Positions 1 through 64,000 of a stretch of DNA of 64,000 nucleotides are shown in pieces (position 1 is the stretch's first letter; the number at the start of each line of letters is the position of its first letter). The notes under the pieces are model-generated. The model had not been told where the DNA came from, did no database searches, and saw only the letters and a list, made by a program, of their open reading frames with translations. The stretch is from positions 4,340,001 to 4,404,000 of the forward strand of contig NZ_LT629688.1 in NCBI RefSeq assembly GCF_900101785.1, given 5' to 3'. The position numbers were made by a program, and so were the translations under genes. Source of the DNA: Auraticoccus monumenti. GTDB taxonomy: Bacteria > Actinomycetota > Actinomycetes > Propionibacteriales > Propionibacteriaceae.

Positions 1-1
1 C

Positions 2-226
2 GTGGCCGCCAACAACTGGGCGCGCGGCTTCATGAACATCCAGGTGGTGGGCCACGTCAACGTCGCCGTGGTGTTCGGACTGCTGCAGTTCGTCTCCACC
101 TTCGGCATCGCGGTGCTCTACGCCCGCTACTCCACGAACCGCCTGGACCCGCTGGCCGCCCAGCTCAACGACGAGTTCGAAGCCGGCGACGCCCGCCACC
201 ACGAGCAGGACGGGGGTGTGCGGTGA
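2..226 (+). CDS. DUF485 family membrane protein, 3' part (truncated by window edge)
   Basis: C-terminal 74 residues of a small membrane protein that normally accompanies acetate/solute:sodium symporters. One hydrophobic helix is visible at about residues 16-42, followed by the short polar tail RYSTNRLDPLA expected for DUF485. The reading frame is open to the window edge, so the GTG at base 2 is probably internal and the true start lies outside. Its TGA overlaps the GTG of the next gene (GTGA), implying translational coupling with the symporter. The role is inferred from the family: partner of ActP-type permeases, biochemical function unsettled. Confidence 0.8.
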   Translation: MAANNWARGFMNIQVVGHVNVAVVFGLLQFVSTFGIAVLYARYSTNRLDPLAAQLNDEFEAGDARHHEQDGGVR

Positions 227-1827
227 ACGACCAGGTGCTGATCGTCGTCCTGTTCTCCGCGGTGGTCGCCCTCACCCTGGGCATCACCATCTGGGCCTCC
301 CGGCAGACCAGGAGCGCCGCGGACTACTACGCCGGCGGGCGCAACTTCTCCGGCTTCCAGAACGGCCTGGCCATCGGCGGGGACTACATGTCGGCCGCCT
401 CCTTCCTCGGCATCTCCGGCTCCATCGCGCTGTACGGCTACGACGGCTTCCTCTACTCCATCGGCTTCCTGGTGGCCTGGCTGGTGGCGCTGCTGCTGGT
501 CGCGGAGCTGCTCCGCAACTCCGGGCGCTACACGATGGCCGACCAGCTCGCCTACCGGATGAAGCAGGTCCCGGTCCGCAGCGCGGCGGCCCTGTCCACC
601 ATCGTGGTGTCGATCTTCTACCTGCTGGCTCAGATGGTCGGCGCCGGCAGCCTGGTCTCCCTGCTGCTGGGGATCAACTCCGGGGTGCTGAAGAACACGG
701 TGATCGTCATCGTCGGCGCGCTGATGATCATCTACGTCACCTTCGGCGGCATGAAGGGCACCACCTGGGTGCAGATCGTCAAGGCCGTGCTGCTGATGAT
801 CGGCTCGTTGTTGATCAGCGTCCTGGTGCTGGCCGAGTTCGGCTTCAACCTCTCCACCCTGCTGGGTGCGGCGGCGGAGCGGTCGGGCAAGGGCGAGGCC
901 TTCCTGCAGCCCGGCCAGCTCTACGGCAAGGACCTGGTCGGCCAGTTCGACTTCCTCTCCCTCGGGCTCGCCCTGGTGCTCGGCACCGCCGGCCTGCCGC
1001 ACATCCTGATCCGCTTCTACACGACTCCGACGGCCAAGGCCGCCCGCAAGTCGGTGCTGTGGGCCATCGGGCTGATCGGCTCGTTCTACCTGATGACGCT
1101 GGTGCTCGGCTTCGGCGCCGCCGCACTGGTGGACACCCAGCCCGGCTCGCCGGTGGCGGCGTCCTCGGGCAACGTGGCCTCCCCGCTGCTGGCCCAGGCC
1201 GTCGGTGGTGGCGACGGCAGCCTGGGCGGGTCGGTGCTGCTGGCGCTGATCTCGGCGGTGGCCTTCGCGACCATCCTGGCCGTGGTGGCCGGCCTGACCC
1301 TGACCTCGGCGACGTCGGTGGCCCACGACCTCTACGCCACCGTGCTCCGCAAGGGGCAGGCCAGCGAGAGGGACGAGGTGCGGGTGGCCCGCATCGCCGC
1401 CATCGTGATCGGTGCGGTGGCCATCGCGCTGGCCATCCCCGCCCAGGGGCTGAACATCGCCTTCCTGGTCGCGCTGGCCTTCGCCACCGCGGCCTCGGCG
1501 AACCTGCCGACGCTGATCTACAACCTGTTCTGGCGGCGGTTCAACACCACCGGCGCCTGCTGGGCGATGTACGGCGGCCTGATCGCCGCGGTCGGACTGG
1601 TCTTCTTCTCACCCGTCGTCTCCGGGGCGGAGAAGTCGCTGCTGCCGGGCATGGACTTCGCCTGGTTCCCGCTCAACAACCCCGGTCTGGTCTCGATCCC
1701 GATCGGGTTCCTGGCCGGGTTCATCGGCACGCTGGTCGGTGGTCGCGGGGACGGCGAGGACCGCTACACCGAGCTGCAGGTGCGGTCGCTGACGGGAGCG
1801 GGGGCGGAGAAGGCCTCCCCGCACTGA
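223..1827 (+). CDS. actP: Cation/acetate symporter (solute:sodium symporter family)
   Basis: 534-residue polytopic membrane protein with about 13 hydrophobic segments along its length, the usual size for ActP-like sodium:solute symporters. Family hallmarks near the N-terminus include SAADYYAGGRNFSGFQNGLA (around residue 30), followed by AIGGDYMSAASFLGISG. It most likely imports acetate or other short monocarboxylates with a cation across the cytoplasmic membrane. The GTG start overlaps the stop of the DUF485 gene by 4 bases, the standard pair. Substrate assignment rests on family and neighbour; pyruvate or propionate are alternatives. Confidence 0.85.
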   Translation: MNDQVLIVVLFSAVVALTLGITIWASRQTRSAADYYAGGRNFSGFQNGLAIGGDYMSAASFLGISGSIALYGYDGFLYSIGFLVAWLVALLLVAELLRNSGRYTMADQLAYRMKQVPVRSAAALSTIVVSIFYLLAQMVGAGSLVSLLLGINSGVLKNTVIVIVGALMIIYVTFGGMKGTTWVQIVKAVLLMIGSLLISVLVLAEFGFNLSTLLGAAAERSGKGEAFLQPGQLYGKDLVGQFDFLSLGLALVLGTAGLPHILIRFYTTPTAKAARKSVLWAIGLIGSFYLMTLVLGFGAAALVDTQPGSPVAASSGNVASPLLAQAVGGGDGSLGGSVLLALISAVAFATILAVVAGLTLTSATSVAHDLYATVLRKGQASERDEVRVARIAAIVIGAVAIALAIPAQGLNIAFLVALAFATAASANLPTLIYNLFWRRFNTTGACWAMYGGLIAAVGLVFFSPVVSGAEKSLLPGMDFAWFPLNNPGLVSIPIGFLAGFIGTLVGGRGDGEDRYTELQVRSLTGAGAEKASPH

Positions 1828-1828
1828 C

Positions 1829-1842
1829 GCCCCTGCCGGGGC
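1829..1842. terminator. Short hairpin between convergent genes
   Basis: GCCCC-tgcc-GGGGC lies between the convergent symporter and hydrolase genes. The stem is only 5 bp and no T-run follows, so it is a weak bidirectional terminator candidate. Confidence 0.35.
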
Positions 1843-1847
1843 CGGGG

Positions 1848-2489
1848 TCAGCGGACGCGGCTGAGCCAGGCCCCGGCCAGGGACGTCCACGCGTCGGCTC
1901 CGGGCTCGTCGGCGGCCAGGCCGATGCCGTGCAGGCCGTCGGGGAACACGTGCAGCTCGTGCGGCACCCCGGCGGCGGCCAGCGCCTGACCCAGGAGGTA
2001 GGCGTGCTCCACCGGGACGGCCTCGTCGGCGGCGGTGTGCCAGACGAAGGTCGGCGGGGCGTCCGCGGTGACCAGCCGGTCCAGCGAGGTGGACGCCCGG
2101 AGCGCGTCGTCGGCGACGGGGCCGATCAGGTTCTCCCGCGATCCGGCGTGCGTGGCCAGCTGCATCGACACCACCGGGTAGCAGAGCAGCGCCAGGTCCG
2201 GACGCTCCCCCGCCGCGGCACCGGGGGCGTAGGCGGCCATCCCGGCGGCGTGGGCGCCCGCGGAGAACCCCAGCACCCCGACCCGCTCCGCACCGTCGGC
2301 GCGGGCGGCGGCGACGGCGGCGCGCACGCTGCGCAGCGGTTCGGGGTGGCGGGTGAGCACCGGGTAGTCCAGCACGCTCGCCCCCACCCCGAGCCCGCGC
2401 AGCCACTCCGCGACGGGTGCGCCCTCGTGCTCGGCCCGCTCGGCGTAGGCGCCGCCGGGGAGCACGAGGACGTGGTCGCGCGGGCTCAC
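1848..2489 (-). CDS. Alpha/beta hydrolase, esterase/lipase-like
   Basis: 213-residue alpha/beta-hydrolase-fold protein of the BD-FAE/acetyl-esterase kind. Visible are the oxyanion region [16 protein letters not shown] near the N-terminus, the nucleophile elbow GFSAGAH (Ser about residue 76), an acid in [10 protein letters not shown], and the catalytic His in FPDGLHGIG. Such enzymes hydrolyse small esters in the cytoplasm; the substrate is unknown. The GTG start overlaps the stop of the upstream alcohol dehydrogenase gene by 4 bases, so the two are co-transcribed and translationally coupled. Confidence 0.8.
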
Positions 2490-3541
2490 CCGGCCGGCGG
2501 GAAGGTGCTGGTGTCGATCACGAAGCGGTAGCGGACGTCGCTGGCCACGACCCGGTCGTAGGCCGCGGTGATGTCGTCCCCGCCGATCTTCTCCACCGTG
2601 GCACCCAGGCCGTGCTCGGCGCAGAAGTCCAGCATCTCCTGGGTCTCGCCGATGCCGCCGATGTTGGAGCCGGACAGGCTGCGGCGGGCTCCGGCCAGGG
2701 CCCCGGCCTTGACGCTCAGCGGGTTCTCGGGGAGCCCGACGTTGACCAGGGTGCCGTCGACCTTGAGCAGACCCAGGAAGGCGTTCATGTCGAGGTCGGC
2801 GGAGACGGTGCTGATGATCAGGTCGAAGGAGCGGGCCAGCGTGCGGAAGGTCTCCGGGTCGCTGGTGGCGTGGTAGTGGGTGGCCCCGAAGCGCTCGCCG
2901 TCCTCCTTCTTGGACAGGGTCTGGCTGAGCACCGTGACCTCCGCGCCCATGGCGGCGGCGATCTTGACGCCCATGTGACCCAGCCCGCCCATGCCCACGA
3001 TGGCGACCTTCTTGCCCGGCCCGGCGCCCCAGTGCCGCAGCGGGGAGTACAGGGTGATCCCGGCGCAGAGCAGCGGCGCGGCCTCGGCCAGCTCGATGCC
3101 CTCGGGGATGCGCAGCGTGTAGTCCTGCTCGACGGTGATCGCCGTGGAGTAGCCGCCGTCGTTCCACAGGCCGTCACGGCCCTTGGAGTTGTAGGTGCCC
3201 ATCATGCCGCCGCCGCTGCAGTACTGCTCGGTGCCGCCGAGGCACTCGGGGCACTCGCGGCAGGAGTCGACGAAGACGCCCACGCCGACCCGGTCACCGA
3301 CGGCGAACTTGGTCACCTCGGAGCCGATCTGGGCGACGGTGCCGGCGATCTCGTGACCGGGGACCAGCGGGAAGTGCGCCGTCCCCCACTCCTCGCGCGC
3401 GGTGTGGATGTCGGAGTGGCAGATGCCGGCCCAGGCGATGTCGATCAGGACCTCGGTCGGGCCCGGCTCGCGGCGGGTGATGGTGGTCGGCGCGAACGTG
3501 GCGTCGGCGGAGTGGGCGGCGTAGGCAGCTGCCTGGGGCAT
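2486..3541 (-). CDS. Zinc-dependent NAD(P) alcohol dehydrogenase
   Basis: 351-residue medium-chain dehydrogenase of the YahK/cinnamyl-alcohol-dehydrogenase type. The catalytic zinc set is visible: Cys41 (GICHSDIH), His63-Glu64 (GHEIAG) and Cys159. The four structural-zinc cysteines are Cys94, 97, 100 and 108 ([15 protein letters not shown]), and the nucleotide-binding GMGGLGHMG starts near residue 183. It should interconvert alcohols and aldehydes with NAD(P)H. The start is set by a strong AAGGAGGA site just upstream of ATG. It is first in a two-gene operon with the esterase-like hydrolase. Confidence 0.88.
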
Positions 3542-3618
3542 GGGTCCTCCTTGGTGGAACGTGGTCGCTGCCACTCTGGCACGCGGCTCTGCGCCGGGAG
3601 GAATCGTCCTCCGGCTGC

Positions 3619-4458
3619 TCAGTCGAGGCCTGTCTGACTGCGCACGGAACGAACAGCCCGGGCCACCACCTCGGGCTGGTCGACCATCAGCATGTGCTTG
3701 CCCTCGTCGGTGACCAGCTGGCGCGCCCCCAGCATCTGGGCCAGCCGGTGCTGCTTGACCAGCCAGTCCCGGCCGCCGGTGCTGCTGGCGCTGAGCACCA
3801 TCGTGGGGACCGCCGGGTAGGGGTGGGCGGAGCGGACGCCGAGCAGGTCCCAGCCCTGACCGCCCCAGCTGGAGAACTCCGCGATCATCGCGGCCAGCGC
3901 GTCGGGGTCGGTGTAGCGGCGCCGGTAGCGGGTGCGTCCCAGCACCCACCCCGACTCCCTGGCCAGCGACGCGGCCCCGAGCCGGTGCAGCGCGCCGCCC
4001 AGGGTGCGCAGGGCCCCGAGGCGGGCCATCCGGTGCACGGCCCGGGCGAGGCCGACCGGCACCTCGCGGGGCGGGGAGGTGTAGAAGGAGACCGAGCTGT
4101 CGACCAGCACCACCCCGGCCACCAGGTCCGGGTGCTGCCGGGCCAGGGCCTCGGCGTGGTAGCCGGCCATCGACTGGGCCACCACGACGGCCGGGCCCCC
4201 CAGCGAGCGCACCACGGAGGCGGTCAGCTCGACGCTGCCGGCCAGCGTGGGCAGCGTCCCGGGCCACGGCGTCCCACCCAGACCGGGACGGTCCAGCGCG
4301 GCCCAGTGCAGGTCGGGCAGCAGCATGGTGACGTCGTCCCAGTAGTCCGCGACCAGCCCGGCACCCCCCAGCAGCAGCACCAGCGGACCGGCGCCGGCCG
4401 ACTCGACGAGGTGCACCTCGTGGCCGGCGTGGTTCTCGGTGCGGGAGGAGCGGTGCAT
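3619..4458 (-). CDS. Alpha/beta hydrolase
   Basis: 279-residue alpha/beta hydrolase. [17 protein letters not shown] forms the oxyanion loop, [10 protein letters not shown] holds the putative nucleophile (AxSxxG, so the first Gly of the usual GxSxG is replaced), and [12 protein letters not shown] carries the candidate catalytic His near the C-terminus. The middle (residues about 125-175) is rich in Arg/Leu, as in a lid. Substrate unknown. It is last in a minus-strand run rpiB - hypothetical - this gene, with 35 bases separating it from the hypothetical gene. Confidence 0.75.
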
Positions 4459-4493
4459 GCCGCCAGCATGGCAGCCCGCGTCCGCGCCCGCGC

Positions 4494-5909
4494 TCACCGC
4501 TCTCCGACGGTGGTGCCCAGCCAGGCCAGCGCCACGTCGTCGACGTCGGCCCGGGCCAGCAGCCGGCGCTCGCTGCGCTGGACCAGCTCGGCCAGCGAGG
4601 TCGCCGGCAGCAGCACGTCCTCCAGCGCCGCGGCGGCCCGGTCCGGCAGCCACCGGAGCAGGGTCACCTCGCGGGCCACGTCGGCGGCGGGCCTGGGCTG
4701 CAGCGACGTCCCGGGGAGCCCGGCCCCGAGGCGCTGCACGACCCGGCGGGCGACCTCCAGACCCGGGGCGCCGACCGTGCCGGTGAGCAGCTCCAGCTCC
4801 AGGTCGAGCAGCGGGTCGCCGGTGCCGGACCAGGACGCGAGGGCGGCCGCGGCCGGTGCGGGGTCGTGCCCGGTGGTGGCGCTGGCCAGCAGCACCGCCA
4901 TCGCCGCGGCCGGGGCAGCGCCTCCCGGGGGCAGCCGCGTGATCAGGTCGGCGGCCAGGGCCAGGAGCTCGGCGCGTCCGGTGCGCTGGTGCTCCTCGAC
5001 GGCCAGCAGCACCAGCCACGGCGCGTCGGTGTCGGCGGCCAGGGCCCGGTCGACGGCGTCGTCGCGGTCGGCGCCGCGCCCGGCCCGGCCGAGCAGCAGG
5101 GCCGCGGCGGGCGGGACGTCCGGCACCCCCTGGCGGCGCGGCGCGTCGCGCAGCAGCTCGGAGGCGCGCTCGGCCGTCGCGTCCTCGGCGGTGGGGGCCC
5201 AGCAGGGCTGCAGCCGGGTCTCCCCCTCCGGCCCGTGCAGGCTGAGCTGCCACTCCCCCAGCACCGCGTCGATCTCGCTGGTGCCGTCCTGGGTGGTGGC
5301 GGTGAGCCCGTTCGGCAGCACCAGCCCGGCGTCGGGGTGCACCAGCTCCAGCGGGTCGCCGTCCGGGCGCTCCAGCGGCGGCAGCCAGACCGGGAGCCGC
5401 TCGGCCACCTCGTCCAGGCCCTCCCAGCGGGTCCGCAGGGCGAGCACGGTGGCGGTGCCCGGTCGCACGGTCAGGGGGCCGAGGGCGGCGCCGTCGCCCA
5501 GCCGGGCCCGGACCGCCCTGGTCACCAGCAGCCGGGGGTCCGGCCCGAGCACGGCGAGCAGCCCGTGCACCCCCGACGGCCAGCACCACCCGGCACGGTC
5601 GGTGACCACCTCGAGGTCGAGCGCCTGGACCTGCACCGGCGCGTCGTCGACCTCCAGGGAGACCCGGGTGTGCCAGGCATCGGAGAAGGCGTGCCGGACG
5701 CTCCAGCGCAGCCCGGAGTCGTGGCCCCCGAGCTCGATCTCGTCGGGGTCGACGCGACGGTGCTGCACCGGCAGCAGCCGACCGGACACCCGGGGGCGGA
5801 GGGTGCAGCGCAGCAGGACCTCGGCCCCGCGCCGCAGCACGAGGGTGGCGTCGTCGAGGTCGGCGGTGAGGTCGCCCCAGACGGCGGTGCTGCTCGGCGG
5901 TGACGCCAC
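4494..5909 (-). CDS. Hypothetical protein, 471 aa, family not recognised
   Basis: I do not recognise this protein. There is no signal peptide, membrane segment or obvious catalytic motif. The N-terminal half (about 1-240) alternates short hydrophobic and polar stretches, as in beta-rich domains ([19 protein letters not shown]). The C-terminal half (about 245-471) is Ala/Leu/Arg-rich and likely all-helical, resembling tandem helical hairpins. The GTG start lies one base after the rpiB stop, so the two are almost certainly co-expressed; no clear Shine-Dalgarno is seen, consistent with coupling. Codon bias is like the neighbours, supporting a genuine gene. Confidence 0.7.
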
Positions 5910-5910
5910 G

Positions 5911-6378
5911 TCAGGCCGAGGGGGCGATCTTGCCGCTCGCCTCGTAGGCGTCCATCATCGCGATCCGGCGGGCGTGGCGGTCGTCGCCGGAGAAGGGGGT
6001 GTCCAGGAAGGTGCGGACGATCTCCCAGGCCTCGTCCTCGGTGTGCATGCGGCCCCCCACCGAGACCACGTTCGCGTTGTTGTGCTGGCGGGCGAGGGAG
6101 GCCAGCTCGGGCTTCCAGGCCAGGGCGGCACGCACCCCGGTGACCTTGTTGGCCGCCATCTGCTCACCGTTGCCGGACCCCCCGAGCACGATGCCGAGGG
6201 AGCCGGGGTCCGCCACCACCGCCTGCGCGCAGGGGATGATCAGGTCGGGGTAGTCGTCGTCGGGGTCGAGCTCGGTGGCCCCGTGGTCGACGACCTCGTG
6301 GCCGGCCTCCGCCAGACGGGCGCGCAGGTGCTCCTTCAGCTCGAAGGCCGCGTGGTCGGTGGCGATGTGGACGCGCAT
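5911..6378 (-). CDS. rpiB: Ribose-5-phosphate isomerase B
   Basis: 155-residue RpiB/LacA-family isomerase interconverting ribose 5-phosphate and ribulose 5-phosphate in the pentose phosphate pathway. Seen: the N-terminal HIATDHAAFELKEHL, the anion-binding/catalytic loop GGSGNGEQMAANK, and QHNNANVVSVGGRMH. As known for the actinobacterial subgroup, the base is expected to be the Glu of SGNGEQ rather than the Cys used by the E. coli type. The ATG start gives the exact family N-terminus (MRVHIATDHA). Divergent from the extensin-like gene and first in an operon with the 471-aa hypothetical. Confidence 0.93.
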   Translation of the reverse strand: MRVHIATDHAAFELKEHLRARLAEAGHEVVDHGATELDPDDDYPDLIIPCAQAVVADPGSLGIVLGGSGNGEQMAANKVTGVRAALAWKPELASLARQHNNANVVSVGGRMHTEDEAWEIVRTFLDTPFSGDDRHARRIAMMDAYEASGKIAPSA

Positions 6379-6431
6379 GGCTGCAGTCTGGCAGGCCGGG
6401 CCGTTCGGCCGCACTCGGTACCGTCGAGGCC

Positions 6432-7220
6432 ATGCTGACCCGCCGGACCCTGCTCGGCGGGGCCGCGGCCGGGGCCGGCGCAGTGGTCCTGACCGGCTGC
6501 GGGGTGGGGGCCCAGGGGCCGGTCTCGCGGGAGCGCCCCACCTGCGTGGCCCGCGGCGAGCTGTCCCGGCTGGAGACGCTCGGCCCGGCGGCGCTGGTCT
6601 ACGAGGAGTCCGGCCGGCGGCAGTCCTTCGCGCTGGAGCCCGCCTTCGCCGAGCAGCTGCGGGCCTGGCTGACGTGGTGGGGCGAGCACTCCCCCGACGG
6701 CACCCCCGACGAGCTGTGGAGCTTCGGCACCTGGATCGACGGCCGCGGCGACTGCGGCTCCTGGCACCACGCCGGCCGCGCCCTCGACGTCACCAGCCTG
6801 CGCCGCGACGGGGAGATCTTGCACCCCGGGAGGATCGACCGGGTCGAGGCGCTGCCCGCCGGGGAGCAGGCGACGGCCCGGCGGCGGTACTGGCAGCTGG
6901 TCGCGGGGTTGTCGCTGCACTTCGCCGACGTCCTCAGCCACCTCTTCGACGACGCCCACCGCAACCACGTCCACGTCGACAACGGCCGCTCCGGGTCGGG
7001 GCCGGCGGTGTTCACCGGCCGCTCCCGGATCCAGACCCTCAACGTGCAGGCGGTCTGCCGGGAGGTGTGGCAGGTCCCCTGCGAGCTGAGCGGCGACTGG
7101 GACCGCGCGACCCGGGAGGCCGTGGCGGCGGTGCTGGACCCGCTCGGCCTCCCCGCCGACCTCCGCGAGGAGCCGTCCTGGCGCGCCTTCTGCACCGCCA
7201 GCGTCGAGCGCGGGGACTGA
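6432..7220 (+). CDS. Extensin-like (D,D-carboxypeptidase-type) lipoprotein
   Basis: 262-residue exported protein. The N-terminus MLTRRTLLGG...VVLTGC combines a twin-arginine-like start with a lipobox (LTGC), predicting a lipid-anchored extracytoplasmic protein. The mature part matches the extensin-like C-terminal/M15-like zinc peptidase fold: His/Asp pair in SWHHAGRALDVTSL and a distal HRNHVHVDN. A peptidoglycan peptidase role is inferred from the fold, not shown. The ATG is preceded by GAGG. Monocistronic; divergent from rpiB, followed by a palindrome at 7239-7282. Confidence 0.75.
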   Translation: MLTRRTLLGGAAAGAGAVVLTGCGVGAQGPVSRERPTCVARGELSRLETLGPAALVYEESGRRQSFALEPAFAEQLRAWLTWWGEHSPDGTPDELWSFGTWIDGRGDCGSWHHAGRALDVTSLRRDGEILHPGRIDRVEALPAGEQATARRRYWQLVAGLSLHFADVLSHLFDDAHRNHVHVDNGRSGSGPAVFTGRSRIQTLNVQAVCREVWQVPCELSGDWDRATREAVAAVLDPLGLPADLREEPSWRAFCTASVERGD

Positions 7221-7238
7221 GCACGGGTTCCCCCGCGC

Positions 7239-7282
7239 GCGGCGTCGATCGTGCACCGAACTCCGTGCACAGCTGACGCCGC
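7239..7282. repeat. Nested palindrome, upstream copy, flanking the AbiEi/DUF559-type gene
   Basis: Outer arms GCGGCGTC (7239-7246) and GACGCCGC (7275-7282), a symmetric 4-nt internal loop on each side, then inner GTGCAC arms (7251-7256 and 7265-7270). A similar element sits at 8308-8351 on the other side of the intervening gene. Aligned without gaps over 48 nt the two copies share 39 identities, with both stems conserved and the internal loops diverged. Immediately after it is CTGTCCACA (7282-7290), which resembles a DnaA box. Confidence 0.8.
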
Positions 7283-7334
7283 TGTCCACAGGTGACCGCC
7301 TCCCGGGGCTCGAGACGCCCACCGCTCCGATGGT

Positions 7335-8297
7335 GTGCTCGTGAGATCCCGCCACGACCCTCCCGATGCCCTCCTCTTCCTCGCGTCCCTGCAGGGCGGT
7401 GTGCTGACCCCGGAACAGCTGCAGGGGCACGGCCTCAGCCGACGCCCGGTCGACCGGCTGGTCAGCCAGCGGCACTGGTCGCGACCCGTGCGCGGCATCG
7501 TCTGCACCTCCGGCCAGGCGTCGTGGCTGGGCATGGCCTGGGCCGGCGTCCTGCTCGGCCCCGAGGGGTCACGTGTCGGCGGGCAGGCGGGGCTGCACCT
7601 GCACGGGCTCAGCGGGGAACCCGAGCAGATCGACGTCTGGACGCCCCGCGGTCGCCGGCTCCGGGTGGAGGGCCCCTACCGGTTTCGCGAGGAAGGTCCC
7701 GCGACCCACTCGGGGCGCACCTTCGGCAGCCCGCCGCACCTCGGGGTCGAGGACTGCGTGCTCGACCTCGCCGCTGAGCTCGACCAGGAGGACTTCCTCG
7801 CCCTGGTCATCGACGCGGTCCAGCGGCGTCGGACCACACCGTCACGGCTGTGCAGTGCGCTGGCGTGCCGACCACGGGCGCGGCACCGGGCCCTGCTCGA
7901 GGCGGTGCTGGGCGACGTCCGCGCGGGGGTGGAGTCACCGCTCGAACGGGCCTACCTGCACCGGGTGGAACGAGCCCACGGCCTCCCCCGCGGGCGTCGC
8001 CAGGTCCGTCGCGGGGGCTACCGCCGCGACGTGGTGCACGAGGAGCTCGGTCTGGTGGTCGAGCTGGACAGCCAGTGGCACGCCGGTCTGGCGCGGTTCG
8101 TCGACATGGACCGGGACAACACGGCCATGCTCGGCGGGCTCGTCACGCTGCGCTACGGCTGGGTGCACGTGGCCGGGGCAGCCTGCCGGACGGCCGCCCA
8201 GGTCGCCCAGGTGATGAGGGCTCGCGGGTGGTCCGGGACCCCGACGCGCTGCCGCAGCTGCGTGGCCGTGCCGGACGGTGACCTCTGGGCCGCCTGA
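7335..8297 (+). CDS. AbiEi-like antitoxin N-domain / DUF559 endonuclease-fold protein
   Basis: 320-residue soluble protein of a family common in actinobacteria. The N-terminus (about 10-60) resembles the AbiEi winged-helix domain (GVLTPEQLQGHGLSRRPVDR...WSRPVRGIV). The C-terminal region (about 215-300) carries a Vsr/DUF559-like nuclease core: ESPLERAYLHRV, then VVELDSQWHA followed by a DxDRDN-type motif (VDMDRDNTAML), with LVTLRYGWVHV as the last strand. Function unknown; proposed roles in the family are DNA cleavage or toxin-antitoxin control. Start GTG at 7335 or 7341. No toxin partner is adjacent. Both flanks carry matching palindromes. Confidence 0.7.
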   Translation: MLVRSRHDPPDALLFLASLQGGVLTPEQLQGHGLSRRPVDRLVSQRHWSRPVRGIVCTSGQASWLGMAWAGVLLGPEGSRVGGQAGLHLHGLSGEPEQIDVWTPRGRRLRVEGPYRFREEGPATHSGRTFGSPPHLGVEDCVLDLAAELDQEDFLALVIDAVQRRRTTPSRLCSALACRPRARHRALLEAVLGDVRAGVESPLERAYLHRVERAHGLPRGRRQVRRGGYRRDVVHEELGLVVELDSQWHAGLARFVDMDRDNTAMLGGLVTLRYGWVHVAGAACRTAAQVAQVMRARGWSGTPTRCRSCVAVPDGDLWAA

Positions 8298-8307
8298 GCG
8301 GACGACA

Positions 8308-8351
8308 GCGGCGTCACTCCTGCACCGATGTCGGTGCACGGGTGACGCCGC
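8308..8351. repeat. Nested palindrome, downstream copy
   Basis: Outer arms GCGGCGTC (8308-8315) and GACGCCGC (8344-8351) surround a perfect 8-bp inner stem TGCACCGA-tg-TCGGTGCA (8321-8338), separated by symmetric 5-nt internal loops. It starts 10 nt after the stop of the DUF559-type gene and lies between convergent genes, so it can also serve as a terminator. Same orientation and spacing as the copy at 7239-7282. Confidence 0.8.
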
Positions 8352-8375
8352 CGTCTCGCTGGAGGGCGAGGTCGA

Positions 8376-8990
8376 TCAGTCGAAGATCGGCCCGACGTCG
8401 CGGGTCCGCTTGAGCTCGAAGAAGCCCGGGTAGGCGGTGACCTTCTCGAAGCCGTCGAAGAGCTGACCGGCCTCCTCGCCCTTGGGGGCCGGGGAGATGA
8501 CGGGGCCGAACAGCGACTTGCCGTTGACCCGGACCACCGGGGTGCCCACCTCCGAGCCGACCGGGTCCATGCCCTCGTGGTGGGAGGCGCGCAGCCGGTC
8601 GTCGGCGGCGTCGGTCTCGCCCAGGTCGGCGAGCTCGGCGGGCAGGCCCACCTGGCCGAGCGCCTGCTCGATGGTGGCCCGGTCGTTGCGCTGCCCGCCC
8701 GGGTGGATCAGGGTGCCGACGGCCGTGTAGTACTCGCGCAGCGCGTCCGAGCCGTGCTGGTCCTCGATCCCGATGCAGACCCGGACGTTCGCCCAGGCGC
8801 CCGCCAGCATCTGCCGGTAGGACTCCGGGATGTCCTTGCCCTCGTTGAGGACGGCGAGGCTCATCACGTGGAACGTGGTGCGGACGGGCCGCACCTTCTC
8901 GACCTCGAGCATCCAGCGCGAGGTCATCCACGCCCACGGGCACTGCGGGTCGAACCAGAAGTCGACCTTCTTCACTTCGGTGTCAGCCAT
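8376..8990 (-). CDS. DsbA-family protein, Rv2466c-like mycothiol-dependent oxidoreductase
   Basis: 204-residue thioredoxin-fold protein with an inserted helical domain, collinear with mycobacterial Rv2466c ([20 protein letters not shown] at the N-terminus, [21 protein letters not shown] cis-Pro loop, FFELKRTR near the C-terminus). The family reduces nitro-compounds or disulphides using mycothiol. The motif here is C17-P-W-A, whereas Rv2466c, as I recall it, has CPWC, so only a monothiol mechanism seems possible. ATG start; monocistronic, convergent with the DUF559-type gene. Confidence 0.85.
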
Positions 8991-9115
8991 GGTCCGCAGC
9001 CTAGGAGAAGGGTGGTGACCTCGACGCCGGGGGTTCCGAAGGGTCCTCATGTAACGTCTCGACGACGCTGCGGTCGGTTCCGCCGCGTGCAGGACCACAG
9101 ATGGAGGCGGACTCA

Positions 9116-11692
9116 GTGTTTCCCGACAACCTCACCCGTGACGAGGCGGCCCACCGGTCGAGCCTCGTCAGCACCGACTCCTACCAGGTCCTGGTGGACC
9201 TCTCGGGACGGGACCACTGGGGTGAGGCGCTCAGCGAGCCCGACCAGGTCTTCACCACCACCTCCACGGTGCGTTTCACCTCCCAGGCCGGCAGCACGCA
9301 CATCGACGCCATCGCCGAGCGGATCGAGTCCGCCACCCTGGACGGCCGCGCCGTCGACACCGCCCTGTTCGCCGACTCGCGGCTGCCGCTGGAGCTGACC
9401 GAGGGCGACCACGAGCTCACCGTCGTGGCGCTGCACCGCTACAGCCGCTCCGGGCTCGGGCTGCACCGCTTCGTGGACCCCGCCGACGGGCTGGTGTACC
9501 TCTACACCCAGTTCGAGGTGTCGGAGGCCCGGCGGATGTACGCCTGCTTCGAGCAGCCCGACCTGAAGGCCACCTTCGAGCTGTCGGTGATCGCCCCCTC
9601 GGACTGGACCGTGGTGTCCAACGCCCCCGCGGCGCAGCCCGAGCGGCTGGACGACGCCCTCTCCCGCTGGGACTTCACCCCCACGCTGCGGATCTCCACC
9701 TACATCACCGCCCTCGTCGCCGGTCACTACCACCGCGTCGTCGACACCTACTCCGGCCCGCACGGGGACGTCCCGCTGTCCCTGCTGTGCCGCCGCTCGG
9801 TGGTGCCGCACCTGGACACCGAGCGGCTGCTGTCGGTCACCCGCGCCGGGTTCGGGGTGTTCGAGGAGCACTTCGGGACGCCGTACCCCTTCGGCACCTA
9901 CGACCAGGCGTTCGTGCCGGAGTACAACATGGGCGCGATGGAGAACGCGGGCTGCGTGACCCTGCGCGACGAGTACCTGTTCCGCTCCCGCGTCACCCAG
10001 GCCGCGCACACCTCGCGCGACAACACGATCCTGCACGAGCTGGCCCACATGTGGTTCGGCGACCTGGTCACCATGACCTGGTGGGACGACCTGTGGCTGA
10101 ACGAGTCCTTCGCCGAGTGGGCAAGCCACTTCGCCCAGGCCGAGATCAGCGACCCGGTCACCCCGTGGGCCACCTTCTGCAACAGCCGCAAGACGTGGGC
10201 CTACCGCCAGGACCAGCTCCCCTCCACCCACCCGATCGCCGCCGACATGGTCGACCTCGAGGCGGTCGAGCTCAACTTCGACGGCATCACCTACGCCAAG
10301 GGCGCCTCCGCGCTGCGGCAGCTGGTGGCCTTCGTCGGGCTGGAGCAGTTCCTCACGGGGGTCCGCGCCTACTTCGCCGAGCACGCCTTCGGCAGCACCC
10401 GGCTGGCCGACCTGCTCTCGGCGCTGACCGAGGCCTCGGGCCGCGACCTGTCGGACTGGTCGGCGCAGTGGCTGGAGACGTCGGGGGTCAACACCCTCTC
10501 CCCCCGCTTCGAGACCGACGACGAGGGCCGTTTCACCTCCTTCGCCGTGGCGCAGGACGCGCCGGAGCAGTGGCCGACGCTGCGCAGCCACCGGATGGCG
10601 ATCGGCCTCTACGACCTCGACGGGGACCGCCTCACCCGCACCACCCGTCTCGAGGTGGACGTGGTCGGCGCCCTCACCGAGGTGCCGGAGCTGGTCGGAC
10701 GTCTCCAGCCGGACCTGGTCCTGCTCAACGACGACGACCTCACCTACGCCAAGGTGCGGCTGGACCCCCGCTCGCAGCAGACGCTGGTCGAGCACGTCCA
10801 CCACCTGGAGAGCCCGCTGGCCCGGGCGGTCTGCTGGGGCGCGGCCTGGGACATGTGCCGTGACGCCGAGCTGGTGGCCGACGACTACGTCGAGCTGGTG
10901 CTGCGCGGGGTGGGCGTCGAGTCCGACCTGGCCGCCGTGCAGCGCACGCTGGGCCAGGCCCAGGCCGCGGTCGACCTGTACGCGCCGCGGTCCTCCCGCG
11001 ACAGCCTGTCCCGGCGCCTCACCGCCGGGCTGGCCACCCTGCTGGTCGGCGCCGAGCCCGGCTCGGACCACCAGCTGTCCCTGGCCCAGGCGCTGGCCCG
11101 CTCGGTGCGCACCGAGGTCGGGGCGGAGCTGCTGGCCGGCTGGCTGGAGGGCGAGGAGGTGCCGGAGGGCCTGGTGGTCGACACCGACCTGCGCTGGCTG
11201 CTGCTCACCCACCTGTGCCGGCTCGGTCACGCCGGGGAGACCGCGATCACCGCCGAGCTGCACCGCGACAACACCATCGCCGGTGCGGAGAAGGCCGCCG
11301 GGGCCCGCGCGGCACGTCCGGACGTCGAGGCCAAGGAGGCCGCCTGGGTCCTGGCCGTGGACGACCCGGACGTCCCCAACGAGACCCAGCACCAGATCTG
11401 CACCCGGTTCTGGCAGGTCGGCCAGGAGGAGCTCACCACCCCCTACGTCGACCGCTACCTGCAGGCGGTCGAGGACATCTCCGCCTCCCGCGGGGTGTGG
11501 GCGAGCAAGGGGCTGCCGCTGCAGAACAACGTGCTGGAGCACCTGTTCCCGATGACGGTGGCCGACGAGGACCTGGTGCAGCGGGTCGAGGCCTGGATGG
11601 GCGAGCGCCAGCTCAGCGATCCCGTCCGCCGCGTGGTCGGCGAGCGGCTGGACGACGCCCGGCGCGCGCTGCGCTGCCGGCGGGCGGCCTAG
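9116..11692 (+). CDS. pepN: Aminopeptidase N (M1 metallopeptidase)
   Basis: 858-residue cytoplasmic zinc aminopeptidase releasing N-terminal residues from peptides. The exopeptidase motif GAMENAG and the zinc site H307-E308-L-A-H311 with third ligand Glu330 (WLNESFAEW) are intact. The N-terminal beta domain and the long C-terminal helical domain (ERAP1_C-like, about 530-858) give full family length. I prefer GTG at 9116 because GGAGG (9103-9107) sits 8 nt upstream and the protein then starts [11 protein letters not shown], as in homologues. An in-frame ATG at 9101 would add five residues and lacks a ribosome site. The Nif3-like gene follows after 13 nt. Confidence 0.95.
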
Positions 11693-11705
11693 GCGGTCTG
11701 AGCCG

Positions 11706-12530
11706 GTGGGCACCGTCACGGTCGGCGACGTCGTGGACGTCGTCGAGCGGCACTACCCACCAGCCACCGCCGAGCCCTGGGACGCCGTCGGCCTCGCGGT
11801 CGGCGAGCGCTCGGCCCCGGTCGACCGGGTGCTGCTCACGGTCGACGTGGTGCCGGAGGTGCTGACCGAGGCCCGCGAGCGAGGGGCCCAGCTGGTGGTG
11901 GCCCACCACCCGTTGCTGCTCCGCGGGCTGACGTCGGTGGTGGCCGAGGAGCCGAAGGGCCGGCTGGTGCTGGCCGCGGCCCGGGACCGGGTGGCCGTGC
12001 TGACCGCCCACACCAACGCCGACGTCGCCGTGGACGGGGTCTCCCAGGCGCTGGCCGACGCCCTCGGTCTGGTGGGGTGCCGCCCGCTGGTGCCGCACGG
12101 CGACGACCCGGTCACGGGCACCGGGCGGGTGGGCCGGCTGCCCGAGCCGATGACCGCCGCCGAGCTGGTCGAGCACGTGGCCGCCCGGGTCCCCGCGACC
12201 GCCACCGGGGTCCGGCTGGCCGGCGACCCCGCGCGGCGGATCAGCACCGTGGCCCTGGTCGGTGGCGCCGGGGACGGCTACCTGGACGCCGCCCGGGCCA
12301 GCGGGGCCGACGCCTACCTCACCTCGGACCTGCGCCACCACCCGGTGAGCGAGTTCCTGCAGCACGAGGGGGCGCCGGTCCTGCTCGACGTGGCCCACGC
12401 CGCAGCCGAGGCCACCTGGCTGCCGGTGCTGGCCCGCGTCCTCGCCGACGGGCTCGGACCCGACGGCCCGGAGGTCCTCCTCTCCGACGTCCGCACCGAC
12501 CCCTGGACGCTCCGCTCCGGCGCACGCTGA
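11706..12530 (+). CDS. Nif3-like dinuclear metal centre protein (NIF3/YbgI family)
   Basis: 274-residue member of the NIF3 family, a widely conserved toroidal protein with a dimetal site and uncertain activity (GTP cyclohydrolase-like folding, possible hydrolase). Metal-binding segments are seen: VVAHHPLLLRG, TAHTNAD, and LLDVAHAAAE near the C-terminus. The insert typical of some Gram-positive members is absent, so this is the short form. GTG start, 13 nt after pepN, likely the same transcript. Function cannot be taken beyond the family name. Confidence 0.85.
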   Translation: MGTVTVGDVVDVVERHYPPATAEPWDAVGLAVGERSAPVDRVLLTVDVVPEVLTEARERGAQLVVAHHPLLLRGLTSVVAEEPKGRLVLAAARDRVAVLTAHTNADVAVDGVSQALADALGLVGCRPLVPHGDDPVTGTGRVGRLPEPMTAAELVEHVAARVPATATGVRLAGDPARRISTVALVGGAGDGYLDAARASGADAYLTSDLRHHPVSEFLQHEGAPVLLDVAHAAAEATWLPVLARVLADGLGPDGPEVLLSDVRTDPWTLRSGAR

Positions 12531-12641
12531 CCCGAGCCGGAGCGCGCGTCACGCCGGAGCACCTCTGACGTCACGGGTGGGTCGGCACCAGGCCCGCACC
12601 GTGGCCCGTCCCCCGTCGGGCAGATCTCGCGCGCCCCGTGC

Positions 12642-13466
12642 TCACCCCCGCTTCCGGGCGGTCAGGAGGAGGTACTCCCACTCCATCCGCCCGTCGCCGA
12701 GGTCGTGGCGGCGAGCCAGCTCGGCCAGCTCGTCGTCCAGCGCCCGGACCCGCGCCGGGTCATCGGCGATCGCCCGGTAGACGGCGATGGTCGGCCCGTA
12801 GCGGGCCTTGAAGAAGTCCCGGAACTCCTCCGCCGTGCCGAAGCGGTCGACGGTCAGCGGCTCGCGTCGGGCCTCGACCTCGGCGACGCGGTCCCCGAGC
12901 AGCGCCCGCACGTGGTCCTCGCGCCCCCACAGGGGTGGGGGCTGAGCACCTGCCGGCGGTGGCGGGGCGTAGGGCTTCATCGTCGAGAACATCTGGCCGA
13001 TGAACCCCTCCGGCGTCCAGCTGAGCAGCCCGATCGTGCCGCCCGGGCGGACCACGCGGACGAGCTCGTCGGCGCTCGTCTGGTGGTGCGGGGCGAACAT
13101 GACACCGACGCAGGAGATCACCGCGTCGAAGACGTCCTCGCCGAAGGGCAACGCCTCGGCGTCGGCCTCACGCCAGTCCAACGACAGACCGAGGGCCTCG
13201 GCCCGGGCCCGGCCGGACTCCAGCAGCTCCGGGGTCAGGTCGGAGGCGACGACCGCGGCACCCGCACGCGCGGCGGGGATCGAGGCGTTACCGGAGCCGG
13301 CCGCGACGTCCAGGACCCGGTCGCCGGCCCGGAGCCCGCAGGCACCGACCAGGGTCGGACCGAGCGCCGCGATGAGGTCGGTGGCGACCGACGGGTAGTC
13401 GCCCAGTGCCCACATCGCACGGTGCCTGGCCTTGAGGTCGGGGGTGGTGACTGCGTGCTCGGTCAT
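12642..13466 (-). CDS. Class I SAM-dependent methyltransferase
   Basis: 274-residue Rossmann-fold methyltransferase of the UbiE/ubiquinone-like group. Motif I is VLDVAAGSGNASI (about 61-73), the acidic end of strand 2 is VVASDLTPELL, motif II/III is ADAEALPFGEDVFDAVI, and VVRPGGTIGLLSWTPEGFIG follows. Substrate unknown. Divergently arranged with an HxlR regulator across a 238-bp gap that contains a perfect 7-bp inverted repeat, suggesting control by that regulator. Confidence 0.85.
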   Translation of the reverse strand: MTEHAVTTPDLKARHRAMWALGDYPSVATDLIAALGPTLVGACGLRAGDRVLDVAAGSGNASIPAARAGAAVVASDLTPELLESGRARAEALGLSLDWREADAEALPFGEDVFDAVISCVGVMFAPHHQTSADELVRVVRPGGTIGLLSWTPEGFIGQMFSTMKPYAPPPPAGAQPPPLWGREDHVRALLGDRVAEVEARREPLTVDRFGTAEEFRDFFKARYGPTIAVYRAIADDPARVRALDDELAELARRHDLGDGRMEWEYLLLTARKRG

Positions 13467-13533
13467 GGAGGTCTCCCTGGTAGCTGGTCCTCCCAGGGTC
13501 GTCCCGGTGGGGTCGGCGTACCAGTGCCAGATG

Positions 13534-13551
13534 TGAACCGTCGGCGGTTCA
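13534..13551. promoter_or_regulatory. Inverted repeat in HxlR/methyltransferase divergent promoter
   Basis: TGAACCG-tcgg-CGGTTCA is a perfect 7-bp inverted repeat between the two divergent starts (13466 and 13705). It is a plausible operator for the HxlR-type regulator. GTACC also occurs on both sides, around 13518 and 13558. Role inferred from position only. Confidence 0.45.
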
Positions 13552-13704
13552 GGATCTGTACCGGACGTCCCCACCTGCTCCCGGTACGCCTCCTCGCGGT
13601 CCGGCGGTGCCCGCACCCGGAGGCGACCCCGCACCTCTAGCCGGAGGGGCACCACAGGTGTCTACTGGGCGCAGAGGGCTCCTTGACCGGGAGGAGGCGC
13701 GCCC

Positions 13705-14379
13705 ATGTCGTCCTACGGACAGTTCTGTCCCGTCGCCAAGGCGATGGAGCTGCTGGACGAGCGCTGGACGATGCTCGTGGTGCGCGAGCTGCTCGCCGGC
13801 AGCACGCACTTCAACGACCTGCGCCGCGGCAACCCCCGGATGTCGCCGGCGCTGCTCTCCAAGCGCCTGCGGACCCTGGAGCGCGCCGGCCTGGTGCGTC
13901 GCAGCACCGACACCGGCCGCAGCTGCTACACCCTGACGCCCTGCGGCGAGGAGCTCCGCGGCATCGTGGAGGGACTCGGGGCCTGGGGCGTGCGGTGGAT
14001 CGGCCAGCTCGGCGAGCAGGATCTCGACCCGCACCTGCTGCTGTGGGACGTGCGTCGCACGATCCCGGTGTCGGCCTGGCCGCGCGGCCGCACCGTGGTC
14101 GCCTTCGAGTTCGACGACGTCACGCCGCGCGCGGCCCGGTGGTGGCTCTGCGTCACCGGCGACGAGGTCGACGTCTGCGACGTCGACCCGGGCTTCGGGG
14201 TGGCCGCGACCGTCCGCACCAGCCTGCGCACCCTCACCGAGGTCTGGCGTGGGGACCGATCCTGGTCCCAGGCGCTGACGGCCGACCTGGTCACCATCGA
14301 GGGAACGGCCTCCGTGACCCGTGAGCTCCCGACCCTGCTGGGCCAGATGCCGATCGCCGCCGTCGACCGCCCGGCCTGA
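13705..14379 (+). CDS. HxlR-family transcriptional regulator with C-terminal SCP2-like domain
   Basis: 224-residue DNA-binding protein. Residues about 8-100 form the HxlR winged helix: FCPVAKAMELLDERWTMLVVRELL, HFNDLRRGNPRMSPALLSKRL, then LVRRS as the wing. The N-terminal Cys8 corresponds to the redox-sensing Cys of several family members. The C-terminal half (about 110-224) resembles an SCP2/sterol-carrier-type ligand pocket, a known architecture in actinobacteria. It probably represses the divergent methyltransferase gene and itself; the effector is unknown. Confidence 0.85.
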   Translation: MSSYGQFCPVAKAMELLDERWTMLVVRELLAGSTHFNDLRRGNPRMSPALLSKRLRTLERAGLVRRSTDTGRSCYTLTPCGEELRGIVEGLGAWGVRWIGQLGEQDLDPHLLLWDVRRTIPVSAWPRGRTVVAFEFDDVTPRAARWWLCVTGDEVDVCDVDPGFGVAATVRTSLRTLTEVWRGDRSWSQALTADLVTIEGTASVTRELPTLLGQMPIAAVDRPA

Positions 14380-14394
14380 GCCGAGGAGGGTGGG

Positions 14395-14661
14395 TCAGCG
14401 CTCGATGGCGGGGCGGGACGTCTCCCCGGTGACGAGCTCGCGGTACTGCTCCTCGGTCTCCAGGCCCCAGATGCTCAGCGGGTGCTCGATCTCCGGACCG
14501 GTCTCACCGCGTCCACGACGGGCCAGCCGTGACACGACGCCGGCGAACCAGATCAGCAGGATGGTCGCCCCGGGCAGGCCGAGGTAGAGGAGGAGAGCCG
14601 TCAGCAGCGACGGGTCGTCGACCGTCGGCCACCCCGGCAGCGTCCTCAGGGGTACTAACAT
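14395..14661 (-). CDS. Small membrane protein of unknown function
   Basis: 88-residue protein with one clear transmembrane helix (TALLLYLGLPGATILLIWFA, about residues 21-40), a basic stop-transfer RLARRGRG, and a hydrophilic C-terminal tail ending in REL...PAIER. Family not recognised. ATG at 14661 is chosen; an in-frame GTG at 14688 would add nine residues. It is divergent from pyrR with only 66 bp between starts and convergent with the HxlR gene. Confidence 0.6.
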   Translation of the reverse strand: MLVPLRTLPGWPTVDDPSLLTALLLYLGLPGATILLIWFAGVVSRLARRGRGETGPEIEHPLSIWGLETEEQYRELVTGETSRPAIER

Positions 14662-14727
14662 GCTGGTCAGTCCGCTCACGACCCCCACCGTAGTGCACGC
14701 CTGTCGTCGCACGTCCCGAGGAGCCCA

Positions 14728-15285
14728 GTGCCGCGAACCCCCGACCCGGTCTCGAGCCGCGTGGTGCTCGACGCCGCCGAGATGAGCCGCGCGCTGACCC
14801 GGATGGCCCACCAGGTGCTGGAGGCCAACCACGGCGCCCGCGAGCTGATGGTGCTGGGCATCCCCACCCGCGGCGTCCCGCTGGCGCACCGGCTGGCCGC
14901 CCTGATGGCCGAGGTCGAGGGCCACCCCGTGCCCACCGGCCAGCTCGACGTCACCATGTACCGCGACGACCTGCGCAGCCAGCCCACCCGACCGGTCGGG
15001 CGCACCGTCCTGCCGGGCGAGGTGGACGGGGCCGTGGTCGTGCTGGTCGACGACGTCCTCTACTCCGGACGCACCGTGGTGGCCGCCCTGGACGCGCTGT
15101 CCGACCTCGGCCGACCCAGCGCCACCCGGCTGGCGGTGCTGGTGGACCGCGGTCACCGGCAGGTGCCGATCCGGGCCGACCACGTCGGCAAGAACCTCCC
15201 CACCGCCAGCCACGAGAGGGTGCACGTGCGCCTGCAGGAGACCGACGGCACCGACGAGGTCACCATCACCAGGGGCGAGCGGTGA
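14728..15285 (+). CDS. pyrR: Bifunctional pyr operon regulator / uracil phosphoribosyltransferase
   Basis: 185-residue PRTase-fold protein. The PRPP motif [15 protein letters not shown] is intact, as are [11 protein letters not shown] and the basic RNA-contact region around [19 protein letters not shown]. PyrR senses UMP/UTP and PRPP and represses pyr genes through the mRNA leader, with weak UPRTase activity. GTG start with GAGGAG upstream. It heads pyrR-pyrB-pyrC; the last 4 bases overlap pyrB. Only 66 bp separate it from the divergent gene, leaving little room for a classical antiterminator leader. Confidence 0.93.
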
Positions 15286-16313
15286 ACCGCCACCTGCTCT
15301 CCGCCGCCGACCTCAGCGTCGCCGACGTCGCCAGCATCCTCGACCTGGCCGAGGAGATGTCGCTGGTGCAGAGCCGGCCGGTGAAGAAGCTCCCGGCGCT
15401 GCGCGGACGGACCATCGTCAACCTGTTCTTCGAGGACTCCACCCGGACCCGCTCCTCCTTCGAGCTGGCCGGCAAGTGGCTCTCGGCCGACGTCATCAAC
15501 ATCTCCGCCAAGGGCTCCTCGGTCTCCAAGGGCGAGTCCCTGCGCGACACCGTGCTCACCGTGGCCGCGATGGGGGTGGACGCCATGGTGATCCGCCACA
15601 TGGCCTCCGGCGCACCGCTGCAGGCCTCGCAGTGGGTGGACGCCCACGTCGTGAACGCCGGCGACGGCACCCACGAGCACCCGACCCAGGCCCTGCTCGA
15701 CGCGTTCTCGATGCGCCGCCACTTCCTCGGCCAGGACCCCGACTTCGACTGGGCCGACAAGACGGTGGCCGTGGTCGGGGACCTGACCCACTCCCGGGTG
15801 GCCCGCAGCAACGTGCTGCTGCTGCAGACCCTGGGCGCGCGGGTGGTGCTGGTGGCCCCGCCGACCCTGCTGCCCTCCGGCGTGGACAGCTGGCCGGCGG
15901 AGGTGAGCACCGACCTCGACGAGGTGGTGGGTGCGGCCGACGTGCTGATGATGCTGCGGGTGCAGCGGGAGCGGATGTCGGGCGGCTACTTCCCCACCCC
16001 GCGGGAGTACACCGTCGGCTACGGCCTGACCCGCGACCGGCTGGCCCGGATGCAGCCCGGCGCCGGCATCTGCCACCCCGGCCCGATGAACCGCGGTCTG
16101 GAGATCTCCGCCGACGCCGCCGACAGCGCGTCCTCGCTGGTGCTGGACCAGGTGGCCGCCGGCGTCGCGGTGCGGATGAGCGTGCTCTACCACCTGCTCG
16201 GCGGCAGCGACGAGGACGGCTCCCGCTCCGCGGCACCTGCCCCGGCGCGGACCGCGACCCCCGAGCCGGCCGCCGCTGCGACCGGTCCCTCGTACCCAGG
16301 AGACGCCCCGTGA
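15282..16313 (+). CDS. pyrB: Aspartate carbamoyltransferase catalytic subunit
   Basis: 343 residues; condenses aspartate and carbamoyl phosphate to carbamoyl-aspartate, the committed step of pyrimidine synthesis. The carbamoyl-phosphate loop [13 protein letters not shown] (from residue 49), the HPTQALLD loop, and the aspartate-binding segment LRVQRER are present. Family length is about 305-310, and the last 35 or so residues (after YHLLGGS) are an Ala/Pro/Thr-rich, probably disordered tail. GTG start overlaps pyrR; its TGA overlaps the pyrC GTG. No pyrI regulatory gene is nearby. Confidence 0.95.
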
Positions 16314-17587
16314 GCCACCCGACGCTCCTCATCACCGGCGCCCGGCTGGCCGACGGAGAGGTCCGCGACCTGCTGCTGGAGGGTGGCCGGCTGGCCGACC
16401 CGGCCGGGGCGCCCGCCGACGTCACCACCCTCGACGCGGACGGGCTGATGGCCCTGCCCGGTCTGGTCGACCTGCACACGCACCTGCGCGAGCCCGGCCG
16501 CGAGGACGCCGAGACCGTCCGCAGCGGCACCCTGGCCGCAGCCCGCGGCGGCTACACCGCGGTGCTGGCCATGGCCAACACGAACCCGGTCACCGACACC
16601 GCCGAGGCGGCCGAGCACGTGGCCGCCCTGGGACGGCGCGACGGCTCGGCGCAGGTCGTGCCCGTCGGCGCGGTCACCAAGGGGCTGGCCGGTGAGCAGC
16701 TGGCCGAGCTCGGGCTGATGCACCGGTCGGCGGCGGAGGTGCGCGTCTTCTCCGACGACGGGCACTGCGTGCACGACTCCCGGCTGATGCGTCGCGCGCT
16801 GGAGTACGTCCGCGCCTTCGACGGCGTCATCGCCCAGCACGCCCAGGACCCGCGGCTGGCCGGTCCGGACGCCTGCTGCCACGAGGGTGAGGTGTCCGGA
16901 CGCCTGGGCCTCGGCGGCTGGCCCGCGGTGGCGGAGTCCACGATCGTGGCCCGGGACGTCCAGCTGGCCCGGCTGACCCGCTCCCGGCTGCACGTCTGCC
17001 ACGTCTCCACCGCGGAGAGCGTCGAGGTGCTGCGCTGGGCCAAGGCCCAGGGCGTCGCGGTCACCGCGGAGGTGACGCCGCACCACCTGCTGCTGACCAC
17101 CGACGCCGTGCTGGGCTACGACCCGACGTACAAGGTGAACCCGCCGCTGCGCCCGGACGAGCACGTCCAGGCGCTGCGCCAGGCGCTGGCCGACGGCACC
17201 ATCGACGCGGTGGGCACCGACCACGCCCCGCACGCCCGCCACGACAAGGAGCACGCCTTCGCCGACGCCGCCTTCGGCATGGTCGGGCTGGAGTCGGCCC
17301 TGGGGGTCGTGGTCGAGGCGATGGTGCAGACGGGTCTGCTGGGCTGGGGCGACCTGGTCGCCCGGATGTCCAGCACCCCGGCCCGGATCGCCGGGCTCGC
17401 CGACCAGGGACGTCCGCTGGCCGTGGGCGAGCCCGCCAACGTGGTGCTGGTCGACCCCACCCGCCGCAGCACGGTGGACGCGGCGGACACGCTGTCGCTG
17501 TCGCGCAACAACCCCTACTCCGGGCTGACCCTGCCCGACCCGGTCGAGGCGACCTTCTGGCAGGGCCGCTGCACCTACCGCCGCTGA
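16310..17587 (+). CDS. pyrC: Dihydroorotase
   Basis: 425-residue amidohydrolase cyclising carbamoyl-aspartate to dihydroorotate. The metal motif H56-T-H58 ([11 protein letters not shown]), the [10 protein letters not shown] segment, later metal histidines in AQHAQDP and HVCHVST, and [11 protein letters not shown] with the catalytic Asp are visible; this is the long class I dihydroorotase. Start GTG at 16310 lies inside the pyrB stop and has CAGGAGA 6 nt upstream, giving the normal family N-terminus. Last gene of the pyr run in this window, followed by a strong hairpin. Confidence 0.95.
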
Positions 17588-17628
17588 CCCGTCCCCGCCC
17601 GAGCTCGTCCCGGGCGGGTGGACGGGTC
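17586..17628. terminator. Bidirectional terminator between pyrC and OsmC gene
   Basis: GACCCGTCC (17586-17594) pairs with GGACGGGTC (17620-17628), and CCGCCCG (17595-17601) pairs with CGGGCGG (17611-17617), with a 2-nt bulge and a 9-nt loop. Sixteen GC-rich base pairs lie between convergent genes. Confidence 0.75.
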
Positions 17629-17644
17629 ACGACGACCCGACAGC

Positions 17645-18070
17645 TCAGGCCAGCGAGGCCTCGAGCGAGATCGGCACGGCCGACAGCGCCTGGGACACCG
17701 GGCAGCCGGCCTTGGCCTCCTCGGCGGCGGCCACGAACTGCTCCTCGCTCAGCCCCTCGACGGTGCCCACCACGCGGAGCACGATCTGGGTGATGCCGGT
17801 GCCGGGCACGAAGGTGACCTCGGCGCTGGTCTCCAGCGTGGTGGGGGCGTTGCCGGCCTTGGCCAGCCCGTTGGACAGCGCCATCGAGAAGCAGGAGGAG
17901 TGCGCGGCCGCGATCAGCTCCTCGGGGCTGGTCCTGCCGTTCGCCTCCTCGGCGCGCGAGGGCCAGCTGACGTCGAAGGTGCCGACGCCGGAGGACTGCA
18001 GCTCGACACGGCCCGAGCCCTCGAACAGCGAGCCCTGCCAGGTGGTGTGCGCGGTGCGGGTGGTTGCCAT
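17645..18070 (-). CDS. OsmC-family peroxiredoxin
   Basis: 141-residue OsmC/Ohr-type peroxidase reducing organic hydroperoxides. The two reactive cysteines are Cys60 (AAHSSCFSMAL) and Cys123 (AGCPVSQAL), in the classical positions, with the conserved Arg of GSGRVEL and Glu of TSPEELI near the active site. It resembles OsmC more than Ohr because of the CPVSxAL C-terminus. Monocistronic; an upstream gap of about 120 bp is shared with the divergent oxidoreductase gene. Confidence 0.9.
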   Translation of the reverse strand: MATTRTAHTTWQGSLFEGSGRVELQSSGVGTFDVSWPSRAEEANGRTSPEELIAAAHSSCFSMALSNGLAKAGNAPTTLETSAEVTFVPGTGITQIVLRVVGTVEGLSEEQFVAAAEEAKAGCPVSQALSAVPISLEASLA

Positions 18071-18189
18071 GGTTCTCCCATCGGTGCTCGGTCGCGTCTC
18101 GACCGACCGCAGTCATCCAAGCACCCGGCGGTGACACCCACTAGCGTGGTCGTCGGCCAGCAGCGGGACCACGAGAGGACGAGGACGTC

Positions 18190-19401
18190 ATGAAGATCGG
18201 GATCGTCGGAGCAGGACAGTTCGCCGGGAGCTTCGCCTCGCTGTGGCAGCTGCACCCTGACGTCACATCCGTGCAGATCACCGACCTGATCCCGGAGCGG
18301 GCCGAGGCGATGGCCTCCCGCTACGGCCTGGCGGGCACGCTGCCCGACGCCGACGCGGTGGTCGACTCCGACGTGGACGCGGTCGCGGTGTTCACCCAGC
18401 GCTGGCTGCACGCGCCGCTGGTGCTGCAGGCGCTGGCCGCCGGCAAGCACGTCTACTCCGCGGTGCCGATGGCCTACACCGCCGACGAGGTGGCCGCGGT
18501 CGTCGCGGAGGTGGAGCGGACCGGGCTGGTGTACATGCTCGGTGAGACCTCCTACTACAACCCGGCCGTGGTGCACGCCCGCCGCCAGCTGGCCGACGGC
18601 GCCTTCGGCCGGCTGTTCTACGCCGAGGGCGACTACGTGCACGACATGGACAACGGCTTCTACGCCGCCTACCAGTTCAGCGGCGGCGAGGACTGGAAGC
18701 CCACCGCCAGCTACCCGCCGATGCAGTACCCGACCCACGCCGTCGGCGGGGTGCTGGGCGCCTGGCCGACCCACGCCACCGGCGTCAGCTGCATCGGGAT
18801 CCCCGACGACCGCGGCGACGGGGTCTTCGACCGCGAGGTGTCGCTGTTCGGCAACGACTGGTCGAACATGTCCGCGCACTTCCAGCTGGCCGACGGCGGC
18901 GTGATGCGCATCAACGAGTTCCGCCGGGTCGGGCACCCCTCGCACGTGCACGAGTCCCGGTTCCGCTTCTACGGCACCGACGGCGTCCTCGAGCAGCACT
19001 CCGCGGCCGCGACCTGGAGCGACCGCCAGGAGCTGGTCGACATCAGCCCGCTGTTCCGCACCGGCACCGAGCACGTGCCGGCTGCGGAGCGGGAGGGCAT
19101 CGACCCGGCCCTGCTGCACAGCTTCATGTCCGGCACCGCCCCCGTGCAGGACCGCGCCGGTCTCCCGGCCGAGTTCGAGGGCGCCAAGAACGGCCACGAG
19201 GGCTCCCACCACTTCCTGGCCGACGACTTCGTCCGCGCGGTCACCCGGCGCACCCAGCCGCCGGTGAACGCCTGGCTGGCCGCCCGGTTCAACCTGCCCG
19301 GCATCGCGGCGATGGAGTCCGCCCGCCGGGGTGGTGAGCGGGTGGACGTCCCCGACCACGGCGACGGCCCCGAGATCGACTGGTCGGCCTTCCGCCTGTA
19401 G
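18190..19401 (+). CDS. Gfo/Idh/MocA-family oxidoreductase
   Basis: 403-residue NAD(P)-dependent dehydrogenase acting on a sugar, inositol or related polyol. The N-terminal Rossmann motif GIVGAGQFAGSF starts at residue 4, the acid after strand 2 is ITDLIPERAE, and KHVYSAVPMAYTADEV matches the family's EKP-like substrate loop, though Lys-Pro is replaced (SAVP). The C-terminal domain includes YPTHAVGGVLG and the putative catalytic His region. Product unknown. ATG preceded by GAGGACGAGGACGTC. No sugar transporter is adjacent. Confidence 0.85.
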   Translation: MKIGIVGAGQFAGSFASLWQLHPDVTSVQITDLIPERAEAMASRYGLAGTLPDADAVVDSDVDAVAVFTQRWLHAPLVLQALAAGKHVYSAVPMAYTADEVAAVVAEVERTGLVYMLGETSYYNPAVVHARRQLADGAFGRLFYAEGDYVHDMDNGFYAAYQFSGGEDWKPTASYPPMQYPTHAVGGVLGAWPTHATGVSCIGIPDDRGDGVFDREVSLFGNDWSNMSAHFQLADGGVMRINEFRRVGHPSHVHESRFRFYGTDGVLEQHSAAATWSDRQELVDISPLFRTGTEHVPAAEREGIDPALLHSFMSGTAPVQDRAGLPAEFEGAKNGHEGSHHFLADDFVRAVTRRTQPPVNAWLAARFNLPGIAAMESARRGGERVDVPDHGDGPEIDWSAFRL

Positions 19402-19506
19402 CCCCCTGCCGACGCCCGGGTCCGTGCAGGCCGGAGAGCGCGTCGGGAGCCGCGTCGTACCGGCCGTGGTGGGTGGGGTGGTGCCCGGGAGGCAGAATGG
19501 GGGGCG

Positions 19507-19935
19507 ATGACTGAGACGAGCTACTACGACGCGGTCGGCGGCCACGAGACCTTCGTGCAGCTGGCCCGGGTGTTCTACGAGCAGGTGGCCGAGGACCCCG
19601 AGATGCGGCCGATGTACCCCGACGCCGACCTGGCTGAGGCCGAGGTGCGGCTGCGGATGTTCCTCGAGCAGTACTGGGGCGGCCCGACCACCTACCACGA
19701 GCAGCGCGGTCACCCGCGGCTGCGGATGCGCCACGCGCCCTTCGACGTCACGCCGCGGATGCGCGACCACTGGGTGGCGCACATGCGCGTCGCGGTGGAC
19801 TCCCTGCAGCTGTCCCCGGAGCTGGAGGAGCCGCTGTGGGACTACCTCACCCGCGCGGCGACCTTCATGATCAACCGGCCCGACGAGGAGCCCCCGGCTC
19901 ACCGCCAGAACCTCTTCTTGACCGATTCAGACTGA
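19507..19935 (+). CDS. glbO: Group II truncated haemoglobin
   Basis: 142-residue truncated globin (TrHbII). Seen: YYDAVGGHETF (helix A/B), the B-C-E stretch with MRPMYPD (Tyr at CD1), YWGGPTTYHEQRGHP, the proximal His in RMRHAPFDV, and Trp at G8 (RDHWVAHM), the set typical of GlbO. In mycobacteria this protein binds oxygen and supports respiration or peroxide handling. The ATG is preceded by GGGGGGCG. The alpha-glucosidase gene follows after 19 nt, so the two may share a transcript. Confidence 0.93.
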   Translation: MTETSYYDAVGGHETFVQLARVFYEQVAEDPEMRPMYPDADLAEAEVRLRMFLEQYWGGPTTYHEQRGHPRLRMRHAPFDVTPRMRDHWVAHMRVAVDSLQLSPELEEPLWDYLTRAATFMINRPDEEPPAHRQNLFLTDSD

Positions 19936-19954
19936 CGGTCGAGACTGGGTTCCC

Positions 19955-21697
19955 GTGACTGTCGACGAGCCCACCACGACCACCGGCCAGCCGTTCCCCG
20001 CCCCGGCCACCACCGACGACCCGACCTGGTGGCGCAGCGCGGTGGTCTACCAGATCTACCCGCGCTCCTTCGCCGACGCCGACTCCGACGGCACCGGTGA
20101 CGTCGCGGGCATGATCGAGAAGCTGCCCTACCTGCACCAGCTCGGCGTGGACGCGGTCTGGGTCTCCCCCTGGTACCCCTCCCCGCTGGCCGACGGCGGC
20201 TACGACGTGGCCGACTACACCGACATCTCCCCGGACTTCGGCACCCTGGACCAGGCCGACGAGTTCGTCGCCCGGGCCCACGCGCTGGGGATCCGGGTGC
20301 TGATCGACCTGGTCCCGAACCACTGCTCCGACGCCCACCCGATGTTCCAGGCCGCGCTGGCCGCCGGCCCCGGCAGCCCCGAGCGCGACCTCTTCGTCTT
20401 CCGCGACGGGCGCGGTGAGGACGGCTCGGAGCCCCCCACCAACTGGCTCGCGGTCTTCGGCGGCAGCGCCTGGGAGCGCGTCACCGAGCCCGACGGCACC
20501 CCCGGCCAGTGGTACCTGCACCTCTTCGCGCCCGAGCAGCCGGACTGGAACTGGGACAACCCGAAGGTCTTCGCCTTCTTCGAGTCCGTCATCCGCTTCT
20601 GGTTCGACCGCGGCATCGACGGCTTCCGGATCGACGTGGCCGACTCGATGAAGGTCGACCCCACGTTCCCCGACATGCCCGTCGACCCGGCCACCGGTCT
20701 GGCCACCCGGGAGAAGTACGTCGGCTCGCCCATCTTCGACCGCCACGACATCGGTGAGATCCACGCCCACTGGCGCTCCATCGCCGACGAGTACCAGGCC
20801 AAGGGGATGGGCACCAAGACGTTCGTCTCCGAGGCCTACCTGACCCCGGCCAGCCGGCTGGTCCAGTACGTCCGCCCCGGCCACCTGCAGACCACCTTCA
20901 ACTTCGACGCCCTGCTCTGCGAGTGGGGCGCGGCGTCGCAGCGCAACGTGATCGACCTGACCATCGCCGCCCACGCCGAGGTCGGTGCACCGCCCACCTG
21001 GGTGCTGGCCAACCACGACGTGCCCCGCGTGGTCACCCGCTACGGCCGCCCGCGCAGCGGCATGCGATTCACCCCCGAGGGCGTCCACCCCGACGACCTG
21101 ATGCTGTCCTGGAACGACCTCGTCGGGACGCCGATCGACCTCGAGCTGGGTCGCCGCCGGGCCCGCGCGGCGGCGCTGCTGGAGCTGGCGCTGCCCGGCG
21201 GTGCCTACGTCTACCAGGGCGACGAGCTCGCTCTGGAGGAGGTCGAGGACCTGCCCGAGGAGGCGCTGCAGGACCCGGTCTGGTTGCGCTCGGAGCACAC
21301 CGTCCGCGGCCGTGACGGATGCCGCGTGCCGATCCCCTGGTCCGGGGACCGCCCGCCCTACGGCTTCGGCACCGCCACCCCGTGGCTCCCCCAGCCCAGC
21401 CACTGGGGCCCGCTGACCGCCCAGGCCCAGGACGGCGTCCCCGGCAGCCACCTCGAGCTGTACCGGGCGGCCCTCGGCGTCCGCGGCCAGCACCCGGCCC
21501 TCGGCGACGGCACCCTGCGCTGGGTGGACAGCGGCCCCGAGGTGCTCCACTTCTCCCGCGGCCAGGGGTTCGAGTGCCTGGTCAACTTCGGCGAGGCCCC
21601 GGTCGAGCTGCCGGCCGGCGCCCAGGTGCTGGTGGCCTCCGGCGACGTCACCAGCGGCGTCCTGGACACCGACACCGCGGTCTGGCTGCAGGTCTGA
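19955..21697 (+). CDS. GH13 alpha-glucosidase-type glycoside hydrolase
   Basis: 580-residue cytoplasmic (no signal peptide) alpha-amylase-superfamily enzyme, probably an oligo-1,6-glucosidase or alpha-glucosidase acting on short alpha-glucosides. Conserved region I is DLVPNHCSD. The nucleophile is Asp227 in GFRIDVADS, the acid/base is Glu293 in FVSEAYL, and the stabiliser is Asp355 in LANHDVPR. The N-terminal VVYQIYPRSFADADSDGTGD is characteristic of GH13 glucosidases, and the calcium-binding-like DADSDGTGD loop is complete. GTG start. A hairpin follows at 21709-21760. Confidence 0.9.
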   Translation: MTVDEPTTTTGQPFPAPATTDDPTWWRSAVVYQIYPRSFADADSDGTGDVAGMIEKLPYLHQLGVDAVWVSPWYPSPLADGGYDVADYTDISPDFGTLDQADEFVARAHALGIRVLIDLVPNHCSDAHPMFQAALAAGPGSPERDLFVFRDGRGEDGSEPPTNWLAVFGGSAWERVTEPDGTPGQWYLHLFAPEQPDWNWDNPKVFAFFESVIRFWFDRGIDGFRIDVADSMKVDPTFPDMPVDPATGLATREKYVGSPIFDRHDIGEIHAHWRSIADEYQAKGMGTKTFVSEAYLTPASRLVQYVRPGHLQTTFNFDALLCEWGAASQRNVIDLTIAAHAEVGAPPTWVLANHDVPRVVTRYGRPRSGMRFTPEGVHPDDLMLSWNDLVGTPIDLELGRRRARAAALLELALPGGAYVYQGDELALEEVEDLPEEALQDPVWLRSEHTVRGRDGCRVPIPWSGDRPPYGFGTATPWLPQPSHWGPLTAQAQDGVPGSHLELYRAALGVRGQHPALGDGTLRWVDSGPEVLHFSRGQGFECLVNFGEAPVELPAGAQVLVASGDVTSGVLDTDTAVWLQV

Positions 21698-21708
21698 CCC
21701 ACTGCCAC

Positions 21709-21760
21709 CTCGGCGTGTGCACTTCTGCTGCGTCGTCGCCGCCGACGTGCACACGCTGAG
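21709..21760. terminator. GTGCAC-containing hairpin between convergent genes
   Basis: A 14-bp stem with one G-T pair: 21709-21722 (ending GCGTGTGCAC) against 21747-21760 (GTGCACACGCTGAG), with a 24-nt GC-rich loop. It lies between the glucosidase and the convergent TPR gene and probably terminates both. Confidence 0.65.
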
Positions 21761-21784
21761 CGCGCGGGCGCGGCACGGGGCGGG

Positions 21785-22279
21785 CTAGAGCTCGGCGGCG
21801 TAGGCCGTGACGGAGCGCTGGTAGCGGGGCAGGTGCGGGACGAGCCCCTCCAGGGCGACCCGCAGCGCCTGGTCCGGACGTCCGGAGGCGTGCAGCGCCA
21901 GGGCCAGGAACGCCTCACGGGCCGAGCCCACCGACGGGTGCGGCGTCATCGCCTCCAGCAGCGCCACCGCCTCCTCGACCTGGCCCAGGTTGCGCAGCGT
22001 CGAGGCGTGCTGGATGGTCAGCCGGGCTGTCCGCTCCTGGTCCAGCCCCAGGGACAGCGCCCGCTCGTACTGCTCGGCCGCCTCCTGCTCCCGGCCCACC
22101 GAGTCGTACATGCCGCCGAGCTCGAACGGCCCTCGGGCGTCGTCCTCGTCCAGCTCGGCGACCAGGGACCGCATCGCCGCGGTGCTGGCCTCGGCGTCGT
22201 CGAGGTCGGCCTCCTGCCACAGCGCGTCGACCCGCTGCTGCCAGTCGTCCACCAGGGGCTCCCCGTCCGTCGGGCTCAC
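21785..22279 (-). CDS. Tetratricopeptide repeat protein
   Basis: 164-residue soluble, all-helical protein with TPR-like helical pairs (GPFELGGMYDSVGREQEAAE, TIQHASTLRNLGQVEEAVAL, AFLALALHASGRPDQALRVA), matching the TPR_5 type found in actinobacteria. It is likely a protein-binding scaffold; partner unknown. The GTG start overlaps the stop of the thioesterase gene by 4 bases, placing it last in a fadD-thioesterase-TPR operon. Confidence 0.75.
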   Translation of the reverse strand: MSPTDGEPLVDDWQQRVDALWQEADLDDAEASTAAMRSLVAELDEDDARGPFELGGMYDSVGREQEAAEQYERALSLGLDQERTARLTIQHASTLRNLGQVEEAVALLEAMTPHPSVGSAREAFLALALHASGRPDQALRVALEGLVPHLPRYQRSVTAYAAEL

Positions 22280-23139
22280 CTCCGCCGCCAGGGCTCGAGC
22301 GCGGCCCGCAGGCTGTCCGGCACCGGCACCGGGCGCCCGGCGGCGTCGGCGCAGACGCTGACCGTGCGGGACTCGGCGAACACCGTGCCGTCCAGGGGGT
22401 CCTGCACCCGGGCGGCCAGGGTCATCGAGGAGCGTCCGAGCTCGGCCACCGCGGTGCGGACCTCGTAGGACTCGGTGCGGTAGCCCAGCTGGGCGCGGTA
22501 GTCCACGTCCTGACGCACCACCAGCCAGGTCCGCTCAGCCACCCCGGCCTGCTCACCCAGCTGGGAGAGCAGCCGCAGCCGGCCCTCCTGGACGTAGTCG
22601 TAGAAGCGGACGTTGTTGGCGTGCCCGTAGGAGTCCAGGTCCGACCAGCGCACCCGCAGCGGGACGCCCATCCCGTCCTGGTCGCCGAAGCGGACCCGCG
22701 GGACGTCGCGCAGCGGCTCGGCGGGCACGGCGCGGTCGGCCAGGAAGGCGCGCTGCTCCGGCGTCAGCCGCACCACCCGGCCCTCGGCCAGGTCGTAGGG
22801 GGTGAGCACGGTCCGGGCCCGCACCGCCGGCGCCTCCGGGTCACCGACGACGTAGCCCAGGGTGAACCGGGCGCCGCCGACCTCGTGCACGTCGAGGCGA
22901 ACCTCGAGCGGCTCCGGCGTCCACACCAGCGGGCGCAGGTACTCCACCTGGTGGGCCACCACCAGCACCCCGCGGCCGGGACCGGCCGGGCCGGCGCCGC
23001 CGAGCATCCCCCCGACCTCGGAGCGGGTCAGGAAGTCGACCCGCGCCTCCTGCAGGTAGTCGACGTAGACGCCGTTGTTCAGGTGGGCCTGCGCGTCCAT
23101 GTCGCCCCAGCGCAGGGGGCAGCGGAACAGGTGCGTCAT
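22276..23139 (-). CDS. Acyl-CoA thioesterase, tandem hotdog domains
   Basis: 287-residue protein with two 4HBT-type hotdog domains. The first begins FRCPLRWGDMDAQAHLNNGVYVDYLQEARVDF and the second, after about residue 150, begins LRVRWSDLDSYGHANNVRFYDYVQEGRLRLL; each carries the WxDxDxxxHxNN motif of the family. It should hydrolyse acyl-CoA thioesters in the cytoplasm. It lies 10 nt after the acyl-CoA synthetase gene in the same operon, so it may balance acyl-CoA pools. Confidence 0.88.
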   Translation of the reverse strand: MTHLFRCPLRWGDMDAQAHLNNGVYVDYLQEARVDFLTRSEVGGMLGGAGPAGPGRGVLVVAHQVEYLRPLVWTPEPLEVRLDVHEVGGARFTLGYVVGDPEAPAVRARTVLTPYDLAEGRVVRLTPEQRAFLADRAVPAEPLRDVPRVRFGDQDGMGVPLRVRWSDLDSYGHANNVRFYDYVQEGRLRLLSQLGEQAGVAERTWLVVRQDVDYRAQLGYRTESYEVRTAVAELGRSSMTLAARVQDPLDGTVFAESRTVSVCADAAGRPVPVPDSLRAALEPWRRR

Positions 23140-23149
23140 CGGGCGGGGA

Positions 23150-24961
<1,812 letters not shown>

Positions 24962-25090
24962 CGTCTGTTCCTGTCCTCGGGACCGTGCTGGCCAGGCGAC
25001 CAGCGCACACCCGACGCGACCCACGGCCCCGTCGCGGTGTGCGTCGATCCTAGCCGGGTGGGCGCCCGCGCGGGGCCCGCGACCCGCGAC

Positions 25091-26311
25091 TCAGAGCCGC
25101 TGCAGCACCACGGCCATCCCCTGCCCGCCGCCGACGCAGAGGGTCTCCAGCCCGATCTCGGCCTGCCGCTCGGCCATGGAGCTGATCAGGGTGGTCATGA
25201 TCCGGGCCCCGGTGGCCCCGAACGGGTGGCCGAGGGCGATGGCCCCGCCGTGGACGTTGAGCCGCTCGGGGTCGATCCCGAGCTCCCGGGCCGAGGCCAG
25301 CACCTGGGAGGCGAAGGCCTCGTTGATCTCCACCAGGTCGACGTCGGCCATGGTCATCCCGGCGCGGCCGAGGGCCTGGCGGGTGGCCTCGACCGGCCCC
25401 ATCCCCATCACCTCGGGGCTGAGGGCGCTGACGCCGGTCGACACGATCCTGGCCAGCGGGGTCAGCCCGAGCTCGCGGGCACGGGTGTCGCTCATGATCA
25501 CCGTCGCGGCGGCGCCGTCGTTGAGCGGGCAGCAGCTGGCCGCGGTGACCGTCCCGTCCTCGCGGAACACCGGGAACAGCCGGGCCACCTTCTCCCGCGT
25601 CACGCCGGCGCGGGGGCCGTCGTCGGTGCTGACCACGGTGCCGTCGGCCAGGGTGACCGGGGAGATCTCGCGGGCGAAGAACCCGCCGGCGACCGCGGCC
25701 TCGGCCCGGTTCTGCGAGGTGACGCCCCACGCGTCCTGGTCCTCGCGGCTGACGCCCCAGGCGGTGGCGACGTTCTCAGCGGTCTGCCCCATGGCGACGT
25801 AGACGTCGGGGAGCTCCCCGTCCAGCCGCGGGTCGGTCCAGGGGCTGTTCGCCGCAGCGGTGGCGGCGCTGCGGCGCTGGGCCCCGGCGAAGGCGGGGTG
25901 GTGGCTCTCGGCCGGGTCCAGGCCGGCGCCGTCGAAGCCGCGGTAGCGGGAGACGCACTCCACCCCGGCGGACACGAAGGCGTGCCCCTCCCCCGCCTTG
26001 ATCGCGTGGAAGGCCATCCGGGCGGTCTGCACGCTGGAGGCGCAGAACCGGTTGACCGTGCTCGCCGGCACCCCGTCCAGCCCGAGCAGCACCGCGACCC
26101 GTCGGGCCATGTTGCCCCCGTGCTCGTCGCGGGGGTCCGCGCACCCGAGGTACAGGTCGTCCAGCGTGGTGGGGTCGAGCTCAGGCACCTGCGCGAGGAC
26201 GTCCGCGATCACGCCGGCCGCCAGGTCGTCGGGCCGGACGCTGGTCAGCGACCCCTTGAAGGCCCTCCCGATCGGGGTCCGGGTGGCAGCGACGACGACG
26301 GCTTCGGGCAT
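25091..26311 (-). CDS. Acetyl-CoA C-acyltransferase (thiolase)
   Basis: 406-residue thiolase forming or cleaving 3-ketoacyl-CoA. The acyl-enzyme Cys is in NRFCASSVQT (about residue 92), the conserved His in GGAIALGHPFGATG, and the second active-site Cys in ETLCVGGGQGMAV. The Asn-Glu motif VEINEAFA is present. Length and motifs fit a FadA-type degradative or an acetyl-CoA acetyltransferase enzyme; chain-length preference cannot be read. It lies 129 bp upstream of fadD on the same strand, probably a separate unit. Confidence 0.92.
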   Translation of the reverse strand: MPEAVVVAATRTPIGRAFKGSLTSVRPDDLAAGVIADVLAQVPELDPTTLDDLYLGCADPRDEHGGNMARRVAVLLGLDGVPASTVNRFCASSVQTARMAFHAIKAGEGHAFVSAGVECVSRYRGFDGAGLDPAESHHPAFAGAQRRSAATAAANSPWTDPRLDGELPDVYVAMGQTAENVATAWGVSREDQDAWGVTSQNRAEAAVAGGFFAREISPVTLADGTVVSTDDGPRAGVTREKVARLFPVFREDGTVTAASCCPLNDGAAATVIMSDTRARELGLTPLARIVSTGVSALSPEVMGMGPVEATRQALGRAGMTMADVDLVEINEAFASQVLASARELGIDPERLNVHGGAIALGHPFGATGARIMTTLISSMAERQAEIGLETLCVGGGQGMAVVLQRL

Positions 26312-26380
26312 GCCCCCAACGTAACGCCGCCACCCCGCCCCGCCCTCACCCCAGCCACCCCGCGAACACCCGACCCAGTA

Positions 26381-26414
26381 CGACGTCCGACCGGGTACTC
26401 CCGGCCAGACGTCG
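26381..26414. repeat. Nested hairpin with symmetric internal loop
   Basis: CGACGTC (26381-26387) pairs with GACGTCG (26408-26414), and CCGGG pairs with CCCGG around a TACT loop, with 3-nt unpaired stretches on each side. About 70 bp upstream of the thiolase start; a regulatory site or RNA structure is possible. Confidence 0.55.
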
Positions 26415-26591
26415 CACGGGGAGCCAGGTAGCCGGTCACACCCAGGTAGCGGAACCGGCGCAGGACGTCCTAGCGCACCACCCGCGCGCGCTCACCCACC
26501 CGCAACCGCGCGGCACCCACCTCCAGCACAGCGGGACCCGCGTGGGCTCGCCCCACCGATCGAGCGGGTCACCCACCGCACCCAGGCAGGA

Positions 26592-26714
26592 GCGAGGGGG
26601 GTCGGGGGCTCGTGCGCACAGGCTGAAGACGCCTGAGACCCAGCCCCGGCCGGTGGGGACCAAGGCTGGGCCTCAAGGGGCAGCCTGTGCGGACGAGCCC
26701 CCGACCCCCCTCGC
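26592..26714. repeat. 123-nt long inverted repeat (33 of 34 bp outer arms)
   Basis: The left arm 26592-26625 and right arm 26681-26714 are reverse complements with a single mismatch over 34 positions. Inside, 26634-26645 and 26664-26675 form a second 12-bp stem with one mismatch, and CCCC/GGGG at 26644-26658 can close a third. It begins 36 nt past the YceI stop codon. Length and near-perfection exceed a normal terminator; a structured RNA or miniature mobile element are the alternatives. Confidence 0.85.
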
Positions 26715-26750
26715 GGACTCAACCTGGGAACCAGAGACCCAGAGCGAAGA

Positions 26751-27290
26751 TCAGGCCTGAACGGCTTCGATGGTGAGGGTGATGTCGACCTTGTCGCCGA
26801 TCAGGAGCTTGTCGCCCTCGAGCGGGACGTTGAAGTCAAAGCCGAACTCCTTGCGGGAGATGGAGGTGCGGGCCTCCACGCCGAGGCGGGTGGCGCCGTA
26901 GGCGTCGACGTCGACACCGAGCAGCTCGGCGTCCAGGACGACGGGCTTGGTCACGCCGTTGATGGTCAGGTCGCCGGCGATCTCGTAGTCGGTGCCGCTG
27001 CCGGTGATGCCGGTGGAGACGAAGGTCATGGTGGCGTCGTTGGTGGCGTCGAAGAGGTCGGCGGAGCGGAGGTGGCCGTCGCGCTGGGCGTTGCGGGTGT
27101 TGACCGAGGCCAGCTTGATCTCGGCGGTGACCGAGGCGGCGGTCGGGTCCTCCGAGGGGGTGGTGATGGTGCCGGTGTACTCGTCGAAGGTGCCCCGCAC
27201 CTTGCTCATCAGGTGGCGGACGGTGAAGGCGACCTCGGAGTGGGCGGGGTCGAGCTGCCAGGTGGCGGTGGTCAGGGTCTGGGTGGACAT
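26751..27290 (-). CDS. YceI-family polyisoprenoid-binding-type protein
   Basis: 179-residue lipocalin-like beta-barrel protein. Family signatures: WQLDPAHSEVAFTVRHLMSKVRG at the N-terminus, GHLRSADLFDA, DLTINGVTKPVVLDAEL, and RTSISRKEFG. Homologues bind isoprenoid or other amphipathic lipids. This one has no signal peptide, so it is cytoplasmic, as is usual in actinobacteria. ATG preceded by AGGAG. The promoter is shared with a divergent MarR gene and contains two inverted repeats. Confidence 0.9.
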   Translation of the reverse strand: MSTQTLTTATWQLDPAHSEVAFTVRHLMSKVRGTFDEYTGTITTPSEDPTAASVTAEIKLASVNTRNAQRDGHLRSADLFDATNDATMTFVSTGITGSGTDYEIAGDLTINGVTKPVVLDAELLGVDVDAYGATRLGVEARTSISRKEFGFDFNVPLEGDKLLIGDKVDITLTIEAVQA

Positions 27291-27328
27291 CGGGGCTCCT
27301 CGGGTGGGTTGGTCGTGGCCGACCATTG

Positions 27329-27381
27329 GTTGAAGATTCAACGAAACCGATGGTAGCGCAGGAAGTTGAACTGTCAACTTC
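27329..27381. promoter_or_regulatory. Two inverted repeats in the YceI/MarR divergent promoter
   Basis: GTTGAA-ga-TTCAAC at 27329-27342 and GAAGTTGA-actg-TCAACTTC at 27362-27381 are perfect inverted repeats sharing the TTGA core, in a notably AT-richer 109-bp gap. They are good candidate operators for the adjacent MarR regulator, placed to control both directions. Confidence 0.7.
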
Positions 27382-27399
27382 TCGCGGTAGGGTGGGCGC

Positions 27400-27870
27400 A
27401 TGCCCGATCGCGTCCAGGCCCGGTGGCTCACCGCCGACCAGCAACGGGTCTGGCGCGCCTACCTGCTCGGCACGGCCCGCATCAACGAGTACCTCGACGC
27501 CGACCTGCGCCGGCACGGGCTCGACCTGGCCGAGTACGAGATCCTGGTCTGCCTGGAGGAGAACGAGGGACGGCGGCTGCGCATGTCGGAGCTGGCCGAG
27601 GCCGTGCACCAGTCCCGGTCCCGGCTGACCCACACCGTCACCCGGATGGAGCGGCGGGGGCTGGTGGCCCGGGTGTCCTGCCCCAGCGACCGGCGCGGGG
27701 TCTGGGCCGAGCTGACGCCCGCCGGCTTCGACCTGCTGCGCAGCGCGGCCCCCAGCCACGTCGAGTCGGTCCGCGAGGTCTTCGTCGAGGCGGTGGCCCC
27801 GGAGGACTTCCAGGCCCTGGGTCGCGCTTTTGAACGAGTTCTCGATTCCGACCGGGAGTCGGCACACTGA
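27400..27870 (+). CDS. MarR-family transcriptional regulator
   Basis: 156-residue winged-helix dimer protein. The DNA-binding core is RMSELAEAVHQSRSRLTHTV (recognition helix) followed by the wing RMERRGLVARVSCPSDRRGVW; flanking helices form the dimer interface. Divergent from YceI with two inverted repeats between them, so it probably represses yceI and itself in response to an unknown ligand. No cysteine-based sensor is obvious apart from Cys in VSCPSD. The large oxidoreductase gene starts 5 nt after the stop and is probably under the same control. Confidence 0.88.
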   Translation: MPDRVQARWLTADQQRVWRAYLLGTARINEYLDADLRRHGLDLAEYEILVCLEENEGRRLRMSELAEAVHQSRSRLTHTVTRMERRGLVARVSCPSDRRGVWAELTPAGFDLLRSAAPSHVESVREVFVEAVAPEDFQALGRAFERVLDSDRESAH

Positions 27871-27875
27871 GTGCC

Positions 27876-30725
27876 ATGACGAACCGGGCCCTGGTCGACC
27901 GTGAGCTCGGTGGGCTCGCGTGGCGACTCGACAAGGACGGCGTCCGCGACGTCATCGACACCTCCACGCTGGCCCGCTCGCTCTACTCCAGCGACGCCTC
28001 CCTGTACCGGGTGGTGCCCCGCGGCGTGGCCGTCCCCCGCAGCACCAACGAGCTCGAGGCGGTGCTGGACGCCGCCCGCGAGCGCGGCGTGGCGGTGACC
28101 CTGCGCGGCGGCGGGACGTCCTGCGCCGGCAACGCCGTAGGACCGGGCCTGGTCGTCGACGTCTCCCGGCACCTGAACCGGGTCATCTCGGTGGACCCCG
28201 AGCAGCGCGCCGCGGTGGTGGAGCCCGGCGTGATCCAGTCCGAGCTGCAGAAGGTGGCCGCCCCGCACGGGCTCCGCTTCGGCCCCGACCCCTCCACCCA
28301 CAACCGCTGCACCCTCGGCGGCATGATCGGCAACAACGCCTGCGGCCCGCGCGCCCTGGGCTACGGCAAGACCGCCGACAACGTGCTCGGTCTGGAGGTG
28401 GTGGCGGGCAACGGTGAGCGGCTGGTGCTCGGCGGACCCGACGCCACCCCGGTGGAGGACTCCCCCACCCTGACCGCCCTGCGCGAGCTGGTGGCCTCCT
28501 CCCTCGGCACCATCCGCACCCAGTTCGGCCGCTTCGGGCGCCAGGTCTCGGGCTACAGCCTGGAGCACCTGCTGCCGGAGAACGGCTTCGACGTCGCCCG
28601 CTTCCTGGCCGGCACGGAGGGAACCCTGGTCACCATCACCAGGGCCACCGTGCGTCTGGTGGCCGACCCGCCGCACCGGATCATGGTGGCGCTGGGCTAC
28701 GCCTCGATGGCCGACGCCGCCGACGACGCCCCCACCGTGCTGGCCCACGCGCCGACCGCCTGCGAGGGCCTGGACTCCCGGATCGTCGACGTGGTCCGCC
28801 GCCGGCTGGGCGACTCCTCCGTCCCGGCCATGCCCGAGGGCGAGGGGTGGATGCTGGTCGAGCTGGCCGACACCGACCCCGCGCGGCTGGCCACCCGCGC
28901 GGCCCTGCTGCTGGAGGCCAGCCACTGCCTGGACGGGCTGGTGGTGGCCGACCAGGCCCGGGCCAACGCGCTGTGGAAGATCCGCGAGGACGGCGCCGGG
29001 CTGGCCGGCGTCAGCCTCGGGCGTCCCGCCTACCCCGGCTGGGAGGACGCGGCCGTCCCGCCGGAGCACCTGGGCGAGTACCTCCGGGCCTTCGACGACC
29101 TGCTCACCCGCCACGGGCTGCGCGGACTGCCCTACGGCCACTTCGGCGACGGGTGCGTGCACGTCCGGATCGACTTCCCCCTCACCGAGGAGGGCGGTGC
29201 CGCGGGCTACCGCGAGTTCGTCACCGAGGCCGCGACCCTGGTGGCCTCCTTCGGCGGCTCGATGTCGGGTGAGCACGGCGACGGCCGGGCCCGCTCGGCG
29301 CTGCTGCCCAGCATGTACTCCCCCGAGGCGATCGCCCTCTTCGGCGCGGTCAAGCAGGTCTTCGACCCCGCCGGGCTGCTCAACCCCGGCGTGCTGGTCG
29401 ACCCCCGCCCGGTCGACGCCGACCTCCGCGCCGAGCAGGTCCGGCTGGCCCCGATGCGCGGGCGCGAGCTGCACCTGGCCGACGAGGTCCACCGGTGCAG
29501 CGGCGTGGGCAAGTGCATCGCCGACACCACCGGGGCCGGCGGGGTGATGTGCCCCTCCTACCAGGCCACCCGCCAGGAGAAGGACTCCACCCGCGGCCGG
29601 GCCCGGGTGCTGCAGGAGATGGTCAACGGCACCACGGTGAAGAAGGGCTTCCGGTCCCCCGAGGTGCACGAGGCCCTCGACCTCTGCCTGTCCTGCAAGG
29701 GCTGCCGCCGCGACTGCCCCACCGGCGTCGACATGGCCGCCTACAAGTCCCGGGTGCTGGACGAGACCTACAAGGGCGGGATCCGGCCGCGCAGCCACTA
29801 CGCGCTGGGCTGGCTGCCGCGCTGGGGCCGGCTGATCACCCGGGTGCCCGGGCTGGCCGCCGTGACCAACGCCGTGATGGCCACCCCCGGGCTGCGCTCG
29901 CTGCTGCGCTGGGGCGCCGGCGTCGACCAGCGACGTCAGCTCCCCCGCTTCGCCACCACCTCCGCCACCCGCGCCGGACGGGCGGCCACCGGTACGCCGG
30001 AGGCACCGAACGGTCCGGTGGTGCTCTGGGTGGACTCGTTCTCGGACTTCTTCGACGGGCCGGGGGCGGACCCGATGGTGCAGCTGCTGCGCCGGGCCGG
30101 CTACGACCCGCAGTTCCTGCCTCGCGACGCCTGCTGCGGGCTGACCTGGATCAGCACCGGCCAGCTGGACGGCGCCCGCCGCCAGCTCCGCAGCGCCCTG
30201 GACGTGCTGCACCCGGTAGTCAGCGCCGGTACGCCGGTGGTGGGGATGGAGCCGTCCTGCCTGGCGGTCTGGCGCAGCGACGCCCCCGAGCTGCTCCCCG
30301 ACGACCCGCGGGTGGCCGACGTGGCCACCGGGGTGCTGACCCTGGCCGAGCTGCTGGCCCGGACCCCGGGCTGGACCCCGCCGGACCTGTCCGGGACGAC
30401 CGTGGTGGCCCAGCCGCACTGCCACCACGCCTCCGTGCTCGGCTGGAAGGCCGACGCCGCGCTGCTGGCCTCCACCGGTGCGGAGGTGACGACGGTGGGC
30501 GGCTGCTGCGGCCTGGCGGGCAACTTCGGGGTCGAGCAGGGCCACTACGAGGTGTCGGTGAAGGTGGCCGAGCACGACCTGCTGCCCGCGGTCCGCGCCG
30601 CCGGGGACGACGCCCTCGTGCTGGCCGACGGGTTCTCCTGCCGGACCCAGCTGGCCGAGCTCGCCGACCGCCGGGCGGTCACGTTGCCCGAGCTGCTGCT
30701 GCGAGGGGCCGACGACGCCCGCTGA
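27876..30725 (+). CDS. FAD-linked oxidase / 4Fe-4S / CCG-domain fusion (D-lactate-dehydrogenase-like)
   Basis: 949-residue fusion. Residues about 40-250 form the PCMH-type FAD-binding domain (VTLRGGGTSCAGNAVGPG, STHNRCTLGGMIGNNACGPRA), about 270-510 the FAD-oxidase C domain (PYGHFGDGCVHVRIDFP), then a two-cluster ferredoxin segment (CSGVGKC...CPSY and CLSCKGCRRDCPTG), and a GlpC-like CCG region (DACCGLTW and GGCCGLAGNFG). This architecture oxidises D-lactate or another 2-hydroxyacid and passes electrons to the chain. Substrate is inferred. ATG 5 nt after marR; likely the same transcript. Confidence 0.88.
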   Translation: MTNRALVDRELGGLAWRLDKDGVRDVIDTSTLARSLYSSDASLYRVVPRGVAVPRSTNELEAVLDAARERGVAVTLRGGGTSCAGNAVGPGLVVDVSRHLNRVISVDPEQRAAVVEPGVIQSELQKVAAPHGLRFGPDPSTHNRCTLGGMIGNNACGPRALGYGKTADNVLGLEVVAGNGERLVLGGPDATPVEDSPTLTALRELVASSLGTIRTQFGRFGRQVSGYSLEHLLPENGFDVARFLAGTEGTLVTITRATVRLVADPPHRIMVALGYASMADAADDAPTVLAHAPTACEGLDSRIVDVVRRRLGDSSVPAMPEGEGWMLVELADTDPARLATRAALLLEASHCLDGLVVADQARANALWKIREDGAGLAGVSLGRPAYPGWEDAAVPPEHLGEYLRAFDDLLTRHGLRGLPYGHFGDGCVHVRIDFPLTEEGGAAGYREFVTEAATLVASFGGSMSGEHGDGRARSALLPSMYSPEAIALFGAVKQVFDPAGLLNPGVLVDPRPVDADLRAEQVRLAPMRGRELHLADEVHRCSGVGKCIADTTGAGGVMCPSYQATRQEKDSTRGRARVLQEMVNGTTVKKGFRSPEVHEALDLCLSCKGCRRDCPTGVDMAAYKSRVLDETYKGGIRPRSHYALGWLPRWGRLITRVPGLAAVTNAVMATPGLRSLLRWGAGVDQRRQLPRFATTSATRAGRAATGTPEAPNGPVVLWVDSFSDFFDGPGADPMVQLLRRAGYDPQFLPRDACCGLTWISTGQLDGARRQLRSALDVLHPVVSAGTPVVGMEPSCLAVWRSDAPELLPDDPRVADVATGVLTLAELLARTPGWTPPDLSGTTVVAQPHCHHASVLGWKADAALLASTGAEVTTVGGCCGLAGNFGVEQGHYEVSVKVAEHDLLPAVRAAGDDALVLADGFSCRTQLAELADRRAVTLPELLLRGADDAR

Positions 30726-30764
30726 GGCACGTCCCGGCACCGGCTGCGTGGCGGCCCCGGAGGG

Positions 30765-31559
30765 TCAGTCCCACCAGAAGAACCACACGTGGCGCTCCGG
30801 CCGCAGGGTCGGCAGCGTCTCGCGGTAGGCGTCGACCGCCGGGCCCTGGTCGATGACGTCCCCGCACAGCGCGTAGTGCTCGCTCACCACCTGGTCGAGC
30901 GCGGCCGGCTCGGTGGGGAGGCGCCCGGCCTGCAGCTGCAAGGTGTCGAACCCGATGGCCAGCAGCACCGCGCCGAACCGGTCCTCCCAGCTCCGCAGCA
31001 CCGCGCTGAGCTCCCCGGGACCCAGGCCGGTGTTGACCGTGCCCATCCAGCCGAGGCGGGCCGGGACGTCGGCGGGCCGGGCCACCGGGACGAGCATCAG
31101 GTGCGTCCCCGGCTCGTGCAGCGGCAGCTCGACCGGGGGGTCGCAGGGGCCGGGGACCGCGGGGGCGAGACCGGTGAAGACGAACCGCGGGTCGGGCTGC
31201 GACTCCTCGTCCAGGGTGCCGTCGTCGGTGTGCCCGGCCAGCACCGCGGCCGGGTCGTGCAGGCCCGGGTCCTGGCGCTCGCCGAGCTCGCCGTCGAACC
31301 AGGGACGGTCCGCGCCGTCGTCGAGCCCGGTGGCCAGCACCGGCCACAGCCCGGTGCGGGAGAAGGCGGCGGCCAGCGCGCGCCAGAGCCGGTCCAGCTC
31401 CGGCGGGTCGAGCGGTTCGCGGGTGATCCAGGCGTAGTTGTCCCTGGCGCGGGCGAAGGTGGGGTGCGGGTGGATCCGGCGCCCCTCCGGCAGCGCGACG
31501 CCGGCCACGGTTCCCGGCCCGTCGGGCGGGAGCGGGTCGGTGCGCTCGGGCGTCCTCAC
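30765..31559 (-). CDS. DUF4253 domain-containing protein
   Basis: 264-residue soluble protein. The second half (VPARLGWMGTVNTGLGPGELSAVLRSWEDRFGAVL...LALDQVVSEHY...) matches DUF4253, a domain of unknown role frequent in actinobacteria, ending HVWFFWWD as is typical. No catalytic motif is recognised. GTG start at 31559, 26 bp after the amidohydrolase stop on the same strand, so probably co-transcribed. Confidence 0.75.
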   Translation of the reverse strand: MRTPERTDPLPPDGPGTVAGVALPEGRRIHPHPTFARARDNYAWITREPLDPPELDRLWRALAAAFSRTGLWPVLATGLDDGADRPWFDGELGERQDPGLHDPAAVLAGHTDDGTLDEESQPDPRFVFTGLAPAVPGPCDPPVELPLHEPGTHLMLVPVARPADVPARLGWMGTVNTGLGPGELSAVLRSWEDRFGAVLLAIGFDTLQLQAGRLPTEPAALDQVVSEHYALCGDVIDQGPAVDAYRETLPTLRPERHVWFFWWD

Positions 31560-31585
31560 CTGGCGGACCCTACGAGGACCGGAGG

Positions 31586-32758
31586 TCAGGCCGCCGACGT
31601 CCAGGTGTGCACCTCGTGACCGGCGATGAACACCCGCAGCGCGCGCTGCATGACGTCCAGCGGGTCCCCGCTCCACAGCACCAGGTCGCCGAGCTTGCCG
31701 ACCTCGAGCGAGCCGATCCGGTCCTCCAGGCCGAGGACGCGGGCCGGGTGGATGGTGATCGAGCGCAGCGCGGTGACCGGGTCGAGCCCCTCCTTGACCG
31801 CGAAGGTGGCCTGGTGGACCAGGAAGTGGATGGGGATCACCGGGTGGTCGGTGATGATCGAGATCTCCACCCCGGCCCGGGCCAGCCGACCGGGGTTGGC
31901 CAGCGAGCGCTGACGCAGCTCGACCTTGGAGCGGCTGGTCAGCAGCGGGCCGATCAGCACCGGGACCCCGCGCTCGGCCAGGAGGTCCGCGACCAGGTGG
32001 GCCTCGGTGCCGTGGTCGAGGACCAGCTCGTAGCCGAACTCGTCGGCGATCCGCACCGCGGTGGCGATGTCGTCGGCGCGGTGGGCGTGCTGGCGCCAGG
32101 GGATCTCACGGGCCAGCACCGAGGCCAGCGCCTCCAGCCTGAGGTCGCGGGCGTCGAAGCGCTCGCCCTCGGCGACCGCCTTGGCGCGCTTGGCCTGGTA
32201 GTTCTCCGCGGCCACGAACGCCTCCCGCATCACCGCGGCGGTGCCGAGCCGGGTGGAGGGCGTCTTCTTCTGCTCGCCGTAGACCCGCTTCGGGTTCTCC
32301 CCCAGCGCGGCCTTGAGCCCGGCGGGTGAGCGCAGCACCATCTCCTCGACGGTGCGTCCCGAGGTGTGCAGGGCGACGCACAGCCCGCCGATCACGTTGC
32401 CCGACCCCGGGTTGACGCAGACCGTGGTGACGCCGCCGGCCAGGGCGTCGGTGAAGCCGACGTCGCCGGGGTAGATCGCGTCGAGCGCGCGGACGTGGGC
32501 GGTGACCGGGTCGGTCATCTCGTTGGTGTCGTTGCCGGACCAGCCCTCACCCTCCTCGTGCACCCCGAGGTGGGTGTGGGCGTCGACGAAGCCGGGCAGC
32601 AGCCACTGGCCACCGGCGTCGACCACCTCCGCACCCGAGGGCACCCCGACGTCGGGCCCGAGCGCGCTGATGGTGCCGTCGGTGACCACGACGGTGCCGT
32701 CGAAGGGCTCCCCGGTGACCGGGACGACGTGGGCGTTGGTGATCGCGAGGGTGGGCAT
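31586..32758 (-). CDS. Amidohydrolase (imidazolonepropionase-like)
   Basis: 390-residue metal-dependent amidohydrolase. The metal motif is GFVDAHTHLG (about residue 60), followed by HAHRADDI, VLDHGTEAHL and IITDHPVIP for the remaining histidines and catalytic Asp. The C-terminal GSLEVGKLGDLVLWSGDPL is the family's closing beta-sandwich. Such proteins hydrolyse cyclic amides or related bonds; the substrate is unknown. ATG start; first gene of a pair with the DUF4253 gene. Confidence 0.85.
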   Translation of the reverse strand: MPTLAITNAHVVPVTGEPFDGTVVVTDGTISALGPDVGVPSGAEVVDAGGQWLLPGFVDAHTHLGVHEEGEGWSGNDTNEMTDPVTAHVRALDAIYPGDVGFTDALAGGVTTVCVNPGSGNVIGGLCVALHTSGRTVEEMVLRSPAGLKAALGENPKRVYGEQKKTPSTRLGTAAVMREAFVAAENYQAKRAKAVAEGERFDARDLRLEALASVLAREIPWRQHAHRADDIATAVRIADEFGYELVLDHGTEAHLVADLLAERGVPVLIGPLLTSRSKVELRQRSLANPGRLARAGVEISIITDHPVIPIHFLVHQATFAVKEGLDPVTALRSITIHPARVLGLEDRIGSLEVGKLGDLVLWSGDPLDVMQRALRVFIAGHEVHTWTSAA

Positions 32759-33129
32759 GGCACCACCCTAGGCGGGGCCGGTCGGGGGTCGGGGACGGGC
32801 GGTGGCGTCCCGTCTGCTCCCCGCGAAGGCTCGGGCGGGAGGCCGCCCGGTGCGGTGGCCGTCCGTCCCGGGGCATCCGGGCAGGATCGGCTGGGGCCGG
32901 ACGCCGTACCGCCGGCGCAGGCGGTGGTGGCGCCGGCGCGGGAGCGCGGCGACGCTCAGCGCGGAAGCCGTGGGGAGGCGGACGGTGCTCCGGCACCGCG
33001 GACGCGTCCGACGCCGTCGTGGTGGGCCGAGGGCGGTGGCTCCGCCCGGGGACTGCGCCCCGCCGCCGCACCGGTCCGGCGGAGACGTGCCCGGTCCTCG
33101 GTCGGCCGGTCCCGGTAGAGTGCGCGCCC
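32759..33129. other. Non-coding interval between amidohydrolase and ArfB-like gene
   Basis: 371 bp, very GC-rich, with no credible gene. It contains several short hairpins, e.g. GACGGG/CCCGTC (32794-32814) and GGGCGG/CCGCCC (33031-33047). A TAGAGT -10-like box at 33116-33121 lies 8 nt before the ATG of the next gene, suggesting a nearly leaderless transcript. Confidence 0.6.
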
Positions 33130-33552
33130 ATGAGCGGCACGCTGGACCTGGCCGTTCCCCCGGGGCCGGGGATCCCCCAGGGCCTCGTCGTCCCCGGTGA
33201 GGAGCTGGTGGAGCGCTTCAGCCGCTCCTCCGGGCCGGGCGGGCAGTCGGTCAACACCGCCGACACCCGGGTGGAGCTGGTCTTCGACGCCACCGCGAGC
33301 AGCGTGCTCCCGCCCCGTGCGGCCGACCGGCTCGGGGTGGTGCGGATCGTGGCGTCGGAGCAGCGCAGCCAGCTGCGGAACCGGGTGGCGGCGCGGGAGC
33401 GGCTGGCCGAGCGGATCCGTGAGGCCTGCGCTCCCCCACCGCCGCGCCGGGTGCCGACCAAGCCGTCGAAGGGCTCGCGCCGGCGCCGGGTGGACGCCAA
33501 GGTGCAGCGCGGGCGGACCAAGGCGCTGCGCGGGCGGGTCCGCCCGGACTGA
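33130..33552 (+). CDS. arfB: ArfB/ICT1-like peptide chain release factor homologue
   Basis: 140-residue ribosome-rescue hydrolase. The catalytic GGQ loop is RSSGPGGQSVNTADTRVEL (about residues 32-50), and the C-terminal tail is strongly basic (KPSKGSRRRRVDAKVQRGRTKALRGR), the feature that in ArfB/YaeJ enters the empty mRNA channel. It should release peptides from stalled ribosomes. ATG with no Shine-Dalgarno but a -10 box just upstream, so probably leaderless. Convergent with the tautomerase gene, with only 1 nt between stops. Confidence 0.88.
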   Translation: MSGTLDLAVPPGPGIPQGLVVPGEELVERFSRSSGPGGQSVNTADTRVELVFDATASSVLPPRAADRLGVVRIVASEQRSQLRNRVAARERLAERIREACAPPPPRRVPTKPSKGSRRRRVDAKVQRGRTKALRGRVRPD

Positions 33553-33553
33553 C

Positions 33554-33934
33554 TCAGACGTCGACGCGGTAGCCGAGCTCCAGCTCGTCGCCTGGGACGC
33601 CGCGGATGCCCCAGTTCTCCCGGGGCGTCTCGGTGATGGTGATCTCGACGTCCTCCGCGGCCAGCCCGAGGGCAGTGGTGCGCCGGTACACCCCGGCGAT
33701 GAAGGCCTTCTTGGCCGCGGTGCTGCGCCCGGTGAAGAGCGACACCTCGATGATCGTGTAGTCCTCGCTGCGCGGGTGCAGGAACAGCTCGCGCGGCAGA
33801 GGCACGAAGCGGTGGAACCGCTTGCCGGGGGGCAGCCCGAACGCCTCCTGCGCGGCGGCGTGGACGGCTTCCGACAGCGCCGGCACCCTGGGCTCCAGGA
33901 TGCCGGCGGTGCCGGTGACGACGACCTGCGCCAT
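33554..33934 (-). CDS. Tautomerase-superfamily protein
   Basis: 126-residue protein resembling the fused/long tautomerase-like group (FHRFVPLPRELFLHPRSEDYTIIEVSLFTGRSTAAKKAFIAGVY). Classical members use an N-terminal proline as base. Here the N-terminus is Met-Ala-Gln, so that residue is missing at this start and activity is uncertain. The ATG lies 2 nt after the ettA stop, so it is translated from the ettA transcript. No closer functional assignment is possible. Confidence 0.7.
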   Translation of the reverse strand: MAQVVVTGTAGILEPRVPALSEAVHAAAQEAFGLPPGKRFHRFVPLPRELFLHPRSEDYTIIEVSLFTGRSTAAKKAFIAGVYRRTTALGLAAEDVEITITETPRENWGIRGVPGDELELGYRVDV

Positions 33935-33936
33935 GC

Positions 33937-35619
33937 TCAGTCGCGGGTCAGACGGCGGTGCGTGGCCCGGTGCGGCCGCGCCGCCTCGGGCCCGAGGCGC
34001 TCGAGCTTGTTGGCCTCGTAGTCGGCGAAGTTGCCCTCGAACCAGAACCACTTGGCCTGGTTCTCCGCATCGCCCTCCCAGGCCATGATGTGGGTGGCCA
34101 CCCGGTCCAGGAACCACCGGTCGTGGGAGATCACCACGGCGCAGCCGGGGAACTCCAGCAGCGCGTCCTCCAGGCCCTGCAGCGTCTCCACGTCCAGGTC
34201 GTTGGTCGGCTCGTCGAGCAGCAGCAGGTTGCCGCCCATCTTCAGGGTGAGGGCCAGGTTCAGCCGGTTCCGCTCACCTCCGGAGAGGACGCCGGTGGGC
34301 TTCTGCTGGTCGGGCCCCTTGAAGCCGAAGGAGGCCACGTAGGCCCGCGACGGCATCTCGAAGTTGCCGACCTTGAGGAAGTCCAGGCCGTCGGAGACGA
34401 CCTCCCAGACGTTCTTCTTCGGGTCCAGGCCGCCACGGCCCTGGTCGACGTAGGAGATGGAGACGGTCTTGCCCAGCTCCAGCGAGCCGGCGTCCGGCTG
34501 CTCCTCACCGACGACCATCTTGAACAGCGTCGACTTGCCGACGCCGTTGGGGCCGATGATGCCGACGATCCCCGAGCGGGGCAGGTCGAAGGTGAGCCCG
34601 TCGATCAGCACCCGGTCCCCGAAGCCCTTGACCAGGTCGTTCACCTGCAGCACGTCGGTGCCCAGACGCGGGCCCGGCGGGATGTTGATCTCGGAGGTGT
34701 CGATCTTGCGCTCGCGCTCGGCGGCGCTGGCCATCTCCTCGTAGCGGGCGAGGCGGGCGCGGTTCTTGGCCTGGCGGGCCTTGGGGCTGGAGCGGACCCA
34801 CTCCAGCTCCTTCTCCAGGATCTTGGCGCGCTTGGCGTCCTTCTTGCCCTCGACCTGGAGCCGGGAGCGCTTCGTCTCGAGGTAGGCGGAGTAGTTGCCC
34901 TGGTAGCCGTGGATCTGGCCGCGGTCGACCTCGCAGATCCACTCCGCGACGTTGTCCAGGAAGTACCGGTCGTGGGTGACGGCCAGGACGGCGCCGGCGT
35001 AGCTCTTCAGGTGGCCCTCGAGCCAGTTCACCGACTCGGCGTCCAGGTGGTTGGTGGGCTCGTCGAGGAGCAGCAGGTCCGGCTTCTGCAGCAGCAGCTT
35101 GCACAGCGCGACGCGTCGTCGCTCACCACCGGAGAGGACGTCCACGAGGGCGTCCGGCGGCGGGCAGCGGAGCGCGTCCATGGCCTGCTCCAGCTGGGCG
35201 TCGATGTCCCAGGCGTTGCGGTGGTCCAGCTCGGTCTGGACGTCGCCCATCTCGGCCATCAGCGCGTCGAAGTCGGCGTCGGGCTCCCCCATCAGGACCC
35301 CGAGCTCGTCCATCCGGCGCTGCAGGCCCTTGGTCTCGGCCACCGCCTCCTCGACGTTCTCCAGGACGGTCCTGCCCTCGGTGAGCGGCGGCTCCTGCAG
35401 CAGGATGCCGACCGTGGCGTCCTTGGCGAGCATGCCGTCGCCGTTGTCGGGCTGGACCAGCCCGGCCATCACCTTGAGCAGGGTGGACTTGCCGGCACCG
35501 TTCGGGCCGACGACCCCGATCTTCGCCCCGGGCAGGAACGACTGGGTCACGTTGTCGAGGACGACCTTCTCGCCCAGCTTCTTCCGGACGGTGTGCAGGG
35601 TGTAGATGAACTCAGCCAT
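33937..35619 (-). CDS. ettA: Energy-dependent translational throttle protein (ABC-F)
   Basis: 560-residue ABC-F ATPase that binds the ribosomal E site and gates translation elongation according to ATP level. Two ATP-binding domains: Walker A GPNGAGKSTLLK (about residue 37) and GPNGVGKSTLFK, signatures LSGGERRRVALC and LSGGERNRLNLA, Walker B LLLLDEPTNHLD and LLLLDEPTNDLD. The linker and arm helices (about 245-315) are charged. Starts MAEFIYTLHTVRKK like other EttA proteins. Soluble and without membrane domains. The tautomerase gene follows after 2 nt. Confidence 0.95.
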   Translation of the reverse strand: MAEFIYTLHTVRKKLGEKVVLDNVTQSFLPGAKIGVVGPNGAGKSTLLKVMAGLVQPDNGDGMLAKDATVGILLQEPPLTEGRTVLENVEEAVAETKGLQRRMDELGVLMGEPDADFDALMAEMGDVQTELDHRNAWDIDAQLEQAMDALRCPPPDALVDVLSGGERRRVALCKLLLQKPDLLLLDEPTNHLDAESVNWLEGHLKSYAGAVLAVTHDRYFLDNVAEWICEVDRGQIHGYQGNYSAYLETKRSRLQVEGKKDAKRAKILEKELEWVRSSPKARQAKNRARLARYEEMASAAERERKIDTSEINIPPGPRLGTDVLQVNDLVKGFGDRVLIDGLTFDLPRSGIVGIIGPNGVGKSTLFKMVVGEEQPDAGSLELGKTVSISYVDQGRGGLDPKKNVWEVVSDGLDFLKVGNFEMPSRAYVASFGFKGPDQQKPTGVLSGGERNRLNLALTLKMGGNLLLLDEPTNDLDVETLQGLEDALLEFPGCAVVISHDRWFLDRVATHIMAWEGDAENQAKWFWFEGNFADYEANKLERLGPEAARPHRATHRRLTRD

Positions 35620-35723
35620 CGAGGTGCTTCAACCTTCGCAGACGTGGGATGTGCGCACCAGCAGGGGCACGCGGGCCGGCTACGAGTATGCCAGCGGGGA
35701 CCGACACCGCACACCGTCCGCAC

Positions 35724-35762
35724 TTGTCCACAGGCCGGGCCGCCTCAGGAGCCCTGTCCACA
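35724..35762. promoter_or_regulatory. Two DnaA-box-like sites upstream of ssb and ettA
   Basis: TTGTCCACA (35724-35732) equals the high-GC actinobacterial DnaA-box consensus as I recall it, and CTGTCCACA (35754-35762) differs by one base. They are in the same orientation with starts exactly 30 bp apart, so on the same helix face, in the 236-bp divergent promoter region between ettA and ssb. DnaA control is inferred only. Confidence 0.5.
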
Positions 35763-35855
35763 GGCCCGTGCCGGCGGCGACCGGGACGGGTGCTCCGACG
35801 CCATGGTCTGGGCAGGTCCCGCGGCACCGGTCGCGACCCGAGGAGAGGAACGAGC

Positions 35856-36302
35856 ATGGACGCAGTGCTGGAGCTGAGCGGCAACGTCGGCACCGAGGTC
35901 GAGACGAAGGTCACCCGGGGAGGCTGGCCCACCGCCAGCTTCCGGGTGGCGTGCACGCCCCGGCAGCGACGCGGTGGTGAGTGGGGGGACGCCGAGACGA
36001 TCTGGCTCACCGTCACCTGCTTCCGCGGTCTGGCCGAGAACGTGGCGTCGTCGGTGTCCAAGGGCGACCCGGTGCTGGTGAACGGCCGGCTCCGCCTCAG
36101 CTCCTGGGAGGACGAGCACGGGGAGCGGCGCGAGCGCCTCGTGCTGGAGGCCACCACGGTCGGGCCCGACCTGACCCGTGGCACCAGCACCTTCCGGCGG
36201 TCCGAGCGCCCGGTCGTCGAGGACGAGACCGACGAGGCCTACCGGGAGCTGATCCTGTCGGTCGAGCAGGAGCCGGAGCCGGCCGCCGCCGTGGCGGGCT
36301 GA
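35856..36302 (+). CDS. ssb: Single-stranded DNA-binding protein (paralogue)
   Basis: 148-residue OB-fold protein binding ssDNA. The N-terminal ~110 residues match SSB (LSGNVGTEVETKVTRGGWPTASFRVA, IWLTVTCFRGLAENVASSVSKGDPVLVNGRL). The tail ends EPEPAAAVAG and lacks the acidic DDDIPF-like tip that recruits repair partners, so this is probably a second, specialised SSB (compare SsbB of Streptomyces). It is not beside ribosomal-protein genes as the main ssb usually is. ATG preceded by GAGGAGAGGAA. Confidence 0.9.
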   Translation: MDAVLELSGNVGTEVETKVTRGGWPTASFRVACTPRQRRGGEWGDAETIWLTVTCFRGLAENVASSVSKGDPVLVNGRLRLSSWEDEHGERRERLVLEATTVGPDLTRGTSTFRRSERPVVEDETDEAYRELILSVEQEPEPAAAVAG

Positions 36303-36375
36303 GCCGGGCGGGGTGGTGGGTGCCGGGGACGGCTCCCGGGGCGCGCGGGCGGGGGGGTCCGCGCCTCGGGCCGTC

Positions 36376-38022
36376 TCAGCCGGCGGCGCGCTCCAGCGCC
36401 GTGCGGGCCCGGGCGTGCCGGTCCAGCTCGGTCTCCACGGCGGCCAGCACGTCGTCCTGGGCGACCTTCTCCACGGCCCTCACCAGGGCCCGCCGAGCCC
36501 TCGCGCCCGCGCGGCCGGCCCCGAGGACGACCCCGATCCGGCTGATCCCCGCCAGCAGCAGCCCGGCGGCGACGCCGCCGAGCAGCAGCCAGGTGGGGGC
36601 CTGGAAGCGCCACCACAGCACCTCCGGCAGCAGCGGCAGCCGGAGGTAGGCGAGCACCAGGTCGATGCCGAACCAGAGCAGCCCGGCCACGGCGGCAGCC
36701 AGCAGGACCCACTGCAGGACCCGGACGGCGCGCCACCAGTGCCGGGCGCGGTCCATCTGCAGGTCGGTGGTGGCGACGGCCCGGTCCAGGTGGTCGGGCA
36801 GGTCGCCCTGGTGCTGCAGGGTGGCGGCCCGGACCCGGTCGGCCCAGCCGCGCGACATGCCGGCGGCGGCGGAGTCGGCGACCTGTCGCAGCGCGCCGTC
36901 GACGCGCGCCCGGGAGGCCCCGCCGACCGGGGTCAGCGAGGTGCGGCTGACGCGGGCGGGTTCGAGCTCGCGGGCGGCGCGCTCGCGTCGGCCGAGACCG
37001 GCGAGCCGGTCCAGGTGCAGCCGCCGCAGCGGGTCGGGGCGGAAGCGACCCAGCCAGGCCAGGGCCGGCCAGCCGGTGGCCATGCCGCCGCGCAGCCGCC
37101 AGGCCTGGTCGACCGCGCGGGTCACCTCGGGCACCTGGGCCGCGGCGGACAGGGAGTCCACCAGGCGCTGCCGGTCGGCGCGCGCCACACCGGTCCCGCC
37201 GGCGTCACCGGTGGCCCCGAGCAGCCCGCGGGCGGCGGCTGCCACGTCGACCCCCAGCCGCTGGGCGGCCACGGCCTTCTCCCGGACCCGCGCGGCCAGC
37301 AGCTTCTCCAGCGAGGGGACGCCCAACCCGGTGACCGCCGACACCCCGAGCACGGGCACCTGCCCGAGACCCTCCGACGCCAGCAGCCGCTCCAGGTCGC
37401 GCAGGCACTCGTCGGCCTGGGGCCGGGAGAGGCGGTCGATCTGGTTGAGCACGACGACCATCACGCCGGCGTGCTCGGACATCGGCACCAGGAACTGCTC
37501 GTGCAGGGCGGCGTCGGCGTACTTCTGCGGGTCCACCACCCAGACCATCAGGTCCACCAGCTGCACCAGCCGGTGCGCCTCCACGCGGTGGGCGACCTCG
37601 GTCGAGTCGTGGTCGGGCAGGTCGAGCAGGACCAGGCCGCGGCGGGCGCGGTCCTCGTGCAGCGCGTGCCGGCGGCGCACCTCCAGCAGGTTCAGCAGGT
37701 CGTCGGTCGACTCGCTCCCCCAGGTGACGGCCATCGCCTCCGACGTCGTGGGGCGCCGCATCCCGGGCGTGGAGAGCTCCTGCCCGGCCAGGGCGTTGAA
37801 CAGGGTGGACTTGCCGGACCCGGTGGCCCCGGCCAGGGCCACCACGGTGTGGTCCCCGGAGACGGCCAGACGTCGCTCGGCGCGGCGGACGACGTCCTCG
37901 GCGGCACGGACCAGCCCGGGGTCGGCCCGGCCCTGGCTCAGCCGGGCCCCCTCGGCGAGCTGCTCCAGCCGTGCGGGCAGGTCCCTGGCGGCCCGGCCCC
38001 GGACGGCCTCCCGTGCGCTCAC
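36376..38022 (-). CDS. Dynamin-like / YfjP-type GTPase, second of pair
   Basis: 548-residue membrane-associated GTPase. G1 is GATGSGKST (residues 65-73), the switch/G3 region is LVLLDLPDHDS, and G4 is VLNQIDRL. Two hydrophobic segments near 435-460 and 480-505 anchor it to the membrane, with helical stalk-like regions between. It resembles DynB, the smaller partner of the actinobacterial dynamin pair which in Streptomyces stabilises FtsZ rings during sporulation septation. The start overlaps the stop of the larger GTPase gene by 4 bases, indicating stoichiometric co-production. Confidence 0.8.
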   Translation of the reverse strand: MSAREAVRGRAARDLPARLEQLAEGARLSQGRADPGLVRAAEDVVRRAERRLAVSGDHTVVALAGATGSGKSTLFNALAGQELSTPGMRRPTTSEAMAVTWGSESTDDLLNLLEVRRRHALHEDRARRGLVLLDLPDHDSTEVAHRVEAHRLVQLVDLMVWVVDPQKYADAALHEQFLVPMSEHAGVMVVVLNQIDRLSRPQADECLRDLERLLASEGLGQVPVLGVSAVTGLGVPSLEKLLAARVREKAVAAQRLGVDVAAAARGLLGATGDAGGTGVARADRQRLVDSLSAAAQVPEVTRAVDQAWRLRGGMATGWPALAWLGRFRPDPLRRLHLDRLAGLGRRERAARELEPARVSRTSLTPVGGASRARVDGALRQVADSAAAGMSRGWADRVRAATLQHQGDLPDHLDRAVATTDLQMDRARHWWRAVRVLQWVLLAAAVAGLLWFGIDLVLAYLRLPLLPEVLWWRFQAPTWLLLGGVAAGLLLAGISRIGVVLGAGRAGARARRALVRAVEKVAQDDVLAAVETELDRHARARTALERAAG

Positions 38023-39917
38023 CGCCCACCCTCGCGGTCCGTCCGCGGGCGCGGCTGCGCCATCCCGAGGTGCTCCCCGGGCGCGGCGGGCTGCACCAGC
38101 GGCTCGCGCTCACCCCCGACGCGCCGGGTCAGCTGGGGGGTCCCGCTGGTGCCCCGGTCCAGTGCGGCGGGCTCCTCGGCGACGGGCAGGTCGCGTCGGC
38201 CGCTCTCCAGGGCTGCGGACCCCTCGTCCAGGTCGCCCATCGCCGCGCGGACCGAGGCGACCGCCCGCCAGATCCGCTCGGCCTGCTCGGGCTCGACCTG
38301 CTCCGCGGCCAGGGCCCGGTGGTAGCGCGCCAGCTCGGCGGAGAGGACGACCTCGACCCCGTCGTCCAGCAGCTCCTTGGCCCGCTCGGCCAGCCGGCGG
38401 ACCGCGTCGTCACCGAAGACGGCCTCCAGCACCCGCTGGGCGAGCAGCGCCGTCCCCCCGGCCACGCCGATCTCCGCCCCGACCAGACCGCCGGTCTGGG
38501 AGAAGACCACGATCATCAGCGCCACCCCGACCCCGTTGACGCCGAGGGCCAGGAAGCGCGCCTGGGACCGTTTGGCCATCCCCTCGTCCGCCACCAGCTC
38601 CAGCACGTCGCCCTGCCAGTCCCGGATGGTCCGGGCCACCGCGGCGGGGAACTCCGGTGAGGGGCGGCGCAGGTCCTCGGTCGAGCGCTGCAGCAGCGCC
38701 CGTCCGGCGGTGTGGGCCTGCCAGGACGCCTCCGCCCGTTCGGCGGCGGCCTCACCCTCCTCGCGGACCAGGGCCTCCAGACCGGACTCGACCGCCACCT
38801 TCACCGGCTCGGCCAGCGGCTTGCCCGTGATCATGGCCACGGCCTTGTCCCGCAGCCACCCGATCCGCCGCTCCATCGCGCGGAAGAACTCACCGGTGCC
38901 GACGAAGTCGTGCCAGCGGGCCAGCACCTCCCCGCGCAGCAGGGTGCCGTCGGCGGACTGCACCGAGACGCTGCGCACCGCCTCGGCGTAGGCGTGGTCG
39001 GCCTCGTCGCGCAGCTGCACGACGTTGGCCACCTGGTCGTCGACGGCCTCGGCCACCTGCGGGGCCGCCCGGACCAGCTGGGCCACCGCCCCGGCCAGGG
39101 TCTGGCGCACCACCGCGGTGCGGCGCCGCTCGTCGCCGGCCAGCTCGGACAGCCAGCCGCGGATCGGTGAGATGGCCGACTCCGGGAGCAGGCCGTCGGT
39201 GTCGGTGGTGGTCTCCGGGACGGCGAACAGCGGTGACTCGGCCAGCCCGCGCTCGCTCATCATCTGACCGAGGTGCGGGGGCACGTCGCGCATCGCGGCC
39301 GGGGGGACGCGGCCCAGCACGACCGCCACCGCCGCACCCCGCCGGGCAGCCGCGTTCAGGTAGTCCCAGGGCACCGCGTCGGCGTACCGCGCCGCTGAGG
39401 TGGCGAAGAGCCACAGGTCCGCCGCGGCGAGCAGCTGGGCGGCCAGCAGGCGGTTCTGCTCCACCACCGAGTCGATGTCGGGGGCGTCGAGCAGCGCGAG
39501 TCCCTTCGGCAGCGACGGCTCGGCCACCAGCTGCAGCGACGTGTGGCCGGTGGTCGGCCCGGTGGTGCGGGCCAGCCCGGGGAGGATCCGGTCGCTGGTG
39601 AACCACTCGGCGTCATCGGGGTGGTGCACCAGCACCGGTGAGCGCGTGGTGGGGCGGATCACGCCGGGCGCGCTGACCACCCGACCCACCAGGGAGCTGA
39701 CCAGGGTCGACTTCCCGGCTCCGGTGGAACCGCCGACCACCGCCAGCACCGGGGCCTGGAGGGCGTCCAGCCGCGGCAGCACGTAGTCGTCGAGCTGGTC
39801 CACGGCCGTCCGCACCGACCGCCGGTGGTGCTCCACCTGGGGCAGCGGCAGGGGCAACCGCACCGGCGCGAGCGCGTCACGCAGCTCGACCAGCGCCGTC
39901 GACAGGCTCCCGGACAC
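38019..39917 (-). CDS. Dynamin-like GTPase, first of pair
   Basis: 632-residue GTPase. G1 is GGSTGAGKST (about residues 62-71), G3 is LLDAPDIDSV, and the G4 position (VVLGRVP) lacks a canonical NKxD, as in several bacterial dynamins. A hydrophobic hairpin at about 455-505 is the likely membrane paddle, and the C-terminus is a disordered Pro/Arg/Glu tail. It resembles DynA of Streptomyces. I prefer GTG at 39917, which has AGGGGA 6 nt upstream; GTG at 39935 would add six residues. Operon with the next GTPase. Confidence 0.78.
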   Translation of the reverse strand: MSGSLSTALVELRDALAPVRLPLPLPQVEHHRRSVRTAVDQLDDYVLPRLDALQAPVLAVVGGSTGAGKSTLVSSLVGRVVSAPGVIRPTTRSPVLVHHPDDAEWFTSDRILPGLARTTGPTTGHTSLQLVAEPSLPKGLALLDAPDIDSVVEQNRLLAAQLLAAADLWLFATSAARYADAVPWDYLNAAARRGAAVAVVLGRVPPAAMRDVPPHLGQMMSERGLAESPLFAVPETTTDTDGLLPESAISPIRGWLSELAGDERRRTAVVRQTLAGAVAQLVRAAPQVAEAVDDQVANVVQLRDEADHAYAEAVRSVSVQSADGTLLRGEVLARWHDFVGTGEFFRAMERRIGWLRDKAVAMITGKPLAEPVKVAVESGLEALVREEGEAAAERAEASWQAHTAGRALLQRSTEDLRRPSPEFPAAVARTIRDWQGDVLELVADEGMAKRSQARFLALGVNGVGVALMIVVFSQTGGLVGAEIGVAGGTALLAQRVLEAVFGDDAVRRLAERAKELLDDGVEVVLSAELARYHRALAAEQVEPEQAERIWRAVASVRAAMGDLDEGSAALESGRRDLPVAEEPAALDRGTSGTPQLTRRVGGEREPLVQPAAPGEHLGMAQPRPRTDREGGR

Positions 39918-39979
39918 CAGCACTCCCCTCGTCACCCCCGGCTGGGACCGGGGGCTCCGATCCTGTCACCCGGGGTGGC

Positions 39980-41416
39980 TCAGCTCTTCGGCGGCGCCCA
40001 GGAGGGGTCGACCTCGGAGTACTGGGTGGCCGTCTGACCGAGCGGCTGGCTGGCCGTCGCACCAGGGGGCGCGGGCCAGCTGCCACCGAGACCGGAGGGG
40101 CCCGGGTAGGCCGGCGGCGCCCACTGCTGGACGGCCTTGCGCCGCCGCAGCCGGGGGTACGGGGCCCGGCCGTCGGGCAGCACCACCGCGTGCGGACGGC
40201 GTGCGGTCACGGTGGCGAGGAGCTCGTGCTCGCGCCCGGTCCCGGACCGGTCCACCAGACCGCGGGTCTGGCTGTCGCGCAGGTAGGCCAGCTCGGTCAG
40301 CGAGACCTGGTAGACGATGGTGGACCAGAAGGTGGAGGGGCCCCGCCACAGCGCGTGCCACAGCGCCCGCATCCGGGTCCGGAGCCGGCTGGCGGCCTCG
40401 GCGTCGCTGGTCTCCAGCCAGCCGGACCGGACGTAGTCCTCCAGCCGGGCGCGCACGCTGCGACCCTCGTGGAGGAGCTGGCGGATGATGAAGCCGATCG
40501 CGGTCCCCACCAGCATCAGCGCGACGCCCCAGAGCAGCAGCAGCGTGGTGCCCTGGAACAGCGTCGAGGAGGCGTTGAAGGCCATGTGCAGCAGGGCGGC
40601 CGCCAGGAACCCGATCAGCGGGGCCAGCACCCGGAACAGCTTGCTCTTGGCGCGCAGGGCCACCGCCAGGCCGATGCCGGTGCACATGGTGAACAGCGGG
40701 TGGGCGAAGGGCGTCATCACGCCACGCAGGAAGAAGATCTGCCGCAGGACCTCGTCAGGGTCCTGCTGACCGAAGGTCTGCGCCGCGTACCGGTAGGCGC
40801 GTCCGTAGTAGAGGATGTTCTCGGTGAAGGCGAACCCTGCCCCGGCCAGCCCCGCGAGCACGATCCCCGAGAGCCGGTTGACGAAGCGGTAGCGCAGCAG
40901 GATCGCGATGAAGAACAGGATCGTGGCCTTCGTGGACTCCTCCACGAACGGCGCCACGAAGACCGCCGCCCGCGCCCCCGAGGCCGGGTCCCCGTCCCCC
41001 TCGATGGCCAGGCGGCTGGCGGCCCAGGTGTTGAGCTGGGCGGAGAGGAACGTCGAGACGAAGGCACCCCAGGCGAGCGCGGCCACCCAGAGCCCGATCC
41101 GGGTCCAGACGAAGACCGGGCGCCAGCGGTCGGCCCAGAAGTAGAGCAGGGAGATGGGCACCAGGCTGTAGGCGGCGAACAGGCTCACCTTGGGGATCGC
41201 GTCGGTGCCCAGACCGATCAGGGTGCCGCCGGGGACCTCGCGGTCGGGCACCACCTGGAACCAGAGGGCCACCGCGCACAGCGCGCACACCACCAGCAGG
41301 GCCACGGTGAGCCAGAGGACCGGGTCGGTCAGCAGGCGCCGGGCCGGGTCCCCGGTCCGGACCACCGGCACTCCGGAGCGCCGACGCGCACGACGTTCCT
41401 GGGCCTCCACCGACAT
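39980..41416 (-). CDS. PrsW-family intramembrane metalloprotease
   Basis: 478-residue polytopic protein with about eight transmembrane helices between residues 30 and 320. The PrsW motifs are FVEESTKATILF (EExxK), GFAFTENILY, and later His residues in FAHPLFTMC and LLHMAFN, all expected to line a zinc site in the membrane. The C-terminal ~150 residues are cytoplasmic and Pro-rich at the end (PGPSGLGGSWPAPPG). PrsW proteins cleave anti-sigma factors; no anti-sigma target is adjacent. Upstream of the dynamin pair on the same strand. Confidence 0.85.
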   Translation of the reverse strand: MSVEAQERRARRRSGVPVVRTGDPARRLLTDPVLWLTVALLVVCALCAVALWFQVVPDREVPGGTLIGLGTDAIPKVSLFAAYSLVPISLLYFWADRWRPVFVWTRIGLWVAALAWGAFVSTFLSAQLNTWAASRLAIEGDGDPASGARAAVFVAPFVEESTKATILFFIAILLRYRFVNRLSGIVLAGLAGAGFAFTENILYYGRAYRYAAQTFGQQDPDEVLRQIFFLRGVMTPFAHPLFTMCTGIGLAVALRAKSKLFRVLAPLIGFLAAALLHMAFNASSTLFQGTTLLLLWGVALMLVGTAIGFIIRQLLHEGRSVRARLEDYVRSGWLETSDAEAASRLRTRMRALWHALWRGPSTFWSTIVYQVSLTELAYLRDSQTRGLVDRSGTGREHELLATVTARRPHAVVLPDGRAPYPRLRRRKAVQQWAPPAYPGPSGLGGSWPAPPGATASQPLGQTATQYSEVDPSWAPPKS

Positions 41417-41513
41417 GCCCGTCAGCGTACAAGGGCCGCAGGCCCAGGCCGTCCGCCGAGGACGTCCCCGGTGTCGGCGGCCGGGTGGACCGGCCCCACC
41501 GGTGCCGCGTGAG

Positions 41514-41587
41514 CGCCCCCGGCAGGACTCGAACCTGCGACCAAGAGATTAGAAGGCTCCTGCTCTGATCCACTGAGCTACGGGGGC
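41514..41587 (-). tRNA. tRNA-Arg (anticodon TCT)
   Basis: The complementary strand folds into a full cloverleaf. Acceptor GCCCCCG/CGGGGGC, D arm GCTC...GAGC, anticodon loop CTTCTAA with TCT at 34-36, T arm GCAGG-TTCGAAT-CCTGC, discriminator G. The anticodon stem GGAGC/TCTCT contains a G-T pair and an apparent C-T mismatch next to the loop. A -10-like TATCCT (complement of 41611-41616) lies upstream, overlapping the end of the DUF1330 gene. Confidence 0.92.
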
Positions 41588-41608
41588 TCGGGTCCGGCGA
41601 CCCGCGGC

Positions 41609-41917
41609 TCAGGATACGGGAACGCCCTCCACCATCAGGAAGAACCGGTCGAAGGCCCGGGAGGCCAGCTCGCGGGGGTAGGCGTAGGCCTCGGAGCGGT
41701 AGTACTCCTCCGCCGCCTGCACGCTGTCGAACTCGATCAGGGTCCAGCCGGCACCCTCGGGCTGCGGGTCCCCCTCGAGCACGGTGGCTGCGGCTCCCCG
41801 GGCCAGGAAGCGGCCACCGGCCTCGGCCAGCGCCACGGCGGCGACCTCCAGGTACTCCTTGGCCAGCTCGGGGTCCACGACGGTGCGGCGGACGAGCAGG
41901 TATCCCTTGGCAGTCAT
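41609..41917 (-). CDS. DUF1330-like small protein (dimeric ferredoxin-like fold)
   Basis: 102-residue protein with the alpha+beta barrel pattern of DUF1330/YCII-like families: KGYLLVRRTVVDPELAKEYLEVA at the N-terminus, GRFLARGAAATVLEGDPQPEG in the middle, IEFDSVQAAEEYYRSEAYA near the C-terminus. Function unknown. ATG 41917 chosen; an upstream GTG-type extension has no support. It ends just before the tRNA-Arg gene and may be read through into it. Confidence 0.8.
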   Translation of the reverse strand: MTAKGYLLVRRTVVDPELAKEYLEVAAVALAEAGGRFLARGAAATVLEGDPQPEGAGWTLIEFDSVQAAEEYYRSEAYAYPRELASRAFDRFFLMVEGVPVS

Positions 41918-41963
41918 GGTCGAACTCTGGCACACCTGTCACGGCGCGCGGCGGTCGTCCGGC

Positions 41964-42194
41964 TCAGCCGACGCGGGCGCTGCGCTGCTGCGACCCGACC
42001 CCGGTCACCTCGACCAGGTCACCCACCACCAGCTGACGCCCCCGACGGGTCTCGATCTCCCCGTTCACCAGCACCAGCCCCTCGGCGACGAAGCCCTTGG
42101 CCTCCGCGCCGGACTCGATCAGGTCGGCCAGCTTGAGGAACTGCCCGAGCCGGATCCCGCCCTCGGCGACGGGCACCACCAACGGCTCGCTCAC
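41964..42194 (-). CDS. S4-domain RNA-binding protein
   Basis: 76-residue single-domain S4 protein of the YbcJ/RlbA type: GIRLGQFLKLADLIESGAEAKGFVAEGLVLVNGEIETRRGRQL is almost the whole S4 fold, binding structured RNA. Its precise target is unknown. The GTG start overlaps the stop of the ankyrin-like gene by 4 bases, so expression is coupled. Confidence 0.85.
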   Translation of the reverse strand: MSEPLVVPVAEGGIRLGQFLKLADLIESGAEAKGFVAEGLVLVNGEIETRRGRQLVVGDLVEVTGVGSQQRSARVG

Positions 42195-42526
42195 CCCTGA
42201 CCACCCCAGGCGAGCAGGGCCCGGCCGTGCTCGTCGAGCCGGCTCACGTCGGCGCCGCGCTCGGCCAGCGCCGCCACCGTGGCGGCGTGCCCGAACTCGG
42301 CGGCGATCATGATCAGCGTGCTGCCGTCGGCGTCGGTCAGGTCGACCGGCACACCGGCGTCGACGTAGGTGGCGAGACCCTCGGTGTCGCCCTGGCGGGC
42401 CATCTCCAGGCACAGCTGGGCCAGCCGGACCAGCTCCTCGGCCTCGTCCTCGCTGAGCGGGCCGGGACCGGGCTCGGGAGCGTCCTCGGGCTGGGCGGCG
42501 TCGTCGGGCTGGGGAGGAGTGGTCAC
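42191..42526 (-). CDS. Ankyrin-repeat protein
   Basis: 111-residue protein with an acidic, Pro-rich N-terminus (about 1-30) and roughly two ankyrin-like repeats: LCLEMARQGDTEGLATYVDAGVPVDLTD and STLIMIAAEFGHAATVAALAERGADVSRLDEHG. It is likely a protein-interaction module. GTG at 42526 is chosen; a longer upstream extension is Arg-rich and overlaps the divergent promoter region. Heads the two-gene unit with the S4 protein. Confidence 0.7.
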   Translation of the reverse strand: MTTPPQPDDAAQPEDAPEPGPGPLSEDEAEELVRLAQLCLEMARQGDTEGLATYVDAGVPVDLTDADGSTLIMIAAEFGHAATVAALAERGADVSRLDEHGRALLAWGGQG

Positions 42527-42644
42527 CGCCCCACGGTAGCCCTCGGGCCCGTCGGCGGACAGGAGGTCAGCCCTACACTGACGCCGGTGACCCCCCGCCC
42601 GACCGACGCGTGCCTCCTCGCCGGTGGCCGACGGGAGGGCCACC

Positions 42645-43844
42645 GTGGCCACCGCTGAGCGCTGGCGCCCGACACCGGTCTTCCTGCTCACCGCCTACGG
42701 GCCGACCGTGCTCGCCTCCGCCGGGCTCGGGGCGGTCACCCCGCTGATCGCCCTCACCGCCCGCGACCTCGGGGCCAGCGTCGGGCTGGCCGCCTTCGTG
42801 GTGGCCCTGCTCGGTATCGGCCAGCTCGCCGGCGACCTCCCCGCGGGGGTGCTGGCGGCCAGGATCGGGGAGAAGCGGGCCCTGCTGCTGGCCTGCGTGC
42901 TGGAGGCGGTGGCGCTGCTGGTGGCCTGCTTCGCCCCGTCGCTGCTGGTGCTCGGGCTCGCCGTGCTCGCCTGCGGCACCGCCAGCTCGATCCTCGGTCT
43001 GGCCCGGCAGTCCTACTTCACCGTGGCCGTCCCTCGGGCCTACCGCGCCCGGGCGCTGTCCAGCCTCGGTGGCAGCCACCGGATCGGCTTCTTCGTCGGG
43101 CCGCTGGTGGGGGCGGCGCTGATCTCGGTCTGGGACCTCTCGGCGGCCTACGCCTTCGCCGCGGTGATGAGCGGTCTGGCCGCCCTGGCCACCCTGGCCC
43201 TGCCCGACCTCCCGGACCTGCCGGAGGCGCGCGGTCCGACGTCCGGGCCGCCCCGGCGGGTCACCCTCGCCGGGGTGCTCTGGGCCCACCGGCGGGTGCT
43301 GGGCACGGTCGGGGTCGGGGTGCTGCTGATCATGATGGCCCGGGCCACCCGGCAGTCCATCATCCCGCTGTGGGCGGAGTCCCAGGGCGTCTCGCCGGCC
43401 ACCACCAGCGTCATCTTCGGGCTCTCCAGCGCCCTGGACATGCTGATGTTCTACCCCGGCGGCTGGGTGATGGACCGGTTCGGGCGCTTCTGGGTGGCGG
43501 TGCCGGCGGTCGCGGTGCTGGGGCTCGGGATGGTGCTGCTCCCGCTCACCTCCTCCGCCCTCACCATCGCCCTGGTCGCCTTCATGATGGGGCTGGGCAA
43601 CGGCATCAGCTCCGGGGTGGTGATGACCCTGGGCGCGGACGCCTCGCCGGCGGTCGGCCGTTCCCAGTTCCTCGCCGGGTGGCGGCTGATGGCCGACACC
43701 GGGACCGCGGTCGGACCGCTGATCATCACCGCCGTCACCGCCGTGGCCACCCTCGGCCTGGCCTCGGTCACCGTCGGTGCGGTCGCCCTGGTGGGCATCG
43801 GCTGGCTGGTCCGTTGGCTGCCCCGCACGCGGCGCGCCCCTTAG
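42645..43844 (+). CDS. MFS transporter
   Basis: 399-residue membrane protein with 12 hydrophobic helices. The loop 2-3 motif is GVLAARIGEKRALLLACVLE (variant of GxLaDrxGrkxxl), and the second half has the pseudo-repeat GGWVMDRFGRFWVAV. It is probably a drug/metabolite exporter, but the substrate is unknown. The start is GTG at 42645, because GGAGG at 42634-42638 lies 6 nt upstream; GTG at 42624 would add seven residues. orn follows after 9 nt. Confidence 0.85.
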   Translation: MATAERWRPTPVFLLTAYGPTVLASAGLGAVTPLIALTARDLGASVGLAAFVVALLGIGQLAGDLPAGVLAARIGEKRALLLACVLEAVALLVACFAPSLLVLGLAVLACGTASSILGLARQSYFTVAVPRAYRARALSSLGGSHRIGFFVGPLVGAALISVWDLSAAYAFAAVMSGLAALATLALPDLPDLPEARGPTSGPPRRVTLAGVLWAHRRVLGTVGVGVLLIMMARATRQSIIPLWAESQGVSPATTSVIFGLSSALDMLMFYPGGWVMDRFGRFWVAVPAVAVLGLGMVLLPLTSSALTIALVAFMMGLGNGISSGVVMTLGADASPAVGRSQFLAGWRLMADTGTAVGPLIITAVTAVATLGLASVTVGAVALVGIGWLVRWLPRTRRAP

Positions 43845-43853
43845 GGTGTCCCG

Positions 43854-44549
43854 GTGAGTCAAAACCTGGTGTGGATCGACTGCGAGATGACCGGCCTCGA
43901 CCTGGAGGACGACGTCCTGGTCGAGGTCGCGGCGCTGGTCACCGACGGCGAGCTGAACGTGCTCGGTGAGGGCGTCGACGTGGTGATCAAGCCCCCCGCG
44001 GCCGCCCTCGAGCAGATGGGCGACTTCGTCCGCCGGATGCACACCAGCTCGGGGCTGCTGGCCGAGCTCGAGCACGGGGTCGAGCTGGCCGAGGCCGAGC
44101 AGCTGGTGCTGGACCACATCCGCCAGTTCGTCCCCGAGCCCCGCAAGGCCCCGCTGGCCGGCAACACCATCGGCACCGACCGGGCCTTCCTGCTGCGGCA
44201 GATGCCGACGCTGGAGGCCCACGTCCACTACCGCAACGTCGACGTCTCCTCCTTCAAGGAGCTGGCCCGGCGCTGGTTCCCCAAGGTCTACTACCACAGC
44301 CCCGAGAAGGGCGGGAACCACCGGGCGCTGGCCGACATCCAGGAGTCCATCGAGGAGATGCGCTACTACCGCGAGGCCCTCTTCGTCGCACCCCCGGGAC
44401 CGGACAGCAGGACCTGCCGCCAGATCGCCTCCCGCCACGCCGGGTCGCTGACCGGCCTCGTCGTGGCCAAGGACGTCCCCGGCACCCCGACCGGTGCACC
44501 GGCTGGAGCCACCGCCGAGAACCGGGCGCCCGGAGGCGGCACGAGCTGA
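43854..44549 (+). CDS. orn: Oligoribonuclease
   Basis: 231-residue DEDDh 3'-5' exoribonuclease that degrades 2-5-nt RNAs, including pGpG from c-di-GMP turnover. Metal residues are seen in WIDCEMTGL (D and E of Exo I), [11 protein letters not shown] (Exo II Asp) and [12 protein letters not shown] (His and Asp of Exo III). Core length is about 195, followed by a ~35-residue low-complexity C-terminal tail usual in actinobacteria. GTG start 9 nt after the MFS gene. Confidence 0.95.
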
Positions 44550-44574
44550 TTTCCTCCCCGGCCCCGGTTCTGGT

Positions 44575-44580
44575 TAGACT
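44575..44580 (+). promoter_or_regulatory. -10 box for tRNA-His
   Basis: TAGACT, a TANNNT-type actinobacterial -10 hexamer, lies 39 nt upstream of the tRNA-His 5' end. No strong -35 element is visible. Confidence 0.5.
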
Positions 44581-44619
44581 GCTCCCCGCGTCAGGCACGG
44601 TGCGTCCGAGCTGACCATG

Positions 44620-44692
44620 GTGGGTGTAGCTCAGTTGGCAGAGCACTTGGTTGTGGTCCAGGGGGTCGCGGGTTCAAGTCCCGTCACTCACC
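44620..44692 (+). tRNA. tRNA-His (anticodon GTG)
   Basis: Cloverleaf with acceptor GTGGGTG/CACTCAC (one G-T pair), D arm GCTC...GAGC, anticodon loop TTGTGGT with GTG at 34-36 on stem CTTGG/CCAGG, and T arm GCGGG-TTCAAGT-CCCGT. The preceding base 44619 is G and pairs with C73, the G-1:C73 identity element of tRNA-His. CCA is not encoded. Confidence 0.96.
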
Positions 44693-44700
44693 CCGCAGAT

Positions 44701-44731
44701 CTGGCCCCGTCGGTTCGTCCGGCGGGGCCAG
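44701..44731 (+). terminator. Terminator after tRNA-His
   Basis: CTGGCCCCG (44701-44709) pairs with CGGGGCCAG (44723-44731), with an inner CGG/CCG pair across a short loop. Directly follows the tRNA and separates it from the catabolic operon. Confidence 0.7.
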
Positions 44732-44835
44732 TTGCACGTCCACCCGCGCACAGCGCCCGGACGACGCCGCACAGCGGTTCGTAACAGTCCCGTTAACGGA
44801 GTTCCCTCCCTCTTCCCCGCCGTGGCGCTCGCTCG

Positions 44836-44853
44836 TATCTTGTATACAAGATA
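44836..44853. promoter_or_regulatory. Perfect 18-bp palindrome, probable GntR (FadR-subfamily) operator
   Basis: TATCTTGTATACAAGATA is fully palindromic, and its core TTGTATACAA fits the TNGTNNNACNA-type pattern of FadR-subfamily regulators. It is 55 nt upstream of the ABC substrate-binding gene and overlaps a likely -10 region. The GntR/FCD gene at 47227 is the obvious candidate ligand-responsive repressor. A further perfect palindrome CCGTTAACGG is at 44790-44799. Confidence 0.75.
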
Positions 44854-44908
44854 TCCGTAGGAGCACAGCGACGTCGCCACCGCACACCGAGCCACGAAGG
44901 AACCACCG

Positions 44909-45787
44909 ATGAAGAGGACAGTTCGACGTCCCGGCGCCCTGCTCATGGCGGCCGCGGTTCTCGTCGCCGCCGGCGCCTGCTCCACCGAGCCCGAGGCACC
45001 CACCACCCCTGTCACAGTGACGCCGCCCAGCACGCTGATCGAGCCCGGCGAGCTGACCTACGGGGTCGCCGCCAGCTTCCCGCCCTTCGAGTACAAGGAC
45101 GGCGCCGACCTGGCCGGCTTCGATATCGACATGGCCGAGAGCCTCGCCGGTTACATGGGGCTGCAGACCTCTCCTCTCGACATCGACTTCGACGGGCTGA
45201 TCCCCGCCCTCGGCGGAGGGCGCGTCGACATCATCAACTCGGCCATGTACATCAACGAGGAGCGTGCCGAGCAGGTGGACTTCATCCCCTACCTCGTGGT
45301 CGGCGAGGCGATGCTCGTCGCCAAGGGAAACCCGATGGGCATCGCCGACATCCCCGATGACCTCTCCGGTCGCACCATCGCCGTCACCCGTGGCGCCATC
45401 GGCGAGACCTACATGGAGGACTTCAACACCGAGCTCGAGGCCAAGGGCCTGGAACCGATGACGATCATGGCGCTGCCCACGAACCAGGACGCCCTGCTGG
45501 CCGTCACATCCGGGCGTGCCGACGGGTTCGACACCTCCACCCCCGGCGCGGCCTTCACCCTCACCGAGCGCGGCGAGGCCTTCGACATCGCCGGCACCTT
45601 CGCGCTGGGTACCGAGATCGGCGTCGCGGTGCGCAAGGGCGACACCGAGACCCGGGCCGCGATCGAGGCGGGCCTGGAGCAGCTCGTCGCCGACGGCACG
45701 TACGAGGAGCTGATCGCGCGTTACAACCTGCCGCCCGAGTCCGCCCTCTTCACTCCCGAGCCTGCCGCCACGGAGTCGGGTGACTGA
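44909..45787 (+). CDS. Amino-acid-type ABC transporter substrate-binding lipoprotein
   Basis: 292-residue solute-binding protein of SBP_bac_3 type. The signal peptide ends in VAAGACS, giving a lipid-anchored Cys at about residue 24; a Pro/Thr-rich linker follows. The fold markers are LTYGVAASFPPFEYKDGADLAGFDIDMAES and RVDIINSAMYINEERAEQVDF. Family members bind polar amino acids, opines or ectoine-like solutes; the ligand is not readable. Its GAAGGA ribosome site and the palindrome upstream mark it as first gene of the operon. The permease gene overlaps its end by 8 bases. Confidence 0.9.
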   Translation: MKRTVRRPGALLMAAAVLVAAGACSTEPEAPTTPVTVTPPSTLIEPGELTYGVAASFPPFEYKDGADLAGFDIDMAESLAGYMGLQTSPLDIDFDGLIPALGGGRVDIINSAMYINEERAEQVDFIPYLVVGEAMLVAKGNPMGIADIPDDLSGRTIAVTRGAIGETYMEDFNTELEAKGLEPMTIMALPTNQDALLAVTSGRADGFDTSTPGAAFTLTERGEAFDIAGTFALGTEIGVAVRKGDTETRAAIEAGLEQLVADGTYEELIARYNLPPESALFTPEPAATESGD

Positions 45788-46496
45788 GGTGCAGCTGCTG
45801 GAGTACGTCATCTCGGTCGCGTTCCTGAGAGCCGCACTCGTCACCGTCGCCCTGACTGTGCTGTCGATGACGCTGGGCATACTCGGCGGGTTGCTGCTCG
45901 CACTGGGAGCAAGCTCCCGCTTCCGCGTCCTGCGGGCGCTGGTGGCGGTGTACGTGTGGCTCTTCCGCGGCACGCCGGTCCTGCTCCAGCTCATCTTCGT
46001 GTTCAACGTCCTACCCCTGGTCGGGCTGCGCTTCGACTCCTTCACCTGCGCGATCATCGCTCTGAGCCTGAACGAGGCCGCCTACATGGCCGAGGTCATC
46101 CGCGGCGGTCTGATGGGAGTGGACCGGGGCCAGCGCACCGCCTCGCACATGCTCGGCCTGAGCCGCGTCCAGACCATGCTGCACGTCGTGCTGCCGCAGA
46201 TGGTGAGGCTCGTGCTGCCGCCGACGGGCAACCAGCTCATCGGCATGCTGAAGACGTCGGCGCTGGCCTCGGTGGTGGCGGTCCAGGACCTGCTGCTGGT
46301 AGCCCAGCGCACCGCCGCCGGCAACTTCGACTACGTCGACGCTCTGCTCGCCGCGGCGATCCACTACCTGCTGCTCACCACGCTGTGCACCCTGCTCGTC
46401 CACGCCGTCGAGGTCAAGATGGACGTGTCGCGCAAGTCGCAGCGCCGCCAGCGGCAGGAGACGCGGGCGCTCGTCTTAGAGGGAGGACGTCGGTGA
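45780..46496 (+). CDS. Amino-acid-type ABC transporter permease
   Basis: 238-residue HisM/GlnP-type inner membrane subunit with five or six helices. The EAA-like loop (ALSLNEAAYMAEVIRGGLMGVDRGQRTASHMLGLSR) contacts the ATPase. Only one permease gene is present, so a homodimer is expected. GTG start inside the end of the binding-protein gene. A rare TTA leucine codon occurs at 46476-46478, six codons before the stop, and an ATA isoleucine codon occurs near 45880. Confidence 0.9.
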   Translation: MTEVQLLEYVISVAFLRAALVTVALTVLSMTLGILGGLLLALGASSRFRVLRALVAVYVWLFRGTPVLLQLIFVFNVLPLVGLRFDSFTCAIIALSLNEAAYMAEVIRGGLMGVDRGQRTASHMLGLSRVQTMLHVVLPQMVRLVLPPTGNQLIGMLKTSALASVVAVQDLLLVAQRTAAGNFDYVDALLAAAIHYLLLTTLCTLLVHAVEVKMDVSRKSQRRQRQETRALVLEGGRR

Positions 46497-47230
46497 ACGA
46501 GATCTTGATCGAGACCCAGGGCATCACCAAGAGCTACGCCTCGACCACGGTGCTCTCCGAGGTCAGCCTGCGGATCCACCGCGGCGAGTGCGTCGTCCTG
46601 GTCGGCCCGTCGGGGGCCGGCAAGTCCACCGCACTCCGGTGCATGGCCGGGCTGGAGGAGCTGCAGGCCGGTTCCGTGGTGTTCCAGGGGGAGACCTTCG
46701 TGACCACCGAGGGCACCCACCGCCAGCTCCGCGGCGCCGTCGGCATGGTCTTCCAGCAGTTCAACCTGTTCCCCCACCTCAGCGTGCTGGACAACGTGGT
46801 GCTGGCTCCACGACGGGTGAAGAAGGTCCCCCTGCCGGAGGTTCGCCGCAAGGCCGAGGAGCTGCTGGACATGGTCGGCCTGGGCAACCGTCGCGGGTAC
46901 TTCCCCCACGAGCTCTCCGGCGGCCAGCAGCAACGCGTGGCCATCGCGCGGGCCCTGGCCATGGAACCCACGCTGATGCTTTTCGACGAGCCCACCAGCT
47001 CCCTCGACCCCGAGCACACCAGGGAGGTGCTGCGGGTGATGAAGCAGGTCATCGAACTGGGCATGACCGTCGCGGTCGTGACCCACGAGATGTCCTTCGC
47101 CCGGCAGAGCGCGGACCGCGTCATCTTCATGGACGAGGGCCGCATCCTGGAGGACGCCCCCACCGCCCAGTTCTTCTCCGCCCCCCAGAGCGACCGCGCC
47201 CGCGCCTTCCTGCGCGAGGAGGACGAATGA
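46493..47230 (+). CDS. Amino-acid-type ABC transporter ATP-binding protein
   Basis: 245-residue ABC ATPase of the GlnQ/HisP group. Walker A is GPSGAGKST (about residue 40), the Q-loop is VGMVFQQFNLFPHLSVLDNV, the signature is LSGGQQQRVAIARAL, Walker B is LMLFDEPTSSLDPE, and the H-loop is VVTHEMSFA. It energises the importer formed with the preceding two genes. GTG start overlaps the permease stop by 4 bases; its own stop overlaps the regulator start by 4 bases. Confidence 0.95.
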   Translation: MNEILIETQGITKSYASTTVLSEVSLRIHRGECVVLVGPSGAGKSTALRCMAGLEELQAGSVVFQGETFVTTEGTHRQLRGAVGMVFQQFNLFPHLSVLDNVVLAPRRVKKVPLPEVRRKAEELLDMVGLGNRRGYFPHELSGGQQQRVAIARALAMEPTLMLFDEPTSSLDPEHTREVLRVMKQVIELGMTVAVVTHEMSFARQSADRVIFMDEGRILEDAPTAQFFSAPQSDRARAFLREEDE

Positions 47231-47898
47231 GCCCCTTCACCGGGCTGGGCGAGCCCCAGCACTCGCCCACCTGGCGCAAGCAGGACTGGGCCTACGCGCA
47301 GCTGCGCGAGTGGATCGTCGAGGGCCACCTGCGCGAGGGGCAGAAGCTGGACGAGGCCACCCTCGCCGATGAGCTGGGGGTGAGCCGCATCCCGTTGCGG
47401 CACGCGCTCTCCCGGCTGGCCTCGGAGGGACTGGTGGTCGATCGGCCACACCGCAGCCTGCTGGTGGCCACGATGTCCCTGGCCGACGCCGAGGACGTCT
47501 ACGCCGGGCGGACGGTGCTGGAGGTGCTGCTGGCCACCACCGCCACCCTGCGTGCCGGGCCGGGCGACGTCGAGCGGGTGCGTGCGGTGCTGGAGGTGCA
47601 GGCCGAGCACACCACCAGCGGCCGCCACGAGGACTCACGCCACGACGACCGCAACTTCCACTTCGCGATGTACGAGACCGCACAGATGGCCGCCACCTTC
47701 GCGGCCTTCCAGCGGCTACGGCTGCTGAGCGAGCGCTACATCCACCTTTACCTCAAGCAGCCGAGCCGGCTGCAGGAGTCCGTGAGCCAGCACCGGGCCA
47801 TCTTCGACGCCTTCGTCGCCGGGGACCCGGACCGGGTCGCCGACCTGACCGAGCGCCACGTGACCGACGGCATCCGGGTGCTGCGCACCCTGCTCTGA
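47227..47898 (+). CDS. GntR-family regulator with FCD ligand domain
   Basis: 223-residue regulator. The N-terminal winged helix (about 20-85) includes YAQLREWIVEGHLREGQKLDEATLADELGVSRIPLRHALSRL. The C-terminal FCD all-helical domain carries metal-binding candidates such as Asp/His in DDRNFHFAMYE and SQHRAIFDAF. It probably represses the operon through the palindrome at 44836-44853 and is relieved by the imported compound or an intermediate. ATGA overlap with the ATPase gene; a 69-bp gap separates it from the aminotransferase. Confidence 0.9.
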   Translation: MSPFTGLGEPQHSPTWRKQDWAYAQLREWIVEGHLREGQKLDEATLADELGVSRIPLRHALSRLASEGLVVDRPHRSLLVATMSLADAEDVYAGRTVLEVLLATTATLRAGPGDVERVRAVLEVQAEHTTSGRHEDSRHDDRNFHFAMYETAQMAATFAAFQRLRLLSERYIHLYLKQPSRLQESVSQHRAIFDAFVAGDPDRVADLTERHVTDGIRVLRTLL

Positions 47899-47967
47899 CG
47901 ACCGTTTGACCTCACCTGCCGCCCCCACCCACCCCCCCGCCCGGAAGACCCTGACGCAAGGAGAACC

Positions 47968-49179
47968 GTGTCCCACCTGCCCGCCGCCCTGGCGCGACTC
48001 GACCTGCCCGAGCTGAACCAGCACATCGGACTGTCCGTGAGAGAAGCCGAGCGCGAGCTGGAGAACGGTCCGGGTCCGGATCGTCTGCTCGACGCCACTT
48101 ACGCCAACACCCACCGCTTCCCGCCCCCGGAGTGGGCGGTGGAGACGTTCGTGGCGGCGGCGACCGGGGCGGGGATGACCTACACCCCCTACCGCGGTGA
48201 CACCAGCGTGCGCGAACTCGTCTCCCGGAACATCCGTGAGGTGCTGGGGCTGCCCAGCGGCGACGGCGTCGAGCCCATCCTCACGCCGGGCACGCAGGGC
48301 GCGCTGTTCGTGGCCCTGGCCTCGGTGCTGGAGCCGGGCGACCTCGTGCTGCTCCCCGATCCCGACTACCTGTCGACCGAGCGGATGATCCGTTACCTCG
48401 GCGCCGAGGTGGTCCGGATCCCGATGGTCTTCTCCGACGGCGAGGACCGCCCCGTGCTGGACCCGCAGGCGCTGGCCGAGGCTGCAGCCCGTGGCCCCCG
48501 GCTGATGGTGTTCTCCCACCCGAACAACCCCACCGGAGCGGTCTACCAGGACTCCACGCTGCTGCAGATCGCCGAGCTGGCCGTCGAGCACGACTTCTGG
48601 GTGCTCGCCGACCAGCTGTACTGCCGCCTGGTCTACGACGGGCGCACCTTCACGCACCTGGCCAACTTGCCGGGGATGGCGGAGCGGACCATCACGCTGC
48701 TGGGCCCGTCCAAGACCGAGTCGCTGTCGGGCTACCGGCTGGGCGTGGGGCTGGCCCCTTCCTCCATGGTGGCCCGGATGGAGGACGTGCAGTCCTGCAC
48801 CGCGCTGCGTGCCCCCTCCTACGCCCAGCACCTGCTCGCCCGCTGGCTGGCCGACGACCAGGACTACCTGCGGCTGCGGGTGGTGGAGTACCAGGCGCTG
48901 CGCGACACCACCGTGGAGCGCATCAACGCCTCCGGTGTGATGCGGGTGCGTCCCTCGGGCGGGAGCTCCTACGTGTTCCCCGAGCTGCTGGTCGACGTCA
49001 GCGACCGGGAGATCTCGCTAAGGCTGAAGCGGGATGCCGGCGTCGTGGTGAACCCCGGCTACCAGTTCGGGCTGCGCGGCCTGAGACACCTGCGGCTGTG
49101 CTTCGCCCAGGACGAGCAGGAGTGGTCTGCTGCGCTGGACCGGGTGCTGGACGTGGTCGCCCGGTACCCGCTCCGGTGA
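47968..49179 (+). CDS. PLP-dependent class I/II aminotransferase
   Basis: 403-residue fold-type I aminotransferase. The cofactor Lys is K249 in LLGPSKTESLSGYRLG. Seen earlier are YTPYRGDTSVRELVSRNI (substrate entry), SHPNNPTGAV (Asn stacking on PLP) and DQLYCRLVYDG (Asp/Tyr). It should move an amino group from the degraded compound to a 2-oxoacid. GTG start preceded by AAGGAGAA. Its stop overlaps the GTG of the enolase-superfamily gene. Confidence 0.9.
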   Translation: MSHLPAALARLDLPELNQHIGLSVREAERELENGPGPDRLLDATYANTHRFPPPEWAVETFVAAATGAGMTYTPYRGDTSVRELVSRNIREVLGLPSGDGVEPILTPGTQGALFVALASVLEPGDLVLLPDPDYLSTERMIRYLGAEVVRIPMVFSDGEDRPVLDPQALAEAAARGPRLMVFSHPNNPTGAVYQDSTLLQIAELAVEHDFWVLADQLYCRLVYDGRTFTHLANLPGMAERTITLLGPSKTESLSGYRLGVGLAPSSMVARMEDVQSCTALRAPSYAQHLLARWLADDQDYLRLRVVEYQALRDTTVERINASGVMRVRPSGGSSYVFPELLVDVSDREISLRLKRDAGVVVNPGYQFGLRGLRHLRLCFAQDEQEWSAALDRVLDVVARYPLR

Positions 49180-50276
49180 GCGGCGCGTCCACCGCGGTCG
49201 GCTCCCTGCTCCTGCGCGGGCTGAGCTGGTGGTCGCTCCACCACCCCCTGCGCCGCTCGCTCACCCACGCCTCGGTGACCACCGACATCCTGGAGGCGCT
49301 GATCGTCCGCGCCGACTTCGACGACGTCGCCGGCTGGGCGGAGGTGCGCACCAACGGGCGCTACGCCACCGGGGAGGACACGGGCACCGTGCTCACCGCC
49401 CTGACCAGAACCCCGTTGCTGGACCGGACGGTGGAGCAGGGCACCACCGATCTGTTGCCCTGCTCCCGGTTGGCGGCGATGGCTCTTGACGTCGCCGCCC
49501 ACGACGCGGCCGCGCGAGCCGGCGGCCGCGCCCTGCACCTGCTGCTGGGAGGTCCACCCACCAGCCGGCTGGCCACCCACGCCCAGGTCCCCTTCGGCAC
49601 CGTCGGGGAGGCCGGGTTGCGCGCCCGCGAGGCGGTGACCGACGGCTTCGGCCGGATCAAGGTGCGCGTCGGCGGGCCGGACGTGGACCACGACATCGCC
49701 AGGGTGGCTGCGGTCCGCGCCGCGGCCGGGGACGGGGTGGAGCTGCTCACCGACGCCAACGCCGGCTGGGACCTCGCCCAGGCGGTGCAGGCGTCCGGCC
49801 GGCTGGCCCCGCTGGGGGTCCGCTGGCTCGAGCAGCCGGTGCGCGGAGTGGCAGACCTCGCCCGGGTGAGCGCGAGCAGCGACGTCCCGGTCCGGGCCGA
49901 CGAGTCGGTCCGGGACGCTGACGACGTCGCGGTCCTGGCCGCCGCCGACGCGGTGCAGGGAGTCCACCTCAAGCTGGAGAAGACCGGCACCGTCGCCCGC
50001 CTGCGCACCGCCGTGGCCGTGGCCAGGTCCGCCGGTTTGCACGTCGCACTGGGGCAGATGGACCAGGGCCGACTGGGCTGCGCGGCCACCACGTCGCTCG
50101 CGGCCGGCCTCGGCATCGAGGAGGCCGAGCTCTGGGGCTGCGCCGACGTCGACCCGACCGACGACGTCGCCGGCCCCCTCATCCTGCTCGAGGGCTCGGT
50201 CTTGGTCCCGCAGGGGCCGGGGCTGGGCGTCGTCGTCACCCTCACCACACCACCGTCAGGAGCCCTGCCACGATGA
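49176..50276 (+). CDS. Enolase-superfamily enzyme (mandelate racemase/muconate lactonising-like)
   Basis: 366-residue enolase-superfamily protein. Candidate catalytic and metal residues: K162 in RIKVRVG (KxR instead of KxK), metal ligands D193 (LTDAN), E219 (RWLEQP) and D242 or E243 (RADES), and the opposite-face Lys K266 in GVHLKLEKTG. This pattern belongs to the muconate-lactonising/dipeptide-epimerase/N-acylamino-acid racemase group, suggesting proton abstraction alpha to a carboxylate. Reaction unknown. GTG start overlaps the aminotransferase stop; its end overlaps the M20 gene. Confidence 0.85.
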   Translation: MSGASTAVGSLLLRGLSWWSLHHPLRRSLTHASVTTDILEALIVRADFDDVAGWAEVRTNGRYATGEDTGTVLTALTRTPLLDRTVEQGTTDLLPCSRLAAMALDVAAHDAAARAGGRALHLLLGGPPTSRLATHAQVPFGTVGEAGLRAREAVTDGFGRIKVRVGGPDVDHDIARVAAVRAAAGDGVELLTDANAGWDLAQAVQASGRLAPLGVRWLEQPVRGVADLARVSASSDVPVRADESVRDADDVAVLAAADAVQGVHLKLEKTGTVARLRTAVAVARSAGLHVALGQMDQGRLGCAATTSLAAGLGIEEAELWGCADVDPTDDVAGPLILLEGSVLVPQGPGLGVVVTLTTPPSGALPR

Positions 50277-51484
50277 CCGACCAGAACACCCGCGACGTAC
50301 CCCGGACCGACAGCCCTCTGACCGTGCCTCCCCTCGGCGCGGCCGACCTGGACGTGGTCGCGCTGACCAGCTCCCTGGTCGCCGTGGACAGCACCAACCC
50401 GGGCGGCGACGAGGCCGGGGCGCTGGCCGTGCTCGCCGACCTCTTCGCCAGCCGGGGGCTGGCACCGGAGATCGACCGCTACCGCGACGGCCACGCCAAC
50501 CTCGTGGTCCGCGTTCCGTTCGGCCCCGGACCCACCCTGATGCTCAACTCCCACATCGACGTGGTCCCCGCCGGCGACGGCTGGCGCCATGCCCCCTTCA
50601 CCCCCGTGGTCGCCGACGGACGGCTGCACGGGCGGGGCAGCGCCGACGCCAAGGGCAGTCTGGCGGCGATGGCCGTCGCCCTGCTGGGACTGGTGGACTC
50701 CGCTGCACCGCTGGCCGGCACAGTGGTGTTCACCGCCGTCGGTGACGAGGAGGGCGGCAGCACCGGCGCCCGGCACCTGATCTCCTCGCTGCGACCGGAC
50801 GCCTGCGTGGTGGGTGAGCCGACCGGACTGCAGCTGCTGTCGGCGCACAAGGGATCGGTGCGCCCGGTGATCGAGGTCCGGGGCGTCCCGGCGCACGCCG
50901 CCACCCCGCACCTGGGCGCCAACGCGATCGAGGGCGCCGCCGAGCTGGTCGTGGAGCTCCGCCGGTTGGCTGCCGGGCTGCTCGAGCGCGATCACGCGCT
51001 GACCGGCGGACCCACCATGACCACCGTGCTGGTCAGCGGCGGTGAGGCGCCGAACGCGGTGCCCGAACGCTGCCGCCTCACCCTCGACCGCCGGCTGGTC
51101 CCTGGAGAGGACGACGGCGGCGCGCTGGCCGAGGTGCAGGTGGTGCTCGACCGGTTCAACGCCGCCCACGGCCGGCTGAGCGCCACCATCGTGGAGTGCG
51201 CCCCGAGCACCGGAGGTCCCTCGGAGACCCCGCGGACAGACCCCTTCGTGGCCGCCGCGGTGGCCGGGATGGCCGCCGCCGGGGAGCGCACCGACCTGGG
51301 CGGACTGGTGGTCAACTGCGACATGACGACCTTCCGCTCAGCCGGCGTCCCGACCGTGATCGTCGGCCCCGGGACCCTGGAGGTGATGCACGCCATCGAC
51401 GAGCACGTGCCCGTCGAGCAGCTGTACCGGGCGGTGGTCGTCCACCGGGCCATCATCGAGAGCTACCTCGGGGGTGCCCGATGA
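50273..51484 (+). CDS. M20-family amidohydrolase (ArgE/DapE-like)
   Basis: 403-residue dizinc peptidase/deacylase. Metal ligands and base: His and Asp in LNSHIDVVPAG, Asp in RGSADAKGS, GDEEGGS (Glu base and ligand), CVVGEPT, and a C-terminal MHAIDEHV. The lid/dimerisation domain lies around 190-310 (VRGVPAHAATPHLGANA). The family removes N-acyl or N-carbamoyl groups from amino acids, a fitting step here. ATGA overlaps on both sides couple it to its neighbours. Confidence 0.9.
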   Translation: MTDQNTRDVPRTDSPLTVPPLGAADLDVVALTSSLVAVDSTNPGGDEAGALAVLADLFASRGLAPEIDRYRDGHANLVVRVPFGPGPTLMLNSHIDVVPAGDGWRHAPFTPVVADGRLHGRGSADAKGSLAAMAVALLGLVDSAAPLAGTVVFTAVGDEEGGSTGARHLISSLRPDACVVGEPTGLQLLSAHKGSVRPVIEVRGVPAHAATPHLGANAIEGAAELVVELRRLAAGLLERDHALTGGPTMTTVLVSGGEAPNAVPERCRLTLDRRLVPGEDDGGALAEVQVVLDRFNAAHGRLSATIVECAPSTGGPSETPRTDPFVAAAVAGMAAAGERTDLGGLVVNCDMTTFRSAGVPTVIVGPGTLEVMHAIDEHVPVEQLYRAVVVHRAIIESYLGGAR

Positions 51485-52296
51485 GGCTCGCCCTGGCCCA
51501 GTGCGGTCCGCCCCCGACCGAGGACGCCGTCGAGGGCTCCGTCGCCGCCGTGGCCGACGCGGTGGCTCGTGCGGGCGACCAGGGTGCAGAGCTGGTCGCC
51601 ACCAGCGAGCTGGTGATCGGCGGATACCGCACCGACCTGATCCTCCGCGGTGACCTGCCGACTGTCCTGCAGGGGCCCGACGACCCCCGCCTGGACCCGG
51701 TCCGCGAGGCCGTCCGCAGGGCGGCCACCACCGCTCTTGTGGGGGCGGCGGTAGCGGGCCCCGACGGCACCCTCAACGCGCTGCTCCGCGTCAACCCGGA
51801 CGGCGACGTCGACGTCGTCCACGCCAAGGTCCACCTGTGGGCCGAGGAGCGGCGGGTGTTCGTGCCAGGGCCTGGGCCGGTGGTGCTCGAGCACGCCGGG
51901 CTGCGGATCGGGTTGGGCATCTGCTACGACGCGGCCTTCCCCGAGTACTGCCGCTCGCTGGCCCGCGACGCCCACCTGCTGCTCTTCGCCTCGGCCTTCG
52001 CCGTCGGTGAGGAGGAGCGGCGCCACACCATCTACCACCCGTCCCGGGCGCTGGAGTCCGGTGTGCACGTCGCCGTGGTCAACGCCGTCGGCGAGCAGGG
52101 TGGCGCGACGTTCTTCGGCCGCAGCCAGCTCATCGACCCGTGGGGCCGCCGCAGCGTGGTCGCCGGGGACACCCCCACCGTCGTCGTGGGAGACGTCGAC
52201 CCGGAGGCCTGCCGCGCCGCCCGGGACGAGCTGCCCTACCTGCAGGACCTCCAGCCCCACTACCGCCCCAGCACCGTCGGAAGGAACCCGTCATGA
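51481..52296 (+). CDS. Carbon-nitrogen hydrolase (nitrilase-superfamily amidase)
   Basis: 271-residue nitrilase-superfamily amidase with the complete triad Glu43 (TSELVIGGY), Lys116 (VHAKVHLW) and Cys148 (GICYDAAFPE). It hydrolyses a linear amide or carbamoyl C-N bond. ATG overlaps the M20 stop by 4 bases and its stop overlaps the M24 gene start likewise. Substrate inferred only from context: an intermediate produced by or feeding the M20 and M24 hydrolases. Confidence 0.92.
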   Translation: MRLALAQCGPPPTEDAVEGSVAAVADAVARAGDQGAELVATSELVIGGYRTDLILRGDLPTVLQGPDDPRLDPVREAVRRAATTALVGAAVAGPDGTLNALLRVNPDGDVDVVHAKVHLWAEERRVFVPGPGPVVLEHAGLRIGLGICYDAAFPEYCRSLARDAHLLLFASAFAVGEEERRHTIYHPSRALESGVHVAVVNAVGEQGGATFFGRSQLIDPWGRRSVVAGDTPTVVVGDVDPEACRAARDELPYLQDLQPHYRPSTVGRNPS

Positions 52297-53441
52297 CCCC
52301 CGTCTTCAGCCGCGAGGAGCAGAGCTCGCGACTCCACCGCTTCCAGCAGGAGCTGCAGCAGCAGTCCCTGGACGTCGCCGTGGTCAACACGCCGGAGAAC
52401 ATCTGCTGGCTGACCGGCCACCAGACGCCGGGCTACTACACCTACCAGTGCCTGGTGGTGCCCGCCGAGGGCGAGCCGACCCTGCTGATGAGGGAGACCG
52501 AGGTGGTCAACGGGGAGGACACGACCTACCTGGACGACATCCACGGGTTCGCCGACACCGAGGACCCGCTGCAGCGGACCGCCGACGTGGTCCGCTCCCG
52601 CGGTGCCAGCTCGCGGGTGGGTCTGGAGTCGCGCTCGTGGTTCTTCGTGCCCGAGAACCACTCCCGTCTGGTGGCCCTGCTGGGTGCGACGGAGGTGGTG
52701 GGCATCGACCAGCTGGTCGCCCAGCTGCGGCTGGTGAAGTCACCAGCAGAGGTCGAGCGGCTGCGGGCCTCAGCCGCCATCACCAACGCCGGGGTGCGGG
52801 CGGCGGCGCTGGCCGCCGTGCCCGGGGCCCGGGAGCGCGACGTCGCCGCAGTGGCCTTCGCCACGATGATCCAGGAAGGGTCGGAGTACGTGGGCATGGA
52901 GCCGTTCGTGGCCTCCGGGCCCCGCGCCGGCAACATCCACGCCTCCTGGTCGGACCGGGTCATCCAGCCGGGCGAGGGCGTGCTGCTGGAGATGGCCGCC
53001 TCCAGCGGTCGCTACCACGCCCCGCTGATGCACACGGTGTGGACCGGGGAGCTCGACCCCGAGACCGCTGCGCTGGCCGAGGCCTGCCGCCAGGCTCGCG
53101 ACGCCACCGTGGCCCTCGTCCGTCCGGGCCACACCCCCGCCGAGACACACGCCCGGTGCCGGGCCACGGTGGACTCCTTCGGGCTGCTGGACACCTACCG
53201 CAAGCGCAGCGGGTACTCCGTCGGGATAGCCTTCGCCCCCGACTGGGGCGAGGGGCACATCCTGTCGCTGCAGGAGACCGAGCACCGCGAGTTCCAGCCC
53301 GGCATGGTGGTCCACGTGGTCCCCACGCTGCGACGCGCGGGGGTGGGCGGGCAGGGCTTCTCCGCCACCGTCCTGGTCACCGAGGGGGAGCCTGAGGTGC
53401 TGACCCGCTGCGACGTCACCGAGCCGGGGCTGCAGGCGTGA
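52293..53441 (+). CDS. M24 (pita-bread) hydrolase, creatinase/ectoine-hydrolase-like
   Basis: 382-residue protein with the creatinase N-terminal domain (about 1-145, ENICWLTGHQTPGYYTYQ) and a pita-bread C-terminal domain. True aminopeptidases bind two metals through D, D, H, E, E. Here the first Asp region reads LLEMAASSGRYHAPLMHT (residues 231-248, no Asp) and the Glu near the end is replaced (GMVVHVVP, 337-344). GYSVGIAFAPDWGEG (307-321) resembles the PPDWGE segment of creatinase and ectoine hydrolase DoeA, which cleave C-N bonds without metal. So a C-N hydrolase acting on a guanidino, amidine or cyclic substrate is more likely than a peptidase. Confidence 0.85.
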   Translation: MTPVFSREEQSSRLHRFQQELQQQSLDVAVVNTPENICWLTGHQTPGYYTYQCLVVPAEGEPTLLMRETEVVNGEDTTYLDDIHGFADTEDPLQRTADVVRSRGASSRVGLESRSWFFVPENHSRLVALLGATEVVGIDQLVAQLRLVKSPAEVERLRASAAITNAGVRAAALAAVPGARERDVAAVAFATMIQEGSEYVGMEPFVASGPRAGNIHASWSDRVIQPGEGVLLEMAASSGRYHAPLMHTVWTGELDPETAALAEACRQARDATVALVRPGHTPAETHARCRATVDSFGLLDTYRKRSGYSVGIAFAPDWGEGHILSLQETEHREFQPGMVVHVVPTLRRAGVGGQGFSATVLVTEGEPEVLTRCDVTEPGLQA

Positions 53442-53866
53442 CCTCGAGGCCGCGGCCGGCCGGGGCGTACCAGGTGGCGCTCCGGCACGGCGAGCAGGTC
53501 TTCGTGGCCGGGATGACCCCTCGCGAGGGCGACACGCTGCTGGCGACCGGGCAGGTGGGGACCACGGTCGGTCTGGAGGAGGGGGCACGACTGGCCGGGG
53601 TAGCGGCGCGGCGGGCCCTCGACGCCGCTGCGACCTGCCTGAGCGGTTCCGAACGGCTGGTGCCGCTGTCGATGACGGTCTACGTCAGCACCAGCCGCTT
53701 CGACCTGCCGCTGTCCGCCGTGGCCGACGGGGCCTCCGACGTGGTGGCGGCGGCGACCGGCTCCCTGCCGGTTCGCGCGGCCCTGGGGGTGTCCGGTCTC
53801 CCCGGCGGGTCCCCGGTCGAGGTGTCGCTGGTGCTGGCCGCCGTCGGCGAGGGCTCTGGTGGCTAG
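53438..53866 (+). CDS. RidA/YjgF-family protein
   Basis: 142-residue YjgF/RidA-like trimeric protein. The core strands VFVAGMTPREG and ATGQVGTTVG and the C-terminal RAALGVSGLPGGSPVEVSLVLAAV are typical, and the Arg that binds the carboxylate of imine substrates is the one in PVRAALGV. RidA enzymes hydrolyse reactive 2-aminoacrylate-like enamines/imines released by PLP or oxidase enzymes, so its place beside an aminotransferase is sensible. GTG start overlaps the M24 stop; its end overlaps the dehydrogenase start by 8 bases. Confidence 0.85.
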   Translation: MTSRPRPAGAYQVALRHGEQVFVAGMTPREGDTLLATGQVGTTVGLEEGARLAGVAARRALDAAATCLSGSERLVPLSMTVYVSTSRFDLPLSAVADGASDVVAAATGSLPVRAALGVSGLPGGSPVEVSLVLAAVGEGSGG

Positions 53867-54842
53867 ACCGCAGGTCACCGTGCTGCAGGGCGACGTCGCG
53901 GTGCAGGGGCTGGAATTCCTGCAGGACCTGGTCGACCTGGTGGTGGTGGACGCCGACGGCCTGCCGGCGGCGCTGCCGAGCACGCAGGCGCTGTTCCTCT
54001 GGGACTTCTTCTCCGACGCCGCGGTCGACCTGGTGGCCCGCGCCCCCCGGCTCACCTGGGTGCACGTGGCCGCCGCCGGGGTGGACCGTCTGGTCACCCC
54101 CGAGCTCGCCGCCTCCGGGGTGGTGGTCACCAACGCCCACGGCGTCTTCGACCGCCGCATCGCCGAGTACGTGCTGGCCTGCGTCAGCGCCCACCTCAAG
54201 GACCTCCCCACCACCTGGCAGGACCAGGCGGGCCGGCGGTGGCGGACGCGCGAGACCACCGACCTGGCCGGGCGGACGGTGCTGGTGGTGGGCGCGGGGG
54301 GCGTCGGGCGGGCCTGTGCACGGCTGCTGGGCGCGGTCGGCATGAACTGCCGTCTGCTGGCCCGCACCGCCCGGAGCGACCCCGAGCACGGACAGGTCCT
54401 CGGTGTGGACGAGCTCTCCGAGGCGGTCGGCGAGGCGGACGTGGTGGTGGTGGCGGCGCCGCTGACCGCGCAGACCGAGGGGCTGGTGTCGCGTCAGGTG
54501 ATCGCCCGGATGCGCCCGGGGTCCTTCCTGGTCAACGTGGGCCGCGGTCGCACGGTGGACCAGACCGCGCTGACCGACGCGCTGCTGTCGGGGCACCTGG
54601 CCGGGGCTGCGCTGGACACCTTCCAGGTGGAGCCGCTGCCCCCGCAGGACCCGTTGTGGGACCTGCCGCAGGTACTGGTCTCCCCGCACACCTCGTCGCG
54701 GACCGGGAGCTGGCGGGCCGACCTGGTTGCCCAGTTCCGCCGGCTGTGCGCGCGGTGGGTGGCCGGGGAGACGCTGCACCCCGTCGTCGACCCCGAACTC
54801 GGTTTCGTCCCGGCAGCACGGACGGCCCCACCGGGCGGGTAA
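53859..54842 (+). CDS. D-2-hydroxyacid dehydrogenase
   Basis: 327-residue NAD(P)-dependent D-2-hydroxyacid dehydrogenase. The nucleotide motif is VVGAGGVGRACARLL. The catalytic trio is in VNVGRGRTVDQ (Arg), DTFQVEPLP (Glu) and SPHTSS (His). The strand-2 end reads LLARTARS with arginines and no Asp, suggesting NADP(H). It would reduce the 2-oxoacid made by the aminotransferase or oxidise a hydroxyacid. Last gene of the operon; a 53-bp gap precedes murT. Confidence 0.9.
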   Translation: MARPQVTVLQGDVAVQGLEFLQDLVDLVVVDADGLPAALPSTQALFLWDFFSDAAVDLVARAPRLTWVHVAAAGVDRLVTPELAASGVVVTNAHGVFDRRIAEYVLACVSAHLKDLPTTWQDQAGRRWRTRETTDLAGRTVLVVGAGGVGRACARLLGAVGMNCRLLARTARSDPEHGQVLGVDELSEAVGEADVVVVAAPLTAQTEGLVSRQVIARMRPGSFLVNVGRGRTVDQTALTDALLSGHLAGAALDTFQVEPLPPQDPLWDLPQVLVSPHTSSRTGSWRADLVAQFRRLCARWVAGETLHPVVDPELGFVPAARTAPPGG

Positions 54843-54895
54843 CCCGTGGGTGTCGTAGACGTGGGGAGGTGGTCGATGGCGGGCACACTAGTCAC

Positions 54896-56209
54896 ATGAC
54901 CACGCAGACCCTGCAGCGCCCGGCCGCCCCGGCGGCGTCCCGGAGCCCGGTCCGCCGGCTGCGCTCCGGGCTGGCCCGGCTGGCCGGAGGGGCGGCCGCC
55001 ACCGCGTCCCGGCTGAGTGGGCGGGGTAGCGGCGCGTCGATCCGGGGACAGGTCCTCCTCCGCCTGGACCCCGAGGCCTTGTCCACCCTGCTGCAGGGCC
55101 GCCGGACCACCGCCGTCTCGGGCACTAACGGCAAGACCACCACCACGCACCTGCTCGCGGCGGCGGTCAGGCAGGGTCTGGGCGAGCGGGCCCACCGGCT
55201 GGTCACCAACGCCGACGGCGCGAACCTGCACCACGGTCTCGCCTCGGCCCTCAGCCAGTCCCCGCGCGCCGACGTCGCCGTGCTGGAGACCGACGAGCGG
55301 GTCGTCGCCGACCTGGTCCGGCTGGGGCGCCCGGAGGTGCTGGTGCTGCTCAACTTCAGCCGCGACCAGCTGGACCGCCACCACGAGATCAAGGCGCTGG
55401 GACGCTCCTGGCGCACCGCCCTCGAGGCCGCCGGCGAGGACGGGCCGGTGGTGGTCGCCAACGCCGAGGAGCCGCTGATCGTCTGGGCGGCGCAGACCGC
55501 CCGCGAGGTGGTCTGGGTCGACACCGCCAGCACCTGGCAGCAGGACGCCTCGCTCTGCCCGCAGTGCGGCGCCGGGCTGGCCCGCACCCAGCCCGACCCG
55601 GAGACCGGCGAGGGCGGGGACTGGAGCTGCACCGGCTGCGACCTGGCCGAGCCCAAGGCGGACCTGCGGGTCCGCGACGGCCAGATCATCGACGCCGACG
55701 GCACCCGCTGGTCCCCCGCGCTGCAGATCCCCGGGGCCTTCAACGTCGGCAACGCCGCCCACGCCCTGGCCGCGGCCCGGCTGCTCGGCGTCTCCACCGA
55801 GGACGCCCTGGCCGGGATGAACACGGTGACGTCGCCGGCCGGACGCTTCGCCACCGCCCGGTTCGGCACCACCACGGCCCGGCTGCTGCTGGCCAAGAAC
55901 CCCGCCGGCTGGGCCGAGGCGCTGCCGCTGGCCGACACCTCCACCGTCGTGCTGGCCATCGACTCCGCCGCCGCCGACGGTCGCGACGTGTCCTGGCTGT
56001 GGGACGTGGAGTACGAGCAGCTGCGCGGGCGGACGGTCGTCTGCACCGGACCGCGGGCGGTCGACCTGGCCGTCCGGCTCCGCTACGCCGAGGTCGAGCA
56101 CCGGGTCGAGCAGGACCTGGCCCGTGCCCTCGAGGGCCACCCCGAGCCGGTGGACGTCATCGCCACCTACACCCCGTTCCAACGACTGCGCCGGATGGGA
56201 GGCGTCTGA
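54896..56209 (+). CDS. murT: Lipid II isoglutaminyl synthase, Mur-ligase subunit
   Basis: 437-residue Mur-ligase-family ATPase which with GatD amidates the alpha-carboxyl of D-glutamate in lipid II. The P-loop is VSGTNGKTTTTHLL. The MurT-specific zinc ribbon C221-P-Q-C224...C245-T-G-C248 is present. DUF1727-type C-terminal domain after about 330 (ATYTPFQRLRRMG). Start ATG at 54896 has no Shine-Dalgarno, and a CACACT -10-like hexamer lies 6 nt upstream, so the transcript may be leaderless; GTG at 54869 is an alternative. Overlaps gatD by one base (TGATG). Confidence 0.93.
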   Translation: MTTQTLQRPAAPAASRSPVRRLRSGLARLAGGAAATASRLSGRGSGASIRGQVLLRLDPEALSTLLQGRRTTAVSGTNGKTTTTHLLAAAVRQGLGERAHRLVTNADGANLHHGLASALSQSPRADVAVLETDERVVADLVRLGRPEVLVLLNFSRDQLDRHHEIKALGRSWRTALEAAGEDGPVVVANAEEPLIVWAAQTAREVVWVDTASTWQQDASLCPQCGAGLARTQPDPETGEGGDWSCTGCDLAEPKADLRVRDGQIIDADGTRWSPALQIPGAFNVGNAAHALAAARLLGVSTEDALAGMNTVTSPAGRFATARFGTTTARLLLAKNPAGWAEALPLADTSTVVLAIDSAAADGRDVSWLWDVEYEQLRGRTVVCTGPRAVDLAVRLRYAEVEHRVEQDLARALEGHPEPVDVIATYTPFQRLRRMGGV

Positions 56210-56940
56210 TGAGCAGCACGCCCGAGCGGGTCCACGTCGCGCTGGTCTACCAGTCGCTGCTGGGCATCTACGGCGACCGCGGCAACGCCACGGTGGTGAT
56301 GAAGCGGCTGCAGTGGCGCGGCTTCGACCCCGTGCTGACCGTGGTCGAGCCGGGGGACCCCGTCCCCGACGACGCGCAGGTGTACCTGATCGGCGGCGGT
56401 GAGGACGCCGCCCAGATCTCCGCCGTCCGGCTGCTGCGCGCCGACGGCGCGCTGAACCGGGCCGCCGACCGTGGTGCGGCCGTCCTCGGGGTCTGCGCCG
56501 GCTACCAGATCCTGGGCCGGACCTTCACCGTCGGGGAGAACGACGACCTGATCGACGGTCTCGGTCTGCTGGACGTGACCACCACCCGCGGCCCGAAGCG
56601 CGCGGTCGGTGAGCTGCTCGGCACCTGGTCCGGCGCCGACGGCGAGGCCCGCCAGATCACCGGGTTCGAGAACCACGGCGGCTGGACCGCCCGCGGCCGC
56701 GACGCCGAGCCCTTCTGCACCGTCGAGCACGGCATCGGCAACGGCGACGGCACCGACGGCGCGGTCAGCGGCTCGGTGATCGGGCTCTACCCCCACGGCC
56801 CCCTGCTGGCCCGCAACCCCGCCCTGGCCGACCACGTCATCTCGGTCGGTCTCGGTGGCCGCGAGCTGGAGCCCCTGGACCACCCCGAGATCACCGAGCT
56901 CCGCCGCCAGCGTCTGGCCGCCGTCCGCAGCACCCGCTGA
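56209..56940 (+). CDS. gatD: Lipid II isoglutaminyl synthase, glutamine amidotransferase subunit
   Basis: 243-residue class I glutamine amidotransferase of the CobQ-like type supplying ammonia to MurT. The nucleophile is Cys96 in GVCAGYQILG and the catalytic His is His196 in LYPHGPLL. N-terminal YQSLLGIYGDRGNATVV and FENHGGWT are diagnostic of GatD. Co-translated with murT. Together they modify peptidoglycan precursors in the cytoplasm. Confidence 0.95.
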   Translation: MSSTPERVHVALVYQSLLGIYGDRGNATVVMKRLQWRGFDPVLTVVEPGDPVPDDAQVYLIGGGEDAAQISAVRLLRADGALNRAADRGAAVLGVCAGYQILGRTFTVGENDDLIDGLGLLDVTTTRGPKRAVGELLGTWSGADGEARQITGFENHGGWTARGRDAEPFCTVEHGIGNGDGTDGAVSGSVIGLYPHGPLLARNPALADHVISVGLGGRELEPLDHPEITELRRQRLAAVRSTR

Positions 56941-57358
56941 CCGAGGACCCGGTCGGCAGTCGACGAGCCGAGGATCGGTGGACCGCCTCCTGGGAGTCAG
57001 CGCACAGCTACGGCCTGAGAGCCACCTCGTGGCGGATCCACGGTCCAGCACCCCAGCTCGCCGGTTGGCTGTGACGAGAGGTCGGTGACGGCGGACCAGC
57101 CGTCAGCCGAGGTCGCCCCGGGAGCCGGATCGACGGCATCGGGGCCGAGCGTGCGTGTCCACCACCCGACACCACGAGCTGAGGTCGCGTGAGAGTCGCG
57201 ACCCGAAGGTGGCGGTCCGGGGGTGGGTGTTCGGGTGTGGCGGGCGTTGGGAACTCGTCCGAGGAACGAGGACGAGGCTCCCCGGGCGGGACACCCACCC
57301 CCGGACCGCCGCCGGCACCCAGGCCGAAGAGACCCGCAGACCCCCTTAGATTGACGAC
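56941..57358. other. Non-coding interval between gatD and aldo/keto reductase
   Basis: 418 bp with no credible gene; small frames on both strands are Arg/Pro-rich and partly mirror each other because of a long inverted repeat. Hairpins: GCCAC/GTGGC (57021-57033), TCGG-TGACGGC/GCCGTCA-GCCGA (57082-57110), and the 100-nt element at 57211-57310. The promoter of the reductase gene should lie at the right end. Confidence 0.65.
57211..57310. repeat. 100-nt element with perfect 20-bp inverted-repeat arms
   Basis: GGCGGTCCGGGGGTGGGTGT (57211-57230) is the exact reverse complement of 57291-57310. The 60-nt interior holds a second stem, CTCGTCC (57254-57260) with GGACGAG (57270-57276). It ends 48 nt before the aldo/keto reductase start. 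Candidate structured leader, regulatory RNA or miniature mobile element. Confidence 0.8.
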
Positions 57359-58225
57359 ATGCAGACACGCACGCTCGGACCCTTCACCGTCTCCGCGATC
57401 GGCCTCGGGGCCATGCAGCTCTCCATGAGCGAGAAGCCGCTGCCCGACCAGGGCCAGGCCGACCGCACGATCCACGCGGCCCTGGACGCCGGGATCACCT
57501 TCATCGACACCGCCGACATCTACGCCCCCAGCTGGGACGCGATGGGTCACAACGAGGAGGTCGTGGCCCGGGCGCTGAGCAGCTGGGGCGGTGACCGCGA
57601 CTCGGTCGTGGTGGGGACCAAGGGCGGGATCACCCGCGGCGAGGGCGGGACCTGGGGCCGGGACGGCTCCGCGGAGTACCTGCGCGGTGCGGTGGAGAGG
57701 TCCCTGCGTCGGCTCGGGGTGGAGACCATCGACCTGTACCAGTGGCACCGCCCCGACCGCTGGAAGGTCTACGGCGATGTCGTCCAGGTGTTCGCCGACC
57801 TCAGGGCCGAGGGCAAGATCAAGGCCGTCGGCATCTCCAACGCCAACGTGGAGGAGATCGAGGTGGCGCTGGAGGTGCTCGGCGAGGGCGGTCTGGCCAG
57901 CGTCCAGAACGAGTACTCCCCCCGCTTCCGCAGCTCTCAGGACGAGCTCGAGCTCTGCGGCCGGCACGGCATCGCCTTCCTGCCCTGGAGCCCGCTGGGT
58001 GGGGCCGGCCAGGCCTCCGACATCGGCGGACGCTACTCCGTCTTCGGCGAGGTGGCCCAGGCGCACGGCGTCAGCCCCCAGCAGGTCGTGCTGGCCTGGG
58101 AGCTGGCCCAGGGCGAGCACGTCATCCCCATCCCCGGCTCGAGCCGGCCGGAGTCCATCGTGGACAGCGCCGCCGCGGCGGACCTGCAGCTCAGCGAGGA
58201 CGAGCTCGCGCGGCTCTCCGCCTGA
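57359..58225 (+). CDS. Aldo/keto reductase
   Basis: 288-residue TIM-barrel NADPH-dependent oxidoreductase. The AKR tetrad is identifiable: Asp in FIDTADIYAP with Tyr four residues later, Lys in VVGTKGGI, and His in LYQWHRPD. C-terminal IPIPGSSRPESI binds the cofactor phosphate. Substrate unknown. ATG start is supported by the typical N-terminus MQTRTLGPFTVSAIGLGAM. Preceded by a long inverted repeat; followed by tRNA-Lys. Confidence 0.9.
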   Translation: MQTRTLGPFTVSAIGLGAMQLSMSEKPLPDQGQADRTIHAALDAGITFIDTADIYAPSWDAMGHNEEVVARALSSWGGDRDSVVVGTKGGITRGEGGTWGRDGSAEYLRGAVERSLRRLGVETIDLYQWHRPDRWKVYGDVVQVFADLRAEGKIKAVGISNANVEEIEVALEVLGEGGLASVQNEYSPRFRSSQDELELCGRHGIAFLPWSPLGGAGQASDIGGRYSVFGEVAQAHGVSPQQVVLAWELAQGEHVIPIPGSSRPESIVDSAAAADLQLSEDELARLSA

Positions 58226-58280
58226 CCTCCGGTTCCGATTTTCCTCCGCCGGGCCGCTGAGGTAGTGTGTGCTCTCGCGC

Positions 58281-58353
<73 letters not shown>

Positions 58354-58360
58354 CTCCGGA

Positions 58361-58396
58361 CAGACGCCCCGGCCGGTTCCCCGGCCGGGGCGTCTG
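58361..58396 (+). terminator. Strong terminator after tRNA-Lys
   Basis: Perfect 16-bp stem CAGACGCCCCGGCCGG (58361-58376) with its complement at 58381-58396 and a TTCC loop. Confidence 0.88.
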
Positions 58397-58722
58397 GCGT
58401 CTCGGCTCCTCCCACCCCGGGCGAGCGGCTCCCCGACAGACACGCGGCACTCCCCCACAGGGCCCCGGCACCGCCGTCGCGAGGACCAGTGCGGTCATGA
58501 CGTCGGCCCGGGAGCCGAGACCACGACGATCCGGCCGCACTCGCCGACCGCTCCCCACGCACCGCCCCACGCGCGATCGGCGCGTGAGACCGCCCGCAGC
58601 CGAGGGAGTGCGGTCGAGTTGTCGCCTCCAGGACGCCGCGTCCGACGATCCGCCCGCACCCGACAGCACCGGCGCGCCGACCCGCCGGGCCGACGCCGGT
58701 CAGAGGGGGCCTGGGTCACACC
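58397..58722. other. Non-coding interval with short repeats
   Basis: 326 bp between the tRNA terminator and the 3' end of the DUF418 gene, without a credible gene. AGTGCGGTC occurs twice (58488-58496, 58607-58615) and CCGCACT once inverted (58535-58541). A perfect hairpin CACGCGC-gatcg-GCGCGTG is at 58568-58586. Confidence 0.55.
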
Positions 58723-59952
58723 TCAGCGACGGCCCCTGCTGAGCCGGCGGAGGACCGTCTCGGCCGGACCACGACGTCCGGCCCGCTCCAGGGCGACCGC
58801 ACCGGCGACAGACAGCAGCCACACCCCGACCGCGAGCAGGGCGGTGGCGGCGCTGCCCAGGTGCGCCCCCAGACCGAGCCCCCAAGCCGCCAGCAGCGGC
58901 GCGCAGACCACGGACTGCGCGAGGTAGCAGGACAGGGAGCGCTTGCCGACCGCGGTGAGTGCCCCGGAGACGGGGCCGGGGCCGGAGGTCCGCGACGACA
59001 GCCGGTCGGCGACCAGCCCGAACACCGCCACGTAACCCAGCCCGCCGAACAGACCCGTGACGGCCTGGGTCACGGGGAACACCCAGGCGACCGTGTCCGG
59101 GACGCCGAGGACACCCAGGTGCTGCAGGGCGTGCACGACGCCCTCGGACCAGGCCACGGCGAGACCGACGACCGCGACCCGGGTGAGCAGCCGACGGTGC
59201 CGGCCCGGCTCCTCCAGCACCCGGCGCCGCGCGGCCCAGAAGGCGGTGAGGACGGCCACCGGCACGACCAGCCCGAGCAGGCCCTGCCCGAGCACCAGCA
59301 GCGGCCAGAAGGTGAGCCGGGGCAGCACCGAGTCCGGCCAGCTCTCGATCCCGTTGATCGCGGTCACCGAGGCCAGGAAGCTCTGCCCCGGCGGCATCGG
59401 CACCTCGGCCGCCACCAGGAACACCGCCGAGGAGACGGCGAAGAGCATCCCCACCACCAGGATCGAGGTGAGCACCAGCGCCCACACCGCCAGCGTCTCG
59501 TCCCGCCGGCGCAGGAACGCCGCCACCAGCACGAGCCCCGCCAGGCCGTAGGCGCCGAGGATGTCGCCCTCCCAGAGCAGCGCGGCGTGCAGGGCCCCGA
59601 AGAGCAGCATCCACAGGTGACGCCGGCGCAGCACCCGGCGCACCGCCCGCTCGTCGGCACCGGCCGCGAGCTGGCTGCGGTGGCTCTGCACGATGCCGTA
59701 GCCGAAGAGGAAGGCGAACATCGGGTAGACCCGGCTGTCCACGGCGATGATCACCACCGCCTGGACCGCCCGGTCGAGCAGGGTGCCGTCGGTCGGGTGC
59801 ACCGAGGCGATCCCGGTGGGTGAGCCGTAGAGGTACCAGGGAGTGTTGGCCAGCGCGATCAGCAGCAGCATCACCCCGCGGGCGAGGTCGGGCGCCAGGC
59901 TGCGCCCACCAGCCTCCCGGGCCGGTGGGACCACGACCGCTGCAGAGCTCAT
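58723..59952 (-). CDS. DUF418 domain-containing membrane protein
   Basis: 409-residue polytopic membrane protein, about ten helices. The N-terminus APDLARGVMLLLIALANTPWYLYG and the loop DSRVYPMFAFLFGYGI, with a C-terminal half including GKRSLSCYLAQSVVCAPLLAAWG, are characteristic of the DUF418/YeiB family, related to acyltransferase-3-like membrane proteins. Activity unknown. ATG at 59952 gives MSSAAVVVPP. It is transcribed toward the tRNA-Lys terminator; the sugar ABC operon terminator lies just upstream. Confidence 0.85.
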   Translation of the reverse strand: MSSAAVVVPPAREAGGRSLAPDLARGVMLLLIALANTPWYLYGSPTGIASVHPTDGTLLDRAVQAVVIIAVDSRVYPMFAFLFGYGIVQSHRSQLAAGADERAVRRVLRRRHLWMLLFGALHAALLWEGDILGAYGLAGLVLVAAFLRRRDETLAVWALVLTSILVVGMLFAVSSAVFLVAAEVPMPPGQSFLASVTAINGIESWPDSVLPRLTFWPLLVLGQGLLGLVVPVAVLTAFWAARRRVLEEPGRHRRLLTRVAVVGLAVAWSEGVVHALQHLGVLGVPDTVAWVFPVTQAVTGLFGGLGYVAVFGLVADRLSSRTSGPGPVSGALTAVGKRSLSCYLAQSVVCAPLLAAWGLGLGAHLGSAATALLAVGVWLLSVAGAVALERAGRRGPAETVLRRLSRGRR

Positions 59953-60002
59953 GCCCCGATGCTGGCAGCCTCCCCGGCCGCCGGGATCGGGGAGGACCAC
60001 GA

Positions 60003-60032
60003 GAGGGCCCCCGGGATGTCCCGGGGGCCCTC
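60003..60032 (-). terminator. Terminator of the sugar ABC operon
   Basis: Perfect 14-bp stem GAGGGCCCCCGGGA (60003-60016) with TCCCGGGGGCCCTC (60019-60032), 2-nt loop, about 20 nt past the stop of the last permease gene. Confidence 0.85.
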
Positions 60033-60053
60033 GGTCGTGCGGTCGGTTGCGTG

Positions 60054-60998
60054 CTACTTCACGCCACCGGCGGTCAGACCGGCCACGATCCGACGCTGGA
60101 AGATCAGCACCGCGATCAGCAGCGGGACGGTGACGATGACGCCCGCGGCCATGATGGTGCCGTAGGGGGTGTCGAAACCGGTCGTGCCGGTGAACTTGCT
60201 GATCGCCACGGTGGCGGTCTGCATGTCCGAGCTGCGGGCGAAGGTCAGCGCGATGATGAACTCGTTCCACACCGCGATGAACGTGATGATCGCCGTGGTG
60301 AACACACCGGGGGCGGCCAGCGGCAGGATGATCCGCCGGAACGCCTGACCCGGTGTGCAGCCGTCCACCATGGCCGCCTGCTCCAGCTCCACCGGGAGCT
60401 GGCGGAAGAAGGCCGTCAGGTTCCACACGCACAGCGGCATCGCGAACGACAGGCTGGGCAGGACGAGCGCCTGGTAGGTGTTCATCCAGTCGAACGGGAA
60501 CCAGCTGTAGCTGGCGGTGAACATCTTGAGCAGCGGGATGATCAGCGTGATGCCGGGGAACATCGAGGTGGCGATGATGACCGCCAGCACGATGCCCTTG
60601 AACCGGAACCGCAGCCGGGCCAGCGAGTAGGCCGCGATGATGCCGAACGCCAGGGTGAGCAGCGTCGTGACCCCCGAGACGATGACCGAGTTGACCAGCG
60701 AGCGGAGGAAGTTGTTGTTGCCGCTGAAGACCCCGATGTAGTTCTCGACCGAGGCCGGGCTGGGGAGGAACTCGGTGCTGCGGCCCTCGGTCGGGATCCG
60801 CAGCGAGGAGACGATCATCCAGTAGAAGGGCAGCAGGCAGTAGATGACGATCACGGCCATCCCGACGTAGGCCGCGATCCTGCCGGCCAGCGCCTTGCCG
60901 CTGCGCTTGGGCTTGTTGAGCTGGGCGATCTCCTCGGCCGTGGTGGTGTGCTGCCCCGGGACGTCGTCCAGGTCGGTGCGGGCGGTGGTGGTGCTCAC
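60054..60998 (-). CDS. Carbohydrate ABC transporter permease (MalG type)
   Basis: 314-residue inner-membrane subunit with six transmembrane helices after a ~35-residue cytoplasmic N-terminus. The EAA loop is ELEQAAMVDGCTPGQAFRRIILPLAAPG, contacting the ATPase. Typical MalG/SugB features are ATSMFPGITLIIPLLKM and the C-terminal RRIVAGLTAGGVK. Pairs with the adjacent MalF-type permease, whose stop overlaps this start by 4 bases. Substrate probably a sugar or oligosaccharide. Confidence 0.92.
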   Translation of the reverse strand: MSTTTARTDLDDVPGQHTTTAEEIAQLNKPKRSGKALAGRIAAYVGMAVIVIYCLLPFYWMIVSSLRIPTEGRSTEFLPSPASVENYIGVFSGNNNFLRSLVNSVIVSGVTTLLTLAFGIIAAYSLARLRFRFKGIVLAVIIATSMFPGITLIIPLLKMFTASYSWFPFDWMNTYQALVLPSLSFAMPLCVWNLTAFFRQLPVELEQAAMVDGCTPGQAFRRIILPLAAPGVFTTAIITFIAVWNEFIIALTFARSSDMQTATVAISKFTGTTGFDTPYGTIMAAGVIVTVPLLIAVLIFQRRIVAGLTAGGVK

Positions 60999-62077
60999 GG
61001 CATGCCTCCGGAGGTGATCGAGGTGCGGGTGTCGCCCGCGGGACGACCGCCGGCCTTGGCCGCGGCCTTCCGCCGCTTGCGGCCCTCCTGCACGGCCTTG
61101 AGCTCCTCGTCACCGATCACGTCGGCCCCGAGCAGCTTCACGAAGAGGTAGGCCACCAGCACGATGTAGAGGAACAGCACGATCGAGTACGCCGCGGCCG
61201 GCCCGTAGCGGACCGCGTTGGCCTCGACGTAGGCGAACATCGACAGCGTCTCGACAGAGTACTTGCCCAGGCCGATCATGCCGAAGGGCAGATCGAACAT
61301 CCGCATGGTGTCGAGGGTGCGGAAGAGCACCGCCACCACCAGGGTCGGCTTCACCATCGGCAGCGTGATCCGGGTGAAGGTCCGCCAGGCGCTGGCCCCG
61401 TCGACCTTGGCCGCCTCGTACACCTCGGCGGGGATCGTCTGGAGCCCGGCCAGCGTCAGCAGGCCGATGAAGGGGGCCGTCTTCCAGACGTCGGCCAGCA
61501 CGACCGCCCAGAACGAGGCCGGGTTGTCAGCCAGCCACAGCACCTGGGTGCCGATGATCCGGTTCATCACGCCGGCCTCGTCGAAGATCAGCTTCCACAT
61601 CAGGGCCGAGACGATGGTGGGGATGGCCCACGGGACCAGGATCCCGGCGCGGACGATGCCACGCCCCTTGAACGCCTTGGCCATGATGAGCGCCATCGCC
61701 ACCCCGAGCACGGTCTCGATGGCCACGCAGAAGACGGTGAAGAGCGTGGTGTTGATGAAGGCGTTGAAGAAGCGGTCCATCACGCCGTAGTTGGCGGTGA
61801 CGTCGTTCATGCCGGCGAAGACCGAGGTGAAGTTGTCGAGACCGACGAACCTCTCACCCCCGGCGACGAGGCCGGTCTGCGGGTCGATGCCGGTGTTGCG
61901 CTGGAAGAACGCCTCCCGGATGGCCAGCAGGATGGGGACGCCCACCACGACGACGAGCACGATCATGGTGGGTGACAGCAGCATGGCGGCGAGCCGCCCC
62001 TGCCCGTCGCTGAGCGGGTTGGCCTTGCGTTTGGTGCCCGGCGGAGCTGCTCGCGCCGGTTCGATGGCGGTGGCCAC
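60995..62077 (-). CDS. Carbohydrate ABC transporter permease (MalF type)
   Basis: 360-residue permease with six main helices and an EAA loop EVYEAAKVDGASAWRTFTRITLPMVKP. A basic, Ala/Lys-rich C-terminal tail (KRRKAAAKAGGRP) extends into the cytoplasm. The GTG at 62077 is chosen since AGGAGG sits 5 nt upstream; a longer frame has no ribosome site. The binding-protein gene lies 125 bp upstream, separated by a hairpin. Confidence 0.92.
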   Translation of the reverse strand: MATAIEPARAAPPGTKRKANPLSDGQGRLAAMLLSPTMIVLVVVVGVPILLAIREAFFQRNTGIDPQTGLVAGGERFVGLDNFTSVFAGMNDVTANYGVMDRFFNAFINTTLFTVFCVAIETVLGVAMALIMAKAFKGRGIVRAGILVPWAIPTIVSALMWKLIFDEAGVMNRIIGTQVLWLADNPASFWAVVLADVWKTAPFIGLLTLAGLQTIPAEVYEAAKVDGASAWRTFTRITLPMVKPTLVVAVLFRTLDTMRMFDLPFGMIGLGKYSVETLSMFAYVEANAVRYGPAAAYSIVLFLYIVLVAYLFVKLLGADVIGDEELKAVQEGRKRRKAAAKAGGRPAGDTRTSITSGGMP

Positions 62078-62164
62078 TGGAACCTCCTCTCGTTCATCCG
62101 GCGGCGCCACTGCCGCCCGGAGCCTCGACGCGGCCCCGCCCCCTCAGGGACGGAGCCGCACCGA

Positions 62165-62196
62165 CGGCCGCCGGGCAGGGAACTGCCCGACGGCCG
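62165..62196 (-). terminator. Intra-operon hairpin between binding-protein and permease genes
   Basis: CGGCCG-c-CGGGCAG (62165-62178) pairs with CTGCCCG-a-CGGCCG (62183-62196) around GGAA, just after the binding-protein stop. It probably causes partial termination or protects the upstream mRNA, so that binding protein exceeds permease. Confidence 0.7.
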
Positions 62197-62202
62197 ACGT
62201 GA

Positions 62203-63534
62203 TCACTGCTGGATCAGGTCCTCGAGCTTGGTCTGCAGGGTGTCCATGGCCGCCTGCGGCTCGGTCTGACCCTGGATGGTGCTGTAGGCGGCGTCCTGGA
62301 TGGCCAGGGTCACGTCGCCGTAGTTGACCACCTTGGGCCGCGGGCGAGCGGTCTCGATCGAGGCCTTGAGCACCTCGAGGTAGGGGAACTCAGCGGTGAG
62401 CTCGGGGTCGGAGTACAGGGACTCGCGCGCCGGGGCGTTCGAGGTCGCGGCCGTGCGCTTCTTCATCTCGTCCTCGGAGGCCATGAAGTTGATGAAGTCG
62501 ACCGCGGTGGCCTTGTTCTCGGCGAACTTGCTGATCGCGAAGTTGTGACCGCCGAGGCTGGAGACGCCAGGACCGGCGACACCCGGGAGCGGGGCCACGT
62601 CGAACTTGCCGGCGACCTCGGACGAGCCGTCCTCGGCGTTGGCCAGGGTGTACACGTAGGGCCAGTTGCGGTGGAAGATCAGGCTGCCGTCCTGGAACGC
62701 CTGGCGACCCTGCTCCTCCTGCCAGGTGATGGCCTCCTCCGGGATGGTCCCGTCGGCGAAGGCGTCGGCCATCCACTGCATCCCGGCCACGGCCTCGGGC
62801 GTGTTCGCCGTCGGCGCCCCGGAGTCGTCGGTGAGGTGGCCACCCGCACTGTCCACGGCCTCGGCGATGTTGACCGTCAGCCCCTCGTACTTCTGGTGCT
62901 GACCGGCGTAGCAGTCGGCGTCAGCGGCCTCCTCGACCTCGGCCTTGATGGTCGCGCAGGCCTGCTTCATCTCGTCGAAGGTCGTGGGCGGCTCGACGCC
63001 GGCGGCCTCCAACCAGTCGGTCCGGTAGTAGAGCATGCCGCCGTCGGAGTAGACCGGCATCGTGTAGAGCTTGTCGAAGTACGTGCCCGAGTCGACGGTG
63101 GGCTGCAGGAACCCGGTGAGGTCGAACTGGTCCTCGGGCAGCGCGTCGATCCAGCCGTTGGCCGCGAACTCCGAGGTCCAGACCACGTCGACGTTGAGCA
63201 CCGTGTACTCGCTGCCCTGGGTCTGGGCGTTCTGGATCATCTGGGCGCGCTGCTGGTCGGCGTTGTCCGGCAGCTCGATGAAGGTGACCTGCTCGTCCGG
63301 GTGCTCGCTGTTCCACAGCTCCAGCTCGGTGGCGAGGTAACCCGAGGTGTCCTTGCCCGCTACGTAGCTGATCGGGCCGCGGGCCTCGTAGGCGGGGTCG
63401 GCGGCAGGGTCGGATCCCTCCGGTGCCGCCTCGCCACCTCCGCCGCCACCGCCGCCACAGGCGGCCAGGGCCAGCAGGGCGCTGGTGGACAGCGCGGCGA
63501 TCGTCAGCCGGCGGGAGTGCCGTGCAAATGACAT
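62203..63534 (-). CDS. Sugar ABC transporter substrate-binding lipoprotein
   Basis: 443-residue SBP_bac_1-type binding protein. Signal peptide with lipobox LALAACG (Cys about residue 26), then a glycine run and an acidic linker. The fold includes YVAGKDTSGYLATELELWNSEHPDEQVTFIELPDNADQQR, YRTDWLEAAGVEPPTTFDEM and FHRNWPYVYTLANAE, similar to LpqY/trehalose- or maltose-type receptors. First gene of the importer operon. No ATPase gene is present, so a shared MsiK-like ATPase elsewhere is expected. Confidence 0.9.
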   Translation of the reverse strand: MSFARHSRRLTIAALSTSALLALAACGGGGGGGGEAAPEGSDPAADPAYEARGPISYVAGKDTSGYLATELELWNSEHPDEQVTFIELPDNADQQRAQMIQNAQTQGSEYTVLNVDVVWTSEFAANGWIDALPEDQFDLTGFLQPTVDSGTYFDKLYTMPVYSDGGMLYYRTDWLEAAGVEPPTTFDEMKQACATIKAEVEEAADADCYAGQHQKYEGLTVNIAEAVDSAGGHLTDDSGAPTANTPEAVAGMQWMADAFADGTIPEEAITWQEEQGRQAFQDGSLIFHRNWPYVYTLANAEDGSSEVAGKFDVAPLPGVAGPGVSSLGGHNFAISKFAENKATAVDFINFMASEDEMKKRTAATSNAPARESLYSDPELTAEFPYLEVLKASIETARPRPKVVNYGDVTLAIQDAAYSTIQGQTEPQAAMDTLQTKLEDLIQQ

Positions 63535-63560
63535 GTGTCCCTCACTTCGTCGTTAGAGAA

Positions 63561-63574
63561 CACCGTGAACGGTG
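63561..63574. promoter_or_regulatory. Inverted repeat in the sugar ABC promoter
   Basis: CACCGT-ga-ACGGTG, a perfect 6-bp inverted repeat 27 nt upstream of the binding-protein ATG (minus strand), followed further up by TACTGT, which could be the -10 box. Possible repressor site (LacI-like symmetry); no regulator gene is adjacent. Confidence 0.5.
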
Positions 63575-63653
63575 CCTGCTCACAGTAGGCAGCACGCTAC
63601 TCGCCGGTACTGATCCCGGGTCGAGTCCAGATGATCGTTATGAACTCGGGACG

Positions 63654-63956
63654 TCAGCGCTTGCGGGTGAGGAGCTTGATCACCGTGACCAGCACGGCCA
63701 GCCCGGCGAGCGCACCACCGACCAGGGCGACCCGGTCCCAGCGCCAGCCGTGCTCGTCCTTGATCTGCGCCTTGGCCGTCTCGAGCTCGGTGCGGGCCGC
63801 GGACTTGGCGTCCTCGACCTGGCGCTGCACGACCCGCTTGGGGTGCACGTCGTCGATCAGCTCGCGGACGTCCCCGGAGAGACGGGCGCGCGCGGCCGCG
63901 ATGTCGGCCCTCGCCTGCTCCGCGGTGACCTTCGGGTCGGACTTGCTCTTGGCCAT
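63654..63956 (-). CDS. DUF3618 domain-containing protein
   Basis: 100-residue protein. N-terminal ~55 residues are charged and helical with the DUF3618 pattern (AEQARADIAAARARLSGDVRELIDDVHPKRVV), then a likely coiled stretch and one transmembrane helix near the C-terminus (VALVGGALAGLAVLVTVIKLL), ending in LTRKR. Widespread in actinobacteria next to phage-holin-like and DUF4235 proteins; role unknown. ATG with AGGAG upstream. Confidence 0.88.
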   Translation of the reverse strand: MAKSKSDPKVTAEQARADIAAARARLSGDVRELIDDVHPKRVVQRQVEDAKSAARTELETAKAQIKDEHGWRWDRVALVGGALAGLAVLVTVIKLLTRKR

Positions 63957-64000
63957 GTCAGCTCCTTCGTCGTCGCGGTCAGCCTAGGACAACGGCCGGG

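Follow-up and report, generated by a model that had tools for sequence, protein, structure and literature searches.

What is a single nuclease-like gene doing between two copies of the same nested palindrome? The question is raised by a locus in a 64,000-nucleotide stretch of the Auraticoccus monumenti genome (hereafter, the window), where an initial annotation had been reminded of REP palindromes flanking their RAYT transposase, with a Vsr/DUF559-type protein in place of the transposase. REP-like palindromes are among the commonest non-coding repeats of bacteria. To our knowledge, their partners are HUH-type tyrosine transposases only, and some REP classes have no partner. AbiEi_4/DUF559 proteins, for their part, form a large orphan family whose members are annotated as antitoxin or as "unknown". 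The analysis described below suggests that the window holds a spreading palindrome, with a helper protein of its own, of a kind not described before.

Two nested palindromes enclose an AbiEi-DUF559 gene

The upstream 44-bp palindrome (7239..7282) and its downstream counterpart (8308..8351) are each built of an outer box, GGCGTC, and an inner box, GCACCGA, repeated in mirror order, with the common layout GCGGCGTC-N4-[G/C]TGCAC-N8-GTGCAC-N4-GACGCCGC. When 7239-7286 is aligned without gaps to 8308-8355 (the 44-nt elements plus 4 nt of flank), 39 of 48 positions are identical. Both elements fold better than all dinucleotide shuffles, whether as RNA (z -4.4 and -8.2) or as DNA (z -4.1 and -7.6). 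On the left, 18 nt (7221..7238) separate the unit from the stop codon of a gene for a Tat-signal, extensin-like protein (6432-7220, plus strand); on the right, 24 nt (8352..8375) separate it from the stop codon of a convergent mycothiol-dependent nitroreductase gene (8376-8975, minus strand), the product of which marks the genome as actinobacterial. Neither the palindromes nor these flanks are assigned to a strand.

The space between the elements is indeed taken up by one nuclease-like gene (7335..8297, plus strand), which starts with GTG and encodes a palindrome-associated protein of 320 amino acids; the downstream palindrome begins 10 nt past its stop codon. Profile matches place a putative AbiEi-like DNA-binding module at about residues 11-180 (7365..7874, plus strand) and a putative DUF559/Vsr-like nuclease domain at about residues 203-290 (7941..8204, plus strand). 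The PADLOC AbiEi profile matches residues 11-180 with an E value of 2.2e-9, a profile of the family matches the solved AbiEi-type chains 6y8q and 9hlo, and the DUF559 part gives a weak profile match (E 0.017) to the endonuclease-like structure 3hrl. Pfam-level matches are to AbiEi_4 and DUF559; a search of NCBIfam with the 320-residue protein returned no family above the cut-off. A two-domain AbiEi fold, consisting of a winged helix-turn-helix (wHTH) and a C-terminal domain, is thus predicted by profile, and the domain assignment as a whole rests on profiles because the alignment-free, single-sequence AlphaFold model is poor (mean pLDDT 38). Within the presumptive nuclease domain, E204, E212, H215, R222, Q223 and D232 are invariant in 25 homologues, and E243, D245, D257, R260 and D261 are kept in at least 90% of them. 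Conserved residues of this kind are what one expects of an active nuclease of the PD-(D/E)XK type; the pattern fits that expectation, and activity is predicted.

No gene for the AbiEii (DUF1814) nucleotidyltransferase toxin lies beside the AbiEi-DUF559 gene, whose neighbours are the two genes named above. A RAYT partner was considered and rejected, since the genome contains no match to Y1_Tnp (PF01797, the Y1/HUH transposase) in a search that detected its positive controls. No homologue was found on 72,556 plasmids, and a phage search gave one partial match to the protein, from which we take the gene to be chromosomal. The viral contigs searched held neither the palindrome nor a relative of the protein.

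A dispersed family of palindromes

A search of the 4,461,688-bp single-contig genome with the palindromic pattern gave 12 copies, as against 0-1 with a reversed-pattern control. This excludes chance as the source of the similarity between the two window elements, which the initial annotation had pointed out. A covariance model of the 44-bp palindrome added a 13th copy. The copies begin at genome positions 502354, 506080, 558308, 786406, 833226, 1064428, 1094138, 1094288, 1465663, 2603708, 3682293, 4347239 and 4348308, and their consensus is GCGGCGTCACTCCTGCACCGANNTCGGTGCAGGAGTGACGCCGC. The last two bracket the AbiEi-DUF559 gene; the other 11 of the 13, whose existence the initial annotation had proposed to check, are located away from it. 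By a simple codon-usage gene caller, all 13 are intergenic (5 in convergent, 5 in tandem and 3 in divergent gaps) and 10 of the 13 adjoin the 3' end of a gene. Several form close pairs. The genes next to them share no common theme.

The GGCGTC and GCACCGA boxes are nearly invariant in each arm, whereas columns 9-14 and 31-36, the two 6-nt spacers, differ from copy to copy and have lost their pairing. Departures from the consensus affect 8 of 312 cells in the boxes against 50 of 144 in the spacers, and 7 of 96 in those box columns that lie outside the search pattern. Boxes that are kept next to spacers that are free and unpaired suggest that the conserved sequence is a protein-binding site, more than selection on the fold alone would give; the boxes thus look like a candidate binding site. 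The proposal that stems are kept and loops differ because the folded form is selected stands as to the positions concerned but not as to selection on the fold, since almost no compensatory changes are seen.

The palindromes form strong, GC-rich hairpins (predicted energies, -25 to -39 kcal/mol) and mostly follow genes, as transcription terminators multiplied by chance duplication would. This explanation we regard as very improbable. The hairpins lack the T run (U-run in the transcript), three copies sit in divergent gaps, one palindrome of the pair lies upstream of its gene, and what is kept is sequence rather than structure; moreover, the sequences are genome-specific and agree with the two palindromes that enclose the AbiEi-DUF559 gene (see below). 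A terminating side effect of the palindromes is possible.

The main rival to a spreading palindrome is an autoregulated AbiEi-like regulator, or a nuclease silent on DNA, whose flanking palindromes would serve as operator and insulator while the dispersed copies, arisen by point mutation or chance duplication, would be regulatory or nucleoid sites. Conserved boxes with free spacers are what binding sites look like, and the promoter of AbiEi contains paired inverted repeats to which the protein binds (PMC7319586). The dispersed copies, taken alone, would fit the sites of a chromosomal DNA-binding protein equally well. The location of 10 of the 13 copies at gene 3' ends, with 5 in convergent gaps, is not that of promoters, however, and the lack of a theme among the adjoining genes likewise speaks against a regulon. 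We consider this rival unlikely, and further evidence on it is given in the sections that follow.

The family appears to be private to this genome. The 44-bp pattern, with up to 3 mismatches, was found in none of 56 relatives (one of them of the same genus), and a search across about 85,000 species genomes gave a single match, in Thermomicrobiales, which was rejected as a family member because it is an unrelated perfect hairpin.

Three weaker relatives occur in the same genome, at 1186705 (L030), 1465734 (L032) and 2200037 (L031). Their inner core, GCACCG-N4-CGGTGC, is that of the family, and their outer arms differ (GGTGACGATC, GGTGCAGATC). They are either old subfamilies or related palindromes.

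Homologous genes lie between palindromes of their own

The repeat shared by the upstream and downstream flanks of one locus was ranked against 930 mismatched controls, and at 28 of 31 homologue loci it came within the top 2%. Those controls that scored above homologue loci were mostly orthologous loci of sister species; the remaining three homologues (L092, L101 and L111) fell below this level. Clear nested palindromes, of a different sequence for each gene, are seen at about 20 of the 31; several distant homologues (L100, L102-L104) have imperfect ones only. A blind screen for palindrome pairs (40 nt, at least 80% identity) covered 968 genes, drawn from five further genomes in pieces of 20 kb. 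This strict definition was satisfied by 19 of the 31 homologues and by 2 of the 968 genes, and both of the latter proved, when recognised afterwards through Pfam, to be the two remaining AbiEi-DUF559 genes of the genome G018. By these sequence comparisons, the association of AbiEi-DUF559 genes with palindrome pairs is general.

The units so defined are uniform in build. They measure 1057-1198 bp (median 1107) and are bracketed by locus-specific palindromes of about 36-60 bp; the upstream palindrome ends at a median of 68 nt before the start codon, and the stop codon adjoins the downstream palindrome or falls within it (a truncated gene, L086, distorts the range of this last distance). The 68-nt leader is a promoter-like position for the upstream palindrome and in this respect suits the regulator hypothesis. 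The closest homologue (L084, 60% identity), from a genome of another genus (G015), likewise lies between two nested palindromes, and its unit has the Tat-signal gene of the window as its neighbour too, again at a distance of 18 nt. Its palindromes have the inner core TGCACCGAACT[C/G]GGTGCA in common with those of the window, and both of its copies carry GGGAGGG, not GGCGTC, as outer arms.

Solo palindromes follow the genes of their genome

Two paralogues in the window's own genome, L014 (1634409-1635344) and L015 (1898449-1899363), are each accompanied by a different palindrome family. The 44-bp type seemed to be missing at both, which by itself would make the DUF559 link look accidental; that reading was rejected because the two genes carry palindromes of other types. 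A solo copy of the L014 family lies in the window at 21715..21754 (minus strand), in a convergent intergenic gap 17 nt past a stop codon, and an intergenic solo copy of the L015 family lies at 26375..26420 (plus strand). The window thus contains solo members of a second and a third family.

Dispersed cognate palindromes were found in six other genomes and are always genome-specific. The genome G016 has 5 such copies in about 0.4 Mb, 87-98% identical, including near-identical copies of 46 bp; G019 has 4, plus tandem arrays with periods of 83 and 93 bp on both sides of its AbiEi-DUF559 gene (L109:934-1232 and 2391-2805); G018 has 3 of the L106 type and 1 of the L156 type; G001 has 2 (L123 and L052), G004 has 1 and G015 has 1 of the L084 type (GGGAGCC...). 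Controls made from complement palindromes gave 0 matches at 72% identity or more, and matches of any type across genomes numbered 0 in the sampled genomes. Within the sampled part of their genomes, the L096 type gave one weak dispersed match only, and the L085, L091, L107 and L148 types gave none (0.4 Mb sampled). Copy numbers range from about 13 to an extrapolated 45.

An even spread of the palindromes, like that of ordinary terminators and unconnected with DUF559 genes, had been named as the finding that would speak against a palindrome-protein system. The pattern across genomes is otherwise, because homologues in other genera are bracketed by pairs of their own and each genome has the palindrome type of the AbiEi-DUF559 gene that it carries. 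The pairs at homologues and the dispersed cognate copies together lend support to the REP/RAYT-like reading with a Vsr/DUF559-type protein. If the dispersed sites of a regulator arose by point mutation, one would expect neither the near identity of the 46-bp copies of G016 nor the tandem arrays of G019.

The G019 arrays are reminiscent of BIME arrays. One of the G016 copies (L173:17400-17760) stands directly 5' of a sequence (CGGGTTCGATCCCG...CCA) that resembles a tRNA 3' end; a tRNA at this site was rejected, as ARAGORN finds none and there is no complete tRNA gene.

Sister species and concerted change

Empty sites in relatives, another check proposed for this locus, were found in a sister species of the same genus (G001). 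The genes flanking the elements are present there (those used are mostly about 79-94% identical), and the elements are absent: the sister species has neither this gene type nor any of the 13 palindromes. At the window locus, 43 nt lie between its two stop codons, compared with the 18 + 24 nt (42) of flank here, as if precisely the stretch from palindrome to palindrome had been gained or lost. Since the unit occupies the same place in G015, a gain in the window's genome is no more likely than a loss in G001. For a set of regulatory sites, it would be hard to account for their absence from every orthologous gap in the sister species; together with the 3'-end positions and the near-identical copies, it counts against the regulator.

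The only close homologue in G001 is L086 (C9:489317-490036), whose match covers residues 3-239, after which the reading frame is lost; either damage to the gene or a sequencing error may be the cause. Its palindromes are intact and of another type. The inner core, GCTGCGACTNCGCAGC, is that of L014, its closest relative in the window's genome (56% identity) and a non-syntenic paralogue. Downstream of one orthologous gene, different palindrome types are found in G001 (L052:1722-1763) and in the window's genome (L008:1498-1541), the site being either a hotspot or one at which one type has replaced another.

Similarity of the inner cores follows protein identity over 19 palindrome types (Mantel rho 0.24, 12/2000 permutations), as a regulator and its sites would also predict; the whole 36-nt palindrome centre, for the same 19 types, shows no correlation with protein identity. 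The outer arms differ between genomes and agree among the copies of one genome. Fast change of the arms, in which all copies of one genome nevertheless keep in step, requires turnover of the copies. The gains or losses between sister species and the concerted change of the outer arms strongly suggest that the system is mobile or self-moving; the initial annotation had raised a domesticated or a self-moving palindrome-protein system as possibilities.

Mobility might reside in the whole 1.1-kb unit, as in an insertion sequence or a homing element, with the palindromes as terminal repeats acted on by the nuclease and the solo copies as remnants or targets. The compactness of the unit and its palindromic ends, its clean presence or absence (43 nt against 18 + 24 nt) and the existence, within a genome, of several paralogues at non-syntenic places whose cores are related (L014 and L086) all fit such an element. 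We nonetheless hold it to be improbable. There are few paralogues (3 in the window's genome and 4 in G018), they are only about 45-50% identical and each is provided with its own palindrome, suggesting that full units, unlike solo palindromes, have not been multiplying recently. The common position in the window's genome (G000) and in G015 suggests long residence rather than hopping, and none of the units is on a plasmid. No convincing target-site duplication stood out above shuffled pairings at the 13 copies, and no target consensus was found there either. Some mobile elements make no target-site duplication.

A probable case of a palindrome that spreads with a helper protein

What the locus contains is, probably, a compact palindrome-plus-protein unit of about 1.1 kb that would work in the manner of a REP/RAYT "REPtron" by means of an unrelated enzyme. 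With somewhat greater reserve, we are inclined to place it in a class of selfish, REP-like systems that would have evolved independently of the first and would be widespread in Actinobacteria, in which an AbiEi-nuclease fusion would recognise and spread its own palindrome of 40-50 bp while arms and specificity co-evolve.

Two monomers of the AbiEi antitoxin are reported to bind a pair of 23-bp inverted repeats with 3 bp between them (PMC7319586). From these paired repeats and the bipartite arms of the 44-50 bp palindromes, we infer that the AbiEi-type module would bind the palindrome as a dimer, one monomer to each arm. An arm measures about 21-23 bp, with roughly one turn of the helix between its inner and its outer box. 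The upstream palindrome could double as an autoregulatory operator. The Vsr-like nuclease would then nick or cut at the palindrome, whereupon palindromes would be copied into new intergenic sites by repair or strand transfer, so that the copies would evolve in concert with the protein. Binding of the protein to its own palindrome is likely and well supported by this reasoning; that its nuclease drives the copying is less certain. RAYTs have been proposed to copy REPs into new sites by a different chemistry (PMC2817692, PMC8266576).

The parallels with REP/RAYT systems (PMC2817692, PMC3116915, PMC8266576) are extensive: a copy of the palindrome stands on either side of the gene; cognate palindromes are intergenic, dispersed and species-specific, their type changing with the protein; arrays occur; and the elements are chromosomal and lie mostly beside gene 3' ends. 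The differences are that an AbiEi module with a DUF559/Vsr-like nuclease replaces the Y1/HUH transposase, that the palindromes are longer (36-60 bp) and symmetric, that neither the 44-bp copies nor the other families share a GTAG (or CGTC) foot tag, and that copy numbers are lower than those of classical REPs. The system thus resembles REP/RAYT in its apparent function and lacks the enzyme that defines that class, having an unrelated one instead. The open-access literature searched contains nothing that links DUF559 or AbiEi to dispersed palindromes, REPs or transposition.

CGTC-tagged REPs are also dispersed palindromes, and for them, too, the search for a partner has turned up no Y1 transposase; they carry the tag at one end, have another structure and occur mostly in Alphaproteobacteria (PMC3733652). 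Compared by description, they differ from the present palindromes, where CGTC occurs inside both arms of one family only. Type IV AbiEi antitoxins resemble the protein in having an N-terminal wHTH followed by a second domain, and their site of about 49 bp is similar in size to the palindromes. Here, however, no AbiEii toxin gene is present, the module is fused to a nuclease, and the palindromes are found on both sides and dispersed. DUF559/Vsr-like endonucleases (PF04480; 3hrl) share the conserved acidic/histidine motif ELDG..H...D..RD; the difference lies in the fusion to AbiEi and the pairing with palindromes. Integron attC sites were rejected by inspection, the palindromes having no GTTRRRY/RYYYAAC core.

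If this reading is correct, a nuclease of unrelated fold has its own dispersed palindromes, meaning that a REP-like life style arose more than once, and the orphan AbiEi_4/DUF559 family acquires a function. The roughly 20 natural pairs of protein and cognate site would also provide material for studying how specificity changes.

A shorter and more distant DUF559 protein of 273 amino acids is encoded elsewhere in the window's genome (at 2494245; L114:901-1719). Both of its flanks carry a common repeat of about 70 bp or more with inverted arms, and the association with palindromes may accordingly reach beyond the AbiEi_4 clade.
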